Origin: Prauserella aidingensis
Lineage (GTDB): Bacteria; Actinomycetota; Actinomycetes; Mycobacteriales; Pseudonocardiaceae
Assembly: GCF_024171865.1 (NCBI RefSeq)
Contig: NZ_JAMTCN010000004.1
Span: forward strand, 62,001 to 126,000
Reading direction: 5' to 3'
Length of the DNA stretch: 64,000 bases
Positions 1-64,000 of this stretch are shown in pieces (position 1 is the stretch's first letter; each line of letters starts with the position of its first letter). Under the pieces are notes generated by a model that had not been told where the DNA came from, did not search any database, and was given only the letters and a program-made list of their open reading frames with translations. Position numbers and translations under genes: made by a program.

Positions 1-891
1 GTCACCGCGTTCGGCGTCCGGTTCCCGGGCCGGGTCGGCCTGGCCGCGGGCATGGACAAGGACGGCTGGGCCCTGCACGCATGGCCCGCCCTCGGATTCT
101 CGTTCGTCGAGGTCGGCACGGTCACCGCCCGGCAGCAGCCCGGGAATCTCCGTCCCCGGCTGTTCGCCCTGCCCGACAGTGACGCGGTGATCAACCGCAT
201 GGGCTTCAACAACGCCGGCGCCGACGCCCTCGCGGCCCGGCTGACCCGCGACGGCACGCCGGACGTTCCGCTGGGCATCAGTATCGGCAAGTCGAAGGTC
301 ACGCCGATCGACGAGGCCGTCGCCGACTACGAGGCGTCCCTGCGCGCCCTGCACCCGTTCGCCGACTACGTCGCGATCAACGTCAGCTCCCCCAACACTC
401 CGGGACTGCGCACGCTGCAGGACCGCGACTCCCTCACCGAGATCCTCACCGCGCTGCGCGACCTCGCACCGACGACGCCGTTGCTGGTGAAGGTGGCCCC
501 CGACCTTACCGACGACGCACTCGGCGAGCTGCTGCAGGTGTGCACCGACCACGGTGTCGCCGGGATCATCGCCACCAACACCACGCTCGCCCGTGACGGT
601 CTGGCGACGGCCGACGCCGCCGCGGCGGCCGAGACCGGCGGTCTCTCGGGCAGGCCGCTCACCCGGCGTGCCCGGGACGTGGTGCGGTTCGTGCACACCC
701 GCACCGCGGGCGCGCTGCCGATCATCGGGGTCGGCGGGGTCGGCGGGGCCGCCGACGCCGAGGCGATGCTGGACGCCGGCGCAGCCCTGGTGCAGCTGTA
801 CACCGCGTTCGCGCTGCACGGACCGTCGGTAGTGCGCGCGATCAACCGCCGCCTCGCCGCCGAGCGGGCACGCTGGCCCGCCGAATACTGA
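1..891 (+). CDS. pyrD: dihydroorotate dehydrogenase (quinone), class 2, 5' end missing
   Basis: This is the 3' part (296 codons) of a class 2 dihydroorotate dehydrogenase, the membrane-associated flavoenzyme that oxidises dihydroorotate to orotate in pyrimidine synthesis and passes electrons to quinone. The frame is open from base 1, so the missing N-terminal part, about 50-60 residues including the membrane-binding helices, lies outside the window. Visible family motifs are [10 protein letters not shown] at the very start, [21 protein letters not shown] with the catalytic serine region of class 2 enzymes, [23 protein letters not shown] and the FMN phosphate-binding IIGVGGVGG near the C-terminus. 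It converges on pspM, with a hairpin between the two stop codons. The identification is secure; only the start is unknown. Confidence 0.96.
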
Positions 892-937
892 ACTACCGCC
901 CCGGCTCAGGACGGCGTCACCACGACGACGTCACCAC

Positions 938-964
938 GGCGGGCGGCCTGCGACGGCGCCCGCC
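938..964. terminator. hairpin between convergent pyrD and pspM
   Basis: An 8-base stem (GGCGGGCG at 938-945, CGCCCGCC at 957-964) with an 11-base loop lies between the pyrD stop codon and the pspM stop codon. It has no T tract on either strand, which is common for terminators in GC-rich actinomycetes. It could serve both converging genes. Confidence 0.4.
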
Positions 965-1942
965 TCAGGACAGTTCGCGCAGCGCGACGGCCAGTCCGGC
1001 GAGCCGGTCGGTGGCGTCGGTGAGCGCGTCCTTCGCCGGGGTCGCGCCGTCGCTGCTCGCGGCGACCGCGCGGCCCGCCGCGGCGACGAGCGTGCCGTAA
1101 CCTTCGAGTCCCTCGTCGAGCTGCTCCCGCAGTGCGGTGACGGCCGAGTCCAGTCCGCCGCGTTCGCGCGCGGGGGCGGCGTCGCGGGCCCGCTCGATCG
1201 ATTCGAGCCGCGCCGCGAGCCCGCGCAGGGCCGCCGAGGCGTCCATCGCCGTCGCCCTGGCGTCCTCGACGTCGAACCCGGTCGCCCCCGACGGCGCCCC
1301 GTGCTGCGGTGCGGCCAGCTGGTCGAGCAGGTCGGTCAGCGTGCGTTCACTGTCGACGAGCTTCTCCATCGGCTCCCGGGCTGCCGAGTTCGCGGGCGGC
1401 AACGTGGCCGAGGGATCGGGCTTCGGCGGCGCGGCCCGCCCCAGTCGTCGCAGCTTCGTGCCGGACGACACCGCCAGCGCACCGAACACGACGGTGCCCG
1501 CCGCTCCGGTCAGCGCGCCTTCGACCCCGTCGTACACGCCGACCACGCCGAAGTACCCGGCGACCGCCCACAGCACCGCCAGAAGCGTCAGAACCGCCCA
1601 CAGGGTGAAGGCGCGGCGGGTCCAGCGCACCCGCCGCGCGTGTTTCGCCTCGGGTGAGTTCCACGCGGCGAGCTTGTCACGGACGTCGGTGACGACCGTG
1701 AGGTCCACCTTGGGCCGCGGCGCCGGACGGCCACCGGCGCGGGTGCCGTCGGACCCGGCGGTCGTCTCCCCGCTGGATTCCGACGTCCGGTCCCGACCGT
1801 CGGCAGCCCGCTGGTCCTCGGGCGGCAGGTACTTCTGGACCTTCTCCTGGGCCTTCTGCGCGTAGTCGGGCAGACGTTCGACGTGCTTACCGAGCTTCGC
1901 CGTCAGCTCGCTGAAATCCCGCCTGCCCGGCTTCCCCGCCAT
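965..1942 (-). CDS. pspM: PspM-like phage-shock envelope stress membrane protein
   Basis: This 325-residue protein lies directly downstream of pspA, in the position of Rv2743c (PspM) in the mycobacterial clgR-pspA-pspM-pspN set. The N-terminal 100 residues are charged, then two adjacent hydrophobic segments follow at about residues 112-160, and the C-terminal half is Ala-rich, charged and probably helical. In mycobacteria PspM is the integral membrane partner that recruits PspA to a stressed membrane. The sequence is weakly conserved in this family, so the call rests on position, topology (two membrane spans between soluble ends) and size (270 residues in M. tuberculosis). pspA ends 43 bases upstream, so the two are probably co-transcribed. 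No pspN homologue follows; the next gene is the convergent pyrD. Confidence 0.75.
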   Translation of the reverse strand: MAGKPGRRDFSELTAKLGKHVERLPDYAQKAQEKVQKYLPPEDQRAADGRDRTSESSGETTAGSDGTRAGGRPAPRPKVDLTVVTDVRDKLAAWNSPEAKHARRVRWTRRAFTLWAVLTLLAVLWAVAGYFGVVGVYDGVEGALTGAAGTVVFGALAVSSGTKLRRLGRAAPPKPDPSATLPPANSAAREPMEKLVDSERTLTDLLDQLAAPQHGAPSGATGFDVEDARATAMDASAALRGLAARLESIERARDAAPARERGGLDSAVTALREQLDEGLEGYGTLVAAAGRAVAASSDGATPAKDALTDATDRLAGLAVALRELS

Positions 1943-1985
1943 GACCGCCTCCCGGACGTTCGTGAACCGGCCCGATCCGGCCGTG

Positions 1986-2867
1986 TCAGGCCTGGTTCTT
2001 CTGCTGTTCGGCCTGCACGCGCTGCTGGATCTCCTGCTGGATGTCCGGCGAGGCGGCAGGCTGCGTGGCGCCCGCGGACGAGGTGCCGGACGCGGCCGAG
2101 GTGCCGGACGCGGCCGAGCCGTCGGTCACCTCGCCTGCCACCGAACCGCCCGACATCGAGGCGCGGATCTGCTCGAGCCTGCTGTGCCCGGCGAGCTGCG
2201 TGGTCGAGTGCTGGACCTCCATCATGCGGCCCTGCACCGAGTTCTGCGCCAGCTCCGCGGATCCCACGGCCGTGGTGTAGCGCTTCTCGATCTTGTCGCG
2301 GACCTCTTCCAGCGACGGGGTGTTGCCCGGAGCGGCCAGCTCGGTCATCTGGTTCAGCGAGTTGGAGACCTGCTCCTGCATCTTGGCCTGCTCGAGCTGC
2401 GACATCAGCTTGGTCCGCTCGGCCAGCTTCTGCTGCAGCATGCTCGCGTTGCGCTCGACCGCCTGCTTGGCCTGGTCGGCGGCCTGCAGCGCCTGGTCGT
2501 GCAGCGTCTTGAGGTCCTCGATGCTCTGCTCGGCGGTGACGAGCTGGGCGGCGAAGCCCTCCGCGGCCGTCTCGTACTCCTGAGCCTTCTGCTCGTCGCC
2601 GCGGGCGCGGGCCTCCTCGGCCAGCGTCAGCGCCTGCCGCGTCGACGACTGCAGCTTCTCCACCTCGCCGAGCTGGCGGTTCAGCTTCATCTCCAGCTGC
2701 CGCTGGTTACCGATCACCGAGGCGGCCTGCTGCGACAGCTGCTGATGGTTGCGCTGCGCCTCCTCGATGGCCTGCTGGATCTGCACCTTCGGATCGGCGT
2801 TCTCGTCGACCTTCGCCGAAAACGCCGCCATCAGGTACTTCCATGCCTTCACGAAAGGGTTGGCCAT
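1986..2867 (-). CDS. pspA: PspA/IM30 family phage-shock protein
   Basis: A 293-residue PspA/Vipp1-type protein (ESCRT-III superfamily) that binds and stabilises damaged inner membrane. It begins [19 protein letters not shown], the amphipathic membrane-binding helix, followed by almost continuous coiled-coil helices to about residue 220, then a low-complexity tail rich in Ser, Gly and Ala that ends in a Gln-rich helix. The open frame extends 27 codons further upstream, but the ATG at 2867 is preferred because the conserved N-terminus starts there and AGGCGG precedes it. M. tuberculosis Rv2744c (35 kDa antigen) is the corresponding protein. It lies between the ClgR-type activator gene and pspM, the order of the mycobacterial Psp system. 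Confidence 0.93.
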
Positions 2868-3069
2868 CTTTCCGCCTGCCTTCTCCACGTCCCACGGGCT
2901 TACTGGTCCGGTGTTGTCACCGCTGGCCGTCGACCTGGCAACGTGCAACCCCCGGTGTCGGGTTCCATCGTGTCAGGTCGGCAGCGGTCGTTCCACAAGA
3001 CCCCGGAGGATTTCGGGGGATTTCACCGGGTTTCCCGGACAAGCGGATGATCTCGGTTCGTGGCCGCAC

Positions 3070-3552
3070 TCACGCCACGAGCGCGGCCTTCGCCTCCGGC
3101 TGATGAATGGTCGTGCGCAGCACCGGCGACAGCTGCAGGTCGGTCAGTTCGTCGCCGACCGGGCCCGTCACGAGCGAACCGCCTTCGAAGCCCTCGCGGT
3201 CGCCCCCGGCGCTCGCGGGCGCCTCACCGACGTCGACCGAGCGCTCCGCGCTCGCGTCGGCCCCGTCGACGCCGGGCTCCACAGGCCCGTCCACGCTCCC
3301 GACCGCGTCCACGCTGTCCAGCGCGGAGACGTCACCGGCAACGCTGACCAGCAGATCCGACAGGGGAAGATCCAGGGCCTCGCAGATCGAGGCCAGCAGT
3401 TCGCTGGAAGCCTCCTTCTGCCCGCGTTCGACTTCGGACAGGTATCCCAGGCTCACCCTCGCGACGCGCGAGATGTCACGCAGCGTCCGCCGCCTCGTGG
3501 TCCGGGCATGGCGGAGCCGGTCACCGATCGCCTCACGTAGCAGCACGGTCAT
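3070..3552 (-). CDS. clgR: ClgR-type XRE transcriptional regulator
   Basis: A 160-residue helix-turn-helix regulator. Residues 1-75 form an XRE domain with the ClgR signature [32 protein letters not shown], close to mycobacterial Rv2745c. ClgR activates clp protease genes and, in mycobacteria, the adjacent psp genes. An acidic, Asp/Ala/Gly-rich linker of about 60 residues follows, longer than in the 112-residue M. tuberculosis protein. The chain ends in KAALVA, resembling the C-terminal tail through which ClgR proteins are degraded by ClpP. The ATG at 3552 is chosen over longer frames because GGGAGG lies 7 bases upstream and homology begins there. A palindromic ClgR-type site lies upstream at 3624-3640, suggesting autoregulation. 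Confidence 0.9.
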
Positions 3553-3623
3553 CACGCGCCTCCCTTCAACCACCGCCCACGGTACCGACCGGGACCGACA
3601 CCGCACAGTCATGAGCGCGGCCC

Positions 3624-3640
3624 GTCCGCCATCGGCGAAC
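3624..3640 (-). promoter_or_regulatory. ClgR-type operator upstream of clgR
   Basis: On the minus strand the site reads GTTCGCCGATGGCGGAC, a 17-base inverted repeat with one arm mismatch. It contains CGCC-GAT-GGCG, which fits the CGCYNANRGCG core described for actinobacterial ClgR. It lies about 70 bases upstream of the clgR start codon. Autoregulation of clgR and of the following pspA-pspM genes is an inference. Confidence 0.65.
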
Positions 3641-3730
3641 GAACCGGGCCCGCCACGGGGCCCGGCCACGCTCACCGGCGGTACCCACCCGGGAGGTCCG
3701 GGCGGGCTGTGTCCCGGTACAACGCCCAGG

Positions 3731-4207
3731 TCAGCCGAGTTGTTCCGCGAGCAGCACGAGCGCACCCCGGACCGCCCCGGTGCGCACCGCGTCCCGGTCG
3801 CCGGAAATCTCCAGTGTCCGGGCGTGGCGACCGTCCGGACCGCACGCCGCGACGTGCACCGTCCCCGGCGCCACCCCGTCCTGCGGTGCCGGACCCGCGA
3901 CACCGGTCAGTCCGAGCCCCCAGTCGGACCGGCACCGCTCCCGGACCCCGGCCGCCAGCTGTGCCGCCACCTCCGGGTGCACCGCGCCCTCGGCCTCCAG
4001 TAGCGCCGCCGACACACCCGCCAGTTCGTGCTTCAGCTCCGTGGCATACACGACCAGGCCGCCCCGCAGCACCACGCTCGACCCCGGCACCTCGGCCAGG
4101 CTCGCGCACACCAGGCCCGCAGTCAGCGACTCCGCCGCAGCCACCGTCTGCCCGGCGGCGGTCAGCAGTTCGACGACCCGCCGTGGCAACGTGCCCTGCT
4201 CGCTCAC
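3731..4207 (-). CDS. cinA: CinA family protein (nicotinamide-nucleotide amidohydrolase, PncC type)
   Basis: A 158-residue stand-alone CinA C-terminal domain. Family members (PncC) deamidate nicotinamide mononucleotide to nicotinate mononucleotide in pyridine nucleotide salvage. Visible motifs are the N-terminal [14 protein letters not shown], which holds the catalytic Ser and the glycine-rich substrate loop, [17 protein letters not shown] and the late [13 protein letters not shown] loop. The N-terminal molybdopterin-binding (COG1058) half of full-length CinA is absent, as in most actinobacteria. The GTG start at 4207 is 16 bases after the pgsA stop, so it is the last gene of a rimO-pgsA-cinA operon. 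clgR lies 178 bases downstream on the same strand, behind its own promoter region. Confidence 0.92.
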
Positions 4208-4223
4208 GACAGCATTCTGCCGA

Positions 4224-4886
4224 TCACGACGCCGTCGTGCCCGCCGAGGTCGCCCGCAACCGCAGCGCGCGGACGACGTAGTCGAGCCCGGTCGCCACCG
4301 TGAGCACCAGCGCCGCGATCATCACGGTCCAGCTCACGACGTCCAGTGCCGCGGGCAGCGGCAACAGGAACAGTCCGATCGCGACGACCTGGGCGAGCGT
4401 TTTGGCCTTGCCGCCCCGGCTCGCCGGGATCACGCCGTGGCGGATCACCCAGAACCGCAGCAGCGTGATCCCCAGTTCGCGGACGGCGATCACGATCGTC
4501 ACCCACCACGGCAGTTCGCCCAGCACACTGAGCCCGACCAGCGCGGCCCCGATGAGCGCCTTGTCGGCGATCGGATCGGCGATCTTGCCGAAGTCGGTGA
4601 TGAGGTCGTACTTGCGGGCCACCCAGCCGTCGACGTTGTCGGTCAGCGCCGCGATGGCGAACAGTGCCGCCGCGACGTACCGCCACAGAACGACGTCGCC
4701 GTCGTCCTCCTCGCCGGTACCGCCCGCGAACAGGGCGATCACGAACAGCGGCACCAGCACCAGCCGCGAGATCGTCAGCAGATTCGCGATGTTCAGCGTC
4801 GGCACCGACACCACCGGCCTGCCGGTTCCGTCCGCGGAACCGCCTGCGCCGCCCGCCGCGCCGTCGCCTCCGGGTGCGCCGGTCAC
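4224..4886 (-). CDS. pgsA: CDP-diacylglycerol-glycerol-3-phosphate 3-phosphatidyltransferase
   Basis: A 220-residue integral membrane CDP-alcohol phosphatidyltransferase that makes phosphatidylglycerol phosphate, the first committed step to phosphatidylglycerol and cardiolipin. The diagnostic motif D-x2-D-G-x2-A-R-x8-G-x3-D-x3-D is complete, from [10 protein letters not shown] to GKIADPIAD at roughly residues 88-113. The substrate-contact [10 protein letters not shown] lies near residue 40, and several hydrophobic helices follow. The first 25 residues are a Gly/Ala-rich extension. The GTG start overlaps the rimO stop by four bases, so translation is coupled. It corresponds to Rv2746c (pgsA3), immediately upstream of clgR in mycobacteria, which places phospholipid synthesis next to the membrane-stress genes. 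Confidence 0.94.
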
Positions 4887-6346
4887 CGCGCGGCGTCCTC
4901 ACCGGTGGCGGGCCCCGCCGGGCGCACGATCAGGTCGACGCCCTCGCTGTCGACCACCTCGCAGCGGATCACCTGCCCCCGCTCGACCCCGGGCGCGTCG
5001 AGCACGACGCATTCGCCGTCGACCTCCGGCGCCTGGTGCGCGGCGCGGCCCGTGACCTCGGCCTCCCCGTCGTTCTCGACGTCGGAGCCCGCCTGCTCGA
5101 CGAGCACGTCGACGACGGTGCCGATGCGCTCCTCCGCCCGCTGCGCCGTCAACTCCTCGACCAGCGCGGAAATCCGAGCGACCCGCTCGGCGATCACGTC
5201 CTCGTCGAGCTTGCCCTCGTACCCTTCGGCCTCGGTGCCGTCCTCGTCGGAGTACCCGAACACGCCCACGGCGTCGAGCCGCGCGCCGGTCAGGAACCGC
5301 TCCAGCTCGGCCACGTCGTCCTCGGTCTCGCCGGGGAAACCCACGATCACGTTGGTGCGGATGCCCGCCTCGGGCGCGTACTCCCGGATCTGGTCGACGA
5401 GCGCGAGGAACGAGTCGGTCGACCCGAACCGCCGCATCCGCCGCAGCACCGCCTCGCTGGAGTGCTGGAACGACAGGTCGAAGTAGTCGGCCACGCCCGG
5501 GGTCGTGGCGATCGCCTTCACCAGGTCGGGGCGGGTCTCGGCGGGTTGCAGGTACGACACGCGCACGCGCTCGACGCCGTCGACCTCCGCCAGCCGCGGC
5601 AGCAGCGCCTCCAGCGCCCGCGTGCCGCCCAGCTCCCGGCCGAGGTCCTTGCCGTAGGACGTCGAGTTCTCGCTGACCAGGAACAGCTCCCGCGCGCCCT
5701 GCGTGGCCAGCCACTGCGCCTCGGCCACGATCTCGTCCGGATGCCGGGACACGAAGGAGCCACGGAACGACGGGATGGCGCAGAACGAGCAACGCCGATC
5801 GCAGCCGGAGGCGATCTTCAGCGACGCGACCGGCGCGTCGTCGAGCCGCGTGCGCAGCACGCGCGGTCCCCAGCCCGCGTGACCGGGCACCGCGACGTCC
5901 TCGGCGGCGTCCTGTCGCTCGACGGGGCTGATCGGCAGCAGTGTCCTGCGGTCCGCGGGCGTGTGCGAGCTGATCCGCCTGCCCGCGGCGACGTCGTCGA
6001 GCCGTTCGGCCAGCTGCGCGTAGTGGTCGAAGCCCAGCACGGCGTCGGCCTCGGGCAGGTTCGCGGCGAGCTGCTCACCGTAGCGCTCGGCCATACAGCC
6101 GACGGCGACGACCTTCGCCCCCGTGTCGGACGCCGCCAGCAGCGTGTCCACCGAGTCCTTCTTCGCCGACTCGACGAACCCGCACGTGTTGACGACCACG
6201 ACGTCGCTGCCCGCGGGATCGCTCTCCAGCTCCCAGCCCCCCGCGGCGAGTCGCCCCGCGAGTTCCTCGGAGTCGACCTCGTTACGGGAACAGCCCAGGG
6301 TCAGCAGGGACACCCTGCGGCCGGGCGAGGAATCTGCGGAAGACAT
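4883..6346 (-). CDS. rimO: ribosomal protein S12 methylthiotransferase
   Basis: A 487-residue radical SAM methylthiotransferase of the MiaB/RimO family, predicted to attach a methylthio group to a conserved Asp of ribosomal protein S12. The N-terminal UPF0004 domain shows the three auxiliary cluster cysteines in [20 protein letters not shown] and [10 protein letters not shown]. The radical SAM motif C-x3-C-x2-C is CDRRCSFC, followed by AIPSFRG, and the C-terminus carries a TRAM domain. CSRNEVDSE and [11 protein letters not shown] are RimO-like rather than MiaB-like. The ATG at 6346 is preferred because conservation begins there. No Shine-Dalgarno is visible, but TACTCT ends 7 bases before it, as in a leaderless transcript. 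Confidence 0.93.
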
Positions 6347-6353
6347 CCCGACA

Positions 6354-6359
6354 AGAGTA
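6354..6359 (-). promoter_or_regulatory. -10 hexamer for a leaderless rimO transcript
   Basis: TACTCT on the minus strand ends 7 bases before the rimO ATG, and there is no Shine-Dalgarno sequence between them. Confidence 0.5.
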
Positions 6360-6397
6360 ACGACCAGGCCATCGGCATGTCCGCGCAACCCGGCCGC

Positions 6398-6403
6398 TAG
6401 CGT
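6398..6403 (+). promoter_or_regulatory. -10 hexamer for a leaderless argA transcript
   Basis: TAGCGT ends 7 bases before the GTG start at 6411, with no Shine-Dalgarno. With the rimO promoter it forms a compact 64-base divergent control region. Confidence 0.5.
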
Positions 6404-6410
6404 TTGAGCG

Positions 6411-6908
6411 GTGGAGTCACCGATCATTCGCCGCGCCCGCATCGCCGACGTCCGCACCATCAAACGCCTCGTCGACGCCGATGCCGGCAGGGTGCTCCTC
6501 GAGAAGGACCTCGTCACGCTCTACGAGGCCGTCCAGGAGTTCTGGGTCGCCGAACTCGACGGCGAGATCGTCGGCTGCGGGGCTCTGCACGTGCTGTGGG
6601 AGGACCTCGCCGAGATCCGCACCGTGGCGGTCGACCGCGCGGCCCGTGGCCACGGCATCGGGCACGCCCTGGTGTCGGCGCTGATCGACCTCGCGCGCAG
6701 GCTCGGCCTGCCCCGGCTGTTCGTGTTGACGTTCGAGACGGACTTCTTCAGCAGGCACGGTTTCCGTGCCATCGACGGAGCGCCCGTCCCGCAGGAGGTC
6801 TACGACGAGATGCGCCGCTCCCCCGACACCGGTGTCGCCGAGTTCCTCGACCTGCCGTTCGTCAAGCCCAACACCCTCGGCAACACGCGCATGCTCCTCG
6901 AGCTCTGA
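6411..6908 (+). CDS. argA: amino-acid N-acetyltransferase (Rv2747-type ArgA)
   Basis: A 165-residue single-domain GNAT enzyme very similar to M. tuberculosis Rv2747, which acetylates glutamate or glutamine to start arginine synthesis. Shared stretches include [44 protein letters not shown], the acetyl-CoA loop [26 protein letters not shown] and the C-terminal [17 protein letters not shown]. It starts with GTG and has no Shine-Dalgarno. It lies between rimO and ftsK, the mycobacterial arrangement, transcribed against both neighbours. The single-domain form lacks the amino-acid kinase half of E. coli ArgA, as expected for actinobacteria. Confidence 0.93.
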
Positions 6909-6989
6909 GCGGCCCGGACCGACCACCCAGGCGATCCGCCGGTTCGACGCCGACCGACGCGCCCTGCCGGCTTCGAACGGTCCGGGGTG

Positions 6990-9782
6990 TCACTCCTCGG
7001 GATCGGGCTGGTCGTCGGTGGTCGGCGGCGGGTCGTCGCCGCGGATGAACGCCAGCGTCGCAGGCAGGTCGTCCGGTTTGACCAGCACGTCGCGGGCCTT
7101 CGACCCCTCCGAGGGGCCGACGACGCCCCTGCTCTCCAGCAGGTCCATCAGCCGCCCGGCCTTGGCGAAGCCGACACGGAGCTTGCGCTGCAGCATCGAC
7201 GTCGAGCCGAACTGCGAGGTGACGACGAGCTCGGTGGCCTGCAGCAGCACGTCGAGGTCGTCGCCGATGTCCTCGTCGATCTGCTTCTTCTCGTCGGCCT
7301 TCGCCTGGGTGACGCCCTCGGTGTAGTCGGGCTCGCCCTGCTGTTTGGTGAAGTCGACGACCGACTGGATCTCGTCGTCGCCGATGAACGAACCCTGGAT
7401 GCGGATCGTCTTGCCCGCGCCCATCGGCAGGTACAGCCCGTCACCCATGCCGATCAGCTTCTCGGCGCCCGGCTGGTCGAGGATGACGCGCGAGTCGGTC
7501 AGCGACGACGTGGCGAACGCCAGTCGCGAGGGCACGTTCGTCTTGATCAGGCCGGTGACGACGTCGACCGACGGCCGTTGCGTCGCCAGGATCAGGTGGA
7601 TGCCTGCCGCACGCGCCTTCTGGGTGATGCGGACGATCGCGTCCTCGACGTCCCGCGGCGCGGTCATCATCAGGTCGGCGAGCTCGTCGACGATGGCGAG
7701 GATGTACGGGTAGGGCCGGTACTCGCGCTCGCTGCCGGGCGGCGCGGTGATCTCGCCGGAGCGCACCTTCTCGTTGAAGTCGTCGATGTGGCGCACCCGG
7801 TTGGCCTGCATGTCCTGGTACCGCTGTTCCATCTCCTCCACCAGCCACGCCAGCGCCGCGGCCGCCTTCTTCGGCTGGGTGATGATGGGGGTGATCAGGT
7901 GCGGGATGCCTTCGTACGGCGTCAGCTCGACCATCTTCGGGTCGATGAGGATCATGCGGCACTCGTCGGGCGTCGACCGTGCCAGCAGCGAGACGAGCAT
8001 CGAGTTGACGAAGCTCGACTTACCGGAACCGGTGGACCCGGCGACGAGCAGGTGCGGCATCTTCGTGAGGTTCGCCGTCACGAATTCGCCCTCGATGTCC
8101 TTGCCCAGGCCGATCACCATCGGGTGCGCGTCCTTCGCGGCCTTCGCCGACCGCAGGACGTCGCCGAGCCGCACCATCTCGCGGTCGGAGTTGGGCACCT
8201 CGATGCCGACGGCCGACTTGCCGGGGATCGGCGCCAGCAGCCGGACATTGTCCGTGGCGACGGCGTAGGCGATGTTCTTCGTCAGCGCCGTGATCTTCTC
8301 GACCTTCACACCGGGGCCGAGTTCCACCTCGTAGCGAGTCACCGTCGGACCGCGGACGAACCCGGTGACCTGGGCGTCGATGTTGAACTGTTCCAGCACG
8401 CCCGTGATCGACTCGATCATGGCGTCGTTGACCTTGCTCCGGGCCTTCGGCGGGTCGCCGAGCGTGAGCAGGTCGGGTGGCGGCAGGGTGTAGTCGCCGT
8501 CGACGGTCCGCGTGATCGCCAGGGCAGGCTCGGCCTGCGCGGTCTCGGTCTTCGCCTCCGCCTTCTCCGCTGCCTTCGCGGCGGGTTTCGCCGCGGCCTT
8601 CGCGGCCGCTCCGTCGACGGCCGTGTCGGTCGCCTTCGGCCGGGCCACGGCCTGCTCCGCCGCACCGCTCGCGGCGTCCTCGCCGTCGAGCATCTCGTCG
8701 AGCGTCGACGACCCGGACGCGGACTGCCGGCGCCGCGACGGCTTGCGCAACCGCACGGCGGACGGATCCCCCTCGGCCACGGGATCGGCATCCCGACGCC
8801 CGCGCGAGGCCTCGTCGTCGGACTCGAACGCGTCGTCGGCGGGCTCGGTGCCCCATTCGCTGAGCCGCCGGGGGATGTCGCGCACCGGCGTTCCGGTGAA
8901 CACGAGCACCCCGAACACGAGCGCCAGCACCAGCAGCGGGGCGGCGACCCACACGGTGACCCCGCGGGCGAGCAGGTCGCCCGAGAACCAGCCGAGTCCG
9001 CCGCCCGCGTACATCAGGCCCTCGTGCCCCTGCGGCCGCGCGTTGATCAGGTGCAGCAGGCCGAGCACCGCCAGGCCCAGCAACAGCAGGCCGATGACCC
9101 GTCGTGGGCGCGTGTCCGGATTCGGCTCCGAGCGCATCAACGCGACGGCGAGCACGAGCAGGACCAGCGGGATCGCCACCGAGCCCGCACCAAACACCGT
9201 GCGCATGGCGATCGTGACGATCTCCCCGATCGGCCCGGCGCTCTCCCACAGCACGCCGACGGCCGTGACGAGCGACAGGGCGATCAACCCGAGCGCGAGA
9301 CCGTCCCTGCGGTGCTCGGGCTCGAGTTCACGGGTGCGGCCGACCGTGCGGGCCAGCCCGCCGACGACCTTCGCCGCGAGGTTCCAGCCGCCGCGTACGG
9401 CCGATCCCGAGCTGCGTTTCGCGCCCGACGTCGCCCCGGCGCCCTTGCCGCCCGTGGCGGGTTTCCTGGCCGGCGTGCGCGAGGACGACGCCGTCCGGGT
9501 GCGCGCCGACGACGCTCCCTTGGCACCGGACCCCTTGGCACCCTTCGCCGCACTGCCCTTCGCCGCACTGCCCTTCGCCGCACTGCCCTTCGCCGCACTG
9601 CCCTTCGCCGCACTGCCCTTCGCCGCACTGCCCTTTGCGGCGCCGCCCTTCTTGGCGGCGGAGGTGCGCGCACCGGAACCCCGGGCACCGCCCGAGCCAC
9701 GGGAACCGCCGGACGTGGCGCCGGAACCTCCCGATCCCCGCGCCGCGCCGCCCCGGCCTTTCGTCACCGACCCACTCGCCAT
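6990..9782 (-). CDS. ftsK: DNA translocase FtsK/SpoIIIE
   Basis: A 930-residue septal DNA pump that moves chromosome ends through the division septum and helps dimer resolution. The first 130 residues are a basic, low-complexity tail with six AAKGS repeats. Four membrane helices follow at about residues 170-310, then a variable linker rich in Ala, Lys and Glu. The RecA-like motor carries Walker A GSTGSGKS at about residue 585 and Walker B RMILIDPK at about 612. The winged-helix gamma domain that reads KOPS sequences lies at about 840-905. The ATG at 9782 has no Shine-Dalgarno; TACCGT ends 6 bases upstream, pointing to leaderless transcription. It corresponds to Rv2748c. Confidence 0.96.
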   Translation of the reverse strand: MASGSVTKGRGGAARGSGGSGATSGGSRGSGGARGSGARTSAAKKGGAAKGSAAKGSAAKGSAAKGSAAKGSAAKGSAAKGAKGSGAKGASSARTRTASSSRTPARKPATGGKGAGATSGAKRSSGSAVRGGWNLAAKVVGGLARTVGRTRELEPEHRRDGLALGLIALSLVTAVGVLWESAGPIGEIVTIAMRTVFGAGSVAIPLVLLVLAVALMRSEPNPDTRPRRVIGLLLLGLAVLGLLHLINARPQGHEGLMYAGGGLGWFSGDLLARGVTVWVAAPLLVLALVFGVLVFTGTPVRDIPRRLSEWGTEPADDAFESDDEASRGRRDADPVAEGDPSAVRLRKPSRRRQSASGSSTLDEMLDGEDAASGAAEQAVARPKATDTAVDGAAAKAAAKPAAKAAEKAEAKTETAQAEPALAITRTVDGDYTLPPPDLLTLGDPPKARSKVNDAMIESITGVLEQFNIDAQVTGFVRGPTVTRYEVELGPGVKVEKITALTKNIAYAVATDNVRLLAPIPGKSAVGIEVPNSDREMVRLGDVLRSAKAAKDAHPMVIGLGKDIEGEFVTANLTKMPHLLVAGSTGSGKSSFVNSMLVSLLARSTPDECRMILIDPKMVELTPYEGIPHLITPIITQPKKAAAALAWLVEEMEQRYQDMQANRVRHIDDFNEKVRSGEITAPPGSEREYRPYPYILAIVDELADLMMTAPRDVEDAIVRITQKARAAGIHLILATQRPSVDVVTGLIKTNVPSRLAFATSSLTDSRVILDQPGAEKLIGMGDGLYLPMGAGKTIRIQGSFIGDDEIQSVVDFTKQQGEPDYTEGVTQAKADEKKQIDEDIGDDLDVLLQATELVVTSQFGSTSMLQRKLRVGFAKAGRLMDLLESRGVVGPSEGSKARDVLVKPDDLPATLAFIRGDDPPPTTDDQPDPEE
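9541..9630. repeat. six perfect 15-base tandem repeats inside ftsK
   Basis: The unit CCCTTCGCCGCACTG is repeated six times without a mismatch, followed by a degenerate seventh copy at 9631-9645. Read on the minus strand it encodes the AAKGS pentapeptide array in the N-terminal tail of FtsK. Exact identity at the DNA level suggests recent slippage expansion. Confidence 0.95.
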
Positions 9783-9925
9783 GGCCCCACGGTAACCGGA
9801 TCATCACCTGCGTCCCAGCCGCCACACGCGGCCCGCGCGTCACGAACGACGAGGTCACACTGCGGCCCGTCCGCACCGCCGCCCGGGAGGCTGCGCTCAT
9901 CCGTGCGCGTGACATCCTTCTGGGC

Positions 9926-10750
9926 ATGCTGAGCGGTACCACCGGCAGTCACACCGACGATCACAGTCCGTCACGGGGCGGCGGGACTCCGGCGATCTGG
10001 CGCGCGATGCTCGCCGCGGACCACAACCTCGTCCGTGTCGCGGGCAGGTTGCGGGTCACCGGATCCGTCGCGCGGCGACTGCGCGGCAGGCCGCTGCTCA
10101 TCGCGGCGAACCACATCGGCAACTTCGACCCGTTCGTGCTCATGGCCGCGTGCCGGTCGATCGGGCTGGCTCCCCGGTTCATGCTCGCGGGCGGCCTCCT
10201 CGACGCGCCGGTGCTCGGCTCCGCACTGAAGGCCAGCGGCCACCTGCGGGTCGACCGGGGTTCGGCCTCGGCCGTGCAGCAGTTCGCCGACGCCGTCGAC
10301 GAACTCAGATCGACGCGGGTGCCGATCATCGTCTACCCCGAGGGACGGATCAGCCACGACCGCGGCTTGTGGCCCGAGCGCGGCAAGACGGGCCTCGCCC
10401 GGCTCGCCCTGGGATCAGGCGTACCGGTCGTGCCGATCAGCCAGTGGGGCGCGCACGAGGCCGTCTACTGGGGCACGCCGACCGTCAGCGGGTTCGGCGA
10501 CCTCGTCCCGCTGGCACGGTCCGGCTTCACCGCGCCGCTGCGCAGGCCGACCTTCCGGGTCCACTTCGGCGAACCCGTGGACCTCTCCGAGTTCGACGCG
10601 GGCACACCCGGCCACGCGGTGAAGGCACACGCCAAGATCATGCGGACGATCACCGAGGGGCTCGTCCCGCTGCGCCGCGACGAACCCGACGTCCCGAGGT
10701 TCCGGGATCCGACCAGGCCGACGGACACGGTCAGTCCCTGGCGCCCGTGA
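9926..10750 (+). CDS. lysophospholipid / 1-acylglycerol-3-phosphate acyltransferase family protein
   Basis: A 274-residue PlsC-type acyltransferase. The catalytic H-x4-D motif is NHIGNFDPF, and the phosphate-binding motif is VYPEGRIS about 80 residues later. Such enzymes transfer acyl groups to lysophospholipids or related acceptors at the inner membrane. There is no signal peptide, but Leu/Ala-rich stretches could attach it to the membrane. The ATG at 9926 is the most upstream ATG close to the start of homology; the frame stays open upstream without a good Shine-Dalgarno, so the start is uncertain. Its 3' end overlaps the convergent Lrp gene by 20 bases. It is not in an operon, so its substrate cannot be inferred from context. 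Confidence 0.85.
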   Translation: MLSGTTGSHTDDHSPSRGGGTPAIWRAMLAADHNLVRVAGRLRVTGSVARRLRGRPLLIAANHIGNFDPFVLMAACRSIGLAPRFMLAGGLLDAPVLGSALKASGHLRVDRGSASAVQQFADAVDELRSTRVPIIVYPEGRISHDRGLWPERGKTGLARLALGSGVPVVPISQWGAHEAVYWGTPTVSGFGDLVPLARSGFTAPLRRPTFRVHFGEPVDLSEFDAGTPGHAVKAHAKIMRTITEGLVPLRRDEPDVPRFRDPTRPTDTVSPWRP

Positions 10751-11240
10751 CCTCGTCGACCCCGTCCGGTCCCCGCGTCGGGAGCGCCGCCCCGGTGCGC
10801 ACCGGGTCGAGGACGAACAGCGTCGTGTAGCGCTTGACGTTCGGGTCCTGCTGGAACAACCGTTTGGCGACCTCGTTCTTGTGCCGCATGCCGACGCAGG
10901 CCAGCACCACGACGTAGTCGTAGTCGCCCGAGACCTCGTAGGCCTGCTGGACCTCCGGGGTGTCGAGCAGCCTGGCCCGGTACCGGCGTCCCTCCTCGGG
11001 AGTGTCGTCCTCGATCGTCACCAGGCACACGGCCAGGATGACCTCCGGTACGTGGCGCGGGTCCAGCACCGCCACGTTGTGGCTGAGCAGGCCGCCCGTG
11101 CGATAACGCTGCACCCGGCGCAACACCGCGCTCGGGGACAGCCCCACCTCGTCACCCAGGTCCCGCAGCGTGCGGGACGCGTCGCGCTGCAGCAGGGCGA
11201 GCAGGTCGTGGTCGAGGTCGTCCAGCCGCAGATCGCTCAC
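10731..11240 (-). CDS. Lrp/AsnC family transcriptional regulator
   Basis: A 169-residue feast/famine regulator. The N-terminal winged helix reads LDDLDHDLLALLQRDASRTLRDLGDEVGLSPSAVLRRVQRY (residues about 6-47), and the C-terminal RAM effector domain contains AYEVSGDYDYVVVLAC. The GTG at 11240 is chosen because the Lrp domain starts right after it. An alternative longer frame reads through the intergenic promoter and is rejected. The gene diverges from an EamA permease, the usual layout for an Lrp regulator that controls an exporter of amino acids or related metabolites. The intergenic region holds the 8-base palindrome CAATATTG next to the start codon, a possible operator. Confidence 0.9.
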   Translation of the reverse strand: MSDLRLDDLDHDLLALLQRDASRTLRDLGDEVGLSPSAVLRRVQRYRTGGLLSHNVAVLDPRHVPEVILAVCLVTIEDDTPEEGRRYRARLLDTPEVQQAYEVSGDYDYVVVLACVGMRHKNEVAKRLFQQDPNVKRYTTLFVLDPVRTGAALPTRGPDGVDEVTGARD

Positions 11241-11242
11241 GC

Positions 11243-11250
11243 AACAATAT
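11243..11250. promoter_or_regulatory. possible Lrp operator, CAATATTG
   Basis: An AT-rich 8-base perfect palindrome lies 3 bases upstream of the Lrp GTG in an otherwise GC-rich divergent region. It could be the regulator's own site or part of a promoter -10 region. The evidence is its position and base composition only. Confidence 0.35.
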
Positions 11251-11344
11251 TGCGCGCGGCCGGGACGATTTTCAATCGGCCGCACGTCGGTTGCGGCTAC
11301 CGTCATCGGCGTCCCCCTCCGTTCGATCCCGCGAGGACACCTGC

Positions 11345-12349
11345 ATGACCACGACTCGCCCCGCCGGCCAGACCGGCGGCGACGCCGCCCCCGCCCCACC
11401 CGGTCCCCTTCGCCCGCACGCCGGCCGCGGGGTGCTGTTGCTGCTGGTGGCGTCGCTGTGCTTCGGCAGTTCCGGCGTGATCGGCAAACCCGCGATGACG
11501 GCGGGCCTCGGCCCGGAACAGGTCGCGGCCGCGCGGATCGGGATCGCGGCGGTGGTCATGCTCGCGTGCGTCGCGCTGCTGCGCCCCTCGCTGCTGCGGG
11601 TGCGGCGGGCACAGTGGCGGCTGCTGGTGGCCTACGGCCTGCTGGGCGTCGCGGGTGTGCAACTGCTGTACTTCGTGGCCGCGTCCCGCATCCCCGTCGG
11701 CGTGGCGATCCTGCTGGAGTTCACCTCGCCGGTGCTCGTGGCCCTGTGGGTCCGCTTCGTCCGGCGGGTGCGGCTGCCGTGGCCGATGTGGCTGGGCATC
11801 GCCTGCGCTCTCACCGGGCTGGCCATGGTGGCGCGGATCGGCGGCGGGATCACGCTCGACGCGGTCGGCCTGCTCGCCGGAGCCGGCGCGGCCGTGTGCT
11901 CGGCGGCGTACTTCCTGCTCGGCGAACGCGGTGTCGCCGAGCAACACCCGCTCGGGATGGTCACGTGGGGCATGACGGTCGGCGGCGTCGCCATGTGCGT
12001 CGTCGCGCCGCCGTGGACGTGGCCCGGCGACGTCGTGACGGCGCAGGCCGAACTCGGACCGTGGCAGCCGCCGGTGTGGGTGCTGCTCATCGCGGTGGCC
12101 CTGCTGTCGACGGTGCTGGCCTACAGTGCGGGCACCGCCTCGCTGCGCCACCTTCCCGCGGCCGCGGCGAGCGTGCTCGCCCTCATGGAGCCGCTGATCG
12201 CCACCGGGCTGGCCTGGCTGCTGCTCGGTGAGGCGCTCACCTGGACGCAGGTGCTCGGCGCGGCGATCCTGCTCGGCGGCGCCGCGCTCGTCCAGCTGAC
12301 GTCACCGAAGAAGCAGCCCGTGGGTGAACCCCTCCCGGTGGCCGACTAG
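11345..12349 (+). CDS. EamA/DMT superfamily permease
   Basis: A 334-residue membrane protein with about ten hydrophobic helices in two homologous EamA halves. The first half shows the typical LCFGSSGVIGKPAM and the RIGIAAVVML helix, and the second ends with the characteristic LAALMEPL-like AAASVLALMEPLIATGLAWLLLGEALTWTQVLGA. DMT transporters commonly export amino acids, threonine/homoserine or other metabolites. GAGGA lies 8 bases before the ATG at 11345, which decides this start over an upstream ATG in frame at 11291. The divergent Lrp gene is its likely regulator. The substrate is unknown. Confidence 0.9.
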   Translation: MTTTRPAGQTGGDAAPAPPGPLRPHAGRGVLLLLVASLCFGSSGVIGKPAMTAGLGPEQVAAARIGIAAVVMLACVALLRPSLLRVRRAQWRLLVAYGLLGVAGVQLLYFVAASRIPVGVAILLEFTSPVLVALWVRFVRRVRLPWPMWLGIACALTGLAMVARIGGGITLDAVGLLAGAGAAVCSAAYFLLGERGVAEQHPLGMVTWGMTVGGVAMCVVAPPWTWPGDVVTAQAELGPWQPPVWVLLIAVALLSTVLAYSAGTASLRHLPAAAASVLALMEPLIATGLAWLLLGEALTWTQVLGAAILLGGAALVQLTSPKKQPVGEPLPVAD

Positions 12350-12447
12350 CGCCGACCACACGCACTCCACCAGCGTGTGTCCTGCACCCCGACCGGCATG
12401 TCCTGCGGCCCCGCACGCGTGGTCCGCGCTTCCACCCGCAGGCGCGC

Positions 12448-12480
12448 CCCGCGGGCGCCCCGGCCCCGGGCACCCGCGGG
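12448..12480. terminator. hairpin between convergent EamA gene and rnj
   Basis: A 13-base stem with one mismatch (12448-12460 and 12468-12480) closes a 7-base loop in the 155-base space between two converging genes. It lacks a T tract, and it can act for both directions. Confidence 0.55.
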
Positions 12481-12504
12481 CAGGGCACCCGGGTGCGGGA
12501 GCGT

Positions 12505-15296
<2,792 letters not shown>

Positions 15297-15387
15297 TCAC
15301 GCCGCACGCCGGACGATCACCGGCGCCACCCCGTCACCACCGGAAGTTCTTGTGCCCGCCCGGCGCCGGGCCGGCCCGGCGTCACGG

Positions 15388-16929
15388 TCAGACGACGCCG
15401 CGCGTGGCCGACCCTTCGAGCCTGCCGCCCTCGGCGGGGACCAGGAAGCACAGCACGGAGCGGACCGGCGAGGCGTAGTCGTCGGAGGGCCTGCGATCCC
15501 ATTCGGCCTCGGTCGGGACGAGAGCCAGGAACCGGAGGTTCGGCCGGGCGTCGTCGCGCACGCGGTTGGTGTGGAACGTCGCCGCGCACTGGGCCTCGGC
15601 GAACGTCCGAAGCCGCTGCTCGCCCGGGTACGTCGCCGCCGCGGCGTCCGAATCGCTCGACTCCGGCACCGCCGCCGAGACGTCGTACAGCTGCGCGTCG
15701 TGCGCCTCGTCCTCGCAGTCGACCCAGTTGCTCGACGCGAGCGCACGTCCCGCCGCGAGCGGGGTGTTGACGCAGTAGTACGAGCTGCCGTCGAACTCGT
15801 AGTTGGCGATGTCGCCGCCGCGGCCGTAGGTGAGCGTCTCGGCCATCGCGTCGTCGGTGGCCGGGCCCCAGAACGGTTTGCCCGCGAAGAAGCCGCCGAC
15901 CAGCAGCGCCACCGCCGCGACCGCACCGCCGACGGTCAGCAGCCTGCGCCGGATCCTGCTCACCGGCGCGCGGCCCGCGCCGGACGGCGTGGCCTGCGTC
16001 GGCGCCCCGCCGTGGTGCACGGCCGTGGCCCCGACGTCGCCTCCGGGCGGGGTCTGCGGCCCCGGCTGCGCGACGCCGGGCTGCGCCGCGGCGGTCAGCA
16101 GACCCCGCGCCTGACCCGCCGGGATCCGAGCTTCCGGCGCCGTGGTCAGCATGCCCATGATCGCCGAGGCCAGCGGGCCGTGGGCCCGCGCGAGCGGCGG
16201 CATCTCGTGCATGATCGCGTGCAGCGTCGCCGCGGTGGTCGACCGTTGGAACGGCAGCGCACCCTCCGCCGCGAAGTACAGCGTCGCGCCGAGGGACCAC
16301 AGGTCGGAGGCCGCGAGCGCCTCCTGCCCCGCGACGCGCTCGGGCGCCATGAATGCCGGGGAGCCGACGAGCATCCCGCTCGTGGTGATCCTCGGGTCGT
16401 CGACGGCCTGTGCGATGCCGAAGTCGGTCAGCTTCACCCGACCGTTCGGTGCGACCATGATGTTGCCGGGTTTGACGTCGCGATGGACGATCCCGGCCCG
16501 GTGCGCGGCCTCGAGCGCCGACAGGACCTGCTCACCGATCCGCGCCACCTCGTGTGCCGGCAGCGGGCCACGCCGGTCGACCAGGTCGGACAGGGTCGGA
16601 GCCTCGACCAGCTCCATGACGATGAACGTCGCGTCACCGTCGGCGACGACGTCGAACACCGTCACCACGGCCGGGTCGTTGAGCCGCCCTCCGGTGCGGA
16701 CCTCCCGCAGGATGCGCTCGGAGAACACGCCCGCGTCCTCGGCGCCGTCCGGCAGCCGGAGTTCCTTCACCGCGACGTGCCTGCCGATCACGGTGTCCTC
16801 GCCGCGCCAGACGACACCCATGCCGCCGCGGCCCAGCTCCTCCAACAGGGCGTACCGCCCGGCCACCGTGCGCAACGGCGCGTGCGCCCGCGTACTCGAA
16901 TCGGTCTGCTGCTCGGGGTTCTCGGTCAC
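15388..16929 (-). CDS. transmembrane serine/threonine protein kinase (PknB-like)
   Basis: A 513-residue receptor-type kinase. Residues 24-280 form a Hanks kinase with glycine loop LGRGGMGVVW, ATP-binding lysine in HVAVKEL, catalytic HRDVKPGNIM at about residue 150, metal-binding DFG at about 170 and the APE-like SPAFMAPERV. A Pro/Ala-rich juxtamembrane linker follows, then one membrane helix at about residues 325-345. The extracytoplasmic domain of about 165 residues contains several cysteines (YYCVN, WVDCED, AQCAA, VLCFL) and shows no PASTA repeats. Its ligand is unknown. GAGGG precedes the GTG start. It is inserted between the thyX-ACT pair and dapA, which are adjacent in mycobacteria. Confidence 0.92.
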   Translation of the reverse strand: MTENPEQQTDSSTRAHAPLRTVAGRYALLEELGRGGMGVVWRGEDTVIGRHVAVKELRLPDGAEDAGVFSERILREVRTGGRLNDPAVVTVFDVVADGDATFIVMELVEAPTLSDLVDRRGPLPAHEVARIGEQVLSALEAAHRAGIVHRDVKPGNIMVAPNGRVKLTDFGIAQAVDDPRITTSGMLVGSPAFMAPERVAGQEALAASDLWSLGATLYFAAEGALPFQRSTTAATLHAIMHEMPPLARAHGPLASAIMGMLTTAPEARIPAGQARGLLTAAAQPGVAQPGPQTPPGGDVGATAVHHGGAPTQATPSGAGRAPVSRIRRRLLTVGGAVAAVALLVGGFFAGKPFWGPATDDAMAETLTYGRGGDIANYEFDGSSYYCVNTPLAAGRALASSNWVDCEDEAHDAQLYDVSAAVPESSDSDAAAATYPGEQRLRTFAEAQCAATFHTNRVRDDARPNLRFLALVPTEAEWDRRPSDDYASPVRSVLCFLVPAEGGRLEGSATRGVV

Positions 16930-16984
16930 ACGCCCTCACTTCGTCCTCACGGTGCGTGCCGCATCCTAGCGGCGTATCACCCGG

Positions 16985-17386
16985 TCAGACGTCGGCGCGG
17001 TGCACCTCGTGCCCTCCGGCTCGCAACGCGTCGATCGCCCGGTCCAGGTCGCCGCCCGTGACCAGGAAGTGGTCGGTGTCGAAGGTCGAGACCGCGAACA
17101 GTGCCACCCCGGCGGCCGCGAGCTCGCTCGACAGCGCCGCGACGATGCCGGTGAGGCTGAACGCGAGCGGGCCGCGCACGGTCAGCAACCGCCAGCCCGG
17201 TTCCGCACGGTCGGCGGCGGGCACGCGCTCGATCGGCCCGACCACCGACAGCTCCTCGGCGGTGCGGACCACGGACACGAACTCCCCGCCCGGCGGGTCG
17301 AGCAGCCGGGCGGGCACGGGTGCGGCCGCGTCGAACCGGGCGACCGTGTACTCCCCCGGCTGGACGTCGATGGCAAGCCGGCGCAT
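16985..17386 (-). CDS. ACT domain-containing protein
   Basis: A 133-residue protein with two ACT-like halves. The first is a short beta-rich part (residues 1-60, including EFVSVVRTAEELSVV), and the second is a classical ACT fold, LLTVRGPLAFSLTGIVAALSSELAAAGVALFAVSTFDTDHFLV. It resembles the stand-alone CASTOR/ACT_7 family, whose members sense amino acids. No catalytic domain is attached. The ATG at 17386 lies 8 bases after the thyX stop, so it is probably co-transcribed with thyX, and the kinase follows 55 bases later. The function is not known; amino-acid or nucleotide sensing is an inference from the fold. Confidence 0.8.
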   Translation of the reverse strand: MRRLAIDVQPGEYTVARFDAAAPVPARLLDPPGGEFVSVVRTAEELSVVGPIERVPAADRAEPGWRLLTVRGPLAFSLTGIVAALSSELAAAGVALFAVSTFDTDHFLVTGGDLDRAIDALRAGGHEVHRADV

Positions 17387-17394
17387 GGATCCCC

Positions 17395-18147
17395 TCACCC
17401 TTCCGCAACGCGGGGACTGGTCGCGACCTCGGTGCCGTCCGGCAGCTCGGAGATCGTGAAATCGTCGAACACGTTCGGTGCCGCCTTCTGCAGCTCCCGC
17501 AGACAGGCCACGGCCAGTTCGCGGATCTCGACGTCCGCGTGCTCGGTGGCACGCACCCCCACGAAGTGCCGCCAGGCGCGGTAGTTGCCGGTGACGACGA
17601 TCCGCGTCTCGGTGGCGTTCGGCAGCACCGCACGCGCGGCCTGACGCGCCTGCTTCCGGCGCAGCGTGGCGTTCGGCGCGTCGGCGAACTTCGCCTCGAG
17701 GCCGGCCAGCAGCTCGCGGTAGGCGTCCACGCCTGCCTGCGCCGCGGCGAGGAACTTCTCGTGCAGCTCGGGGTCGCCCGCGATGACGTCCGGCTCGACG
17801 ACCGCGGCGCCGCTCTCGGGCACGTACCGCTGCGAGAGCTGGGAGAACGAGAAGTGGCGGTGCCGGATCAGTTCGTGGGTCAGGGAGCGCGAGATGCCCG
17901 TGATGTAGAAGGTCACCGACCCGTGTTCGAGGACCGACAGGTGGCCGACCTCGATGATGTGGTCGAGATAGCCGGCGTTCGTCGCCGTCGTCGGGTTGGG
18001 CTTCTGCCACGACTGGTAGCAGGCTCGGCCCGCGAACTCGGCGAGCGCCTGTCCGCCGTCGGCGTCGGTGCTCCACGGCACGTCCTCGGGCGGGTAGAAC
18101 TCCGTCTTCGCGATCACGCGTACCTGCGGTGAGACCGTTTCGGCCAC
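17395..18147 (-). CDS. thyX: FAD-dependent thymidylate synthase
   Basis: A 250-residue flavin-dependent thymidylate synthase that methylates dUMP to dTMP with methylenetetrahydrofolate and NADPH. The defining ThyX motif RHR-x7-S is present as [14 protein letters not shown] at about residues 92-105. The catalytic arginine region near the C-terminus, [19 protein letters not shown], is also clear. The GTG start at 18147 has GAGGGAG 6 bases upstream. The order thyX-dapA-rnj follows Rv2754c-Rv2752c, here with an ACT gene and a kinase gene inserted after thyX. Confidence 0.96.
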
Positions 18148-18343
18148 GTCCGACTCCCTCTGCCGACGACTCCCCGGCAGCGTACTGCCCGGGGCCGACG
18201 ATCCTGTCCCGGCTGCCGACGTGGCCGCGACCGGACGACGCGCGCCCGCCGACACCGCACGCACGCCGATCGACACCACCCGGTGCACCGAGTGACACCA
18301 CGTCCGGGTTGCGTGACGTCACCTTCGGCGTCACCATGGTGTC

Positions 18344-19045
18344 ATGGATCTCACGCCCTACCTCGACCGGCTCCGCGAGGACCTCGCCACGAGTGCCTCG
18401 GCGGGCGATCAGGACATGACACGTGCCGTCGCGGTGCTCTCGGCGGCACTCGAGCCTGCCGCCCGCCTGACCCTGATGAACGCGCTCGCCGACATGGCCG
18501 CGGAAGTGACCGCCCACCTGCACGACCAGGTGGTGGACGTCCGGCTCGAGGGGCGAGACCTGCGCGTCGTCGTGACCGGACCGGAGCGGCCGGCCGGCGC
18601 GGCGGGATCGGCGTCGGCCGCCGCCGGTGACGCCACCCGCGGAGGCGACGACATCGGAAACGACGCCACGCGTGATGCCGACCGGGACCGCGACGGGGCC
18701 GACGGCCGCGGCACCGGTGCGGGCGGACCGGGCGCCGGCGGCTTCGGTGACATGGCCGGCGCGGGCGGCGACATCAGCCGCATCACGTTGCGCATCGTCG
18801 AGCAGATCAAGGCCCAGGCCGAACAGGCGGCGGCCGCACAGGGCCAGTCGCTGAACGCGTTCGTCGCCCAGGCCGTGCAGCAGGCCGTCCGTGGCGGGTT
18901 GCAGGGGCACGGGAACGCGAGAGGTCCGCGTGGCGCGGCCGAGCCGTCCGGCCGCGGGCACGCGGGCGGGCGGGACGACTGCGGCCCGGGCCCCCGTTCC
19001 GAGCGCACGAGCCGGTCGCACCTGCACGGCTGGGTGGAAGGGTGA
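18344..19045 (+). CDS. ribbon-helix-helix (HicB-like) protein of unknown function
   Basis: A 233-residue protein. Residues 1-85 are a helical domain starting MDLTPYLDRLREDLATSAS and ending with beta-rich VVDVRLEGRDLRVVVTGP. A long Gly/Asp/Ala-rich linker follows. At about residues 147-185 lies a ribbon-helix-helix segment, ISRITLRIVEQIKAQAEQAAAAQGQSLNAFVAQAVQQAV, of the kind found in HicB antitoxins and Arc-type repressors. The tail is basic and disordered. No HicA toxin is nearby. The DUF4097 gene begins 2 bases after its stop, so the two are one operon. The role is unknown; DNA binding and regulation of its own operon is the most economical guess. Confidence 0.7.
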   Translation: MDLTPYLDRLREDLATSASAGDQDMTRAVAVLSAALEPAARLTLMNALADMAAEVTAHLHDQVVDVRLEGRDLRVVVTGPERPAGAAGSASAAAGDATRGGDDIGNDATRDADRDRDGADGRGTGAGGPGAGGFGDMAGAGGDISRITLRIVEQIKAQAEQAAAAQGQSLNAFVAQAVQQAVRGGLQGHGNARGPRGAAEPSGRGHAGGRDDCGPGPRSERTSRSHLHGWVEG

Positions 19046-19047
19046 CC

Positions 19048-19947
19048 ATGAGCGAGCAGCAGTCCGAACCGGCCCGCACCGAGGCGTTCGACACGACCGG
19101 ACCGGTGGACGTCGACGTCGACATCCCGTTCGGGCGCGTCGCCGTGCACCTGGGCGGCGACGCGTGCTCGGTGGACATCCGACACGACCCCGGTGCACAC
19201 CTGCCGTGGACGGAGAGTGTCGCGGGCGTCCTCAGCTGGGTCGGTGACCGGTTCGGTACCGGCGACCTGGCCGGCTCCCCCGAGGAGGCGATCGCGCAGT
19301 GCCGCATCGAACACGAGTCCCGAACGCTCGTGGTACGCGGTCCGCAGGCGCTGCCGCTGCACGGCGTACCGCTCGCGGTGACGGTACGCGCCCCCGAAGG
19401 GTCGGCGGTGCGGGTCCGCGCGGCGGCGGGCGCGGTGACGGTGAGCGGCACGGCACACCGGTTGGAGGTGACCACCGGATCCGGCGAGGTGCGGGTGGGT
19501 GACGCCGACGGCCCGGCGACGATCCGGGCGGGCGGCGGCGACGTCACGGCGGGAGCCCTGCGTGGTGGGGTGCAGCTGCGTGCGAGCCGCGGCGACGTGT
19601 CGGTGGCCGCACTGCCCGCGACCGGCAGCGTAACGACCGCCGCGGGCGCCGTCCGCCTCGGCGAGGTCGGCGGCGACGTGCTGATCCGCACGAGCAGCGG
19701 CAATGTGACGGTCGCCGACGCGGCGGCCGGCTCGCTCGAGACGACCACCGGGTCCGGCACGATCCGCATCGGCGTCCGGTCCGGCGTGGCCGCGGAGATC
19801 GACCTCTCGTCCGGTTCGGGCCGGGTCAGCAGCGAGCTCGACGTGGCCGACATGGCGCCGGACCGGGACGTTCCCCTCGCGGTGCGGGCGCGCACGGGCG
19901 CGGGCGACGTCGTCGTCGGCAGCGCTCGCGTCGGCTCCGGCGGCTGA
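19048..19947 (+). CDS. DUF4097 ('toastrack') beta-strand repeat protein
   Basis: A 299-residue protein made almost entirely of short beta-strand repeats. After an N-terminal segment of about 100 residues, a run of units such as VTTGSGEVRVGDADGPATIRAGGG-type, RASRGDVSVAAL and RTSSGNVTVADAAAGS-type repeats forms the right-handed beta structure of DUF4097/toastrack proteins. There is no signal peptide or membrane segment, so it is probably cytoplasmic. GGAAGG lies at the end of the preceding gene, 6-7 bases before the ATG at 19048; a GTG at 19042 overlapping the upstream stop is the alternative start. Toastrack proteins are often linked to regulators and membrane-associated proteins, but the biochemical role is unknown. 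Confidence 0.8.
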   Translation: MSEQQSEPARTEAFDTTGPVDVDVDIPFGRVAVHLGGDACSVDIRHDPGAHLPWTESVAGVLSWVGDRFGTGDLAGSPEEAIAQCRIEHESRTLVVRGPQALPLHGVPLAVTVRAPEGSAVRVRAAAGAVTVSGTAHRLEVTTGSGEVRVGDADGPATIRAGGGDVTAGALRGGVQLRASRGDVSVAALPATGSVTTAAGAVRLGEVGGDVLIRTSSGNVTVADAAAGSLETTTGSGTIRIGVRSGVAAEIDLSSGSGRVSSELDVADMAPDRDVPLAVRARTGAGDVVVGSARVGSGG

Positions 19948-20017
19948 ACCCGGCCTGCCTGTGCGCCGAGCCGGCCCGACCGGCCGAAGGGCCGCGGGTC
20001 CGCCGCGCGAGCCGGGA

Positions 20018-21229
20018 TCAGTGGTGCGCGGCGACCTCCCGGCGCAGGGCTCCGGCGAGATCGCCGCGTTCGCCCACGTCGACGCCGTCGAGTGCGAGCC
20101 AGTCGGCCGTCTCCCGCAGCCGGTGGGCGAGTTCGGCGGTGACGTGGGCGCGGTCGACGCCGGGTTCGGCGAACGCTCCGGGCACGCGCAGCACCGACGC
20201 GCGGCGGTCGGCCTTCAGGTCGACCCGGCCGACCAGTTCCCCGTCGCAGAGGAACGGGAAGACGTAGTACCCGTACTCCCGTTGCGGAGCCGGCACGTAG
20301 ATCTCGATGCGGTAGCGGAACCCGAACAACCGCTCGGTGCGGTCGCGCTCCCAGATGAGCGGGTCGAACGGGCACAGCAGCGCACTGCCGGTGACCCGCC
20401 GCGGCGTGGTGGCCGCGGTGTGGCGGTACGCCTGCTGCCGCCACCCCTCGACCCGCACCGGCTCGAGCGTGCCCGCCTCCACGAGGTCGGCCACGGCGGC
20501 GCGGGTCTCCGGCGGTCCGAGGCGGTAGTAGTCGCGCAGGTCCGACTCGGTCGCCACGCCGAGCGCCTCGGCCGAGGAGGCGACGAGTCGGCGCGCCGCG
20601 TCCTCGGGGTCGACGCGCCGCTGCCGGACGTCGGCGGGCAGCACCCGTTCGGTCAGGTCGTAACACCGTTCGAAACCGCGGCGCGTGCCCGTGGTCAGCT
20701 CGCCGGTCCCGAACAGCCACTCGCAGATCTTCTTCACCTCCGAGCGCTCCCACCAGGACCCCGGGGTGCGGCGCTCGCCGCCGGTCAGTTCCTTCTCCAC
20801 GGTGCCCGCGCCGACCGGTCCGAGCTCCTTGACGACCGCCAGCACGTCGTCGACCAGGCCGGGTGACTCGTCGGCGAGCCGCGCGTAGCCACGCCACCAG
20901 CCGGGTCGTTTCGCACCGGACATCAGCAGCGGCCAGTCCGCCACGGGGATCAAGCTGGCCTCGTGCGCCCACGCCTCGACGAGCAGCCTCGGCCGACGCG
21001 CCGTGTCGCGCCACGCGGCGTCGTCGACGAGCGCGGGGTCGTACGGGCCGAGCCGGGCCAACAGCGGCGCGTAGTGCGCGCGCATCGCGACGTTCACCGA
21101 GTCGAGCTGCAGCAGCTTCGTCCGCGACAGCACGCGGCGCAGGTGCCGCCGCGTCGGCGTGGCCGAGGGCCGAGGATCGGTGAACCCCTGTGCGGCGAGA
21201 GCGGTGCGGCGTGCGACGGGCAGGCTCAT
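20018..21229 (-). CDS. winged-helix DNA-binding protein, YcaQ/AlkX-type DNA glycosylase family (HTH_42)
   Basis: A 403-residue HTH_42 family protein. Members such as E. coli YcaQ are glycosylases that unhook interstrand crosslinks and alkylated bases, and Streptomyces AlkZ protects against azinomycin. The catalytic Q-x-D motif appears near residue 43 in LLQLDSVNVAMRAHYAPLLARLG, as in YcaQ proteins. Further conserved stretches are WAHEASLIPVADWPL, GSALLCPFDPLIWERDRTERLFGF and YYVFPFLCDGELVGRVDLKADR. GAGG precedes the ATG at 21229. The gene diverges from a GNAT gene and converges on the toastrack gene. No antibiotic cluster is near, so a general DNA-repair role is more likely than self-resistance. 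Confidence 0.85.
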   Translation of the reverse strand: MSLPVARRTALAAQGFTDPRPSATPTRRHLRRVLSRTKLLQLDSVNVAMRAHYAPLLARLGPYDPALVDDAAWRDTARRPRLLVEAWAHEASLIPVADWPLLMSGAKRPGWWRGYARLADESPGLVDDVLAVVKELGPVGAGTVEKELTGGERRTPGSWWERSEVKKICEWLFGTGELTTGTRRGFERCYDLTERVLPADVRQRRVDPEDAARRLVASSAEALGVATESDLRDYYRLGPPETRAAVADLVEAGTLEPVRVEGWRQQAYRHTAATTPRRVTGSALLCPFDPLIWERDRTERLFGFRYRIEIYVPAPQREYGYYVFPFLCDGELVGRVDLKADRRASVLRVPGAFAEPGVDRAHVTAELAHRLRETADWLALDGVDVGERGDLAGALRREVAAHH

Positions 21230-21287
21230 GGTCCTCACCCGTCGCATGCTGCCAGCCGCCCCCGACGTTTCCGCCACGACCGGCCAG

Positions 21288-21293
21288 TAGGGT
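21288..21293 (+). promoter_or_regulatory. -10 hexamer for a leaderless GNAT transcript
   Basis: TAGGGT ends 6 bases before the ATG at 21300, and no Shine-Dalgarno is present. Confidence 0.5.
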
Positions 21294-21299
21294 GCCCGT

Positions 21300-21860
21300 A
21301 TGACGGACGCCACGGTTCGCGTCGCCGGACCCGACGACGCCGCCGACCTCGCCGCCATCCAGGTGCGCACGTGGCGCGTCGCGTACGCGGAGACCCTGGG
21401 CCAGGACACCGTCGACGCGCTCGAGGAGGCCGCGCTCACCGACGAATGGACCCGCGCCGTCGACCACCCCGCGTCGACGGTCTACGTGGCCCGCGAAGGC
21501 GCGACGACGGTGGGGTTCTGCGCAGCCGGGCCGGCTCCCGCCGACGACACGGCGGCCGCCGACGGCTCCCCTCCGGCCGACGCCGCCGAGGTCGCGTTGA
21601 TCGCCACGGTGCTCGTCGAACCGCGCTGGGGCAGGCGCGGGCACGGCGGGCGGCTGTTCGGCACCGCGGCCACCGACCTGCGGGCGATGGGCCTCACCCG
21701 TGGCGTGACCTGGGTCTCGCAATCCGATTCCGCGGCACTGTCGTTCTTCCGCGGCATAGGCTGGAATCCGGACGGCACCGTGCGCACGCTCGACACGGGA
21801 CAGCGAACGGTGCGCGAACTCCGCCTCACCGGCGGCCTCGACGTCCAGTTCGACCACTGA
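21300..21860 (+). CDS. GNAT family N-acetyltransferase
   Basis: A 186-residue GNAT acetyltransferase. It shows the beta-alpha start VRVAGPDDAADLAAIQVRTWRVAYAETLG of the RimI/ArsN2-like class, a poorly conserved 20-residue insert rich in Ala and Asp after strand 3, and the acetyl-CoA pyrophosphate loop RWGRRGHGGRLFG with WVSQSDSAALSFFRGIGW in the C-terminal part. The substrate cannot be read from the sequence. The gene stands alone between the divergent YcaQ-like gene and a 289-base gap. Confidence 0.85.
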   Translation: MTDATVRVAGPDDAADLAAIQVRTWRVAYAETLGQDTVDALEEAALTDEWTRAVDHPASTVYVAREGATTVGFCAAGPAPADDTAAADGSPPADAAEVALIATVLVEPRWGRRGHGGRLFGTAATDLRAMGLTRGVTWVSQSDSAALSFFRGIGWNPDGTVRTLDTGQRTVRELRLTGGLDVQFDH

Positions 21861-22149
21861 CGCCCGATCTCGGCGATGTCCGTGCCCCGCGCGACCGCGC
21901 CCCACCCACGAAAACCGGCGGCCGATCGGTGCGACCCGTCACACGGCGAGCGCGATGTCTGTCATAGTCGGACCGTCCCCGCCGCCGATCCGGTGACTCG
22001 TTCACCCGCCCGACACACCGAGCCTGCGATGCTGCGGCCACCGCGGCGACGATGGTGGTGACGTCCCGGCGTCACCGTCGTCGCCCGTGCCACGGCCCTC
22101 GCCGCCCGCCGGTTCCCGTCCGACCGCCCCCGACCGTTTCGGAGACACT
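21861..22149. other. non-coding gap before the VTT-like gene
   Basis: This stretch of 289 bases has no convincing gene. An open frame at 22087 could extend the next gene, but it lacks a ribosome site. Around 21955-21975 the sequence TGTCTGTCATAGTC has the look of a promoter region. Nothing else was recognised. Confidence 0.4.
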
Positions 22150-22689
22150 GTGCTGACCTGGTTGTGCGTCGCCTTCGGGGTCGCCGTCGGGTCGGCGCTG
22201 CTGCCGGTGGTCAGCATCGAGCTCTTCCTCATCACGCTGATGACCAGTGAGAGCGAGACGATCCCCTGGCTGCTCGTCGGCGCGGTCGTCGCGGTCGGCC
22301 AGATCATCGGCAAGCTGCCGTACTACCTCGCCGCACGCGGGTCGATCCACCTGCCGCGGTTCCTGCACGACCGGCTGCACCGCCACCGCGAGGAGCGGCC
22401 GCCGACGCCCCGCCGGGAACGCTGGCGCCGGCGCACGAAACGGATCCGCGGCTGGCTGGAGGCGCTGCGCGAGCGGTGTCACCGGCACCCGCACTGGATG
22501 GCCAGCACCTACGGCGTCAGCTCCGTGCTCGGTCTGCCGCCGTACATGGCCACCGTCGTGCTGGCCGGCTTCGTCAACATGCGCCCGTCGCTGTTCGTGG
22601 GAGCGGGGCTGGCGGGCCGGTTCGTCCGCTTCAGCCTGCTCGCCGCCTCCCCCGCCGTCGCAGCCGGCTGGCTCGGCATTCCGCTGTAG
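22150..22689 (+). CDS. VTT/DedA-like small membrane protein
   Basis: A 179-residue membrane protein with a hydrophobic N-terminal third (LTWLCVAFGVAVGSALLPVVSIELFLITLM and LLVGAVVAVGQIIGKLPYYLAARGS). A strongly basic, His/Arg-rich cytoplasmic loop of about 45 residues follows, and then a second hydrophobic region, ASTYGVSSVLGLPPYMATVVLAGFVNMRPSLFVGAGLAGRFVRFSLLA. The second region, with GLPP and the Gly-x-x-x-Arg pattern, recalls DedA/VTT (YqaA-like) proteins, which include lipid scramblases and transporters. The GTG at 22150 is chosen because GGAG lies 6 bases upstream; the frame is open 21 codons further but without a ribosome site. The family assignment is moderate and the substrate unknown. 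Confidence 0.65.
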   Translation: MLTWLCVAFGVAVGSALLPVVSIELFLITLMTSESETIPWLLVGAVVAVGQIIGKLPYYLAARGSIHLPRFLHDRLHRHREERPPTPRRERWRRRTKRIRGWLEALRERCHRHPHWMASTYGVSSVLGLPPYMATVVLAGFVNMRPSLFVGAGLAGRFVRFSLLAASPAVAAGWLGIPL

Positions 22690-22699
22690 GAACGGTGCT

Positions 22700-22718
22700 G
22701 CCGCCGAGGAACGGCGGC
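22700..22718. terminator. small hairpin between convergent genes
   Basis: GCCGCC (22700-22705) and GGCGGC (22713-22718) form a 6-base stem with a 7-base loop between the VTT-like gene and the convergent TPR-like gene. The stem is short, so this is tentative. Confidence 0.3.
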
Positions 22719-22753
22719 TGCAGGCCGGCGCCACTGCCCGGCCCGCGCCCGCC

Positions 22754-25331
<2,578 letters not shown>

Positions 25332-25431
25332 CAACCTGCTTTTCGCCGATGTCACACGGCGACCCGCCGCGGCAGCACTGCCGTCGGCGGGTCGCCGTGG
25401 TGTCCGTTGGTCCGGGAGGAGCCGCTGCCGA

Positions 25432-27678
25432 TCAGGCGTCGGCCGGCTCGGCCTCCTCGGACGCGGCGCCGTCGGTGTCGGTGTCGGTCTCGCCGTCCTC
25501 GTCCACGACGACCAGGCTGATCTTGCCGCGCTGGTCGATGTCGGCGATCTCGACGCGCAGCTTGTCGCCGACGTTGACGACGTCCTCGACCTTGCCGATG
25601 CGCTTGCCGTTGCCCAGCTTCGAGATGTGGACGAGACCGTCCTTGCCGGGCAGCAGCGAGACGAACGCACCGAACGCGGCCGTCTTGACGACCGTGCCGA
25701 GGAAGCGCTCGCCGACCTTCGGCAGCTGCGGGTTGGCGATGGCGTTGATCTTGTCGATCGCGGCCTCGGCGGACGGACCGTCGGCGGCACCGACGTAGAT
25801 GGTGCCGTCGTCCTCGATCGAGATGTCGGCGCCGGTCTCCTCGGTGATCGTGTTGATCATCTTGCCCTTCGGGCCGATGACCTCGCCGATCTTGTCGACC
25901 GGGACCTTCACGGTCGTCACGCGCGGCGCGTACGGGCTCATCTCGTCCGGCTCGTCGATCGCCTCGGACATGACGTCCATGATCGTCAGCCGCGCGTCCC
26001 GCGCCTGGTTCAGCGCGGCGCCCAGCACGTCGGACGGGATGCCGTCGAGCTTGGTGTCCAGCTGCAGCGCCGTGATGACGTCCTTGGTGCCCGCGACCTT
26101 GAAGTCCATGTCACCGAACGCGTCCTCGGCGCCCAGGATGTCGGTCAGCGCGACGTAGCGGGTCTCGCCGTCGACCTCGTCGGACACGAGGCCCATCGCG
26201 ATGCCCGCCACCGGCGCCTTCAGCGGCACACCGGCGTTGTACAGGCTCATCGTGGACGCGCAGACCGAGCCCATCGACGTCGAGCCGTTCGAGCCCAGCG
26301 CCTCCGAGACCTGGCGGATCGCGTACGGGAACTCGTCCCGCTTCGGCAGCACCGGCACCAGCGCACGCTCGGCCAGCATGCCGTGGCCGATCTCGCGCCG
26401 CTTCGGCGTGCCGACGCGGCCCGTCTCACCGGTGGAGAACGGCGGGAAGTTGTAGTGGTGCAGGTAGCGTTTCGACGTCTCCGGGGAGAGCGTGTCGAGC
26501 GTCTGCTCCATGCGCAGCATGTTCAGCGTGGTGACGCCCAGGATCTGCGTCTCGCCGCGCTCGAACAGCGCCGAACCGTGGGCCCGCGGGATGACCGCGA
26601 CCTCGGCACCGAGATCGCGGATGTCGGTGAGGCCACGACCGTCGATGCGCACCTTGTCGCGCAGGATGCGCTGGCGCACCAGGTGCTTGGTCAGCGACTT
26701 GAACGCCGCGCCGATCTCCTTCTCGCGGCCTTCGAAGGCCTCGCCCTCACCGATGCCGATCTTCTCGAGCACCGCGGCCTTGACCTCGTCGGTCGCGTCG
26801 TCGCGGTCCTGCTTGCCCCCGATCGCGAGCGCCTTGGTGAGGTCGTCGGTCGCGATGGCGGCGACGGCGTCGTAGGCGTCCTGCTGGTACGCCGGGAACA
26901 GCGGGTACTCACCGGTCGGCTTCGCCGCCGCGTCGGCCAGCCGCTGCTGGGCCTCGCACAGCGCGCGGATGAACGGCTTCGCGGCGTCCAGGCCCTGCGC
27001 GACCGTCGTCTCGGTCGGCGCGGTCGCACCGTCGGCCACCAGGTCGAGCGTGTTCTCGGTGCCCTCGGCCTCGACCATCATGATGGCGACGTCGTCACCG
27101 ACGACCCGGCCCGCGACGACCATGTTGAACGTCGCCTTCTCGAGCTGCGACCAGGTCGGGAAGGCGACCCACTGGTCCTCGATCAGCGCGACGCGCACGC
27201 CGCCGACCGGACCGGAGAACGGCAGGCCGCCGATCTGGGTGGAGGCCGACGCGGCGTTGATCGCCAGCACGTCGTACGGGTCCTCGGGGCTGAGGCTCTG
27301 CACCGTGATGACGACCTGGATCTCGTTGCGCAGGCCGTCGGCGAACGACGGGCGCAACGGCCGGTCGATCAGCCGGCAGGTCAGCACCGCGTCGGTCGAC
27401 GGACGACCCTCGCGGCGGAAGAACGCGCCGGGGATACGACCCGCGGCGTACATACGCTCCTCGACGTCCACCGTCAGCGGGAAGAAGTCGAAGTGCTCCT
27501 TGGGCTGCTTCGAGGCCGTGGTGGCCGAGAGCAGCATGGTCTCGTCGTCCAGGTACGCCACGACGGAACCGGCTGCCTGCTTGGCGAGCCTGCCCGTTTC
27601 GAAGCGCACCGTGCGCGTGCCGAACCGGCCGTTGTCCAGTACGGCTTCGGTTTCGTGCACGGTGTCTGCGTCTGTCAT
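25432..27678 (-). CDS. pnp: polyribonucleotide nucleotidyltransferase
   Basis: A 748-residue PNPase (GpsI) that degrades RNA phosphorolytically from the 3' end and can add nucleotides. Two RNase PH domains flank an alpha-helical domain (about residues 15-560), followed by a KH domain with [26 protein letters not shown] at about 610-640 and an S1 domain with [29 protein letters not shown] near 690. An acidic 20-residue tail rich in Glu and Ala ends the chain. The ATG at 27678 has AGGAG a little far (11 bases) upstream. It follows rpsO, with a 311-base spacer that contains a strong hairpin. Confidence 0.97.
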
Positions 27679-27989
27679 GAAAGTGATTACTCCTCGTACT
27701 GCCGCACGCGACACGCACTTCCCCGCCCTTCGGGGCACGTCCGGGGTACGAGGCCGGCCATCGATCGAAGCCCACGGGAGGAACTCCCGGGAGCCACTAC
27801 CGAGGACCGGCTGCGGCGTCCCCGCACGCGGCGCGCGTCGCCTGCGAAATGTCTGCCTGCGGAACTCTCTGGGGTTGTCTCCGGACCGCGGGCCGGGCCG
27901 GGCCCGTTCGCGCGTCCGTGGTGGAGCCTATTCCGGCTCCGATGGAGCGAAGGGGAGCGACCCGCGGGCCACTCCCCTTCGTCACGATG
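27679..27989 (-). other. rpsO-pnp spacer
   Basis: A 311-base region without a gene between rpsO and pnp, both on the minus strand. It holds a 10-base perfect stem right behind the rpsO stop (described separately). A second GC-rich inverted element lies near 27775-27795 (CCCACGGGAGG ... CTCCCGGGAG). In many bacteria this spacer is where pnp mRNA is cut and autoregulated. Confidence 0.6.
27948..27981 (-). terminator. hairpin directly downstream of rpsO
   Basis: CGAAGGGGAG (27948-27957) and CTCCCCTTCG (27972-27981) form a perfect 10-base stem with a 14-base loop whose centre (CCCGCGGG) can pair again. It starts 8 bases after the rpsO stop. It may terminate part of the transcription or act as an RNase-processing structure in front of pnp. 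There is no T tract. Confidence 0.6.
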
Positions 27990-28259
27990 TCATCGGCGGA
28001 GGCCGAGTCGCTGGATCAGCGAACGGTACCGCGCGATGTCGACCCTCATCACGTAGTTGAGCAGCCGACGGCGACGGCCGACCAGCAGCAGCAGACCACG
28101 ACGCGAGTGGTGGTCGTGCTTGTGGGTCTTGAGGTGCTCGGTGAGCCCGGTGATCCGCTTGGTCAGCAGGGCAACCTGAGCCTCGGGCGAACCGGTGTCC
28201 GACTCGTGCAAGCCGTACTCGGTGAGGATCGCCTTCTTCTCGTCGGTGGACAGCGCCAC
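27990..28259 (-). CDS. rpsO: 30S ribosomal protein S15
   Basis: An 89-residue S15 protein that binds the central domain of 16S rRNA. It has the standard length and the family pattern [49 protein letters not shown]. The GTG start at 28259 has AGGAG 6-7 bases upstream. It lies upstream of pnp, as in most bacteria. Confidence 0.98.
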
Positions 28260-28356
28260 GCGTCACTCCTTGTGTTCGGTGCCGTGTTCGTCATGTCAGT
28301 ACCGGCCGCCACGGACTGCAGCCGGACTCGACTGTCCAGCCTATCAGCGGTCGCGG

Positions 28357-28881
28357 TCACCGCAGCGCACGGCCGAGGGCGAACCGCGACACCGGCGTGT
28401 ACACCGGACCGGCCCGCCCGCGGTCGCTGCGCAGCAGGACGACGGCGGGTGGCCGCCAGGCGGGCCCGCGGTGGTCCGCCAGTTCCCGGGCCAGGACGTC
28501 GAGCTCCGCGGTCGGGCCGCCGCGGGCCACCGTCACGTGCGCGCGGAACCCGCGGCGTTCCCCCGGCGGCCGCGCCGCCTCGGCGATCGGGCCGAGCTCG
28601 CCGGACTCGACCGTCACCCCCGCCCACAGCACCCCCGGGAAGACCCCGGCACCGGCCAAGCGCAGCACGGGCGCAGGCAGGCCGTCGAGCCGCCGGGCCA
28701 GCCAGTCGACCCGGGCGGCGGGCTCGTCGTCGCCGTAGAAACCCAACGTGATGTGCCAGCCCTCGGGATCGGTCCAGCGCAGCCCCTCGTCCCGAGCCGC
28801 GTCCGACGAGGACAGGCGCGCCCGCAGCGGTGCCGCAGCCTCCGACGGCACCGGCAGTGCGCTGAACAGCCGCACGCCCAC
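28357..28881 (-). CDS. thpR: RNA 2',3'-cyclic phosphodiesterase (2'-5' RNA ligase family)
   Basis: A 174-residue 2H phosphoesterase. The two H-x-T motifs that define the family are HITLGF at about residue 43 and HVTVARG at about residue 114. The N-terminus MGVRLFSALPVP is typical of ThpR. Such enzymes open 2',3'-cyclic phosphates on RNA ends and can ligate tRNA halves in vitro. It starts 25 bases after the stop of the XRE regulator gene on the same strand, so the two are probably co-transcribed, with rpsO following on a separate ribosome site. Confidence 0.93.
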   Translation of the reverse strand: MGVRLFSALPVPSEAAAPLRARLSSSDAARDEGLRWTDPEGWHITLGFYGDDEPAARVDWLARRLDGLPAPVLRLAGAGVFPGVLWAGVTVESGELGPIAEAARPPGERRGFRAHVTVARGGPTAELDVLARELADHRGPAWRPPAVVLLRSDRGRAGPVYTPVSRFALGRALR

Positions 28882-28906
28882 GCCTACCGCCCGCGGCGGC
28901 CCGCCG

Positions 28907-29389
28907 TCACCGGGGGTCCTTGCCCGCCCGCCGCAACAGGTCGGCGATCGCGGGGAAATCGGGATCGAGACGTTCCGCGGCGGCGATCAGGTTCTCCCCC
29001 TCGGCGACCTCGCGCAGCGCGGCGAGCACGGGCTGGTCGTCGGGCCCGCCGGCGAGCGGCATGCTGTCCCGGCTCACCGTCGGCCGGGACTCCTTGACGT
29101 CCTCGAGCGCCGCCTGGATGGCCTCCTTGCTGCCACCGGCCACCTCGGGCAGCAGCACCTTGCGCTCCAGCATGATGAGTCGCGCCAGCACGACCGGGTT
29201 GCCGATCTTGGCGCGCCTGCCGCTCATCACCTGGCTGAGCATCGGCGCGCTGATCCCCAGTACCTCGGCCAGGTACGCCTGCGACACGTCGAAGGCCACG
29301 ACGAGCCTGCGCACGCGGTCGCCGAGCGGTTCCCCGTACCACTCGCGCTGCAACGAGACGTTGCGCTGGACGATCTTGTGGTCCTCCAC
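28907..29389 (-). CDS. XRE-family helix-turn-helix regulator
   Basis: A 160-residue DNA-binding protein. The helix-turn-helix lies at about residues 22-62: LGDRVRRLVVAFDVSQAYLAEVLGISAPMLSQVMSGRRAKIGNPVVLARL. The C-terminal half is charged and contains LLPEVAGGSKEAIQAALEDVKES and RLDPDFPAIADLLRRAGKDPR. A close relative is found beside ribF in many Pseudonocardiales, and I know no function for it. The GTG start at 29389 has AGGGG upstream. It forms a likely operon with thpR. Confidence 0.85.
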   Translation of the reverse strand: MEDHKIVQRNVSLQREWYGEPLGDRVRRLVVAFDVSQAYLAEVLGISAPMLSQVMSGRRAKIGNPVVLARLIMLERKVLLPEVAGGSKEAIQAALEDVKESRPTVSRDSMPLAGGPDDQPVLAALREVAEGENLIAAAERLDPDFPAIADLLRRAGKDPR

Positions 29390-29579
29390 GTCAGCCCCTG
29401 CTCCCCTCGCATGTCCGGCCACCGGACGCCCCGGCGACCCCTGCCCGGCATCCTGCCAGGTCGCGCCCGACATCCGGGCCGGAACGGACCGGCCGTTCAC
29501 TATTGCACCCGCGCGGGCGCGGCCACCACCGCACGGCGTGCGCCGCGGGCGCGGCCACCGGCCGCGGCCGGCTGCGGCG

Positions 29580-30539
29580 TCAGGCCGTCCCGAGCAGCCG
29601 CCGGGTCCGCTCGACGTCGTCGGCGATCTGCTCGACGAGCGCGTCCGGGCCGTCGAACGTGATCTGCCCGCGGATCCGCCCGACGAAGTCGAGCGAGACC
29701 TGCTGGCCGTAGAAGTCCTCGTCGACGTCGAGGACGAAGGCCTCGACGGTGCGCTCGCGGCCGGAGAACGTCGGGTTGGTGCCCACCGACACGGCGGCGG
29801 GCAGCCGCCCGCCGCCCGCTCGGACGAACCAGCACGCGTACACCCCGTCGGCCGGGATCGCCGCGAACCGGGGCGGCGACAGGTTCGCCGTCGGATAGCC
29901 GAGGTCGTGGCCCCTGCCGTCGCCGCGTACGACGATGCCGTCGAGCCGGTGCGGCCTGCCGAGGGCGTCCGCCGCGGCCACCACGTCACCCGCGTCGATA
30001 CAGGACCGCACGTACGTCGACGAGTAGGTGATCTCCTCGGCCTCCCGTGCGCCACCCGGGAGTGCCGTGCCCTGCAACGTGGCGCCCTGCGCGGTGAAGC
30101 CGAACCGCTTGCCGAGCCGCTCCAGCGTCTCGACGTCGCCCGCCGCCTTACGGCCGAACGTGAAGTTCTCCCCCACGATCACCGCCGCGGCGTGCAGCTT
30201 GTCGACGAGGATCTCGTGCACGAACTCGTCCGGTTCGAGCCGGGACAGCTCCGGGGTGAACGGCAGCACGCAGAACACGTCGACGCCGCGTTGTTCGACC
30301 AGGTCGGCCTTGCGCCGCAACGTCGTGAGCTGGGCGGGGTGCGACCCCGGCCGCAGCACCTCCGAGGGATGCGGGTCGAACGTCAGCACCACCGACGGCA
30401 CGCCGAGCTCGGCCGCCGTCGCCACCGTCCGGTCGATGAGCACCTGGTGTCCCCGGTGCACCCCGTCGAACACGCCGATGGTGACGACGCACCGCCCCCA
30501 GCCACCGGGAAGATCTGTCAAACCGCGCCAACGCTGCAC
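29580..30539 (-). CDS. ribF: bifunctional riboflavin kinase / FAD synthetase
   Basis: A 319-residue enzyme that phosphorylates riboflavin to FMN and adenylylates FMN to FAD. The N-terminal nucleotidyltransferase domain has GVFDGVHRGHQVL at about residues 22-34 and the STYVRSCI motif near 170. The C-terminal riboflavin kinase domain carries GRGHDLGYPTANL near 205-217 and the GTNPTF loop. The GTG at 30539 has no Shine-Dalgarno, and TACGCT ends 8 bases upstream, which suggests a leaderless message. truB lies 88 bases upstream on the same strand. Confidence 0.96.
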   Translation of the reverse strand: MQRWRGLTDLPGGWGRCVVTIGVFDGVHRGHQVLIDRTVATAAELGVPSVVLTFDPHPSEVLRPGSHPAQLTTLRRKADLVEQRGVDVFCVLPFTPELSRLEPDEFVHEILVDKLHAAAVIVGENFTFGRKAAGDVETLERLGKRFGFTAQGATLQGTALPGGAREAEEITYSSTYVRSCIDAGDVVAAADALGRPHRLDGIVVRGDGRGHDLGYPTANLSPPRFAAIPADGVYACWFVRAGGGRLPAAVSVGTNPTFSGRERTVEAFVLDVDEDFYGQQVSLDFVGRIRGQITFDGPDALVEQIADDVERTRRLLGTA

Positions 30540-30547
30540 AGTGCAGC

Positions 30548-30553
30548 AGCGTA
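30548..30553 (-). promoter_or_regulatory. -10 hexamer for a leaderless ribF transcript
   Basis: TACGCT on the minus strand ends 8 bases before the ribF GTG. I saw no FMN riboswitch in the short spacer. Confidence 0.4.
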
Positions 30554-30627
30554 ACGACCGTCCGCGAGGACCGGATCGGCCGGGCGGGAGGGAGCACCCG
30601 ATCCGGGCGCGTGCCCGCCCGCAGCCG

Positions 30628-31518
30628 TCAGGCGGGCAACAGGACGACCACGGGCTTGGCGACGCCGCCGCGGTCCTCCGCCAGCGCCAGCACCTCGCCG
30701 TCCGGGCCGAAGACGCCGTACGTGCCCGCGATGCCGGCCGCGGGCAGGCGCTGCCCGTGCCGGACGGCGCGTGTCTCGGCGGCGTCGGCGTCCCGGCGTG
30801 GGAACGCCGCCGCCACGGCCTCGCTCAGGTTCAGCGACAGTCCCGGCTCGGCCTCCACGGCCTCGAGCGTGCGTGCGGCGGCCAGCGTGAACGGCCCGAC
30901 CGTCGTGCGCCGCAGCTGCGTCAGGTGCCCGCCCACACCGAGCGCGGCACCGAGGTCACGGGCGAGAGCGCGCACGTACGTGCCCGACGAGCAGTCGACC
31001 ATCACGTCCAGCAGGATGCGGCCGTCCTCCCTGCGGGTGTAGAGCAGGTCGAACCGGTGCACGGTGACCGGCCGCGGCGGCAGGTCGACCTCCTCGCCGT
31101 CACGCACCCGCGCGTAGGCCCGTTTGCCGTCGACCTTCACCGCGCTGACAGCGCTCGGCACCTGCTGCAGTTCGCCGGTCAGGTCGACGATGCCCGCGGC
31201 GACCACGCCGTCGGTGACCGCGCTCGCGTCCGTCTCGGTGAGGATCTCGCCCTCGGCGTCGTCGGTCGTCGTGGCGGCGCCGAGGGTGATCGTGGCGAGG
31301 TAGGTCTTGCGGTCGAGCGCGAGGTGGCCGAGCAGTTTCGTGGCACGTTCCACGCCGAGCACCAGCACGCCCGTGGCCATCGGGTCGAGCGTGCCCGCGT
31401 GGCCGATCTTGCGGGTGCCGAGGAAGCGGCGGGTCTTGGCGACGACGTCGTGGGACGTCATGCCTGCGGGTTTGTCGACGATCAGCAGACCGGGAGGCGG
31501 GGCGGGCGATTTCGACAC
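30628..31518 (-). CDS. truB: tRNA pseudouridine(55) synthase
   Basis: A 296-residue pseudouridine synthase that modifies U55 of the T-loop of tRNAs. The start LLIVDKPAGMTSHDVVAKTRR and the catalytic aspartate in HAGTLDPMATGVLVL at about residue 46 are unmistakable, as is GTYVRALARDLG. A C-terminal PUA-like domain ends the chain. The GTG start has TACAGT ending 8 bases upstream and no Shine-Dalgarno. An MFS gene ends 25 bases upstream. Confidence 0.96.
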   Translation of the reverse strand: MSKSPAPPPGLLIVDKPAGMTSHDVVAKTRRFLGTRKIGHAGTLDPMATGVLVLGVERATKLLGHLALDRKTYLATITLGAATTTDDAEGEILTETDASAVTDGVVAAGIVDLTGELQQVPSAVSAVKVDGKRAYARVRDGEEVDLPPRPVTVHRFDLLYTRREDGRILLDVMVDCSSGTYVRALARDLGAALGVGGHLTQLRRTTVGPFTLAAARTLEAVEAEPGLSLNLSEAVAAAFPRRDADAAETRAVRHGQRLPAAGIAGTYGVFGPDGEVLALAEDRGGVAKPVVVLLPA

Positions 31519-31526
31519 GGCCGACG

Positions 31527-31532
31527 ACTGTA
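31527..31532 (-). promoter_or_regulatory. -10 hexamer for a leaderless truB transcript
   Basis: TACAGT on the minus strand ends 8 bases before the truB GTG, within the 25-base space after the MFS gene. Confidence 0.4.
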
Positions 31533-31543
31533 ACGAGAGCCCG

Positions 31544-32857
31544 TCACACCGTGGAGGCCAGGTCCCAGCGCGTACGGGTGACCGGCACGGGCACGTCCTC
31601 GCCGCGTTCCTGGGCGGCCAGCACCGCCGCCCGGGCCCTCCGGAACCACACCACCACGCGCGAGGTGCCGAACAGCAACACCGCCACGATCGCCAGCAGC
31701 GCGATCCGGTAGTCGCCGCCGGTCAGTTCCAGGAGCACGCCGACCAGCAACGAGGCCGCGGTGGTGGCGCAGAACCCGCCCACGTTGACCGCGCCGGTCG
31801 CGGTGCCGACGCGCGGCAACGGGTTGTAGTCGCGCACCAGGGCGAAGCCGACGGACGAGACGGGCGCGCCCAGCGACATCAGGACGAAGGCGACGATCAG
31901 TACCGCGATCGGCACCTGATTCGGCCAGGCGAGCAACGCCGCCCAGGTCACGGCCAGCAGCGCGCCGTAGCCGAGCACGGTCGGCATGCGCAGGTCGGGC
32001 CTGCGGCTGAAGAAGCCGCCCGCCAGCGGGTTGGACAGCATCGCACCGACGACGAAGACCATCAGCAGCGAACTCGCGGTCGTCTCGGTGTAGCCCAGCT
32101 CCTCGACCATGTAGGGCACGCCCCACAGCAGGGTCATCACGTTGAGACTGAACGGCATCGAGAAGTGCGTCCAGAAACCGAGTCGCGTGCCCGGCACCCG
32201 CCACGCCTCGCGCAGGTCGCCACCGACCTCGGAGAGGGGTTTGGCCGCCGCGGACGCCGTCCGCCGCTCGGGGGTGTCACGCACCGCCGCCACCACCACG
32301 ACCGCGTAGGCCAGCGTGACCAGGCCCGCGACGAGGAACGTCGGCGTCCAGCCCGGACCGGACAGCAACAGCGCCAACGGCAGGGTCGCCGCGAGGTTGC
32401 CGACGAAGCCGAGCGACCCCGTCAGGGTCGTGACCAGGACGTACTGCCGTCCCGGGAAGTGATTGGCCGCGAGCCGCAGCACCGACACGAACGCCAGCGC
32501 GTCGCCGACGCCCAGGACGGCGCGGGCGAGCAGGCCGAGCGCGTAGGTGTCGACGAGCGCGAGCAGCACCTGCCCGGAGCCGAGCATGACCGCGGCGGCG
32601 ATCAGCACGGCCCGCGGGCCGAACCGGTCGACGAGCAACCCGGTCGGGATCTGCATCGCGGCGTAGACGCCCACCTGCAGGACCGTGAACGTGCCCAGTG
32701 CCGCCGCGCCGACACCGAACCGTTCGGCCGCGTCCAGCCCGGCGACGCCGAACGAGGCCCGGTGGAACAGCGCGAGCAGGTAGACGAACCCACCGGCGCC
32801 CCAGATCACCCACGCCCGTGCGGGCGCGGACGCATTCACCGGTCGGCTGGACAGCAC
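31544..32857 (-). CDS. MFS transporter
   Basis: A 437-residue major facilitator with about twelve membrane helices. The first loop motif LLVDRFGPRAVLIAAA (a D-R-x-G-x-R/K pattern) follows helix 2, and the central cytoplasmic loop DTPERRTASAAAKPLSEVGGDLREAW divides two six-helix halves. It resembles the nitrate/sialate-like branch used for metabolite uptake, but the substrate cannot be read. It precedes truB on the same strand. The C-terminal tail is basic and hydrophilic. Confidence 0.9.
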   Translation of the reverse strand: MLSSRPVNASAPARAWVIWGAGGFVYLLALFHRASFGVAGLDAAERFGVGAAALGTFTVLQVGVYAAMQIPTGLLVDRFGPRAVLIAAAVMLGSGQVLLALVDTYALGLLARAVLGVGDALAFVSVLRLAANHFPGRQYVLVTTLTGSLGFVGNLAATLPLALLLSGPGWTPTFLVAGLVTLAYAVVVVAAVRDTPERRTASAAAKPLSEVGGDLREAWRVPGTRLGFWTHFSMPFSLNVMTLLWGVPYMVEELGYTETTASSLLMVFVVGAMLSNPLAGGFFSRRPDLRMPTVLGYGALLAVTWAALLAWPNQVPIAVLIVAFVLMSLGAPVSSVGFALVRDYNPLPRVGTATGAVNVGGFCATTAASLLVGVLLELTGGDYRIALLAIVAVLLFGTSRVVVWFRRARAAVLAAQERGEDVPVPVTRTRWDLASTV

Positions 32858-33056
32858 CTGTCCTCCTCATCACATCGAGTGGGTGGACAGACGTCGGCGG
32901 CCGTCCGCTGTTCGTTCTAGTGCATCGTCCTCCGGGCCGGTACCCGCACCGGCCCCGGCGCAGCAGTGGAGTTGCCCACACGCGCATCGGCAGGCGTCCG
33001 TGGCGCGGTTCCGCACGCGCCGCACCGTCGGCGGCCGGAGCGGATCGGACGGGACG

Positions 33057-34361
33057 TCAGCCCCGCACCGCGCCGGTCACCGCCCACCGGCCGCCTCGCC
33101 AGCGCACCAGGACGAACACCAGGCGCAGCAGCATGAACACCGTGAGGCCGGTCCAGATGCCGGCCAGTCCCCAGCCGAAGCCGAGCGAGGCCCAGATCAG
33201 CGGCAGGAACCCGAGCAGCGCGCTGCCGAGGGTGGCGTTGCGCAGGTAGGCGGCGTCGCCCGCGCCGAGCAGCACACCGTCGAGTGCGAAGACCACGCCG
33301 GCCACGGGCTGCAGCGCGACGAAGAACCACCAGGCGTGCGGAATCTGGCCGAGCACACCCGCGTCGGCGGTGAACGCCAACGGCAGCACCTGCGACACGG
33401 CCGCGAACACGACGCCGAGACCGCAGCCCAGGGTCAGGCCGTAGCCGACGATCTGACCCGCGATCCCCTGCGCCCGCCGTTTCGACTCGGCACCCAACGC
33501 GGCTCCGATCAGTGACTGCGCGGCGATCGCCACCGAGTCGAGCACGAGCGACAGGAACGTCCACAGCTGCCACACCACCTGGTGGGCACCGACCGCCTCG
33601 GTGGAGGTCCGCGCGGCGACCGCCGTCGCCGACAGGAAGCACGCCTGGAACCCGAGGCTGCGCAGCACCAGGTCGCGGCCGAGGATCAGCTGGGCCCACA
33701 TCACGCTCGGCCGGGGCCGCAGCCGCGCGCGTTCCGTCGCCAGTGCGCGCAGGAACAGCCCGCCCGCCACCGTCTGGGCGACGACGTTCGCGATCGCCGA
33801 CCCCTCGAGGCCCCAGCCGAACGGGTAGACGAAGACCGGGCACAGCACGGCCGAGAGTCCGTTCCCGGCCAGCACGTAGCGCAACGGGCGCACGGCATCC
33901 TGCACGCCGCGCATCCAGCCGTTGCCCGCCATCGTCACGAGGATCATCGGCGTGCCGCACAGCGCGATCCGCAGCCAGGACACGGTCGCGTCGGTGATCC
34001 CGTCGTCACCCGACATCAGCCCTGCCACGGGCCGGGCCAGCAGCTGTCCGAGCCCCACGATGACGAGTCCCACGGCGAGTGCCAGCCAGGTCGCCTGCAC
34101 ACCCTCCTCGACGGCCTCCCGCCTCCTCCCCGCGCCGTGCAGGCGTGCCGTGCGCGAGGTCGTGCCGTAGGACAGGAACGTCAGCTGCGTCGACACGAGC
34201 GACAACAGCGTGCCGCCCAGCGCCAGCCCCGCGAGCGGCAGCGCCCCGAGATGCCCCACCACCGCGGTGTCGACGAGCACGTACAGCGGCTCCGCCGCGA
34301 GCACGCCGAGCGCCGGGACCGCGAGCCCGAAGACCTTGCGCGCCGGGACGCGTTCCTCCAT
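33057..34361 (-). CDS. dinF: MATE family efflux transporter (DinF-like)
   Basis: A 434-residue multidrug and toxin extrusion protein with about twelve helices. The first helix region, LAVPALGVLAAEPLYVLVDTAVVGHLGALPLAGLALGG, is the conserved MATE start and matches mycobacterial Rv2836c (DinF). It normally lies next to nrnA and rbfA. Here rbfA is 5.2 kb away, beyond an inserted block. The ATG at 34361 begins the homology but has GAGGTG directly against it; a GTG at 34373 is an alternative start. It diverges from the NmrA-fusion gene across only 95 bases. Confidence 0.92.
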   Translation of the reverse strand: MEERVPARKVFGLAVPALGVLAAEPLYVLVDTAVVGHLGALPLAGLALGGTLLSLVSTQLTFLSYGTTSRTARLHGAGRRREAVEEGVQATWLALAVGLVIVGLGQLLARPVAGLMSGDDGITDATVSWLRIALCGTPMILVTMAGNGWMRGVQDAVRPLRYVLAGNGLSAVLCPVFVYPFGWGLEGSAIANVVAQTVAGGLFLRALATERARLRPRPSVMWAQLILGRDLVLRSLGFQACFLSATAVAARTSTEAVGAHQVVWQLWTFLSLVLDSVAIAAQSLIGAALGAESKRRAQGIAGQIVGYGLTLGCGLGVVFAAVSQVLPLAFTADAGVLGQIPHAWWFFVALQPVAGVVFALDGVLLGAGDAAYLRNATLGSALLGFLPLIWASLGFGWGLAGIWTGLTVFMLLRLVFVLVRWRGGRWAVTGAVRG

Positions 34362-34443
34362 CACCTCGACCACGCACGCGAGCCTAAAGGGACCCGCCGA
34401 CAACCCGGTCACCTGACGGATGCCGTGATCGTCACAACCGGCC

Positions 34444-34449
34444 TAGCGT
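34444..34449 (+). promoter_or_regulatory. -10 hexamer for a leaderless transcript of the NmrA-fusion gene
   Basis: TAGCGT ends 7 bases before the ATG at 34457, and no Shine-Dalgarno is present. The same hexamer lies before argA. Confidence 0.5.
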
Positions 34450-34456
34450 CGCCGTC

Positions 34457-35995
34457 ATGGCTGAGACGCACGGAACGGTGCTGGTGACAGGCGCGACGGG
34501 ACACGTCGGCAGGCACGTGGTGGCCGGGCTGCGGCGCGCGGGGGTTCGGGTGCGGGCCCTGACGCGCGATCCGGCGACGGCCGAGCTGCCCGGGGACGTC
34601 GAGGTGGTGGCGGGCAGCCAGCTCGACCCGCCCGGTCTGCGACGGCACCTCGACGGGGTGTCGGCGGCCTTCGTCATGCTGCCCGGTTTCGACACCGACG
34701 CCCTCACCGAGAGCGTGCGGGTCGTCGGCGAGCACGTCGAGCGCGTGGTGCTGCTGTCCTCCGGCGCGGTCCGCGACGGCCTGCCCGCGGCCGACCAACC
34801 CGGCACCATCGCCCACGCCCACGCGGTCGTCGAGGAGGCGATCCGCGCGACCGGCGTCTCGTGGACGTTCCTGCGGCCCTACGGATTCGCGGTCAACACG
34901 CTGGAGTGGGCGGAGGCGATCCGCTCCCGCCGTCCCGTCGAACTGGTGCGACCCGAGGTGCCCTCGGCACCGGTCGACGAACGGGACATCGCCGCCGTCG
35001 CCGTCCGCGCGCTCACCGAGGACGGCCACGACGGGGCGCGCTACGAGCTCACCGGACCGGAACTGCTCACCCCGGCGCGGCAGCTGGCGATCGTCGGCGA
35101 GGTCACCGGCCGGGACATCGCGTGGCGGGAGCGGCCTGCCGAGGAGTGGGCGCGCACGCTCCTCGGCCGGGACGCTGCGGACGAGGTCGTGGCCGGCATC
35201 GTGGCCGGGGTGACCGATCACCCGGGGGTCCGCACCGACACGGTCGCGTGGGTGACCGGCGAGCGCGCGCACACGTACCGGGAATGGGTCGCGGCCCACA
35301 CCCACGACCTCACCGGCCCGCTGCCGCCGGTGTCGCGGACGGACGCCGGCCACGTGCTGGTCGCGACCTGGCGGGTCGCCGACGCCGGTTCCCAACGAGC
35401 GGCCGCGGCGGCCGCCGTCGACGACTGGCGCGACCGCCCGTGGCCCGCGGGGCTGCTCGCCCACTCCGTGCTGCTCGGCACCGACGGCCACACGCTCGTG
35501 CACTATTCACAGTGGACCGAGGAGGCGGCGCTCGAGGACTTCCGCCGCACCGGTCGCGCCGCCCGCAATGCCGCGCTCGACGAGGCGGTCGGCGGCATCG
35601 AGCGGCTGGACGCCGTCGGCTACCGGTTGTACCGCGAGGCGCTGCCCGAGCGGCCTTTCGAACCGGGCGCCGTGGTGCTCGTGTCGTTCCGGACCGACTC
35701 CGCCGACACCGGCGAACGGTTCGTCGACGAGCTGTTGCGCCGGCACCCCGCGACCACCGGCGAGGAATCGCCCGAGGGGATGGCAGGCAACCACTTCCAC
35801 ATCGCGGTCGACGGCAGCAGGATGCTCAACTGGGCCGAGTTCGCGACCGTCGAGGCGCACGAGCGCGTCGTCGCGGACCGGCTCCAGGCCGACGACGACG
35901 TCCCACAACTGGTGGAACGGACCGCGGGACTCGAACCGATGGGTTTCCAGCGATTCGTGCCGTACCGCACCCTCTACGGTCCGCCCGCCGGCTGA
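34457..35995 (+). CDS. NmrA-type NAD(P)-binding protein fused to two antibiotic-monooxygenase-like domains
   Basis: A 512-residue fusion. Residues 1-270 form an atypical short-chain dehydrogenase of the NmrA/NAD(P)H-azoreductase class: the dinucleotide loop is GATGHVGRHVV at about residue 11, then VVLLSSGAV, a late TFLRPYGFAVNTLEWA and the C-terminal YELTGPELLTPARQLAIVGEVTGR. Residues about 295-400 and 405-505 resemble two tandem ABM/dimeric alpha-beta-barrel units, for example LLAHSVLLGTDGHTLVHYSQWTEEAALEDFRRTG and GNHFHIAVDGSRMLNWAEFATVEAHERVV. Stand-alone ABM proteins act on aromatic polyketides or as haem- or quinone-related enzymes. The fusion suggests a two-step redox enzyme or a redox-sensing protein, but the substrate is unknown. 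It begins the plus-strand accessory block. Confidence 0.75.
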   Translation: MAETHGTVLVTGATGHVGRHVVAGLRRAGVRVRALTRDPATAELPGDVEVVAGSQLDPPGLRRHLDGVSAAFVMLPGFDTDALTESVRVVGEHVERVVLLSSGAVRDGLPAADQPGTIAHAHAVVEEAIRATGVSWTFLRPYGFAVNTLEWAEAIRSRRPVELVRPEVPSAPVDERDIAAVAVRALTEDGHDGARYELTGPELLTPARQLAIVGEVTGRDIAWRERPAEEWARTLLGRDAADEVVAGIVAGVTDHPGVRTDTVAWVTGERAHTYREWVAAHTHDLTGPLPPVSRTDAGHVLVATWRVADAGSQRAAAAAAVDDWRDRPWPAGLLAHSVLLGTDGHTLVHYSQWTEEAALEDFRRTGRAARNAALDEAVGGIERLDAVGYRLYREALPERPFEPGAVVLVSFRTDSADTGERFVDELLRRHPATTGEESPEGMAGNHFHIAVDGSRMLNWAEFATVEAHERVVADRLQADDDVPQLVERTAGLEPMGFQRFVPYRTLYGPPAG

Positions 35996-36050
35996 GCCGC
36001 GGCAGGCACGCTCCCGTGCACCGCTGTCGGCGTGCTGCGGTGCCCCTTCC

Positions 36051-36084
36051 GCTGTGGCGCCCCGCCCGCTGTGGTGCCCCGCCC
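36051..36084. repeat. two 17-base tandem repeats in a gene gap
   Basis: GCTGTGGCGCCCCGCCC at 36051-36067 is followed directly by the same unit with one base changed at 36068-36084, in the 173-base gap between two plus-strand genes. Its role is unknown. Confidence 0.7.
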
Positions 36085-36155
36085 GGGCGGTGTCGTCACG
36101 GCCGGACCGGCCCCGCTCGCCCTGCCCGCAGCGCCGGCAGCAGGGCGGGCTCGCC

Positions 36156-36161
36156 TAGTCT
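36156..36161 (+). promoter_or_regulatory. -10 hexamer for a leaderless methyltransferase transcript
   Basis: TAGTCT ends 7 bases before the ATG at 36169, and no Shine-Dalgarno is seen. Confidence 0.5.
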
Positions 36162-36168
36162 TACGCCG

Positions 36169-37209
36169 ATGTCCGAGTACGCGATTCTGATCCTGCCGTC
36201 GGCCAACCGGGTCTACACCGACACCTCGCCCCGCCTGCTGCAGGCCGAACTGACCGCGTTCGGCGACGCGGTGCTGTCCACGGAGGTGCACGAGCCGGGC
36301 ACACGGTCGATCGGCGGCGCGTCCTACGTCACGTTCACCACCCCGGACCCGCTGACCGGCGACGACATCGCGCTGCTGTCGAATCTGTCGTCGGCCTACG
36401 TGCTGTTCGAGCTCACCGGCGAGCTGCTCCGGCCGCTGCCGCTCTCGCCCGCCGACGTGTTCGACTCGGACCTGCTGACGATCCAGAAGTACAGCGGCAA
36501 GACCAACGAACTGTTCACCAAGCTGCTGCTGAATCTCACCGTGCTGGCCTCCGACCGGCCGCGTGGCGTGGTCGAGGGCGGCCTGCGCGTGGTGGATCCG
36601 TTGTGCGGCAGGGGCACGACGCTCAATCAGGCGATGATGTACGGCTTCGACGCCACCGGTCTCGAAACCGACGGCAAGGATTTCGAGGCCTACCAGCAGT
36701 TCATCAAGACGTGGCTGCGCACCAAACGCGTCAAGCACAAGGCCGAGGCGGGGATGCTGCGCCACCGGAAGGCGCGGCTCGGACGCAGGCTGGACATCGA
36801 GTACGCCGCGTCGAAGGAGCGGTACAAGGCGGGCGAGACGCGGACGCTCTCCTACCTCAACTGCGACACGCTCCACACGGACGAGCTGCTGCGTCCCGGG
36901 TCGGCCGACCTCGTCGTCACCGACGCGCCCTACGGGGTGCAGCACGGGAGCCGCACACCGGACCGCGTGCCCGCGCGGAGCCCGCGCGACCTGCTCGCCG
37001 CGGCGGTGCCGGGATGGACCCGGGTGCTGCGGCGCGGGGGCGCGCTCGGCCTGTCGTGGAACACGCACGTCGTGGCGCGGGACGAACTCGTCGGCATTCT
37101 GGCCGGTGCCGGGCTGACCGTTCGCGACGACGGTCCGTACGCGTCGCTGGCGCACCGCGTCGACCAGGCCATCGTGCGGGACGTCCTCGTCGCGACGAAG
37201 GACCACTGA
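36169..37209 (+). CDS. Trm11/TrmG10-like SAM-dependent methyltransferase
   Basis: A 346-residue methyltransferase. The N-terminal 110 residues look like a substrate-binding domain (YAILILPSANRVYTDTSPRLLQAELTAFG). The SAM-binding motif is VVDPLCGRGTTLNQAMMYGFDATGLE at about residues 141-166, and the catalytic motif IV reads TDAPYGVQHG at about residue 250. Its layout is that of the archaeal/eukaryal Trm11-TrmG10 class, which methylates a tRNA guanine, but motif IV has Ala where that class has Pro (DPPYG). A basic helical insert rich in Lys and Arg (residues about 175-215) may contact RNA. Similar proteins are widespread in actinomycetes without assigned function. The target, tRNA or DNA, is not known. 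Confidence 0.75.
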   Translation: MSEYAILILPSANRVYTDTSPRLLQAELTAFGDAVLSTEVHEPGTRSIGGASYVTFTTPDPLTGDDIALLSNLSSAYVLFELTGELLRPLPLSPADVFDSDLLTIQKYSGKTNELFTKLLLNLTVLASDRPRGVVEGGLRVVDPLCGRGTTLNQAMMYGFDATGLETDGKDFEAYQQFIKTWLRTKRVKHKAEAGMLRHRKARLGRRLDIEYAASKERYKAGETRTLSYLNCDTLHTDELLRPGSADLVVTDAPYGVQHGSRTPDRVPARSPRDLLAAAVPGWTRVLRRGGALGLSWNTHVVARDELVGILAGAGLTVRDDGPYASLAHRVDQAIVRDVLVATKDH

Positions 37210-37262
37210 CCGCGTCCGGCGAAACGCCGCCGCCCCGAGCTCGCCTCTGACACGATGCGAGC

Positions 37263-39556
37263 ATGCCGGCCTCCCGTTCCCGCCTGCGCCGGATCCGGAC
37301 CCCGGCGGTGCTCACCGTCGTCGCCGTCCTCGTCGCGGCCGCGATCGTCACGTGGGCGCGCGTACCGCGGGACGACCTGGAGGTCCTCGACCCCGGCGGG
37401 CTGCGGGTCGCGCCGGGCACCCCGGTCACACCACCGCGGGCGGCGTGACGGTGACCGCCGACTCCGGCGGCCGCTCCGGAGCCGGAGCACGCGTCGTCGT
37501 CGAGACCGCCCGCGGCACGGTCTGGAGCAGCGATCCCGGCCGCGCGTTCCTCGGGGCCGGCCGCGGCACCCTCGAGTCCGACGAGGACCGCGGACACCTC
37601 TGGCTCCGCACCGGCCACGACCGCCGCTGGACCAGCCAGACCCTCGACCGGGTGACCACGCACGACCGCGGCGTCGTCCTCACTGGACAGCTGGAGGACC
37701 TGGCGGGCACGCCGGGGCCGACCTGGCGCGCCGAGTTCACGGCCACCGAGCGCGGCGTGATGCTGGACGCCCGGCTCGGCGATGGCGGCGGCCCCACCTC
37801 GCTCGGGTTCTGGAGCGCCCGCAAGGGCCGGAGCGCGGTGCACGGGTTCGGCGAGCAGTTCACCGCGTTCAACCTCGACGGGCGCATCCTGCCGATCGTG
37901 ATCCGGGAACAGGGCGTCGGCCGCGGGGAGCAGCCGATCACGGCGCTGGCCGACGTCACCAACCACGGCGCGGGCGGCACCGAGGAGATGACCTATGCGA
38001 CGTGGGCCTCCTGGGCGACCGAGGACCTGCGCGGCGTCCGGCTCGACCCGACGCTGCGCGCCTCGCACGCACCCGCGGTGGCCGACACGACCGCCGAGGG
38101 GCGGGTCGGCCTGGAGATCCGGGCCACGCGGTTGCGCGCCGAGCTGGTCACCGCCGACACGCCGCTCGACCTCGTCGCCCGGCAGCAGTCCGGGACCGAC
38201 CGCCCCGCACTGGCGGACTGGACCTCCGACGGTGCCGTCGTCGGCATCCAGGGCGGTACGGCGGCGGTGCGGCGAACGGTCGATACGCTCCGGAGCGCCG
38301 GAACCCGCATCAGCGGCGTCTGGCTGCAGGACTGGACGGGACAGCGCACCACGTCCTTCGGCGACCGGCTGTGGTGGACCTGGCAGCTCGACCGCGAGCG
38401 TTACCCCGGTTGGGAGCGGCTCGTCTCCGACCTCGCCGCCGACGACATCACCGTGACGACGTACGTCAACCCGTTCCTCGTCGACCCCGCGCAGCAGCAC
38501 CCGGCGCCCGACCGGAACCTGTACGCCGAGGCAGCGGCACGGGCATACCTGGTCACGACGGCAGACGGCCGGCCGTACCCGATCGACCAGGGCGACTTCG
38601 ACGCCTACCTGGTCGACCTCACCGACGAGGCGGCTCGCGACTGGTACGCCGACGTCATCGCCACCGAGGTCCTGACCGACGGCGTCCGCGGTGCCATGGC
38701 CGACTTCGGCGAGGGCCTGCCGCTGGACGCGGCGCTGACCGACGGTGACGCCGTCACGGCCCACAACCGGTGGCCCGCGCTCTGGGCGGAGACGGTCCGC
38801 GACGCCTGCACGCGCGCGGGGAAACCGGACTGCGTCACCTGGTTCCGCGCCGGCTCGCTCGGGATGGCCGCCGACGCCCCGATGTTCTGGAACGGCGACC
38901 AACTGACCTCGTTCAGCGCTCACGACGGGCTGGCGTCGGTGCTGCGCGGCACGTTCTCGGCGGGAGTGTCCGGCTGGCCGTTGGTGCACTCCGACGTCGG
39001 CGGGTACACCTCGATCGACGCGGTCGTGAAGGACTACGTGCGCTCACCGGAACTACTCGCCCGCTGGGCCGAGTTGTCCGCGTTCGGGGTCATGATGCGC
39101 ACCCACGAGGGCAACCGCCCCGCGGCGAACGTGCAGGTCGAGGACGTACGGGTGCGCAAGCACTTCGCCAGGACGACCCGGATCTACGCGGCGCTGGCCG
39201 ACTATCGGCGCGAGGTCGTCGCCCACGCCACGGCGACCGGTGTCCCGGCGATCCGGCACGGCTGGTTGAACGTCCCGGGCACTGCGGCCGCCGAGGCCGA
39301 CGACCAGTTCTTCCTCGGACCGTCCGTCCTCGTCGCTCCCGTGCTCGCCGAGGGTGCCCGCGAGGTCGAGGTGACGTTGCCGCCCGGCCGGTGGCGGCAC
39401 CTGCTGACCGGGAAGGTCTACGACGGCGCCGCGACACGGACCGTCCCGGCGCCGATCGGCACCCCCGCGGCGTTCGTGGAGACCTCGGATCCGTGGGCGG
39501 ATCGCCTCACCGACGCCCTCACCGACGCCCTCACCGACGCCCTCGCCGCCCGATAG
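37263..39556 (+). CDS. GH31 enzyme, probable sulfoquinovosidase, with an apparent frameshift near the N-terminus
   Basis: The enzyme frame (37445-39556) encodes a GH31 protein strongly resembling E. coli YihQ, which hydrolyses alpha-sulfoquinovosides from plant sulfolipid. FGEQFTAFNLDGRILP, EQGVGRGEQP and MRTHEGNRP match. The YihQ catalytic nucleophile and acid/base aspartates align with codons 38702 and 38897, and the five sulfonate-site residues Q, Q, R, W, Y align with codons 38249, 38327, 38366, 38375 and 39005 at nearly the same spacing. A membrane anchor (residues 14-31 of MPASRSRLRRIRTPAVL...) starts at 37263 in another frame and ends at a stop at 37446. One extra base near 37428-37432 would join the two. 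The C-terminus ends in three LTDA repeats. No other sulfoquinovose-catabolism gene is nearby. Confidence 0.8.
37426..37448 (+). other. apparent single-base frameshift in the GH31 gene
   Basis: The first 61 codons (37263-37448) give a signal anchor and the start of the N-terminal beta domain, then run into TGA. The protein continues in the +2 frame from about 37430, where TTAGGVTVTA follows naturally if one base is added after GTCAC. The frameshift may be real or a sequencing error. A GTG at 37445 overlapping the TGA could start a truncated, anchor-less enzyme. Confidence 0.7.
39506..39541 (+). repeat. three 12-base tandem repeats at the end of the GH31 gene
   Basis: CTCACCGACGCC is repeated three times without a mismatch and encodes LTDA three times just before the stop codon. 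Confidence 0.9.
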
Positions 39557-39608
39557 CGGCCGCCGCGGGATGCAGACGTCCTCAGTGGACACCGACCGCC
39601 CGGAACGG

Positions 39609-40061
39609 TTACTCCTCGTCGGCGTCCTTGGCGGGCTTGTACGGGTCGGGTTCGCCCGCCGGCTCCGCGGTCGTGGCCTGCCGGGCGACCTCGGCGTCGG
39701 CCTCGCGCGCCTTGGCGAGGAGATCGTCGATGTTGCGCGCCTCGGAGGGGATGTTGTCCGCGACGAACGCCAGCGTGGGCGTGTACCGCACGCCCGTGCC
39801 CTGTCCGACCTTGGTCCGCAACACGCCGCGGGCGGATTCGAGCGCTGCGGCGGCACCGGCGAAGTCCGGCGCCGCGTCGAGGGTTTCGCCGAGCACGGTG
39901 TAATACACGGTGGCGTCGCGCAGGTCACCGGTGACGCGGGCGTCCGTGATCGTCACGTTGCCCAGTCGCGGGTCCTTGATCTCGTGTTCGATCGCGGACG
40001 CGACGATCTGTGCGATCCGCTTGGCCAGCCTGCGTGCCCGAGCCTTGTCAGCCACGGCCAT
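39609..40061 (-). CDS. rbfA: 30S ribosome-binding factor RbfA
   Basis: A 150-residue RbfA that helps the late maturation of the 30S subunit at the 16S rRNA 5' helix. Family stretches are [51 protein letters not shown] and [27 protein letters not shown] charged C-terminal tail extends about 30 residues beyond the core. GAGGGG precedes the ATG. It is the last gene of the translation operon in this window; nrnA, which usually follows, is absent. Confidence 0.96.
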
Positions 40062-40150
40062 CCCCTCACTCGTTCGAACGCCGGCACCTCACGACCCGGC
40101 GTACCACCATGATGTTCCGGCCCGGCCGCCCGGCGTCGGCGACCCGACCG

Positions 40151-40447
40151 CTATTCGTCGTCCGTGCCGTGCAGCCGCCGTCCGGCCGACAGCAACTCGA
40201 CCTCCGGACGCTCGGCGACGAACCGTTCGCAGCCCTCCAGCACGTCACGCACGTGCGCGGCGTCGGCCGCAACCGCCGCGACACCGATGGTGACGCGGCG
40301 GTAGAGCTCGCGCTGCCCGGCCTCGGCGACCGCGACGTCGAAACGTCTGCGCAGCTCGGCCACGATGGGCCGCACCACGGAACGCTTCTGCTTCAGTGAA
40401 CGGACGTCCCCGAGCAGCACGTCCAGTTCCAGCGAACCCACGAACAC
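40151..40447 (-). CDS. DUF503 domain protein (YlxP-like)
   Basis: A 98-residue YlxP-family protein, typically encoded between infB and rbfA. The pattern LDVLLGDVRSLKQKRSVVRPIVAELRRRFDVAVAEAG and the later VTIGVAAVAADAAHVRDVLEGCERFVAERPE are those of the family. It has a ferredoxin-like fold; a role with the ribosome is assumed from gene order only. The GTG at 40447 is used as the start. Confidence 0.93.
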   Translation of the reverse strand: MFVGSLELDVLLGDVRSLKQKRSVVRPIVAELRRRFDVAVAEAGQRELYRRVTIGVAAVAADAAHVRDVLEGCERFVAERPEVELLSAGRRLHGTDDE

Positions 40448-40553
40448 CGTCGCACCGTCCTGTCAGCCGGCACCTGCCACGAGGCCGGCGGCACCGCGTC
40501 GGCACGGACTCGACACTGCCACCGGCTCCACTCCGGGCTCACCGGGGAAGGGA

Positions 40554-40591
40554 GTGCCGGTGGGGCGGGAACGTTCCCGCCCCACCGGCAC
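40554..40591 (-). terminator. 38-base perfect palindrome downstream of infB
   Basis: The arm GTGCCGGTGGGGCGGGAAC (40554-40572) is followed at once by its exact reverse complement (40573-40591). RNA from either strand would form a 17-base stem with a 4-base loop. It begins 7 bases after the infB stop codon and precedes the DUF503 gene, so it may be the main terminator or an attenuator in the operon. No T tract follows. Confidence 0.8.
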
Positions 40592-40598
40592 CGCGAAC

Positions 40599-43532
40599 TC
40601 ACACGCGCGGCTTCTCGCGCTGCTCGTACGTCTCGACGATGTCGCCGACCTTGATGTCGGAGAACTTGCCGAGAGTCATACCGCATTCGTAACCGTCGCG
40701 GACCTCGGTCGCGTCGTCCTTGAACCGCCGCAGCGACGACACCGGCAGTTCCTCCCTGACCACGACCCCATCGCGTAGCACCCGCGCCTTGGCGTTGCGC
40801 CGGATGAGACCCGAGGTGACGAGGCAACCGGCGATGGTGCCGATCTTCGAGGACTTGAAGACCTCGCGCACCTCCGCCTTGCCGAGCTCGACCTCTTCGT
40901 ACACCGGCTTGAGCATGCCCTTCAGGGCCTGCTCGATCTCCTCGATGGCCTGGTAGATCACCGTGTAGTACCGGACGTCGACACCCTCGCGGCTCGCCCG
41001 CTCGGTCGCCTTGCCCTGCGCCCGCACGTTGAAGCCGATCACCACGGCGTCGGACGCCGTCGCCAGATCGATGTCGCTCTCGGTCACGCCACCGACACCG
41101 CGGTGCACGATGCTGAGCTCGACCTCGTCGCCCACGTCGATCTGGTTGAGCGAGCTCTCGAGCGCCTCGACGGTACCCGAGTTGTCACCCTTGATGATCA
41201 GGTTGAGGCTGTTGGTCTCCTTCAGCGCGGAGTCCAGATCCTCGAGGCTGACGCGCTTGCGCTTCGCCGCGTTCTCGGCGTTGCGGATGCGGGCCTGGCG
41301 GCGCTCGGCGATCTGCCGTGCCACCCGGTCCTCGTCCACGACCAGGAACGTGTCACCGGCACGCGGCACCGACGTGAAGCCGATGACCTGCACCGGACGC
41401 GACGGGTCGGCCTCGGTGACGTCGCGGTTGTGCTCGTCGACCATGCGGCGCACGCGCCCGTAGGCGTCGCCCGCCACGACGGAGTCGCCGACCCGGAGCG
41501 TGCCGCGCTGCACCAGCACGGTCGCCACGGGACCACGGCCACGGTCGAGGTGCGCCTCGATCGCGACGCCCTGCGCCTCCATCCGCGGGTTGGCCCGCAG
41601 ATCCAGCGCCGCGTCCGCGGTCAGCAGGATCGCCTCGAGCAGCCCGTCGATGTTGACGTTCTCCCGCGCGGAGATGTCGACGAACATCGTCTCGCCGCCG
41701 TACTCCTCGGCCACCAGCCCGTACTCGGTGAGCTGCTGGCGGATCTTCTGCGGGTTGGCGCCTTCCTTGTCGATCTTGTTGACCGCCACCACGATCGGCG
41801 ACTTGGCCGCCTGCGCGTGGTTGATCGCCTCGATCGTCTGCGGCATCACGCCGTCGTCGGCCGCGACCACGATCACCGCGATGTCCGTGGCCTGCGCACC
41901 ACGGGCACGCATGGCGGTGAACGCCTCGTGACCCGGGGTGTCGATGAACGTGATGGTCCGCTCGTCACCTTCGAGTTCGGTCTCGACCTGGTAGGCACCG
42001 ATGTGCTGGGTGATACCACCGGCCTCGCCCTCGGCGACCTTCGACTTCCGGACGGTGTCCAGCAGTCGGGTCTTACCGTGGTCGACGTGACCCATGACGG
42101 TCACGACCGGCGGCCGCACCTGCAGGTCCTCGTCGGTGCCCGCGTCCTCGCCGTAGGTGATGTCGAAGGCCTCGAGGAGCTCGCGGTCCTCTTCCTCCGG
42201 GCTGACGACCTGGACGTTGTAGTTCATCTCGGTGCCGAGCAGCTCGAGCACGTCCTCGGAGACCGACTGCGTCGCGGTGACCATCTCGCCGAGGTGGAAC
42301 AGCACCTGCACCAGCGACGCCGGGTTGGCGTCGATCTTCTCGGCGAAGTCGGTCAGCGACGAACCGCGCGGCAGGCGGATCGTCTCGCCGCCGCCCTTCG
42401 GCAGACGCACGCCACCCACGGACGGCGCCTGCATGTTCTCCATGTACTCCTGGCGCTTCTGCCGCTTCGACTTGCGACCCTTGCGCGAGGGGCCACCGGG
42501 ACGCCCGAAGGCACCGGCCGTGCCACCGCGGCCACCACCACCGCGGCCGCGGAAACCACCGCCGCCGCCTGCGGGGGGACCACCGGGACCGCCACGGCCG
42601 CCACCGGGACCGCCGCCTGCGGGGGGACCGCCGGGTCCACCGCGACCGCCGCCGGGTCCACCGCGACCACCGCCGGGTCCACCACGGCCGCCGCCGGGTC
42701 CACCGCGACCACCGCCGGGTCCACCACGGCCGCCACCGGGTCCGCTCGGGCGGGCCGGACGCGACGGCATCATGCCCGGGTTGGGGCGGGGCGGCATGTT
42801 GCCGGGGCTCGGCCGGTTACCGCCGCCCTGCTGCTGGCCACCCTGCTGCTGGCCGCCGCCTTGCTGCTGGCCGCCCTGTTGTTGACCGCCCTGCTTCTGG
42901 CCGCCCTGGCCACCGCCCTGCTGGCCGCCACCGGAACGAGGCGGGGCCGGACGCGGCGTGGGCGCGCCCGCACCGACGCCGAACGGGTTGTTGCCGACCC
43001 GCGGCTGCTTCGGACCGGGCTTGGGACCGGGCTTGGGACCCTGCGGCTTCGGCGGAACCACCGAACCGCCGGAGTCGTCCTGCTTGGGCGCCTCCTGCTC
43101 GGGGCTCGCCTTCGCTGCCGGCACCTGCTCGGCCGGTTCGGCCGGCTGAGCCGGTTTCGGACCGGGCTTGGGGCCCGGCTTCGGCCCCGGCTTGGGACCG
43201 GGCTTCGGCGCTGCCGACGGCGCCGCGTCCTGCTTGTCCGCCTGCTGCGGCGCGGACTGCGCCGACGCGGCGGGCTGCGCCTGCGGTGCCTGCGACTCGG
43301 CCGCACCGCTGCTTGCGGCGGGCTTGGACGCGGACTTGCCGCCACCCTTACCGCCACTCTTGTCTCCGGCCGCGCCGCCGTAGGCGTCGCGGAGGCGCCG
43401 GGCGACCGGTGCCTCCACGGTGGACGACGCGGACTTCACGAACTCACCCTGCTCCTTGAGCTTGGCGAGTACTTCCTTGCTCGTGACACCGAGCTCTTTC
43501 GCGAGCTCGTGCACGCGGGCCTTGCCTGCCAC
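40599..43532 (-). CDS. infB: translation initiation factor IF-2
   Basis: A 977-residue IF-2 that brings initiator tRNA to the 30S subunit. The chain begins with an IF2_N domain ([36 protein letters not shown]). A very long low-complexity linker follows, with GPKPGPKPG repeats, Gln/Gly runs and GGRGGPGG repeats. The G domain has GHVDHGKT at about residue 480, DTPGHEAF and NKID. Domains II, III and IV follow, ending in [22 protein letters not shown]. The GTG at 43532 is chosen because GAGGAG lies about 5 bases upstream; a TTG four codons earlier is rejected. Confidence 0.97.
42570..42740. repeat. GC-rich repeats encoding the RGG-like linker of IF-2
   Basis: Imperfect tandem units built from CCACCGGGTCCACCGCGAC-like sequence encode the GGRGGPGG array on the minus strand. 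This is coding sequence with length variation expected between strains, not a CRISPR array. Confidence 0.85.
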
Positions 43533-43655
43533 TGCTCTCCTCAACTGAGGCCAGGCAGGCAGAGCACCCGCTGACCTCGTCTTATCGTCGCGCGTTCATG
43601 GCTTCAGCTTCACGGCTGACTCATGACGGGTCGACCTGCTTCCTTGTTTCCGACC

Positions 43656-43680
43656 AGGGCCCGGGGAGATCCCGGGCCCT
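43656..43680 (-). terminator. strong hairpin between ylxR and infB
   Basis: AGGGCCCGGG (43656-43665) and CCCGGGCCCT (43671-43680) form a perfect 10-base stem with a 5-base loop. It touches the ylxR stop codon and lies 124 bases before the infB start in the direction of transcription. It is more likely an attenuator or processing site than a full terminator, because infB is normally co-transcribed with nusA. Confidence 0.6.
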
Positions 43681-43961
43681 CATTCCTCGGTGGCGAACCG
43701 CTCCACGACACTCCGCACGCCGGAGGTGTCCAACGGACCGGACACGCGCAGCGCACGGGGAAACGCTCGTTTCCGTTCGGCCGTGGCCAGGCAGGCCGGG
43801 TCGCGGTGCACCCAGGCACCGCGGCCGGGAAGCCGCCGCCGTTCGTCGGCGACGAGTTCCCCACCTGACACGACCAGCCGAAGCAGCTCGTCGCTGCACG
43901 CCCGTCGACGACAACCGACGCACGTACGCATCGGGCCGGTCATCGACGTCGGGCGTTGCAC
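43680..43961 (-). CDS. ylxR: YlxR family RNA-binding protein (DUF448)
   Basis: A 93-residue YlxR protein. The family signature RTCVGCRRRACSDELLRLVV is followed by a loop ending GRGAWVHRDPACLATAERKRAFPRALR. YlxR lies between nusA and infB in most Gram-positive bacteria and has been linked to RNase P and nucleoid functions. The GTG at 43961 is the most upstream start; an ATG six codons later (43943) is possible, and neither has a clear Shine-Dalgarno. nusA ends 25 bases upstream. Confidence 0.92.
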   Translation of the reverse strand: MQRPTSMTGPMRTCVGCRRRACSDELLRLVVSGGELVADERRRLPGRGAWVHRDPACLATAERKRAFPRALRVSGPLDTSGVRSVVERFATEE

Positions 43962-43986
43962 CGATCCCAGTTTAGCCCCTGGTCTG

Positions 43987-45048
43987 TCACTCGGCGGAAC
44001 CGGTTACCGCAGTGTGCGGTGAGTCCTCCGGCTGGGGGTCCGGAGAGGCCTCCTGCTGGGGTCCGGCATCGGGTGCGGCGTCGCTGCGGATGTCGATCCG
44101 CCAGCCGGTCAGCCGGGCCGCGAGCCGGGCGTTCTGCCCCTCCTTGCCGATCGCCAGCGACAGCTGGAAGTCCGGCACGACCACGCGTGCGGTCTTCGTC
44201 CGCTCGTCGACGACCGTGACCGACACGGCCTTCGCGGGAGACAGGGCGTTGCCCACGAACTGGGCGGGATCGTCCGAGTAGTCGATGATGTCGATCTTCT
44301 CACCACCGAGCTCGCTCATGACGTTGCGCACCCGCGCGCCCACCGGTCCGATGCAGGCGCCCTTGGCGTTCACGCCGGGCACCGTCGAGCGAACGGAGAT
44401 CTTGGACCGGTGACCGGGTTCCCTGGCCACGGCCGTGATCTCCACCGTGCCGTCGGCGATCTCGGGCACCTCGAGCGAGAACAGCTTGCGCACCAGGTTC
44501 GGGTGCGTGCGCGAGAGCGTGATCTGCGGCCCACGGGCGCTGCGGGCGACCTGCCACACGTATGCCTTGATCCGCCCGCCGTGCGGGTAGTCCTCCCCCG
44601 GCACCTGCTCGGCGGCGGGCAGCACTCCCTCGGTGTCCCCGCCGATGTCGACGACGACCATGCCCCGCGCGTTGGCGCGGGCATCGCGCTGGATCACACC
44701 GGCGACGATCTCGCCCTCCTTCGCGGAGAACTCGCCGTAGGTCTTCTCCTGCTCGGCGTCCCGCAGGCGCTGCAGGATGACCTGGCGTGCGGTCGTCGCG
44801 GCGATCCGCCCGAAGCCCTCGGGCGTGTCGTCCCACTCCTCGGCGATCTCGCCGTGCTCGTCGAGCGTGTGCGCCAGTACCCGCACGTAACCGGTCTTGC
44901 GGTCGATGTCGATCTTTGCCCGGGGCTGGTGGCCCTCGGTGTGCTTGTAGGCCGTGAGCAGTGCGGACTCGATCGCCTCGAGCACCGCTTCGAACGGAAT
45001 GTCCTTGTCCGCCTCGATGGCCCGCAGCGCGGCGATGTCGACGTTCAC
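43987..45048 (-). CDS. nusA: transcription termination/antitermination factor NusA
   Basis: A 353-residue NusA that binds RNA polymerase and RNA to control pausing, termination and antitermination. The N-terminal polymerase-binding domain is followed by an S1 domain and two KH domains, with [39 protein letters not shown] and [23 protein letters not shown]. Like mycobacterial NusA, it lacks the C-terminal acidic repeats of E. coli and ends in a disordered tail. The GTG start overlaps the rimP stop by four bases. Confidence 0.96.
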
Positions 45049-45608
45049 CTCGGCTCCTCCTCCGGTGCTGCCGCCGCGGCACCCTCGCTGTTGTGGTTGT
45101 CGCCCGCGGCCTCGCCCGCGTCCTCTTCCAGGAGCTTCAGCTCGCCTGCGGGCGGTTGCTTGAATTCGACCTCGAGCACGGCCTTCGCGACGTCGGCGTA
45201 GCGCACGTCGCGGATGGTGCCGCCGACGAGCAGTCGCACCGCGGTCTCGTCGGCCCGGCCCACCCGGCCGGTGAACTCGGCTCCCTCGGTCGGGGTCACC
45301 CGCACCTGGCGGAACTTCGCGCGGCGCCAGTGCCGCTGCGTGGTCAGGGGCCGGTCGACGCCCGGCGAGGTGACTTCCAGGGTGTAGGCGCCCGCAATGA
45401 GGTGCTCGTGCTGGTCGAGTTCCTCGGACAGGACGCGGCTGACCTCGGCGACCTCGTCCAGGCCGACACCGTCGTCGCTGTCGACGACGACCTTGACGAG
45501 CTTGCGCCGTCCGGCCTGCTGCACGTCGAGCGCGTCGAGATCGAAACCCGCGGCCGTGACGGCCTCGGCCACGATGGGCTCCAGCCGGCTGGCGAGTTCG
45601 TTGGGCAC
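45045..45608 (-). CDS. rimP: ribosome maturation factor RimP
   Basis: A 187-residue RimP required for 30S assembly. The N-terminal domain ends in [26 protein letters not shown], the clear family signature. The C-terminal Sm-like domain is [26 protein letters not shown], followed by an acidic tail of about 30 residues. The GTG has GGGAG about 9 bases upstream. It is the first gene of the rimP-nusA-ylxR-infB operon and is preceded by an unusual leader region. Confidence 0.95.
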
Positions 45609-45934
45609 CGTGATGCTCCCGTGAGTTGCTGTTGTCTATGCGTCTTGTCGGTATGCGGTTGTCGGTACAGGGTTGTGGTCGGGGACGCGGTTGTCGTCGG
45701 GGACGGAGTCGTGGTCGGTGTCCTGTGGTCTCTCGGTCCTGCGGTCTCGGTGTCGTGTGGTGTCCCGGTGTCCCGAGGTCGTCGGTTCTCGAGGTCGTCC
45801 GAATGTACGGGTGCCGGCGCCCGTACGCTCCTCCGGACAGGGGTGGTCCAGCTTATCGTGTCGGGGCCGCCGCCCGCCGACCAGCGGGGTACGCGCGAGC
45901 CGCCGGGACGAAGCGCCTGGCAGGATGACGTTCC
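45609..45934 (-). other. 326-base divergent region; A/C-rich leader of rimP
   Basis: The space between divergent rimP and the ferritin-like gene holds no convincing gene. On the rimP strand about 150 bases (45630-45790) consist mostly of A, C and G with very few T, built from imperfect units such as CCGACGACAACC, CCGACCACAACC and CCGACAACCG. Such a transcript would be largely unstructured. A short open frame on this strand (ending [10 protein letters not shown]) translates the repeats, but it has no ribosome site and is not called. Confidence 0.55.
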
Positions 45935-46876
45935 GTGACCTTCCGTCGACCCGTGACCCCGCCGAACCGTCGTGCCGTCCTCCGTGCGGCCGCACTGGCC
46001 GTCCCGGCGGCAGTGGGCCTCGGGGCGGTCGCGGGCTGTACGGACTACGACGACAGCCCGGACCCGCTCCTACCGCTGCTCGAGACCGCGGAGGCCGACG
46101 CCTCCGCCGCCCGTGCCCTGGGCGGCCCCGAGGCCGAGCAGGTCGCCACCGTCCGTTCGACGCACGCCGGGGCGCTGCGCCGCGAAGTGAACCGGCTCAA
46201 CCGGCCGCGGCCGACGGCCACGTCGGCCCCACCCGCCACGGTCGCGAGCGCGGAGGCACTCGGGCAGCGGCTCGGTGACGCGCGGGAGCAGGCCGCCCGC
46301 CTGGTGCCCGAGCTGCCCGCCCACCGCGCGGGCCTGGTCGGTGCGGTGACCGCGGGCTGCGCCGCCGCACAGCAGTTGGGCGACGCGTTCGGCAGGGGCC
46401 AGCCGGGACCGCTTCGGCGGGTGTCGGCGGGACCGCTGGACGATTCCGCCGTCGAGGCGCTCCAGCAGGCCCTCGCGGCGGAACACGCCGCGGAGTGGGT
46501 GTACACCACCGTGACGGCCTTCCTGCCCGGAAGCTACGACAACGGCCTGACCGAGGGGCGCGAGGCGCACCGGGACCGCAGACTGGCGTGCGAGACCCTG
46601 CTCCGCAGGGCGGGCGCCACCCCGCGCGACGCCCAGGTCGCCTACCGCACCCGCGACGGGGAGACGGTGTCCGATCAGGATTCGGCGACGCACCTCGTGA
46701 TCACCGCCGAGACCGACGCGGCCCACGCCTGGCACGGCGTGCTCGAGCGGACCGACGTGGCCGGGCTGCGGGACGTCGCCACGCAGGCCCTCGTCGGCTC
46801 GGCGACCCGCGGCACCAGCTGGCGGCTCGACGCGGACGAGAATCCCGCGGTCATCCCACTACCGGGCCGCGGCTGA
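45935..46876 (+). CDS. ferritin-like (DUF4439) lipoprotein
   Basis: A 313-residue exported protein. The N-terminus has a twin-arginine-like stretch PPNRRAVLRAAALAVPAAVGLGAVAGC, ending in a lipobox Cys at about residue 35. The C-terminal half is a ferritin-like helical domain (DUF4439), with ALQQALAAEHAAEWVYTTVTAFLPG and HRDRRLACETLLRRAGATPRDAQVAY, carrying Glu and His in the usual helix positions. A protein of this kind lies beside rimP in mycobacteria as well. Iron binding is suggested by the fold but not proven. It starts with GTG, has no Shine-Dalgarno, and has CAGGAT 8 bases upstream. Its 3' end overlaps the convergent gene by 18 bases. Confidence 0.85.
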   Translation: MTFRRPVTPPNRRAVLRAAALAVPAAVGLGAVAGCTDYDDSPDPLLPLLETAEADASAARALGGPEAEQVATVRSTHAGALRREVNRLNRPRPTATSAPPATVASAEALGQRLGDAREQAARLVPELPAHRAGLVGAVTAGCAAAQQLGDAFGRGQPGPLRRVSAGPLDDSAVEALQQALAAEHAAEWVYTTVTAFLPGSYDNGLTEGREAHRDRRLACETLLRRAGATPRDAQVAYRTRDGETVSDQDSATHLVITAETDAAHAWHGVLERTDVAGLRDVATQALVGSATRGTSWRLDADENPAVIPLPGRG

Positions 46877-47863
46877 CAGGCGCAGCGCGTCGTGGGCGAT
46901 CTCGCCCAGCAGGTCGGACGAACCGGGCGTGTCGGCGAAGAACTGTGTCTCGACGATCGTCAGACGGTTCCCGACGACCCGGGAGGCGTATTCGCCCGTG
47001 GCGACGTTCGGTGCACCCGGCAGGTTCGCGGTGCCGTCGCGGACGAGGTCGTTGACGTTTCCGGTGCCGTCGGTGTCGGTCGTGACCTTCAACTGCTTGG
47101 CGCCGGTCTGCCCCGGCATCGTCACGACGACGACCGACACGAGCGCACGGGCGTCCTGCGAGCGCGTTTCGTACAACGAACGGTGCACCTGTTCGCAGGG
47201 GTGCTGCCGGAACCAGCCGACGACGTCGCCGTAGGAGTTGGCCGCGCAGCCCGCCGAGATCTCCGGCCCCGCCACTCGCGTGTAGTCGAACTCGCCACTG
47301 GTCAGCGGATTCTCCTGCTGCGCGCTGGGCGGCGGGTCGTCACCGGCGGGCTCGTACCGGATCAGCCACCACACGAGCCCGGAGACGAGCGCGATCACGA
47401 CGAGACCGCCCCCGCGCAGCGCCTTCCTCAGCCGCGGCGACCTCCCGGAACCGGCGGAGCCGTCGGGCGACCCCGGCGGCGGTGACGACGGCGGCCCCGA
47501 CGGTCCTGCTCCCGCCTGCGGCGCCGGGCCTCCTGGCCCTGCGGGGCGTCCTGCCACGGGGCCTACTGCCGGGCCTCCTGCTGCGGGGCTTCCTGCTGCG
47601 GGGCTTCCTGCTGCCGCTGCGGGGCCTCCCTGCATCGCGGGCCGTCCGGGTGCGGGCGACTGTCCTGCCGGCGCGGGCGTGCCGTGCGGAACCCGACCGG
47701 CGGGACCCGCATGGCCTGCGGGCGCGGCCGGGCCGGACGGCGTCGAAGGGCCTGCGGGCGCGGCCGGCTGCCCGGACCACGGTGGATGCGGTCCGTGATG
47801 CCCGTACGCCGGTCCGGGCTGTCGTCCACTCGATCCGGGGAACTGCGACTGCTGTCCTGGCAC
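46859..47863 (-). CDS. single-pass membrane protein with Pro/Gly/Ala-rich N-terminus
   Basis: A 334-residue protein of unknown function. Residues 1-150 are a disordered Pro/Gly/Ala/Gln-rich segment, one membrane helix follows at about residues 158-175 (GGLVVIALVSGLVWWLI), and an extracytoplasmic domain of about 155 residues carries two cysteines (SAGCAANSYGDVVGWFRQHPCEQVHRSLYE). This topology is common among secreted-domain proteins of actinomycetes. The GTG at 47863 begins VPGQQSQFPG; longer frames run into the aminotransferase gene and are rejected. It starts 26 bases after the stop of that gene on the same strand, so the two may be an operon. Confidence 0.8.
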   Translation of the reverse strand: MPGQQSQFPGSSGRQPGPAYGHHGPHPPWSGQPAAPAGPSTPSGPAAPAGHAGPAGRVPHGTPAPAGQSPAPGRPAMQGGPAAAAGSPAAGSPAAGGPAVGPVAGRPAGPGGPAPQAGAGPSGPPSSPPPGSPDGSAGSGRSPRLRKALRGGGLVVIALVSGLVWWLIRYEPAGDDPPPSAQQENPLTSGEFDYTRVAGPEISAGCAANSYGDVVGWFRQHPCEQVHRSLYETRSQDARALVSVVVVTMPGQTGAKQLKVTTDTDGTGNVNDLVRDGTANLPGAPNVATGEYASRVVGNRLTIVETQFFADTPGSSDLLGEIAHDALRLSAAAR

Positions 47864-47889
47864 GGCCCGTGACGGTAGTCGATCCGGTG

Positions 47890-48930
47890 TCAGCGGAGGG
47901 CCGCAACCGCCAGATCGACGTCCTGCCACGTGTTGTACAGGTGGAATCCCAGGCGGAACCGGCCCGCACGCATACTTCCGCGCAGGCCCGCGCGAGCGAG
48001 CCGTTCCGGGTCGGCTCGGGTGTCGAGGGCCACGATCGCACTGCCCGCGGGCGGCAGGCCGAACTCGCCGCGCAGCGCGTCGGCGAGCCCGGTGCAGTGC
48101 GCATGCACGGCTCCCCGGTCGAGCGCGGCGAGGTGGTCGAGCGCCGCGGCGGCCCCGATGAACGCCAGCCACGCCGGTGAGGCGTCGAATCGCCGCGCCC
48201 CGGCGGCCAGCCGCAGCGGCAGGCCGTACACCGTGTCCCACGGATTCTCCCCCGCGTACCAGTTCGCGCCCACGGGCCTGCCGCGGTCGAGCGCCCGCGG
48301 ATGCACGGCGAGCCACGCCGCACCGCGCGGGCTCAACAGCCACTTGTAGCCCGCGCAGACGACCCAGTCGGCCCAGTCCAGTGCGAGCGGCAACCACCCG
48401 GCCGCCTGCGTGACGTCGAGCGCCACCGGGATCCCGGCCTCGGCGGTGGCGGCCCGGAGTGCGGCGAGGTCGGCGACCGCGCCGTCGGCGGACTGGACCA
48501 CGGCGACCACCACGAGGTCGTGCCCGTCGACCGCCGAGGCGAGCTCGGCAACCGGCACCGTCTCGACGGTCACGCCGCGGTGTTCGTGCGCGGCGAACGG
48601 GAACGTCACACTGGTGAACTCCGCGGTCGCGGCGAGAACCCGCGCACCGTCGGGCAGGCCCGCCGCGACCGGGGCGAGCAGCCCCGCAACGGTGGCGCCG
48701 ACGGCGACCCGTTCGGCCGGAACGCCCACCAGGTCGGCGAACGACACCCGCGAGGCGTCGACGGCGGCGGTGAAGTCCGGCGGATCGTCCGCGCCCGTGC
48801 GCCAGCGGTCGACGGCGGTCGCGACGGTGTCGGCGACGGTGACGGGCGGGATGCCGATGCTCGGCGTGTTGACGTATCCCAGGGGAACGTCGAACGCGGC
48901 ACCGAAAGCGTGTCGGCGGGAAGCGCTCAT
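47890..48930 (-). CDS. aminotransferase class V-fold PLP-dependent enzyme
   Basis: A 346-residue fold-type I PLP enzyme. The PLP-binding lysine is in VVCAGYKWLLSPRGAAWLAV, preceded by the cofactor aspartate in IPVALDVTQAAGWLPLAL. The C-terminal part includes RLGFHLYNTWQDVDLAVAAL. The class includes cysteine desulfurases, isopenicillin N epimerase-like enzymes and the EgtE lyase; nothing in the sequence decides between them. There is no conserved cysteine in the place expected for a desulfurase. The ATG at 48930 is chosen as the first ATG at the start of homology. Confidence 0.88.
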   Translation of the reverse strand: MSASRRHAFGAAFDVPLGYVNTPSIGIPPVTVADTVATAVDRWRTGADDPPDFTAAVDASRVSFADLVGVPAERVAVGATVAGLLAPVAAGLPDGARVLAATAEFTSVTFPFAAHEHRGVTVETVPVAELASAVDGHDLVVVAVVQSADGAVADLAALRAATAEAGIPVALDVTQAAGWLPLALDWADWVVCAGYKWLLSPRGAAWLAVHPRALDRGRPVGANWYAGENPWDTVYGLPLRLAAGARRFDASPAWLAFIGAAAALDHLAALDRGAVHAHCTGLADALRGEFGLPPAGSAIVALDTRADPERLARAGLRGSMRAGRFRLGFHLYNTWQDVDLAVAALR

Positions 48931-49001
48931 GATCGGCACGCTACTCCCGCCGGGCGCCCCGCCCCACTGAGCGCGCGCCCGGCCCCGTCGCGGCGATCGG
49001 G

Positions 49002-50501
49002 TCACCCGCGTTCGAGCAGCGGTCCGAACAGCCCCGGGACGGCCTCGTCCGCGAAGGCGAGGCCCTCGGCGGCGCCGACGTCGTGGACGGAGTACGCACC
49101 GGACCCCGCTGCGGTCGTGGCGGTGATCGTCATCAACCCGCGGCGGCGCTGGAAGAGCGACTGACGGGCGTTCAGGCCGATCACCCCACGGCGTTGGAGG
49201 GCGACGGTGCTGCGGCGCACGCTGCCGTGGCGCGCCACCAGGTGGTCACCGCTCAGGCCGTGGCCGAGGTTGCGGTACGCGTCGACGGCGAGCGCGAGGG
49301 CGATCGGCACGCCGAGCGCCGCGCCGATCCACGCCAGGTGGAGCAGGACCGCCGACGACAGCAGCCCGCCGAGCGCCGTCAGCGTCAGCACCGGGACCGC
49401 AGCGCCGGCCAGCGCCCAGCGGATGCGCCTGCCGCGTGCGGCCCGCGGATGCGGCGTCAGCGCGGCCGGCATCGGGCCGGTTCGCTCCCGCAGCACGGCC
49501 GCGGCCACCCGATGCGCCTCGCCACGGGGTGCGGCGGGGAGCAGGGTCTTCCGGTCGGCCTTGTCGTCACCCCCGGACCGCAGACCGGTCGCGACGGCGT
49601 CGACCCGCGCCGCGCCCGCCGTGCGCACCCCGAGTGGTTCGACGAGCTCGACCCCACGGAGGCGCTGCTCCTCGAGCGAGATCGACCGGACCGTCACCAG
49701 GCCACGGCGGACCCGCAGCGTGCCGCCGGGTTCGCGATCGAGCCGGAAGTTCCACCACATCTCGACGAACAGCGCGAGCGAACCGACCACCCCGATCGCC
49801 ACGCCGGCGGCCACGACCACGGCGAGGGCACCCACGAGACCGAGTCCGCCCAGCAGGCCGACCGTCCAGCCGATCACCCCCGCCTGCAGGTCGAACCATT
49901 GCGCGACCTGCAGTACCGCCCCGTAGGCGCCCGCACCGAGCGCGGGCGTGAGGATCGACAACGGTGCGTACCGCACGCAACCGGGATCGAACGTGGCGAG
50001 CCGTCCGTCGGTGACGGGTTCCCCGGCGCCGCCCCCGCGGTCGAGAAGCTCGGCGCGCAACCGCTCCCCCTCCTCGCGTGCCACGGCGTAGAGCGACACC
50101 GAACCGCCCGCCGATCCGCCCTCGCCGGTGTCGATCTTCACGGTGACGATGCCGAAGATCCGCACCTGTGGCCCCGCGGTGAGGTCCACGGTGCGGATGC
50201 GGTCCCGCGACACGGACCTGCGGCTGCGCACCACGATGCCCTGGACGAGTTCGACGCGGTCGGCCGTCACGCGATAGCGGGTCCTGCGCAGCCGCACGTG
50301 CTCGACGACCACCGCGGCGACCAGGGCGGCGACCGAGGCGGGCAGCACCGTGACGAGCGCCCAGAACACCGACGACGAGGCGATCCCGAGAGCGGTCGGC
50401 ATGCCCGCGGCCACGCAGATCCCGGCGACGGTGACCACGCTCGCCCGGACGGTGCGCGCGTCGAGTCGGCGCCACCCCTGCTCGGAATCGGCTGTCGGCA
50501 C
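49002..50501 (-). CDS. bacterial PH-domain membrane protein (YdbT-like)
   Basis: A 499-residue protein with paired membrane helices (about residues 23-70, 205-250 and 365-400) and bacterial PH (bPH2) domains between them. The PH blocks are RYRVTADRVELVQGIVVRSRRSVSRDRIRTVDLTAGPQVRIFGIVTVKI, GTLRVRRGLVTVRSISLEEQRLRGVELVEPLGVRTAGAARVDAV and LVARHGSVRRSTVALQRRGVIGLNARQSLFQRRRGL. YdbT-like proteins form pairs with smaller YdbS-like proteins; the B. subtilis pair contributes to resistance to some antimicrobials. The GTG at 50501 has AAGGGAG just upstream. Its usual partner lies at 51354-51944, beyond a plus-strand marR cassette. Confidence 0.85.
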   Translation of the reverse strand: MPTADSEQGWRRLDARTVRASVVTVAGICVAAGMPTALGIASSSVFWALVTVLPASVAALVAAVVVEHVRLRRTRYRVTADRVELVQGIVVRSRRSVSRDRIRTVDLTAGPQVRIFGIVTVKIDTGEGGSAGGSVSLYAVAREEGERLRAELLDRGGGAGEPVTDGRLATFDPGCVRYAPLSILTPALGAGAYGAVLQVAQWFDLQAGVIGWTVGLLGGLGLVGALAVVVAAGVAIGVVGSLALFVEMWWNFRLDREPGGTLRVRRGLVTVRSISLEEQRLRGVELVEPLGVRTAGAARVDAVATGLRSGGDDKADRKTLLPAAPRGEAHRVAAAVLRERTGPMPAALTPHPRAARGRRIRWALAGAAVPVLTLTALGGLLSSAVLLHLAWIGAALGVPIALALAVDAYRNLGHGLSGDHLVARHGSVRRSTVALQRRGVIGLNARQSLFQRRRGLMTITATTAAGSGAYSVHDVGAAEGLAFADEAVPGLFGPLLERG

Positions 50502-50587
50502 GATGCTCCCTTCGTGTCGCCGCGGTCGGTCACGGTCACGCGTGATCGTCGCGAACGACGGCCGCACTGTCGACCCGACCTAGACAT

Positions 50588-50611
50588 AAAGCAACTTTCT
50601 CAAGTAGCTTT
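50588..50611 (+). promoter_or_regulatory. near-perfect operator overlapping the marR promoter
   Basis: Two 10-base arms, AAAGCAACTT (50588-50597) and AAGTAGCTTT (50602-50611), separated by TCTC, form an inverted repeat with one mismatched pair. The right arm contains TAGCTT, a -10-like hexamer ending 6 bases before the marR ATG. A dimeric MarR protein bound here would block its own promoter. The site also sits in the 115 bases between divergent marR and the PH-domain gene, so it could control both. Confidence 0.75.
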
Positions 50612-50616
50612 CATAT

Positions 50617-51069
50617 ATGGCCGACGACCGTTGCACGCCCACCCGTCCCGCACCAGCGCTCATCTGCCTCGCCTTCGAGACCGTGACGGCCGGCATCATG
50701 CGCGGTCTCCACGAGGCCGGGTTCGACGACCTGCGCCCGACGCACTTCCTGCAGGTCCTGCGCCACCTGACCGGCCACGGGGACCGGCCCGCCGACCTCG
50801 CCCGGCTGGCGGGCGTGACCCCGCAGGCGATCGGCCAGACCCTGGCCGAGCTGGAGGACATGGGATACGTCCGGCGCGAACCCGACCCGGCCGATCAACG
50901 GTCACGGCGGGTGTTCTGGGCCGAACGGGGCCTGCGCGCCGGCGCTGCGCTCGAGGAGCACTACGCGTCGACGGAGCGCCGTTGGGCCGCGGCCGTCGGC
51001 GACGACCGGCTCGACTCCACCCGGACACTGCTCGCCGCGATCATCGGCGAGGAAGGGAGCACCTCATGA
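50617..51069 (+). CDS. MarR family transcriptional regulator
   Basis: A 150-residue winged-helix regulator. The DNA-binding part is LRPTHFLQVLRHLTGHGDRPADLARLAGVTPQAIGQTLAELEDMGYVRREPDPADQRSRRVFW, including the D-x-R-x3 wing. The N- and C-terminal helices give the dimer interface. The ATG at 50617 has no ribosome site and probably heads a leaderless transcript. A 24-base operator covers the promoter. Its last codon overlaps the start of a small membrane protein gene by four bases, so the two form an operon. Confidence 0.92.
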   Translation: MADDRCTPTRPAPALICLAFETVTAGIMRGLHEAGFDDLRPTHFLQVLRHLTGHGDRPADLARLAGVTPQAIGQTLAELEDMGYVRREPDPADQRSRRVFWAERGLRAGAALEEHYASTERRWAAAVGDDRLDSTRTLLAAIIGEEGSTS

Positions 51070-51332
51070 CCGTCGTATGGCGCATCGTTACCGCGGTGGC
51101 GGCACTGCTCACCGCGCTCGGCCTCTTCTGGTTCGCCCAGGGAATCGGCCTCGTCACCGTGGACCCGATCCTGTGCACCGGCGACTGCCGGCCCGTCCAG
51201 GCACCCGCCCCGCAGTGGCAATTCGCCGGCGGCGCGACCGCGCTCGTCGGTGCGGGCCTCGGCGTCCTCTCCGTGCATCGACTGCGCGCACGGCGCCGCC
51301 CCGGCACGCCACCGAACACGCCGGCCTCCTGA
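51066..51332 (+). CDS. small membrane protein coupled to marR
   Basis: An 88-residue protein with two membrane helices (residues about 5-27 and 52-70). Between them lies a loop with two cysteines, LCTGDCRPVQAPAPQW, which would be outside the cytoplasm if the basic C-terminus stays inside. The ATG overlaps the marR stop. It resembles no family I can name. It may be the target regulated by MarR, or a membrane partner. Confidence 0.75.
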   Translation: MTVVWRIVTAVAALLTALGLFWFAQGIGLVTVDPILCTGDCRPVQAPAPQWQFAGGATALVGAGLGVLSVHRLRARRRPGTPPNTPAS

Positions 51333-51353
51333 GCCCACCGGCAGCGCGCAGCG

Positions 51354-51944
51354 TCACGTCGCGTCGCCCGGGGTCGCCTGGGTCGTCTCCGTGAGCTCGT
51401 GCACGAGCTCGGCGGCGAGGGCGTGGTCCAGACCGGGGATCCGCAGCGCCCCTCGCGCCGACGCGGTCGTCACGGTGACCGTGGCCAGGCCGAAGAACTG
51501 CTCGAGCGGCCCACGGTCGCTGTCGACCGTCTGGATGCGCGACATCGGCGCGACGCGCCACTCCTGCCACAGCGCGCCCGTCCGGGTGTAAACCGCATCG
51601 CCGGTGACCTCCCAGCGATGCACGCGGTACCACCACGGCGGCATTCCCACGGCGGCCACCACGGTCACGACGGCGAGCCCGACCGCGGGCACCACCAGCC
51701 ACGGGCGCACCACGTCGGGAAGCAGCAATGCCGTCACGGCGGGCACCGCGACGGCCGCCGCACCGGCGAGCAGGATCCGGGCACGCCACCACGTCACGGC
51801 CGTGCGGTGCACCCGGTGTACCGGTGGCCGCAACCGCAGCTGCCCCGGCCCGCTGTCTCGCGGCCCGCTGCCTCCCTGCCCGCTGTCTCCCGGCTCGCTG
51901 TCTCCCGGCTCGCCGTACCCCGGCTCGCTGCCGGAATTCCCCAC
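51354..51944 (-). CDS. bacterial PH-domain membrane protein (YdbS-like)
   Basis: A 196-residue protein. A Gly/Ser/Glu/Pro-rich N-terminus (GEPGDSEPGDSGQGG-type repeats) is followed by two membrane helices at about residues 58-100 and one bPH2 domain, WWYRVHRWEVTGDAVYTRTGALWQEWRVAPMSRIQTVDSDRGPLEQFFGLATVTVTTAS. YdbS-like proteins are normally encoded directly before a YdbT-like protein. The GTG at 51944 has GGAGG 9 bases upstream; a GTG at 51960 is the alternative. The partner gene at 49002-50501 is on the same strand, 850 bases away. Confidence 0.85.
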   Translation of the reverse strand: MGNSGSEPGYGEPGDSEPGDSGQGGSGPRDSGPGQLRLRPPVHRVHRTAVTWWRARILLAGAAAVAVPAVTALLLPDVVRPWLVVPAVGLAVVTVVAAVGMPPWWYRVHRWEVTGDAVYTRTGALWQEWRVAPMSRIQTVDSDRGPLEQFFGLATVTVTTASARGALRIPGLDHALAAELVHELTETTQATPGDAT

Positions 51945-52037
51945 GATCGCCCGCCTCCACACCCTGGACAGCCTGTCGAGCCGGACGCTAGCAGCATCGC
52001 CCCACCCGCGCGTCCTGCTCGCGCACGCCGCCCCGGT

Positions 52038-52113
52038 AACCGCAACACCGTCCCCCAGAACCGCAACACGGTCTCCCCGAACGGCAACACGGTCCCCCAG
52101 AACCGCAACACGA
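52038..52113. repeat. 21-base imperfect tandem repeats in a gene gap
   Basis: The unit AACCGCAACACGGTCCCCCAG occurs at 52038, 52059, 52080 and, shortened, at 52101, with one to four changes per copy. It lies in the gap between the YdbS-like gene and the MBL gene. The unit is 21 bases, but no gene was accepted across it. Confidence 0.9.
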
Positions 52114-52128
52114 CGTCCCGCGCGTCGG

Positions 52129-53208
52129 TCAGGCGAGGTGTTCCCACCACGGGTCGAGCTCGGGCGGGGACGCGACGTCGACGCGCTCCCCCGGTTTCGG
52201 CACGACCAGCGCGACGCCGCGTGCCGCGGCCTCCTTGCGGGCACAGTCGACGGGTTCGGCCCAGCCGTGCGGGGCGAGTTCGAACGTGCCCCAGTGCACG
52301 GGCACGAGAAGTCCGCCGCCGACGTCGACGTGCGCGGCCACCGCCTGCTCGGGCGTCATGTGGATGTCCGGCCAGCTCGGCGCGTAGGCGCCCAGCTGCA
52401 CGAGGGTCAGGTCGAACGGGCCGTGGTCCGCGCCGATCCGGCCGAACCCGTCGAAGTAACCGGTGTCGCCGCTGTAGAACACCCTGTGCCGTTTCCCCGC
52501 GAGCACCCACGACGCCCACAGGGTGTTGTTGCGGGAGAAGGCGCGTCCCGAGAAGTGCAGGCCGGGTGTGGCAATGATCCGCAGGCCCGCCGAGCGCGTC
52601 TCGTCGTGCCAGTCGAGTTCGGTGATCCGGTGGGCCGGCACACCCCAGCGGCGCAGGTGGGCCCCGACGCCGAGCGGCACGACGAACAGCGCGGTGGTCC
52701 GTCGCGCGAGCTCGCCGACGGTGCGCATGTCGAGGTGGTCGTAGTGGTCGTGCGAGATGAGAACCACGTCGGGCTCGGGCAGCTCGGCCAGCGGCTGCGG
52801 CGGTGCGAACAGCCTCCGCGGGCCGAACCACCGCGACGGCGAGGCCCGGTCGCTCCACATGGGATCGACGAGCACGCGCGCGCCGTCGAGTTCGACGAGC
52901 GTCGAGGCGTGGCCGAACCACGTCACGTGGAGCCCGTCCTCCGGTGCGGGACCGGAGAGCCGGTTCCGCGGCACGGCTCCCGCGGGGCGCCGCCTCCCGC
53001 GGCCGCGGATCATGTCCCCGACCGCCTCACGCACGCTGCCCTGCGGCACCCACTGCACCGGTTCGGGGTTGCGGAACGCACCGTCGCGGAACTGCGGCGA
53101 CCCGGGATAGCGACCGGGCCTACCGCCGACCGCGACGAGGACGTCGGCGGCGACGGCGGTCAGACCGGCGGCGAGTGCGGACACCATCGGACGGGCGATT
53201 CTCGGCAC
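52129..53208 (-). CDS. MBL-fold metal-dependent hydrolase (NAPE-PLD/UlaG-like)
   Basis: A 359-residue metallo-beta-lactamase-fold protein. The metal motif is ISHDHYDHLD at about residue 135, preceded by WFGHASTLVELDGARVLVDPMWSDRASPSRWFGPRR and followed by YSGDTGYFDGF and VPVHWGTFEL. This layout is that of bacterial relatives of N-acylphosphatidylethanolamine phospholipase D; a phosphodiester or lactone substrate is possible. The N-terminal 30 residues contain a weak hydrophobic stretch (MVSALAAGLTAVAADVLVAVGG), perhaps a signal. The GTG at 53208 has GAGGAG about 8 bases upstream. Confidence 0.88.
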   Translation of the reverse strand: MPRIARPMVSALAAGLTAVAADVLVAVGGRPGRYPGSPQFRDGAFRNPEPVQWVPQGSVREAVGDMIRGRGRRRPAGAVPRNRLSGPAPEDGLHVTWFGHASTLVELDGARVLVDPMWSDRASPSRWFGPRRLFAPPQPLAELPEPDVVLISHDHYDHLDMRTVGELARRTTALFVVPLGVGAHLRRWGVPAHRITELDWHDETRSAGLRIIATPGLHFSGRAFSRNNTLWASWVLAGKRHRVFYSGDTGYFDGFGRIGADHGPFDLTLVQLGAYAPSWPDIHMTPEQAVAAHVDVGGGLLVPVHWGTFELAPHGWAEPVDCARKEAAARGVALVVPKPGERVDVASPPELDPWWEHLA

Positions 53209-53421
53209 CGGGCGGCTCCTCGGAGGCGGCGGGCGGCTGTCGGGGCGGCAGGCGCGTTCGGAGCACCGGCCGGGACGAGGGTGCCCGGCCGATGCTCCCG
53301 TGCAACGTCGCGGCTCGCCCCGCAGTTCCCTGCGTCCCCGGCGGCCGCCCGACACGGGCCCGTCGCACCCTGTCGCAGCGTCCGAACGGCGGCAGCGTCC
53401 GAACTGCGGCGGCGTCCGGGC

Positions 53422-54918
53422 TCACACGATGGTGCGGGCGCGGGGTTCCTCCTCGCCCGGGCCGTGGCGCACCAGGTCGCCCCACGCGTCGGCGAGGCGG
53501 CGCACGAGCTCGTCGAGCACCTGCGGCTCCTGCATGAACGGCAGTCGCAGGTAGTTGTCGTGCGCACCGGTGGGGTCCATCGTCGACCCCGGGATGACCT
53601 CGACGCCGTGGCGGAGAGCGATCTGGGCGAACACGTCGGCGTCGCGTTCCGGTAGCGCGAGCCACAGCGACGACCCGCCGTCCGGCGTGCGCCAGGTCCA
53701 GCCGGGCAGGTGCTCGGCAATCAGCCGTTCCGCCTGGTCGCACCGCTCGGCACGTTCGACCGACCCGGTCTTGACGATCTCGGGCAGCCGCGGGAAGAGA
53801 CGGGCCGCGACGGCCTGTTCGATGAGCGGGCCGCCCAGGTCGGCGAGCGCCTTTCGGCGGGCGCATCGCTGCAGCAGGCCACGCGGTCCGCGGATCCAGC
53901 CGATCCGCAGGCCGCCCCACACCGCCTTCAGCGACTCCACGACGACCGATTCGGCACCCGCGGGCAGGTACGCCGACAGCGGCGCCGGGATCTCGGGCGC
54001 GTCGTCGCGGGCGAGGGCGCAGCCCGCGTAGGCGTTGTCCTCGATGACGGCGACGTCGTACCGCGCGGCGAGCTCGGCGACGCGGCGGCGCCTGCGGTCC
54101 GACATGAGAACGCCGGCGGGATTGTGGAAGGTCGGCATCACGTACAGCACCGACGGCCTGTGCTCGGCCAGTACCGCGGCGAGGCGACGCTCGTCGATGC
54201 CTTCGTCGTCGAGCGGGACCGGCACGACGCCGGCGCCCGCGTCGCGGAACACGTCGAGGCACGGCTGCCAGCTGGGCGCCTCCACCGCGACGGTCGCCGC
54301 GCCGCGCAGGTACACCTCCGAGAGGAGCACGAGCGCCTGGTGAGCCCCGGTCGTGATCATCACTTCGTCGGGTGCCGTGGGCAGCCCCTGGCCGGTGTAG
54401 TAGTCGGCGACGGCTTCGCGCAGAGCCGGCAGGCCGCGCACCTGGTAGCCCGGGTCGCCGAGCAGCGAGGGCAGGTCGTAACGGGCGACCTCCTCGAGCG
54501 CCTCGGCGACCTCGGGCACGCCGGCGTCGGCGGCGCAGGCGAGCGAGATGACCGAACCGGGACCGTCGATGAGCCGCTGGAACGTCGCCGCCGCCCGGCC
54601 GCCGCTCACGCGGCCGTCGGCCGGGACCGCACGAGCCGCGGCGCTGATCCGCGTGCCGCTCCCCTGCTTGCGTTCCAGCAGCTCGCGGACCTCGAGGTCC
54701 TCGTAGGCGGCGACGACCGTGGCCCGGCTGACGGCCAGCAGTTTGGCCAGTTCGCGCTCCGACGGCAGCCGGTGTCCGGCCGCCAGCGCACCCTCGTCGA
54801 CGGCGTGGGCCACCGCGTCCGCGAGTTTGCGGTACAGCGGCCCGTCACCGGCAGTCCAGTCGCCGAGCACGGCGACCAGCTCACCGCCGCGGGAAAAACG
54901 GTCCAATTCTCGTGCCAT
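53422..54918 (-). CDS. MocR-type regulator (GntR helix-turn-helix fused to class I aminotransferase)
   Basis: A 498-residue PLP-dependent regulator. Residues 20-90 are a GntR winged helix (LYRKLADAVAHAVDEGALAAGHRLPSERELAKLLAVSRATVVAAYEDL). The rest is a fold-type I aminotransferase domain with YVMPTFHNPAGVLM, VIEDNAYAGC and a PLP-lysine region in VVVESLKAVWGGLRIGWI. MocR members regulate PLP, GABA, taurine or transporter genes. No PdxS/PdxT or transporter genes are beside it. It diverges from a small membrane-protein gene, and its promoter region carries direct repeats of the form AGTCCA. Confidence 0.92.
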   Translation of the reverse strand: MARELDRFSRGGELVAVLGDWTAGDGPLYRKLADAVAHAVDEGALAAGHRLPSERELAKLLAVSRATVVAAYEDLEVRELLERKQGSGTRISAAARAVPADGRVSGGRAAATFQRLIDGPGSVISLACAADAGVPEVAEALEEVARYDLPSLLGDPGYQVRGLPALREAVADYYTGQGLPTAPDEVMITTGAHQALVLLSEVYLRGAATVAVEAPSWQPCLDVFRDAGAGVVPVPLDDEGIDERRLAAVLAEHRPSVLYVMPTFHNPAGVLMSDRRRRRVAELAARYDVAVIEDNAYAGCALARDDAPEIPAPLSAYLPAGAESVVVESLKAVWGGLRIGWIRGPRGLLQRCARRKALADLGGPLIEQAVAARLFPRLPEIVKTGSVERAERCDQAERLIAEHLPGWTWRTPDGGSSLWLALPERDADVFAQIALRHGVEVIPGSTMDPTGAHDNYLRLPFMQEPQVLDELVRRLADAWGDLVRHGPGEEEPRARTIV

Positions 54919-54930
54919 TGGTACTTACTC

Positions 54931-54939
54931 CAGTCCAGT
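54931..54939. promoter_or_regulatory. CAGTCCAGT motif at the MocR/small-protein divergent promoter
   Basis: The 9-base sequence CAGTCCAGT lies 12 bases upstream of the MocR start, with a similar TAGTCCAC 20 bases further. The identical 9-mer recurs at 56096-56104 before the quinone reductase gene. MocR proteins often bind direct repeats, so this is a candidate recognition element. Confidence 0.4.
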
Positions 54940-55001
54940 ATCCGGAGCATTCTAGTCCACGACACACACATCGAGTACGACCCGCGAGGAGATGAGACGC
55001 A

Positions 55002-55226
55002 ATGGTGACCACACTCCTGTTCATACTGGGCCTGGTCCTGGTTCTGGCAGGGATCGGGCGGACGGTGCGCTACCCGGGACTGCCGTTCGACGTGGAGCCG
55101 GCGTTCGCCCGCCACGTCGTGAACGGCGTGGTGATCCTCTGGCACATCGGCCAGGCCAACGCGGACCGACTGGACCGAATGGACCGGACGGCCGGAAGCG
55201 CCGACCGCACTCCGATCGCGCACTGA
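55002..55226 (+). CDS. small membrane protein, intact copy of an inverted pair
   Basis: A 74-residue protein with one N-terminal membrane helix (VTTLLFILGLVLVLAGIGRTV), a middle part PGLPFDVEPAFARHVVNGVVILWHIGQANADRL and a hydrophilic end. GAGGAG lies 10 bases before the ATG. It diverges from the MocR gene. A clearly related copy lies in the opposite direction at 56130-56353, beyond the quinone reductase. I do not recognise the family. Confidence 0.8.
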   Translation: MVTTLLFILGLVLVLAGIGRTVRYPGLPFDVEPAFARHVVNGVVILWHIGQANADRLDRMDRTAGSADRTPIAH

Positions 55227-55298
55227 CCTCCGCCGTCGCCCGACGTGGCAGGCCGACCCGCCCGGGATCCGGCCTGCCACGGGCACGCCCCGACGCGT

Positions 55299-56066
55299 TC
55301 ACCGGTAATGGACCGCGAGTCCGGACCTGCCGGGGCCGAGTTCGGGCCGGAGCACCAGGTTCTCGTCGTAGCCGCCGTCGTGTTCGCTCCGGTACGGCAG
55401 CGGCTCGTCACAGGCGAGTCCGGACAGCCGGTGCCGAAGCCGCGCCACGGCGCGAGTCGCGGCGGCCTCGTCGGCGCGGTCGGCGCCGTGGATCGCCAGG
55501 GGCGGCAGTGCCGCCATGCCCATGTACCAGAACACCCCGTGGTGCAGGGGGAACAGCACATCGTGGAGATCGCCGTGAATGCCGCGGGGACCGAACGAGC
55601 TCTCCCTGGCGCCGATCGTCGTCACCACGAGACCACGTTTGCCCGCCAGCTCGCCGTCGCCGTAGCGGCGGACACGGCCCGTCGCCGGATCGGTGACCCC
55701 GAATCCGAAGCCGTGCACCAGCACGCGGTCCAGCCAGCCCTTGAGGATCGCGGGCGGGCCGAGCCACCACAGCGGGAACTGCAGCACCACCGCGTCCGCC
55801 CAGCGGAGCTTCTCCTGTTCGGCCGCGATGTCGGCGCTGAGTTCACCCGCGTCGTAGGCGCGCCGGGACGCCGGTCCCACCCGTAGTCGGCAGGCCGGGT
55901 CGTGTCCGAAGTCGGCCGCGCTCACCACGGGGTTCCACCGCATCGCGTACAGGTCGGACACGGTCACGGCGTGGCCGGACTCCACCAGCGCACGCCTGCC
56001 CTCGGTGGCGAGCATGCCGCCGAGCGACCGCGGTTCGGGATGAGCGTGAATCCACAGTACGTTCAT
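55299..56066 (-). CDS. NAD(P)H:quinone oxidoreductase, flavodoxin-like fold (MdaB/NQO1-like)
   Basis: A 255-residue FMN/FAD flavodoxin-fold reductase. The start MNVLWIHAHPEPRSLGGMLA and the sequence WADAVVLQFPLWWLGPPAILKGWLDRVL are the NQO1/MdaB signature, with GKRGLVVTTIGARESSFGPRGIHG following. Such enzymes reduce quinones, azo dyes or nitro compounds in two-electron steps and protect against redox cycling. The ATG at 56066 is chosen where the flavodoxin fold starts. The 9-mer CAGTCCAGT lies 30 bases upstream and also occurs in the MocR promoter. It is flanked by inverted copies of a small membrane-protein gene. Confidence 0.9.
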   Translation of the reverse strand: MNVLWIHAHPEPRSLGGMLATEGRRALVESGHAVTVSDLYAMRWNPVVSAADFGHDPACRLRVGPASRRAYDAGELSADIAAEQEKLRWADAVVLQFPLWWLGPPAILKGWLDRVLVHGFGFGVTDPATGRVRRYGDGELAGKRGLVVTTIGARESSFGPRGIHGDLHDVLFPLHHGVFWYMGMAALPPLAIHGADRADEAAATRAVARLRHRLSGLACDEPLPYRSEHDGGYDENLVLRPELGPGRSGLAVHYR

Positions 56067-56095
56067 GCCCACCAGCCTCGACCGGTCCACTTTTG

Positions 56096-56104
56096 CAGTC
56101 CAGT
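56096..56104. promoter_or_regulatory. CAGTCCAGT motif before the quinone reductase
   Basis: This is an exact copy of the 9-mer at 54931-54939, 30 bases upstream of the reductase ATG. A short inverted element, GGCTGAAAGCC, overlaps its right side. Shared regulation by the MocR protein is an inference. Confidence 0.4.
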
Positions 56105-56129
56105 GGCTGAAAGCCAGTCTTCGTAAGAA

Positions 56130-56353
56130 TCAGGCCACATCGCCGGGAACACCGGGACGCCGCGTCGCCGTGCCGCCGACCCGGTCGTGGACCTCGGCGC
56201 CGGCCGACCCGATGCGCCAGAGGACCGCCACGCCGGTCACGACGTGACGGGCGAACGTCGGCTCCACGTCGAACGGAAGTCCCGGGTGGCGCACCGCCCG
56301 CCCGATCCCTCCAACACCAGGACCAGGCTCGTCACGAACAGAAGTGTGATCAC
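56130..56353 (-). pseudogene. second copy of the small membrane-protein gene, frameshifted
   Basis: Read from the GTG at 56353 (GAGGAG 7 bases upstream), the frame gives VITLLFVTSLVLVL, parallel to the intact copy's VTTLLFILGLVLVL. It then loses one base near 56305-56312 and continues in another frame as GIGRAVRHPGLPFDVEPTFARHVVTGVAVLWRIG to a TGA at 56130. The copy is 224 bases against 225 for the intact gene, so a single deleted base explains the break. A sequencing error is possible. Outside the helix the two proteins agree at more than half of the positions. Confidence 0.75.
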
Positions 56354-56461
56354 CGCGTGTCTCCTCACGGATCGTCGCCGGGTAGCTGTCCCGAGTCAGG
56401 GTGCGCCGGATCGAGCATCGAAGTAAGTGACCGGAAGGCCACTATGTGAAAGAATCCGGCC

Positions 56462-57514
56462 ATGACAGGACAGGCGGAATCGCCACCCGAGACGAACCGG
56501 TCACCCGAGGCAGGACTGCGCCGAGACCGGCCGCACCGCGTCGCCGTGCTCGTGCGCCCCGGGGTCATGCCGCTCGAACTCGGCCTCGTTCACCAGTTGT
56601 TCGGTTCGGCCCGCCGACCGTCCGGCCCCGGCGCGGGTTCCCCGCTGTACGACGTCGTGACCTGCGCGACCGAACCGGGCCTGGTTCCGACCGACGCCGA
56701 TTTCCCCATCCACGTCTCCCACGGATCCGAGGTGATCGACGGTGCGGGCACGGTGGTGGTCCCCGCGTCGGAGGGTCCGGGGCAGCCGGAGACGGGCGGT
56801 CCGCTGAGCCCGGCACTGGCGGCCGCGCTCGCCCGGATCGGGCCCGGCACCCGTATCGCCTCGATCTGCACCGGCGCGTTCGTGCTCGCCGCAGCGGGGC
56901 TGCTCGACGGCCGCCGCGCCACGACCCATTGGCGGTCCGCCGAGGCCTTCCGCAGCCGGTTCCCGCACCTCGACCTGGACCCCGACGTGCTGTTCACCGA
57001 CGGCGGGGACGTCCTGACCTCCGCAGGCGAGGCCGCGGGTATCGACCTGTGCCTCCATCTGATCCGACGCGACCACGGCGCGGCGGTCGCGGCCGACGTG
57101 GCCCGGCGGACGGTCGTGCCGCCGCACCGCGAGGGAGGACAGGCTCAGTACGTGGCGCAACCGGTGCCCGAGGCGGGCGGCACCTCCACCGCGGCGGCGC
57201 GGGAATGGGCGCTGGAACATCTCGAGCGGCCCGTGTCGTTACGCGAGCTGGCGGACCGCTCGTCGATGAGCGTGCGCACGTTCACCCGCCGCTTCCGCGC
57301 CGAGGCCGGGTGCTCCCCCGGCCGGTGGCTGACCCGGCAACGCGTCGAACGCGTCCGGGTGCTGCTCGAGGAGACGGACCGGCCGGTCGACGTGATCGCC
57401 GGGGACGTGGGCTTCGGCACGGGCGCCTCGCTGCGGGCGCACTTCCGTGATGTGGTCGGCGTCTCCCCCGGCGTGTACCGCGCCACGTTCCGGGGCGGAA
57501 TGCCACAGGACTGA
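56462..57514 (+). CDS. GlxA-type AraC family regulator (DJ-1/PfpI domain plus AraC helix-turn-helix)
   Basis: A 350-residue regulator. Residues 25-215 form a DJ-1/PfpI-like domain with RVAVLVRPGVMPLELGLVHQLFG and the nucleophile-elbow-like RIASICTGAFVLAAAGLLDGRRATTHW. Residues 245-340 form the AraC double helix-turn-helix with SLRELADRSSMSVRTFTRRFRAEAGCSPGRWLTRQRVERVRVLLEETDRPVDVIAGDVGFGTGASLRAHFRDVVGVSPGVYR. Such proteins sense small metabolites through the DJ-1-like domain. It precedes the sigma-factor gene by 34 bases, and a palindrome overlaps its stop codon. Confidence 0.92.
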   Translation: MTGQAESPPETNRSPEAGLRRDRPHRVAVLVRPGVMPLELGLVHQLFGSARRPSGPGAGSPLYDVVTCATEPGLVPTDADFPIHVSHGSEVIDGAGTVVVPASEGPGQPETGGPLSPALAAALARIGPGTRIASICTGAFVLAAAGLLDGRRATTHWRSAEAFRSRFPHLDLDPDVLFTDGGDVLTSAGEAAGIDLCLHLIRRDHGAAVAADVARRTVVPPHREGGQAQYVAQPVPEAGGTSTAAAREWALEHLERPVSLRELADRSSMSVRTFTRRFRAEAGCSPGRWLTRQRVERVRVLLEETDRPVDVIAGDVGFGTGASLRAHFRDVVGVSPGVYRATFRGGMPQD

Positions 57515-57554
57515 CAAGCGTTGTCATAACGGAAAGAGGTGACAACGATTGGCA
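57512..57554. promoter_or_regulatory. two copies of a TGACAA-N3-TTGTCA palindrome at the sigma-factor start
   Basis: TGACAA-GCG-TTGTCA (57512-57526) is a perfect 15-base inverted repeat that begins in the stop codon of the AraC gene. TGACAA-CGA-TTGGCA (57540-57554) is a second copy with one mismatch, 28 bases further, and contains the TTG start codon and part of the ribosome site of the sigma factor. A repressor bound here could block transcription and hide the start codon region. Confidence 0.65.
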
Positions 57555-58613
57555 GAAGCCACCAAGACCCCGACCCGCCGCACGCGCGCAACGGGCAGCG
57601 GCGAGGCAGACGCCGACCTGGTCCGTGTCTACCTCGACGAGATCGGTAGGACGCCGCTGCTGACCGCCGAGCAGGAGATCGATCTGGCCAAGCGCATCGA
57701 GGCAGGCGTCTACGCCGCGGAACTGCTCCGCCGGGCCGACCGCGGTCACGAGGACCACGACGGCACCGCCGCCACCTCGACGAGCCGGCACGGCGCCGCC
57801 ACCCCGACGACGCCGTCCGGATCCACGGAGCCGCCCGGGTCGACGGAGTTGCCCGCCGACCGGCGTGACCTGGAGCAGATCGTGCGGGACGGCGAGGCGG
57901 CGAAGGACCACATGGTGCAGGCGAACCTGCGACTGGTGGTCACGGCTGCGCGCAAGAACCGCAACTCCAACCTCTCCCTCCTCGACGCCGTGCAGGAGGG
58001 CAATCTCGGCCTGATCCACGCGGTCGAGAAGTTCGACTACGCCAAGGGCTTCAAGTTCTCCACCTACGCCATGTGGTGGATCCGGCAGGCGATCCAGCGC
58101 GGCAACGCGTTCTTCAGCGGCACCATCCGGCTGCCCATGCACACGGCCGAGCAGATCGCCAAGCTCGACCGGTTGCAACGCACCCTGGAGGCACAGGGGC
58201 GGCACAACCTGTCGGTGGAGGAACTGGCGCAGGCCGCTGACATGTCGGTCGAGCGCGTCCTGGCGCTGAGGCAGGCGGGACAGAGCACGGCCAGTCTCGA
58301 CGTCCCGGTGGACGACGACGGTGAGCTGACCCTCGGCGACCTGGTCACGGCGGGCTCGGTGCCCGGCGTGAGCGAGTCGCTCGAGCACTCGTCGATGGTC
58401 GGCGAGCTCAACGCCGCACTCGAGACACTGCCCGCCCAGGAGGCGACGGTGCTGGCACTGCGGTACGGCCTCACCGACGGCGATCCGCACACCGTGCCGG
58501 ACATCGCCCGCAGGCTGGGACTGACGCGCAAACGGGTCCGCTCGCTCGAGGAGCGCGGCCTGTCCCAGCTCCGCTCGGACAGCCACGGGTCGCTGCTGGC
58601 CTGGGCCGGCTGA
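57549..58613 (+). CDS. RNA polymerase sigma-70 family factor (SigB/HrdB-like)
   Basis: A 354-residue group 2-type sigma factor. Region 1.2 is DLVRVYLDEIGRTPLLTAEQEIDLAKRIEAG (residues about 23-53). A 45-residue Thr/Ser/Pro-rich insert follows, then region 2 with LRLVVTAARKNRN, LDAVQEGNLGLIHAVEKFDYAKGFKFSTYAMWWIRQAI, region 3, and region 4 with ALETLPAQEATVLALRYGLTDGDPHTVPDIARRLGLTRKRVRSLEERGLSQLR. It lacks region 1.1 of the housekeeping sigma factor, so it is probably an alternative, stress- or stationary-phase factor. The start is TTG with GAGGTGAC upstream, and the start lies in a palindrome. A strong terminator hairpin follows the gene. Confidence 0.92.
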   Translation: MAEATKTPTRRTRATGSGEADADLVRVYLDEIGRTPLLTAEQEIDLAKRIEAGVYAAELLRRADRGHEDHDGTAATSTSRHGAATPTTPSGSTEPPGSTELPADRRDLEQIVRDGEAAKDHMVQANLRLVVTAARKNRNSNLSLLDAVQEGNLGLIHAVEKFDYAKGFKFSTYAMWWIRQAIQRGNAFFSGTIRLPMHTAEQIAKLDRLQRTLEAQGRHNLSVEELAQAADMSVERVLALRQAGQSTASLDVPVDDDGELTLGDLVTAGSVPGVSESLEHSSMVGELNAALETLPAQEATVLALRYGLTDGDPHTVPDIARRLGLTRKRVRSLEERGLSQLRSDSHGSLLAWAG

Positions 58614-58631
58614 CGAGCGATTCACCGCGGC

Positions 58632-58664
58632 CCGCCTCCGGCGTCCACCCCGCGCCGGAGGCGG
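58632..58664 (+). terminator. terminator hairpin after the sigma-factor gene
   Basis: CCGCCTCCGGCG (58632-58643) and CGCCGGAGGCGG (58653-58664) form a perfect 12-base stem with a 9-base loop, 18 bases after the stop codon. No T tract follows. Confidence 0.7.
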
Positions 58665-58781
58665 CGGCCCCGGGCCCGCGCGCACCGGGTCGAGCACCAC
58701 GAGCCCGGCGAACACCTCCGGGCGATCGACGGTCCCGCAAGCCGAACGGCGAATCACCGTGCCGGACAGGCCCTGCGGGCC

Positions 58782-58787
58782 TACGAT
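58782..58787 (+). promoter_or_regulatory. -10 hexamer for a leaderless ligC transcript
   Basis: TACGAT ends 6 bases before the GTG at 58794, and no Shine-Dalgarno is present. Confidence 0.5.
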
Positions 58788-58793
58788 CGGTGC

Positions 58794-59879
58794 GTGCAGC
58801 TGCCCGTGATGCCGCCGGTCCGGCCGATGCTCGCCACGCTGGTGCGTGAGCTCCCCCGCGAACCCGGCCTGTACTACGAACCCAAGTGGGACGGGTTCCG
58901 GTGCATCGTGTTCCGCGACGGCGGCGAGGTCGAGCTCGGTTCCCGCAACGACCGGCCGTTGACACGGTACTTCCCCGAGCTGGTCGACCTGCTCGCCGAG
59001 GCGCTGCCGCCGCGCTGTGTCGTCGACGGCGAGATCGTGATCGTCGGCGAGGACGGGTTGGACTTCGACGCCCTCCAGCAACGCCTCCACCCGGCGGCGT
59101 CCCGGGTGCGCAAGCTCGCGACGGAGACGCCGGCCGGTTTCGTGGCGTTCGACCTGCTGGCCCTCGGCGACGAGGACCTCACCGAGGAGCCGTTCTCCGC
59201 ACGTCGCGCGCGATTGGAGGACATCCTCGACACCGCGCGGGCGCGCGTGCATCTGACGCCGCTGACCGGCGACGCCGGCGTCGCGGAGGACTGGTTCACC
59301 CGGTTCGAGGGAGCCGGCTTCGACGGTGTCATGGTCAAGGCGGCCGACGACCCGTACCGGCAGGACAAGCGCACCATGCGCAAGGTCAAGCACGAACGCA
59401 CGGCCGACTGTGTCGTGGCCGGATTCCGCCGGCACAAGGACGGCGAGGGCGTCGGCTCGTTGCTGTTGGGCCTCTACGACGAGGCGGGCACGCTGCACCA
59501 CGTCGGTGTGGCCAGCAGCTTCACCGCGGCACGCAGGCGCGAACTGGCCGCCGAGCTGGAGCCGCTCCGGTCCGGCGCGCTGGACGGGCATCCGTGGCGC
59601 GACTGGGCCGACCCCGCGGCGCAGGCCGCCCACGGCGGACGGATGCCGGGTGGGCAGAGCCGGTGGAGCGCGGGCAAGGACCTGTCGTGGGAGCCGCTGC
59701 GGATCGAACGGGTCGCCGAGGTGCGGTACGAGCACCTGCAGGCGGGCCGGTTCCGCCACGGCGGCAGGCTGGTGCGGTTCCGGCCCGACCGCGAGCCCGC
59801 CTCCTGCACGTACGCCCAGCTGGAGGAAGTGCCGCCCGCCGAACTGACGGCCCTGTTCGACGAGGCGGCTCCGGCATGA
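58794..59879 (+). CDS. ligC: ATP-dependent DNA ligase LigC
   Basis: A 361-residue ATP-dependent DNA ligase. The adenylated lysine is in motif I, YEPKWDGFRCIVFRDG, at about residue 32. Further motifs are GSRNDRPLTRYFPE, CVVDGEIVIV, FVAFDLLAL, GVMVKAADDPY and KRTMRKVKHERTADCVVAGF. The C-terminal OB domain ends the protein. Length and layout match mycobacterial LigC (Rv3731), a ligase of short-patch base excision repair. The last codon overlaps the start of the Prim-PolC gene. No Ku gene or LigD-type fused ligase is in the window. Confidence 0.94.
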   Translation: MQLPVMPPVRPMLATLVRELPREPGLYYEPKWDGFRCIVFRDGGEVELGSRNDRPLTRYFPELVDLLAEALPPRCVVDGEIVIVGEDGLDFDALQQRLHPAASRVRKLATETPAGFVAFDLLALGDEDLTEEPFSARRARLEDILDTARARVHLTPLTGDAGVAEDWFTRFEGAGFDGVMVKAADDPYRQDKRTMRKVKHERTADCVVAGFRRHKDGEGVGSLLLGLYDEAGTLHHVGVASSFTAARRRELAAELEPLRSGALDGHPWRDWADPAAQAAHGGRMPGGQSRWSAGKDLSWEPLRIERVAEVRYEHLQAGRFRHGGRLVRFRPDREPASCTYAQLEEVPPAELTALFDEAAPA

Positions 59880-60907
59880 GCCCGGCGGCGAAGGACTCCG
59901 TCACCGTCGAGGTCCCGGGGCCGGACGGGCGGGCCACGCCGGTCACGATCTCCAGTCCGGGAAAGGTGTTCTTCGCCGAACGCGGCGAGACGAAACTCGA
60001 CCTGGTGCACTACTACGAGTCGGTCGCGGAGCCGCTGCTGGCCACGCTCGGCGGCAGACCGCTGCTGATGGAGCGCTACCCCAACGGCGCGAGCGGGAAA
60101 TCGTGGTTCCAGAAACGCGTGCCGGCGTCGGTGCCGGACTGGCTCACCACGACCGTCGTGGCCACGCCGAACGGTACGACCAGTGACGCGCTCGTGGCCG
60201 CCGACCTCGCGCACGTGCTGTGGGCGGTGAACCTGGGGTGTCTGGGTTTTCACGTCTGGCCGTACCTCGCCGCGGCCCCGGAGGTCGCCGACGAGCTGCG
60301 GATCGACCTCGACCCCTCCCCCGGCGTCACGTTCGCCCAGGTGCGCGAGGCGGCCGTGCGGACCCGCACGCTGCTCGGCGAGCTCGGTATCGATCCGGTC
60401 ATCAAGACGACGGGCTCGCGTGGGCTGCACCTGTACGTGCGCCTCGAACCGCGGTGGGACAGCTACGCCGTGCGCGCCGCCGCCGTCGCCCTCGCGCGCG
60501 AGCTGGAACGCCGCCACCCGGAGCTGATCACCGCGCAGTGGTGGAAGGAGGAGCGCGGCCGGCGCGTGTTCGTCGACTTCAACCAGAACGCACCGCACAA
60601 GACCGTGTTCGGTGCCTGGTGCGTCCGTCCCGCGCCGAACGCCCCGGTGTCGGCGCCGATCGCCTGGGACGAACTGGCCGACGTCGACCCGCGTGACCTC
60701 ACGATCGCGACCGTTCCCGGCATGGTGGCCGACCGCGGTGATCCGTGGGCCGGTGTCGGCGAGCGGCCGCAGTCGCTCGAACCACTGCTGGAGATGTCGC
60801 GGCGGGACCTGGCGTCGGGCCTGATGGACGCGCCGTGGCCGCCGGTCTATCCCAAACAGCCCGGCGAACCACCGCGGGTGGCGCCGAGCAGGGCCAAGAA
60901 GACCTGA
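59876..60907 (+). CDS. archaeo-eukaryotic primase-polymerase, Prim-PolC type (LigD polymerase-domain family)
   Basis: A 343-residue stand-alone polymerase domain related to LigD-Pol. The start ISSPGKVFFAERGETKLDLVHYYESVAEPLL, LMERYPNGASGKSWFQKRVP, HVLWAVNLGCLGFHVWPY and the catalytic metal motif RIDLDPSPGVTF near residue 145 are all visible, followed by KTTGSRGLHLYVRL and VFVDFNQNAPHKTVFGAWCVRP. In mycobacteria Prim-PolC (Rv3730c) works with LigC, filling short gaps with ribonucleotides. The ATG overlaps the ligC stop, so the two are translationally coupled. Confidence 0.93.
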   Translation: MSPAAKDSVTVEVPGPDGRATPVTISSPGKVFFAERGETKLDLVHYYESVAEPLLATLGGRPLLMERYPNGASGKSWFQKRVPASVPDWLTTTVVATPNGTTSDALVAADLAHVLWAVNLGCLGFHVWPYLAAAPEVADELRIDLDPSPGVTFAQVREAAVRTRTLLGELGIDPVIKTTGSRGLHLYVRLEPRWDSYAVRAAAVALARELERRHPELITAQWWKEERGRRVFVDFNQNAPHKTVFGAWCVRPAPNAPVSAPIAWDELADVDPRDLTIATVPGMVADRGDPWAGVGERPQSLEPLLEMSRRDLASGLMDAPWPPVYPKQPGEPPRVAPSRAKKT

Positions 60908-60941
60908 TCCGCCGCGCCGGACCGGACCCCCGCGTCGCCGG

Positions 60942-61340
60942 TCACCGGGATCGGGTGCGGCGGCCGCTCTCCTTCTCCAGCGCGTCGACCAGCTCGCTCT
61001 TGTTCATGGTCGAACGGCCTTCCACGCCCAGTTCCTTGGCGCGTTCGTAGAGATGCTGCTTGCTGGCGTTGGCGTCGACGCCGCCCGCGGTCTTGTACTG
61101 CCGTTTCCGGCCCGCGCCGCCCTTGTCGGCCTGCTTGTCGGAGGGACCCTTGCCGCTCTTGGGTTTCCACCGGTCGCCGACCTTCTCGTAGCTGTGCTTC
61201 AGCGCGGCGAACGCCGTCTGATGGGCCCGCCGGCCCTCGCCGTACTCCTCGACGGCCGAATCGTGCGCCTTGATCCACGTGCGCTGCGCCTTCTCCGGCG
61301 ACCGCCGCACCGTGTCGGGAAGTTCCTGACGTCCGGGCAT
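60942..61340 (-). CDS. ChaB domain protein with C-terminal Rho_N/SAP-like helix pair
   Basis: A 132-residue small basic protein. Residues 1-60 form a ChaB domain (RQELPDTVRRSPEKAQRTWIKAHDSAVEEYGEGRRAHQTAFAALKHSYEKVGDRWKPK). A Lys/Gly-rich linker follows, and residues about 95-128 resemble a Rho N-terminal/SAP helix-extended-loop-helix (NASKQHLYERAKELGVEGRSTMNKSELVDALEKES), a nucleic-acid-binding element. AAGGAGGTG lies 7 bases before the ATG. The gene converges on the ligC-Prim-PolC operon, with 34 bases between the stops. A role in DNA protection is possible but only inferred. Confidence 0.85.
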   Translation of the reverse strand: MPGRQELPDTVRRSPEKAQRTWIKAHDSAVEEYGEGRRAHQTAFAALKHSYEKVGDRWKPKSGKGPSDKQADKGGAGRKRQYKTAGGVDANASKQHLYERAKELGVEGRSTMNKSELVDALEKESGRRTRSR

Positions 61341-61412
61341 CACCGCACCTCCTTGCCGTCTCCGTCCCGAGTTCTACCCGCGCCGCGCCGGAGCAAACGT
61401 TGCGACCACTCG

Positions 61413-62792
61413 TCACGGCCGGTCGCGGTAGCCGGGGTTGGCTACCGCGAGCCGGTCGGCGACGGCCCCGCGGACGACGTCGAGCACGGTCTCGTCGAAC
61501 GGGTCCAGGTCCCCGCGCCGCAGCGCCGCGGCGAGCCCGCGGGAGTCGGTCACCCCGAGCGCGGCCAGCCTGCGGTCGTGGCGCTCCTGCTGTGCGAGGC
61601 CGAGGGCGAGCTCGCGCTGCACCATGCCGAGCACGTTCGCGGCCACCCGGGCGTGGTAGCCGCCGTCGGCGCCGAGATGCTCGCGTACCGCGTCCAGGAG
61701 TTCGGACGCGGTCGGCCTGCCGTGCAGGTCGGGCGCCGCGGGTGGGGCCACCGGATCGGGTTCGGCACGGTCGGACTCAGGAGGGCCGGGTTCGGCGGGC
61801 TCGGCGCCGAGGAGGAGCAGCAGGTCGTGCTCCTGTTCGGACACCCGGCGTCCCACCGCGGCGAGTTCGACCGATCGGGTGCTGCCGGTCAGGTGGCGCC
61901 GGGCCTGCATCCCGCACATGACCGCCCACTTGGCCGTGCCGTAGACCTCCCACCAGTGGAGCGTCTCCTCGTCCGGCCGGAATCCGGCGACCTCGGCGTA
62001 CCCGTCGAGCAGCTCCGCGCGGGAGCCGAATCCGCCGACCGGGTCGGGCGCGCCGAACCGCCACGCCTTCACGCACAGCCAGCCGAGGTCCTCCATCGGG
62101 TCGCCGCGGTGCACCAGTTCCCAGTCCAGCACCGCGCGGAGGCCGTCGGGGCCGACGATGAGGTTGCCGTTGCGGAAGTCGCCGTGCACCAGCGTGTCCC
62201 CGGCCGGCGCGGGCCGATGCCGGTGCAGCCACCGCAGGGCGATCTCCACGGTCGGCAACGGTTCGTCGAGCGCGTCGCAGTGCTCGGTGAGCCAGTCCAG
62301 CGGGTCCGGCGCAGGCAGCCGGGGAACCTCGCCTGCCGGGACGCGGTGGATCCGCGCCAGCACCCGGCCCAGCTCGGCGGCCAGCCCGGCCCGCGCCCGC
62401 GCGTAGTCGTCGCCGCGCAGCAGCCGCCGGGGAATCGTCTCGCCGTCGACGTGCTCGGTGATCAGGTACGGCGCGCCGAGCCCGCTGCCGTCGGCGCCGT
62501 CCGCAACGCCCCCGGTGCCGTGGTCGACCAACGCGGGCACCGGAACGCCCTGCCGCCGGGCCGCGGGCAGCACGGCGGCCTCCCGCGCCATCGTCTCGGG
62601 ATCCGGCAGCCCCGGCGGGTCGCGGCGCAGCACGAGCCGCACCGGTCCGGCGCCGGACGTGGTGGCGTCGAACGTCCATGTCTCCCGGCTCGCGCCGGTC
62701 GACAGCCGCCGTGGTTCGCCGACCTCCACGTCCTGGCCCCACACCGCGCCGAGCCGGAGTGCGAGCCGGGCGGCGAGGTCCTCCGGCGTCAT
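61413..62792 (-). CDS. phosphotransferase family protein (APH-like kinase, ACAD10/11-type partner)
   Basis: A 459-residue protein whose first 350 residues are an aminoglycoside-phosphotransferase-like kinase. The catalytic motif HGDFRNGN is at about residue 205, with the metal motif AVLDWELVHRGDPMEDLGW about 20 residues later. A DUF6285-like helical C-terminal part follows (TASELLDAVREHLGADGGYHARVAANVLGMVQRELALG). Vertebrate ACAD10/ACAD11 fuse such a kinase to an acyl-CoA dehydrogenase and use it to phosphorylate 4-hydroxyacyl-CoA. Here the ATG overlaps the stop of the acyl-CoA dehydrogenase gene by four bases, which strongly links the two. Drug resistance is unlikely. Confidence 0.88.
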   Translation of the reverse strand: MTPEDLAARLALRLGAVWGQDVEVGEPRRLSTGASRETWTFDATTSGAGPVRLVLRRDPPGLPDPETMAREAAVLPAARRQGVPVPALVDHGTGGVADGADGSGLGAPYLITEHVDGETIPRRLLRGDDYARARAGLAAELGRVLARIHRVPAGEVPRLPAPDPLDWLTEHCDALDEPLPTVEIALRWLHRHRPAPAGDTLVHGDFRNGNLIVGPDGLRAVLDWELVHRGDPMEDLGWLCVKAWRFGAPDPVGGFGSRAELLDGYAEVAGFRPDEETLHWWEVYGTAKWAVMCGMQARRHLTGSTRSVELAAVGRRVSEQEHDLLLLLGAEPAEPGPPESDRAEPDPVAPPAAPDLHGRPTASELLDAVREHLGADGGYHARVAANVLGMVQRELALGLAQQERHDRRLAALGVTDSRGLAAALRRGDLDPFDETVLDVVRGAVADRLAVANPGYRDRP

Positions 62793-64000
62793 GCCCGCCT
62801 GCGCGGGCCCGCGTAGCCGAACAGGTATCCGGCGACCTTGCGCATCTGCACCTCCTCCGACCCCTCGGTGATGCGGTACCGCCGGTGGTGGCGGTAGATG
62901 TGCTCGAACGGTGTGTGCCGCGTGTACCCGAGTCCGCCGTGCACCTGCATCGCCCGGTCGGCGGCCTCGCACACCAGACGGTTCGCCCGGTAGTTGCACA
63001 TCGACACCTTGTCGCTGATCTCGTCCGCGGGCATCCGGTCGAGCTCCCACGCGGTCTTGTGGACCAGGGTGCGGACCAGTTCGGCGTCGGTCTGCAGTTC
63101 GACGAGCGGCCACTGGATCGCCTGCCGGGACGCGAGCGGCCTGCCGAACGCCACCCGTTCCCTGGCGTAGCCGACGCTGGCGTCGATGCAGTACTGGGCC
63201 GCGCCCACCCCGGAGGCTGCCTGCCGGATGCGGTTCTCGTGCACGAAGTGCTGCGCCAGCGCCAGTCCCTCGTCGACCTGTCCGAAGACCGCGTCGTCGG
63301 GCACCCACACGTCCCGGAGTGTCACCTCGGCGTGGTCGGTGGGCATGTTGAACGTCCACCAGTGGAAGTCGACCGCGAAGCCCGGAGTGCCGGTGGGGAC
63401 GATGAACGCCGTGATCCCGTGGGCCGAACCGTCCTCACCGGACGTGCGGGCGAAGATCACGTCGTGGGTGGCGGTGTGCAGTCCGGTGTTGAACCGCTTC
63501 TGCCCGTTGAGGATCCATCCCCCGTCGGCGCCCCGGACGGCCGTCGTCTCGAGCCACGTGGCGTCGCTGCCGTGCCCCGGTTCGGTCAGGCCGAACGCGA
63601 TCCGCGCCTCACCGGTGATACCGGCCTCGAGGAACTCCTCCCGCTGCGCGTCGGTGCCGAACTCGAGCAGCATGTGCACCAGCGGGAAATTGCCCACGAC
63701 CGAGGACTCGTTCTGCAGGTCGTTGTGCAGCCCCAGCCCGGTCGCCGCGAGATGCTCCCTGATCACGGCCATGTCCAGATTGGACCCGCCGCTGCCGCCC
63801 GCCTCCTTCGGCAGGCCGTATCGCAGCCAGCCCGCCCGGTCGGCGCGGCGGGCCATCTCGGCGAGCAGCTCCTCCCACTCCGGGTTGGGCGTCCCGCCCG
63901 CCTCCAGGTCGGTGCGGGCGAACTCGCGGCGGTGGTCGAAGAAGCGTTCGTTGTCGTCGCTGTGCTGCAGGGGTGCGATCTCGTCGGCGACGAACTCGTC
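62789..64000 (-). CDS. acyl-CoA dehydrogenase (ACAD10/11-like), 5' end outside the window
   Basis: The C-terminal 403 codons of a flavin-dependent acyl-CoA dehydrogenase; the frame is open to the window edge (it begins DEFVADEIAPLQHSDDNERFFDHRREFARTD). Family motifs include FGLTEPGHGSDATWLETTAV, WILNGQKRFNTGLHTATHDVIFART, AVDFHWWTFNMPTDHAEVTLRDVWVP, ERVAFGRPLASRQAIQWPLVELQTDAELVRTLV and the C-terminal VHGGLGYTRHTPFEHIYRHHRRYRITEGSEEVQ. The next gene, a kinase-like protein, starts on its stop codon. The pair matches bacterial relatives of ACAD11. The true start lies outside the window. Confidence 0.94.
   Translation of the reverse strand, partial: DEFVADEIAPLQHSDDNERFFDHRREFARTDLEAGGTPNPEWEELLAEMARRADRAGWLRYGLPKEAGGSGGSNLDMAVIREHLAATGLGLHNDLQNESSVVGNFPLVHMLLEFGTDAQREEFLEAGITGEARIAFGLTEPGHGSDATWLETTAVRGADGGWILNGQKRFNTGLHTATHDVIFARTSGEDGSAHGITAFIVPTGTPGFAVDFHWWTFNMPTDHAEVTLRDVWVPDDAVFGQVDEGLALAQHFVHENRIRQAASGVGAAQYCIDASVGYARERVAFGRPLASRQAIQWPLVELQTDAELVRTLVHKTAWELDRMPADEISDKVSMCNYRANRLVCEAADRAMQVHGGLGYTRHTPFEHIYRHHRRYRITEGSEEVQMRKVAGYLFGYAGPRRRA

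Follow-up and report, generated by a model that had tools for sequence, protein, structure and literature searches.

A GH31 gene in the window, the 64,000-nucleotide stretch of Prauserella aidingensis DNA that was analysed, encodes a protein that we take, with moderate confidence, to be a retaining α-sulfoquinovosidase (SQase) of an actinobacterial group, exported and releasing sulfoquinovose (SQ) outside the cell. The protein carries the residues and fold of known SQases, the gene stands alone between two genes that were matched in all seven genomes of the genus, and none of five marker enzymes of SQ breakdown found a proper match in the host genome. In the assembly, the coding region is divided between two reading frames, which bears directly on the predicted location of this copy. 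The coordinates of the relevant features are collected in Table 1.

Table 1. Features of the GH31 locus, in window positions
Feature	Positions	Strand	Basis
Methyltransferase-like gene, left neighbour of the insertion site	36169..37209	+	function by reading the translation
Membrane-anchor ORF, 61 aa: basic N-terminus, one hydrophobic segment, linker start	37263..37448	+	frame reading, hydropathy
Frame-change stretch, linker shifted by one base compared with P. isguenensis and P. rugosa	37421..37448	+	comparison
GH31 sulfoquinovosidase-like catalytic protein, from GTG 37445	37445..39556	+	ORF, Pfam, NF007746, PDB, fold
Gln, aligned with YihQ Q262	38249..38251	+	alignment
Gln, aligned with YihQ Q288	38327..38329	+	alignment
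Arg 312, aligned with YihQ R301	38366..38368	+	alignment
Trp 315, aligned with YihQ W304	38375..38377	+	alignment
Asp, aligned with YihQ D405	38702..38704	+	alignment
Asp, aligned with YihQ D472	38897..38899	+	alignment
Tyr 525, aligned with YihQ Y508	39005..39007	+	alignment
rbfA, right neighbour of the insertion site	39609..40061	-	name by reading the translation and context; matched in 7/7 genus genomes

Active-site residues and fold

The earlier note had read two catalytic Asp and the five residues QQRWY as conserved from Escherichia coli YihQ. In the window, all seven codons encode the residues that had been named, and a MAFFT alignment places 7/7 of them on Q262, Q288, R301, W304, D405, D472 and Y508 of YihQ, where we assume the R301 position to bind the sulfonate and the D405 and D472 positions to be the nucleophile and the acid/base, respectively. 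The spacings proposed to be exactly those of YihQ also agree (Q-Q 26, Q-R 13, R-W 3 and acid/base Asp-Tyr 36 residues in both proteins), with the Asp-Asp spacing being 65 in the window protein versus 67 in YihQ. In a phmmer search of the PDB, six SQase sequences matched with E values of 3e-105 to 2e-100, and the next GH31 enzyme was YicI at 1.6e-28; because the six SQases far outscore YicI, the likeness to SQases is not a matter of chance. The protein passed two GH31 models of Pfam, PF01055 (115.8 bits, cut-off 23.5) and PF21365 (52.2 bits, cut-off 24.4), and reached 684.4 bits with NF007746 (PRK10426, the NCBI YihQ-type model; curated cut-off 553), although a pass of the latter model is by itself a weak feature, since relatives with an Arg-to-Gln exchange pass it as well.

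An AlphaFold model of the protein (19 sequences in the input) had a mean pLDDT of 83 and a pTM of 0.88. Rows 1-23 of the Foldseek output were all SQase chains, from E. coli YihQ, A. tumefaciens, E. rectale and BmSQase (TMq 0.81-0.87, E 1.1e-61 to 6.4e-57), and the next row was YicI at E 1.8e-39. Arg 312, Trp 315 and Tyr 525 fall within the segments 302-316, 490-497 and 524-534, where the pLDDT is below 50, so the geometry of the pocket is not confirmed by this model. Together with the tree described below, the residues, model score and fold lend good support to the predicted sulfoquinovosidase identity, and SQase activity of the GH31 protein is likely.

An actinobacterial group and a sister set with an Arg-to-Gln exchange

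Related genes were found at 24 named loci in Prauserella, Ruania, Nocardioides, Dietzia, Arsenicicoccus, Aeromicrobium, Actinomadura, Actinophytocola and several MAGs, and QQRWDDY was present in all 23 that could be scored (L004-L026), L027 being broken and left unscored. The 15 further loci from the phylum (L035-L049) were more varied, comprising two with QQRW (L036, L047), nine with QQQW, two with QHQW, one with none of these motifs (L048) and one broken copy (L038). The residue aligned with Arg301 was Gln in 9/11 loci of family f19 (L035, L037, L039-L044, L049; one of the other two keeps Arg and one is broken) and in 2/2 loci of family f44 (L045, L046), the latter also having His in place of Q288. 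A tree of 40 rows separated YihQ and the four proteobacterial SQases with full support (100/100) from the remaining 35 rows, all actinobacterial, among which a 12-row f19/f44 set (99/98) held the Gln-type copies plus L036, which keeps Arg; the tree was midpoint-rooted and did not include Firmicutes SQases, and "group" or "clade" here denotes one side of a branch. The f19/f44 set lies outside the window's class but within the same phylum.

Three Gln-type copies that were scanned with NF007746 scored 854, 876 and 773 bits, above the 684 of the window protein, and L047, with QQRW, scored 523, below the cut-off. Because Gln-type copies pass the model and L047 fails it, the residues, not the model, carry the SQase assignment. 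Judged from these exchanges, specificity probably changes within the actinobacterial group, and the Gln-type f19/f44 relatives probably have another specificity. One f19 genome (G351) carries both an Arg-type copy (L036) and a Gln-type GH31 gene (48620-50653), with a match to the fucose-isomerase family PF02952 (C12:41317-41586) about 7 kb from the latter (L049, L054).

Genomic site and SQ pathway genes

The left neighbour of the gene resembles a methyltransferase, and the right neighbour is presumably rbfA, named from its translation and its infB/nusA/rimP context. Both flanks were matched in 7/7 Prauserella genomes. The GH31 gene lies between them in three (G000, G003, G004), where they are about 2.4-3.1 kb apart; in G001, G002 and G005 the same flanks are about 34-221 bases apart and the GH31 gene is absent. 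Since the flanks are kept in all seven genomes and the GH31 gene in three, the gene represents a single-gene gain or loss at the rbfA site. In G006 (C85:51818-53637) the site is 1.8 kb wide with no GH31 match and the methyltransferase match is split, so that the gap may hold a remnant or another insert. The GH31 gene is single-copy in its own genome (E 0.001) and was found in 4/200 genomes of the bacterial family and 15/396 genomes of the phylum, its own genome counted in both. The view that it has no SQ catabolic neighbours was borne out, the window having no match to YihS, YihT, KDSG aldolase or SmoC. A cytosolic YihQ orthologue within a sulfo-operon was considered and rejected, as the neighbours are the methyltransferase-like gene and rbfA and marker enzymes were not found.

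The markers searched in the host genome were YihS, YihT, the SqvD family, KDSG aldolase and SmoC. Neither the YihS nor the YihT part of the query matched, a further search at E 1e-20 was negative as well, and the YihV and YihU parts gave only generic-looking kinase and dehydrogenase matches. PF02952, the SqvD-type isomerase family, had no match in the host, with a positive E. coli control; PMC9594981 describes this isomerase as common to sulfo-TAL, sulfo-TK and sulfo-EMP2. The KDSG aldolase part of the query had no match of its own in the host, the sulfo-ED lactonase and SDR parts had best matches of 36% and 41%, both from large generic families, and the sulfo-ASMO monooxygenase (SmoC/SquD-like) matched only two fragments at 28-29% identity, among many SDR and aldo-keto matches to the sulfo-ED/SmoC query. 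A PF07221 scan of the host was negative but carries little weight because the E. coli control was negative too, and the direct YihS query is the one that counts. The suggestion that the enzyme might feed a pathway encoded elsewhere is therefore unsupported for its own genome, where five marker enzymes lack a proper match.

Similarly, the flanks of relatives contained no match to YihS, YihT, KDSG aldolase or SmoC at E 1e-5. Weaker or generic matches in these flanks comprised SDRs in six loci, a YihR-like epimerase (34%, L024), a YihV-like kinase (31%, L020), a CsqR-like regulator (30%, L021) and an aldehyde dehydrogenase (42%, L053). The SDRs of Dietzia and Arsenicicoccus, tried as candidate sulfo-ED SQ dehydrogenases, matched at only 25-34% and were taken as generic. 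Likewise, a search for conserved operon partners outside the genus yielded only small sets within the Dietzia, the Nocardioides and the Actinomadura loci. The 30 neighbour proteins scanned were mostly housekeeping or unrelated (ABC-2 transporters, relA, DUF349, pheT, squalene-hopene cyclase, histidine kinases). Possible sugar genes were a GFO/IDH/MocA oxidoreductase with ThuA beside L006, a sodium:solute symporter beside L009, a solute-binding protein near L021 and an MFS protein beside L026, none of which is specific for SQ.

When 21 bearer genomes were searched for the markers, 19 had no clustered pair of SQ enzymes, and sulfo-EMP-like clusters away from the SQase gene were present in the other two, so the idea of a pathway elsewhere, which failed for the host, may hold for these two relatives. 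The cluster of Ruania albidiflava (L061, G599:C5:131000-150000) contains an SLA-dehydrogenase-like gene besides YihS (62%) and YihT (48%); a second YihS-like gene (48%) would lie about 11 kb from the SQase gene if contig C13 carries L008, and both isomerases score just under the cut-off of a mannose isomerase model. In the cluster of Actinomadura K4S16 (L063, G609:C9:3000-19000), a YihT-like gene (48%), a PF02952 gene, a ribokinase-like kinase and a CsqR-like regulator are all adjacent. YihV had no match at E 1e-6 in either genome. The GH31 enzymes inside these two clusters were rejected as YihQ-type SQases, being YicI-like and without the pocket; they are perhaps an unrecognised SQ-glycoside hydrolase of actinomycetes. 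The matches in the other bearer genomes were all unpaired: YihS-like genes (41-43%) in two Nocardioides genomes, a YihT-like gene (41%) and PF02952 on different contigs of Actinophytocola, a lone PF02952 gene in each of P. rugosa and G351, and aldolase or monooxygenase matches of 30-39%.

The lack of a clustered enzyme pair in 19 bearer genomes could also mean another substrate. The enzyme would then be an extracytoplasmic GH31 protein of SQase fold whose pocket is inherited and whose real substrate is another α-glycoside, for example an anionic or neutral glycoside of the envelope or a glycerolipid glycoside. Such an account, which we regard as unlikely, draws on the replacement of Arg301 in most of the sister set, a sign that specificity seems to drift, on the host genome having no recognised SQ pathway and on the flanks of relatives having no SQ marker enzyme, but the retention of Q, Q, R, W and Y in every scorable named relative is hard to explain unless selection has acted for the same pocket.

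Reading frame of the window copy

The region 37263-39556 had been taken as one enzyme unit but consists of two frames, one for the anchor and one for the GH31 protein. The anchor ORF begins at ATG 37263 and ends at TGA 37446-37448, has a hydropathy peak of 2.59 and matches the fused P. isguenensis protein over its residues 1-54 at 94% identity. The GH31 frame (37352+3k; the listed ORF opens at 37352) ends at a stop codon at 39554-39556, and its in-frame GTG at 37445 overlaps the stop of the anchor ORF. A membrane anchor is thus present upstream, as the earlier note held, but it lies in a different frame from the enzyme. P. isguenensis and P. rugosa encode the two in a single frame, and the P. 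isguenensis protein maps on the window with residues 1-54 in one frame and 54-753 in another. An open frame continues upstream of the enzyme in 23 of the 24 named loci, the exception being the broken L027. When 19 P. isguenensis ORFs were mapped on the window, two others were also split; we judged these to be over-long ORF calls, and the GH31 break to be the only genuine one.

The GH31 frame runs for 707 codons without an internal stop. With a simple NG86 script, dN and dS between the enzyme frames of the window and P. isguenensis were 0.047 and 0.20, and dN to P. rugosa was 0.155 and 0.153 for the window and P. isguenensis, respectively. By these values, with the two distances to P. rugosa equal, the enzyme frame is under purifying selection, and neither decay nor relaxed selection is apparent. 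The host genome is a draft of 80 contigs, and the frame break may be a recent mutation, an assembly error or a break bridged by re-initiation. Two further copies of the GH31 gene (L027, L038) are broken in draft genomes, and frame breaks appear to recur in this gene or in such draft assemblies.

These observations bear on two further readings. In the first, the gene is broken in this strain, with the anchor parted from the enzyme and no working exported enzyme made. We consider this quite unlikely: the frames do differ, the break is the only one judged genuine among the mapped ORFs and L027 and L038 are frame-broken as well, but the uninterrupted enzyme frame under continued constraint speaks against decay, and an 80-contig draft can hold a one-base error. 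In the second, re-initiation at GTG 37445 yields a soluble cytosolic SQase that feeds an unrecognised internal pathway. The GTG overlaps the TGA as in coupled genes, and the product, at about 700 aa, would be about as long as cytosolic YihQ (678 aa); by eye, however, no clear ribosome-binding site precedes the GTG, the open frame extends upstream at nearly all named loci, and no SQ pathway was recognised in the host genome, all of which make this reading improbable.

Export signals across relatives

Export was judged from hydropathy and by eye, a strong segment being defined as a 17-residue mean hydropathy of at least 1.9. Among 37 scored relatives (L027, L034 and L038 were left out; L048 and the Gln-type copies were included), 28 had a strong N-terminal hydrophobic segment, and in 36 the N-terminal region was more hydrophobic than every window in the remainder of the protein. 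The nine relatives below 1.9 were five Dietzia copies, L040, L042, L043 and L044, most of which have Tat-like or weaker segments and one of which (L044) has none. By eye, the anchors of Prauserella, Ruania and several Nocardioides look uncleaved, and Actinomadura, L011 and L020 have Sec-like peptides with AxA-type ends. Twin-arginine patterns, also assigned by eye, were clear in L042 and L043 and weak in Dietzia. All five controls (YihQ and proteobacterial SQases) reached no more than 0.78-1.68 within their first 110 residues, with the peak beginning beyond residue 64.

That differing signals lead to one outcome suggests conservation of the outside location itself, and such a location is likely for the enzymes of the group, as predicted from their N-termini. 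The anchor segment in the window assembly is not in frame with the enzyme, and the location of this copy is uncertain; the proposal of an exported enzyme is supported for the group.

Discussion

In the preferred reading, that of an exported SQase, an uncleaved-looking N-terminal anchor (Sec- or Tat-like in some relatives) would put the catalytic domain outside the cell. Arg 312, Trp 315 and Tyr 525 would hold the sulfonate of an α-linked sulfoquinovoside such as SQGro, perhaps SQDG, and the two catalytic Asp, as nucleophile and acid/base, would cleave it into SQ and glycerol or lipid. From the lack of a recognised SQ pathway in the host, we infer that the benefit would come from the aglycone or from some other use of SQ, with SQ left for others; its release for other organisms, which had been proposed, may occur. 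In the window copy itself, the frame offset may reflect misassembly or a new mutation, or translation may start at GTG 37445.

A broader picture, which we offer tentatively and hold to be possible but doubtful, is that Actinomycetota have an exported, cluster-free GH31 group in which the window's branch consists of extracellular SQases cleaving SQ from sulfolipid for the aglycone, with SQ as a public good, and the sister branch without the sulfonate Arg cleaves another C6-modified or a neutral glycoside, though the YihQ model counts it. In many actinobacterial genera, SQase-type genes lie outside SQ clusters, mostly with export-type segments, and the sister set passes the YihQ model despite its missing sulfonate Arg. 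Were this picture to hold, organisms that make no use of SQ as food could be setting it free outside their cells, and surveys based on YihQ would put the number of SQ consumers too high.

SQase genes are described as diagnostic of SQ-utilising clusters and useful for inference from genomes and metagenomes in PMC10755693. Passages of five papers (PMC12890257, PMC8873060, PMC10755693, PMC13372026, PMC9594981) treat SQase genes as parts of SQ clusters, describe sulfo-EMP clusters of Arthrobacter in which no GH31 SQase can be identified and GH188 SQases occur, and record sulfo-SMO clusters in Actinomycetota. PMC13219744 had no match for location and taxon terms. Among papers screened by title and the start of the abstract, a scope that mostly leaves out subscription papers and is no proof of absence in print, none concerned exported or cluster-free GH31 SQases.

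Among known systems, actinomycetes also obtain SQase activity from the NAD-dependent GH188 SQases of Arthrobacter and others (PMC10755693), which belong to another family and use another mechanism. Within GH31, BmSQase (8r56) is the best fold match of the window protein and shows Q, Q, R and W by eye in the phmmer alignment; both it and the E. rectale SQase (6pnr), which are absent from the tree, are 31-32% identical to the window protein. The Agrobacterium/Rhizobium-type SQases have the fold, the catalytic Asp and R, W and Y in common with it but carry K and E at the places of Q262 and Q288 in 4/4 proteobacterial plasmid copies scored (five fetched, L030 unscored), and, unlike the window locus, their loci contain sulfo-ED-like or sulfo-ASMO-like genes by annotation. 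E. coli YihQ, 35% identical (tblastn, E. coli copies), has the same fold, the two catalytic Asp and Q, Q, R, W and Y; it lacks an N-terminal hydrophobic segment, whereas the relatives of the window gene have a fused anchor or signal, and it sits in the yih sulfo-EMP operon, whereas the window gene stands alone.
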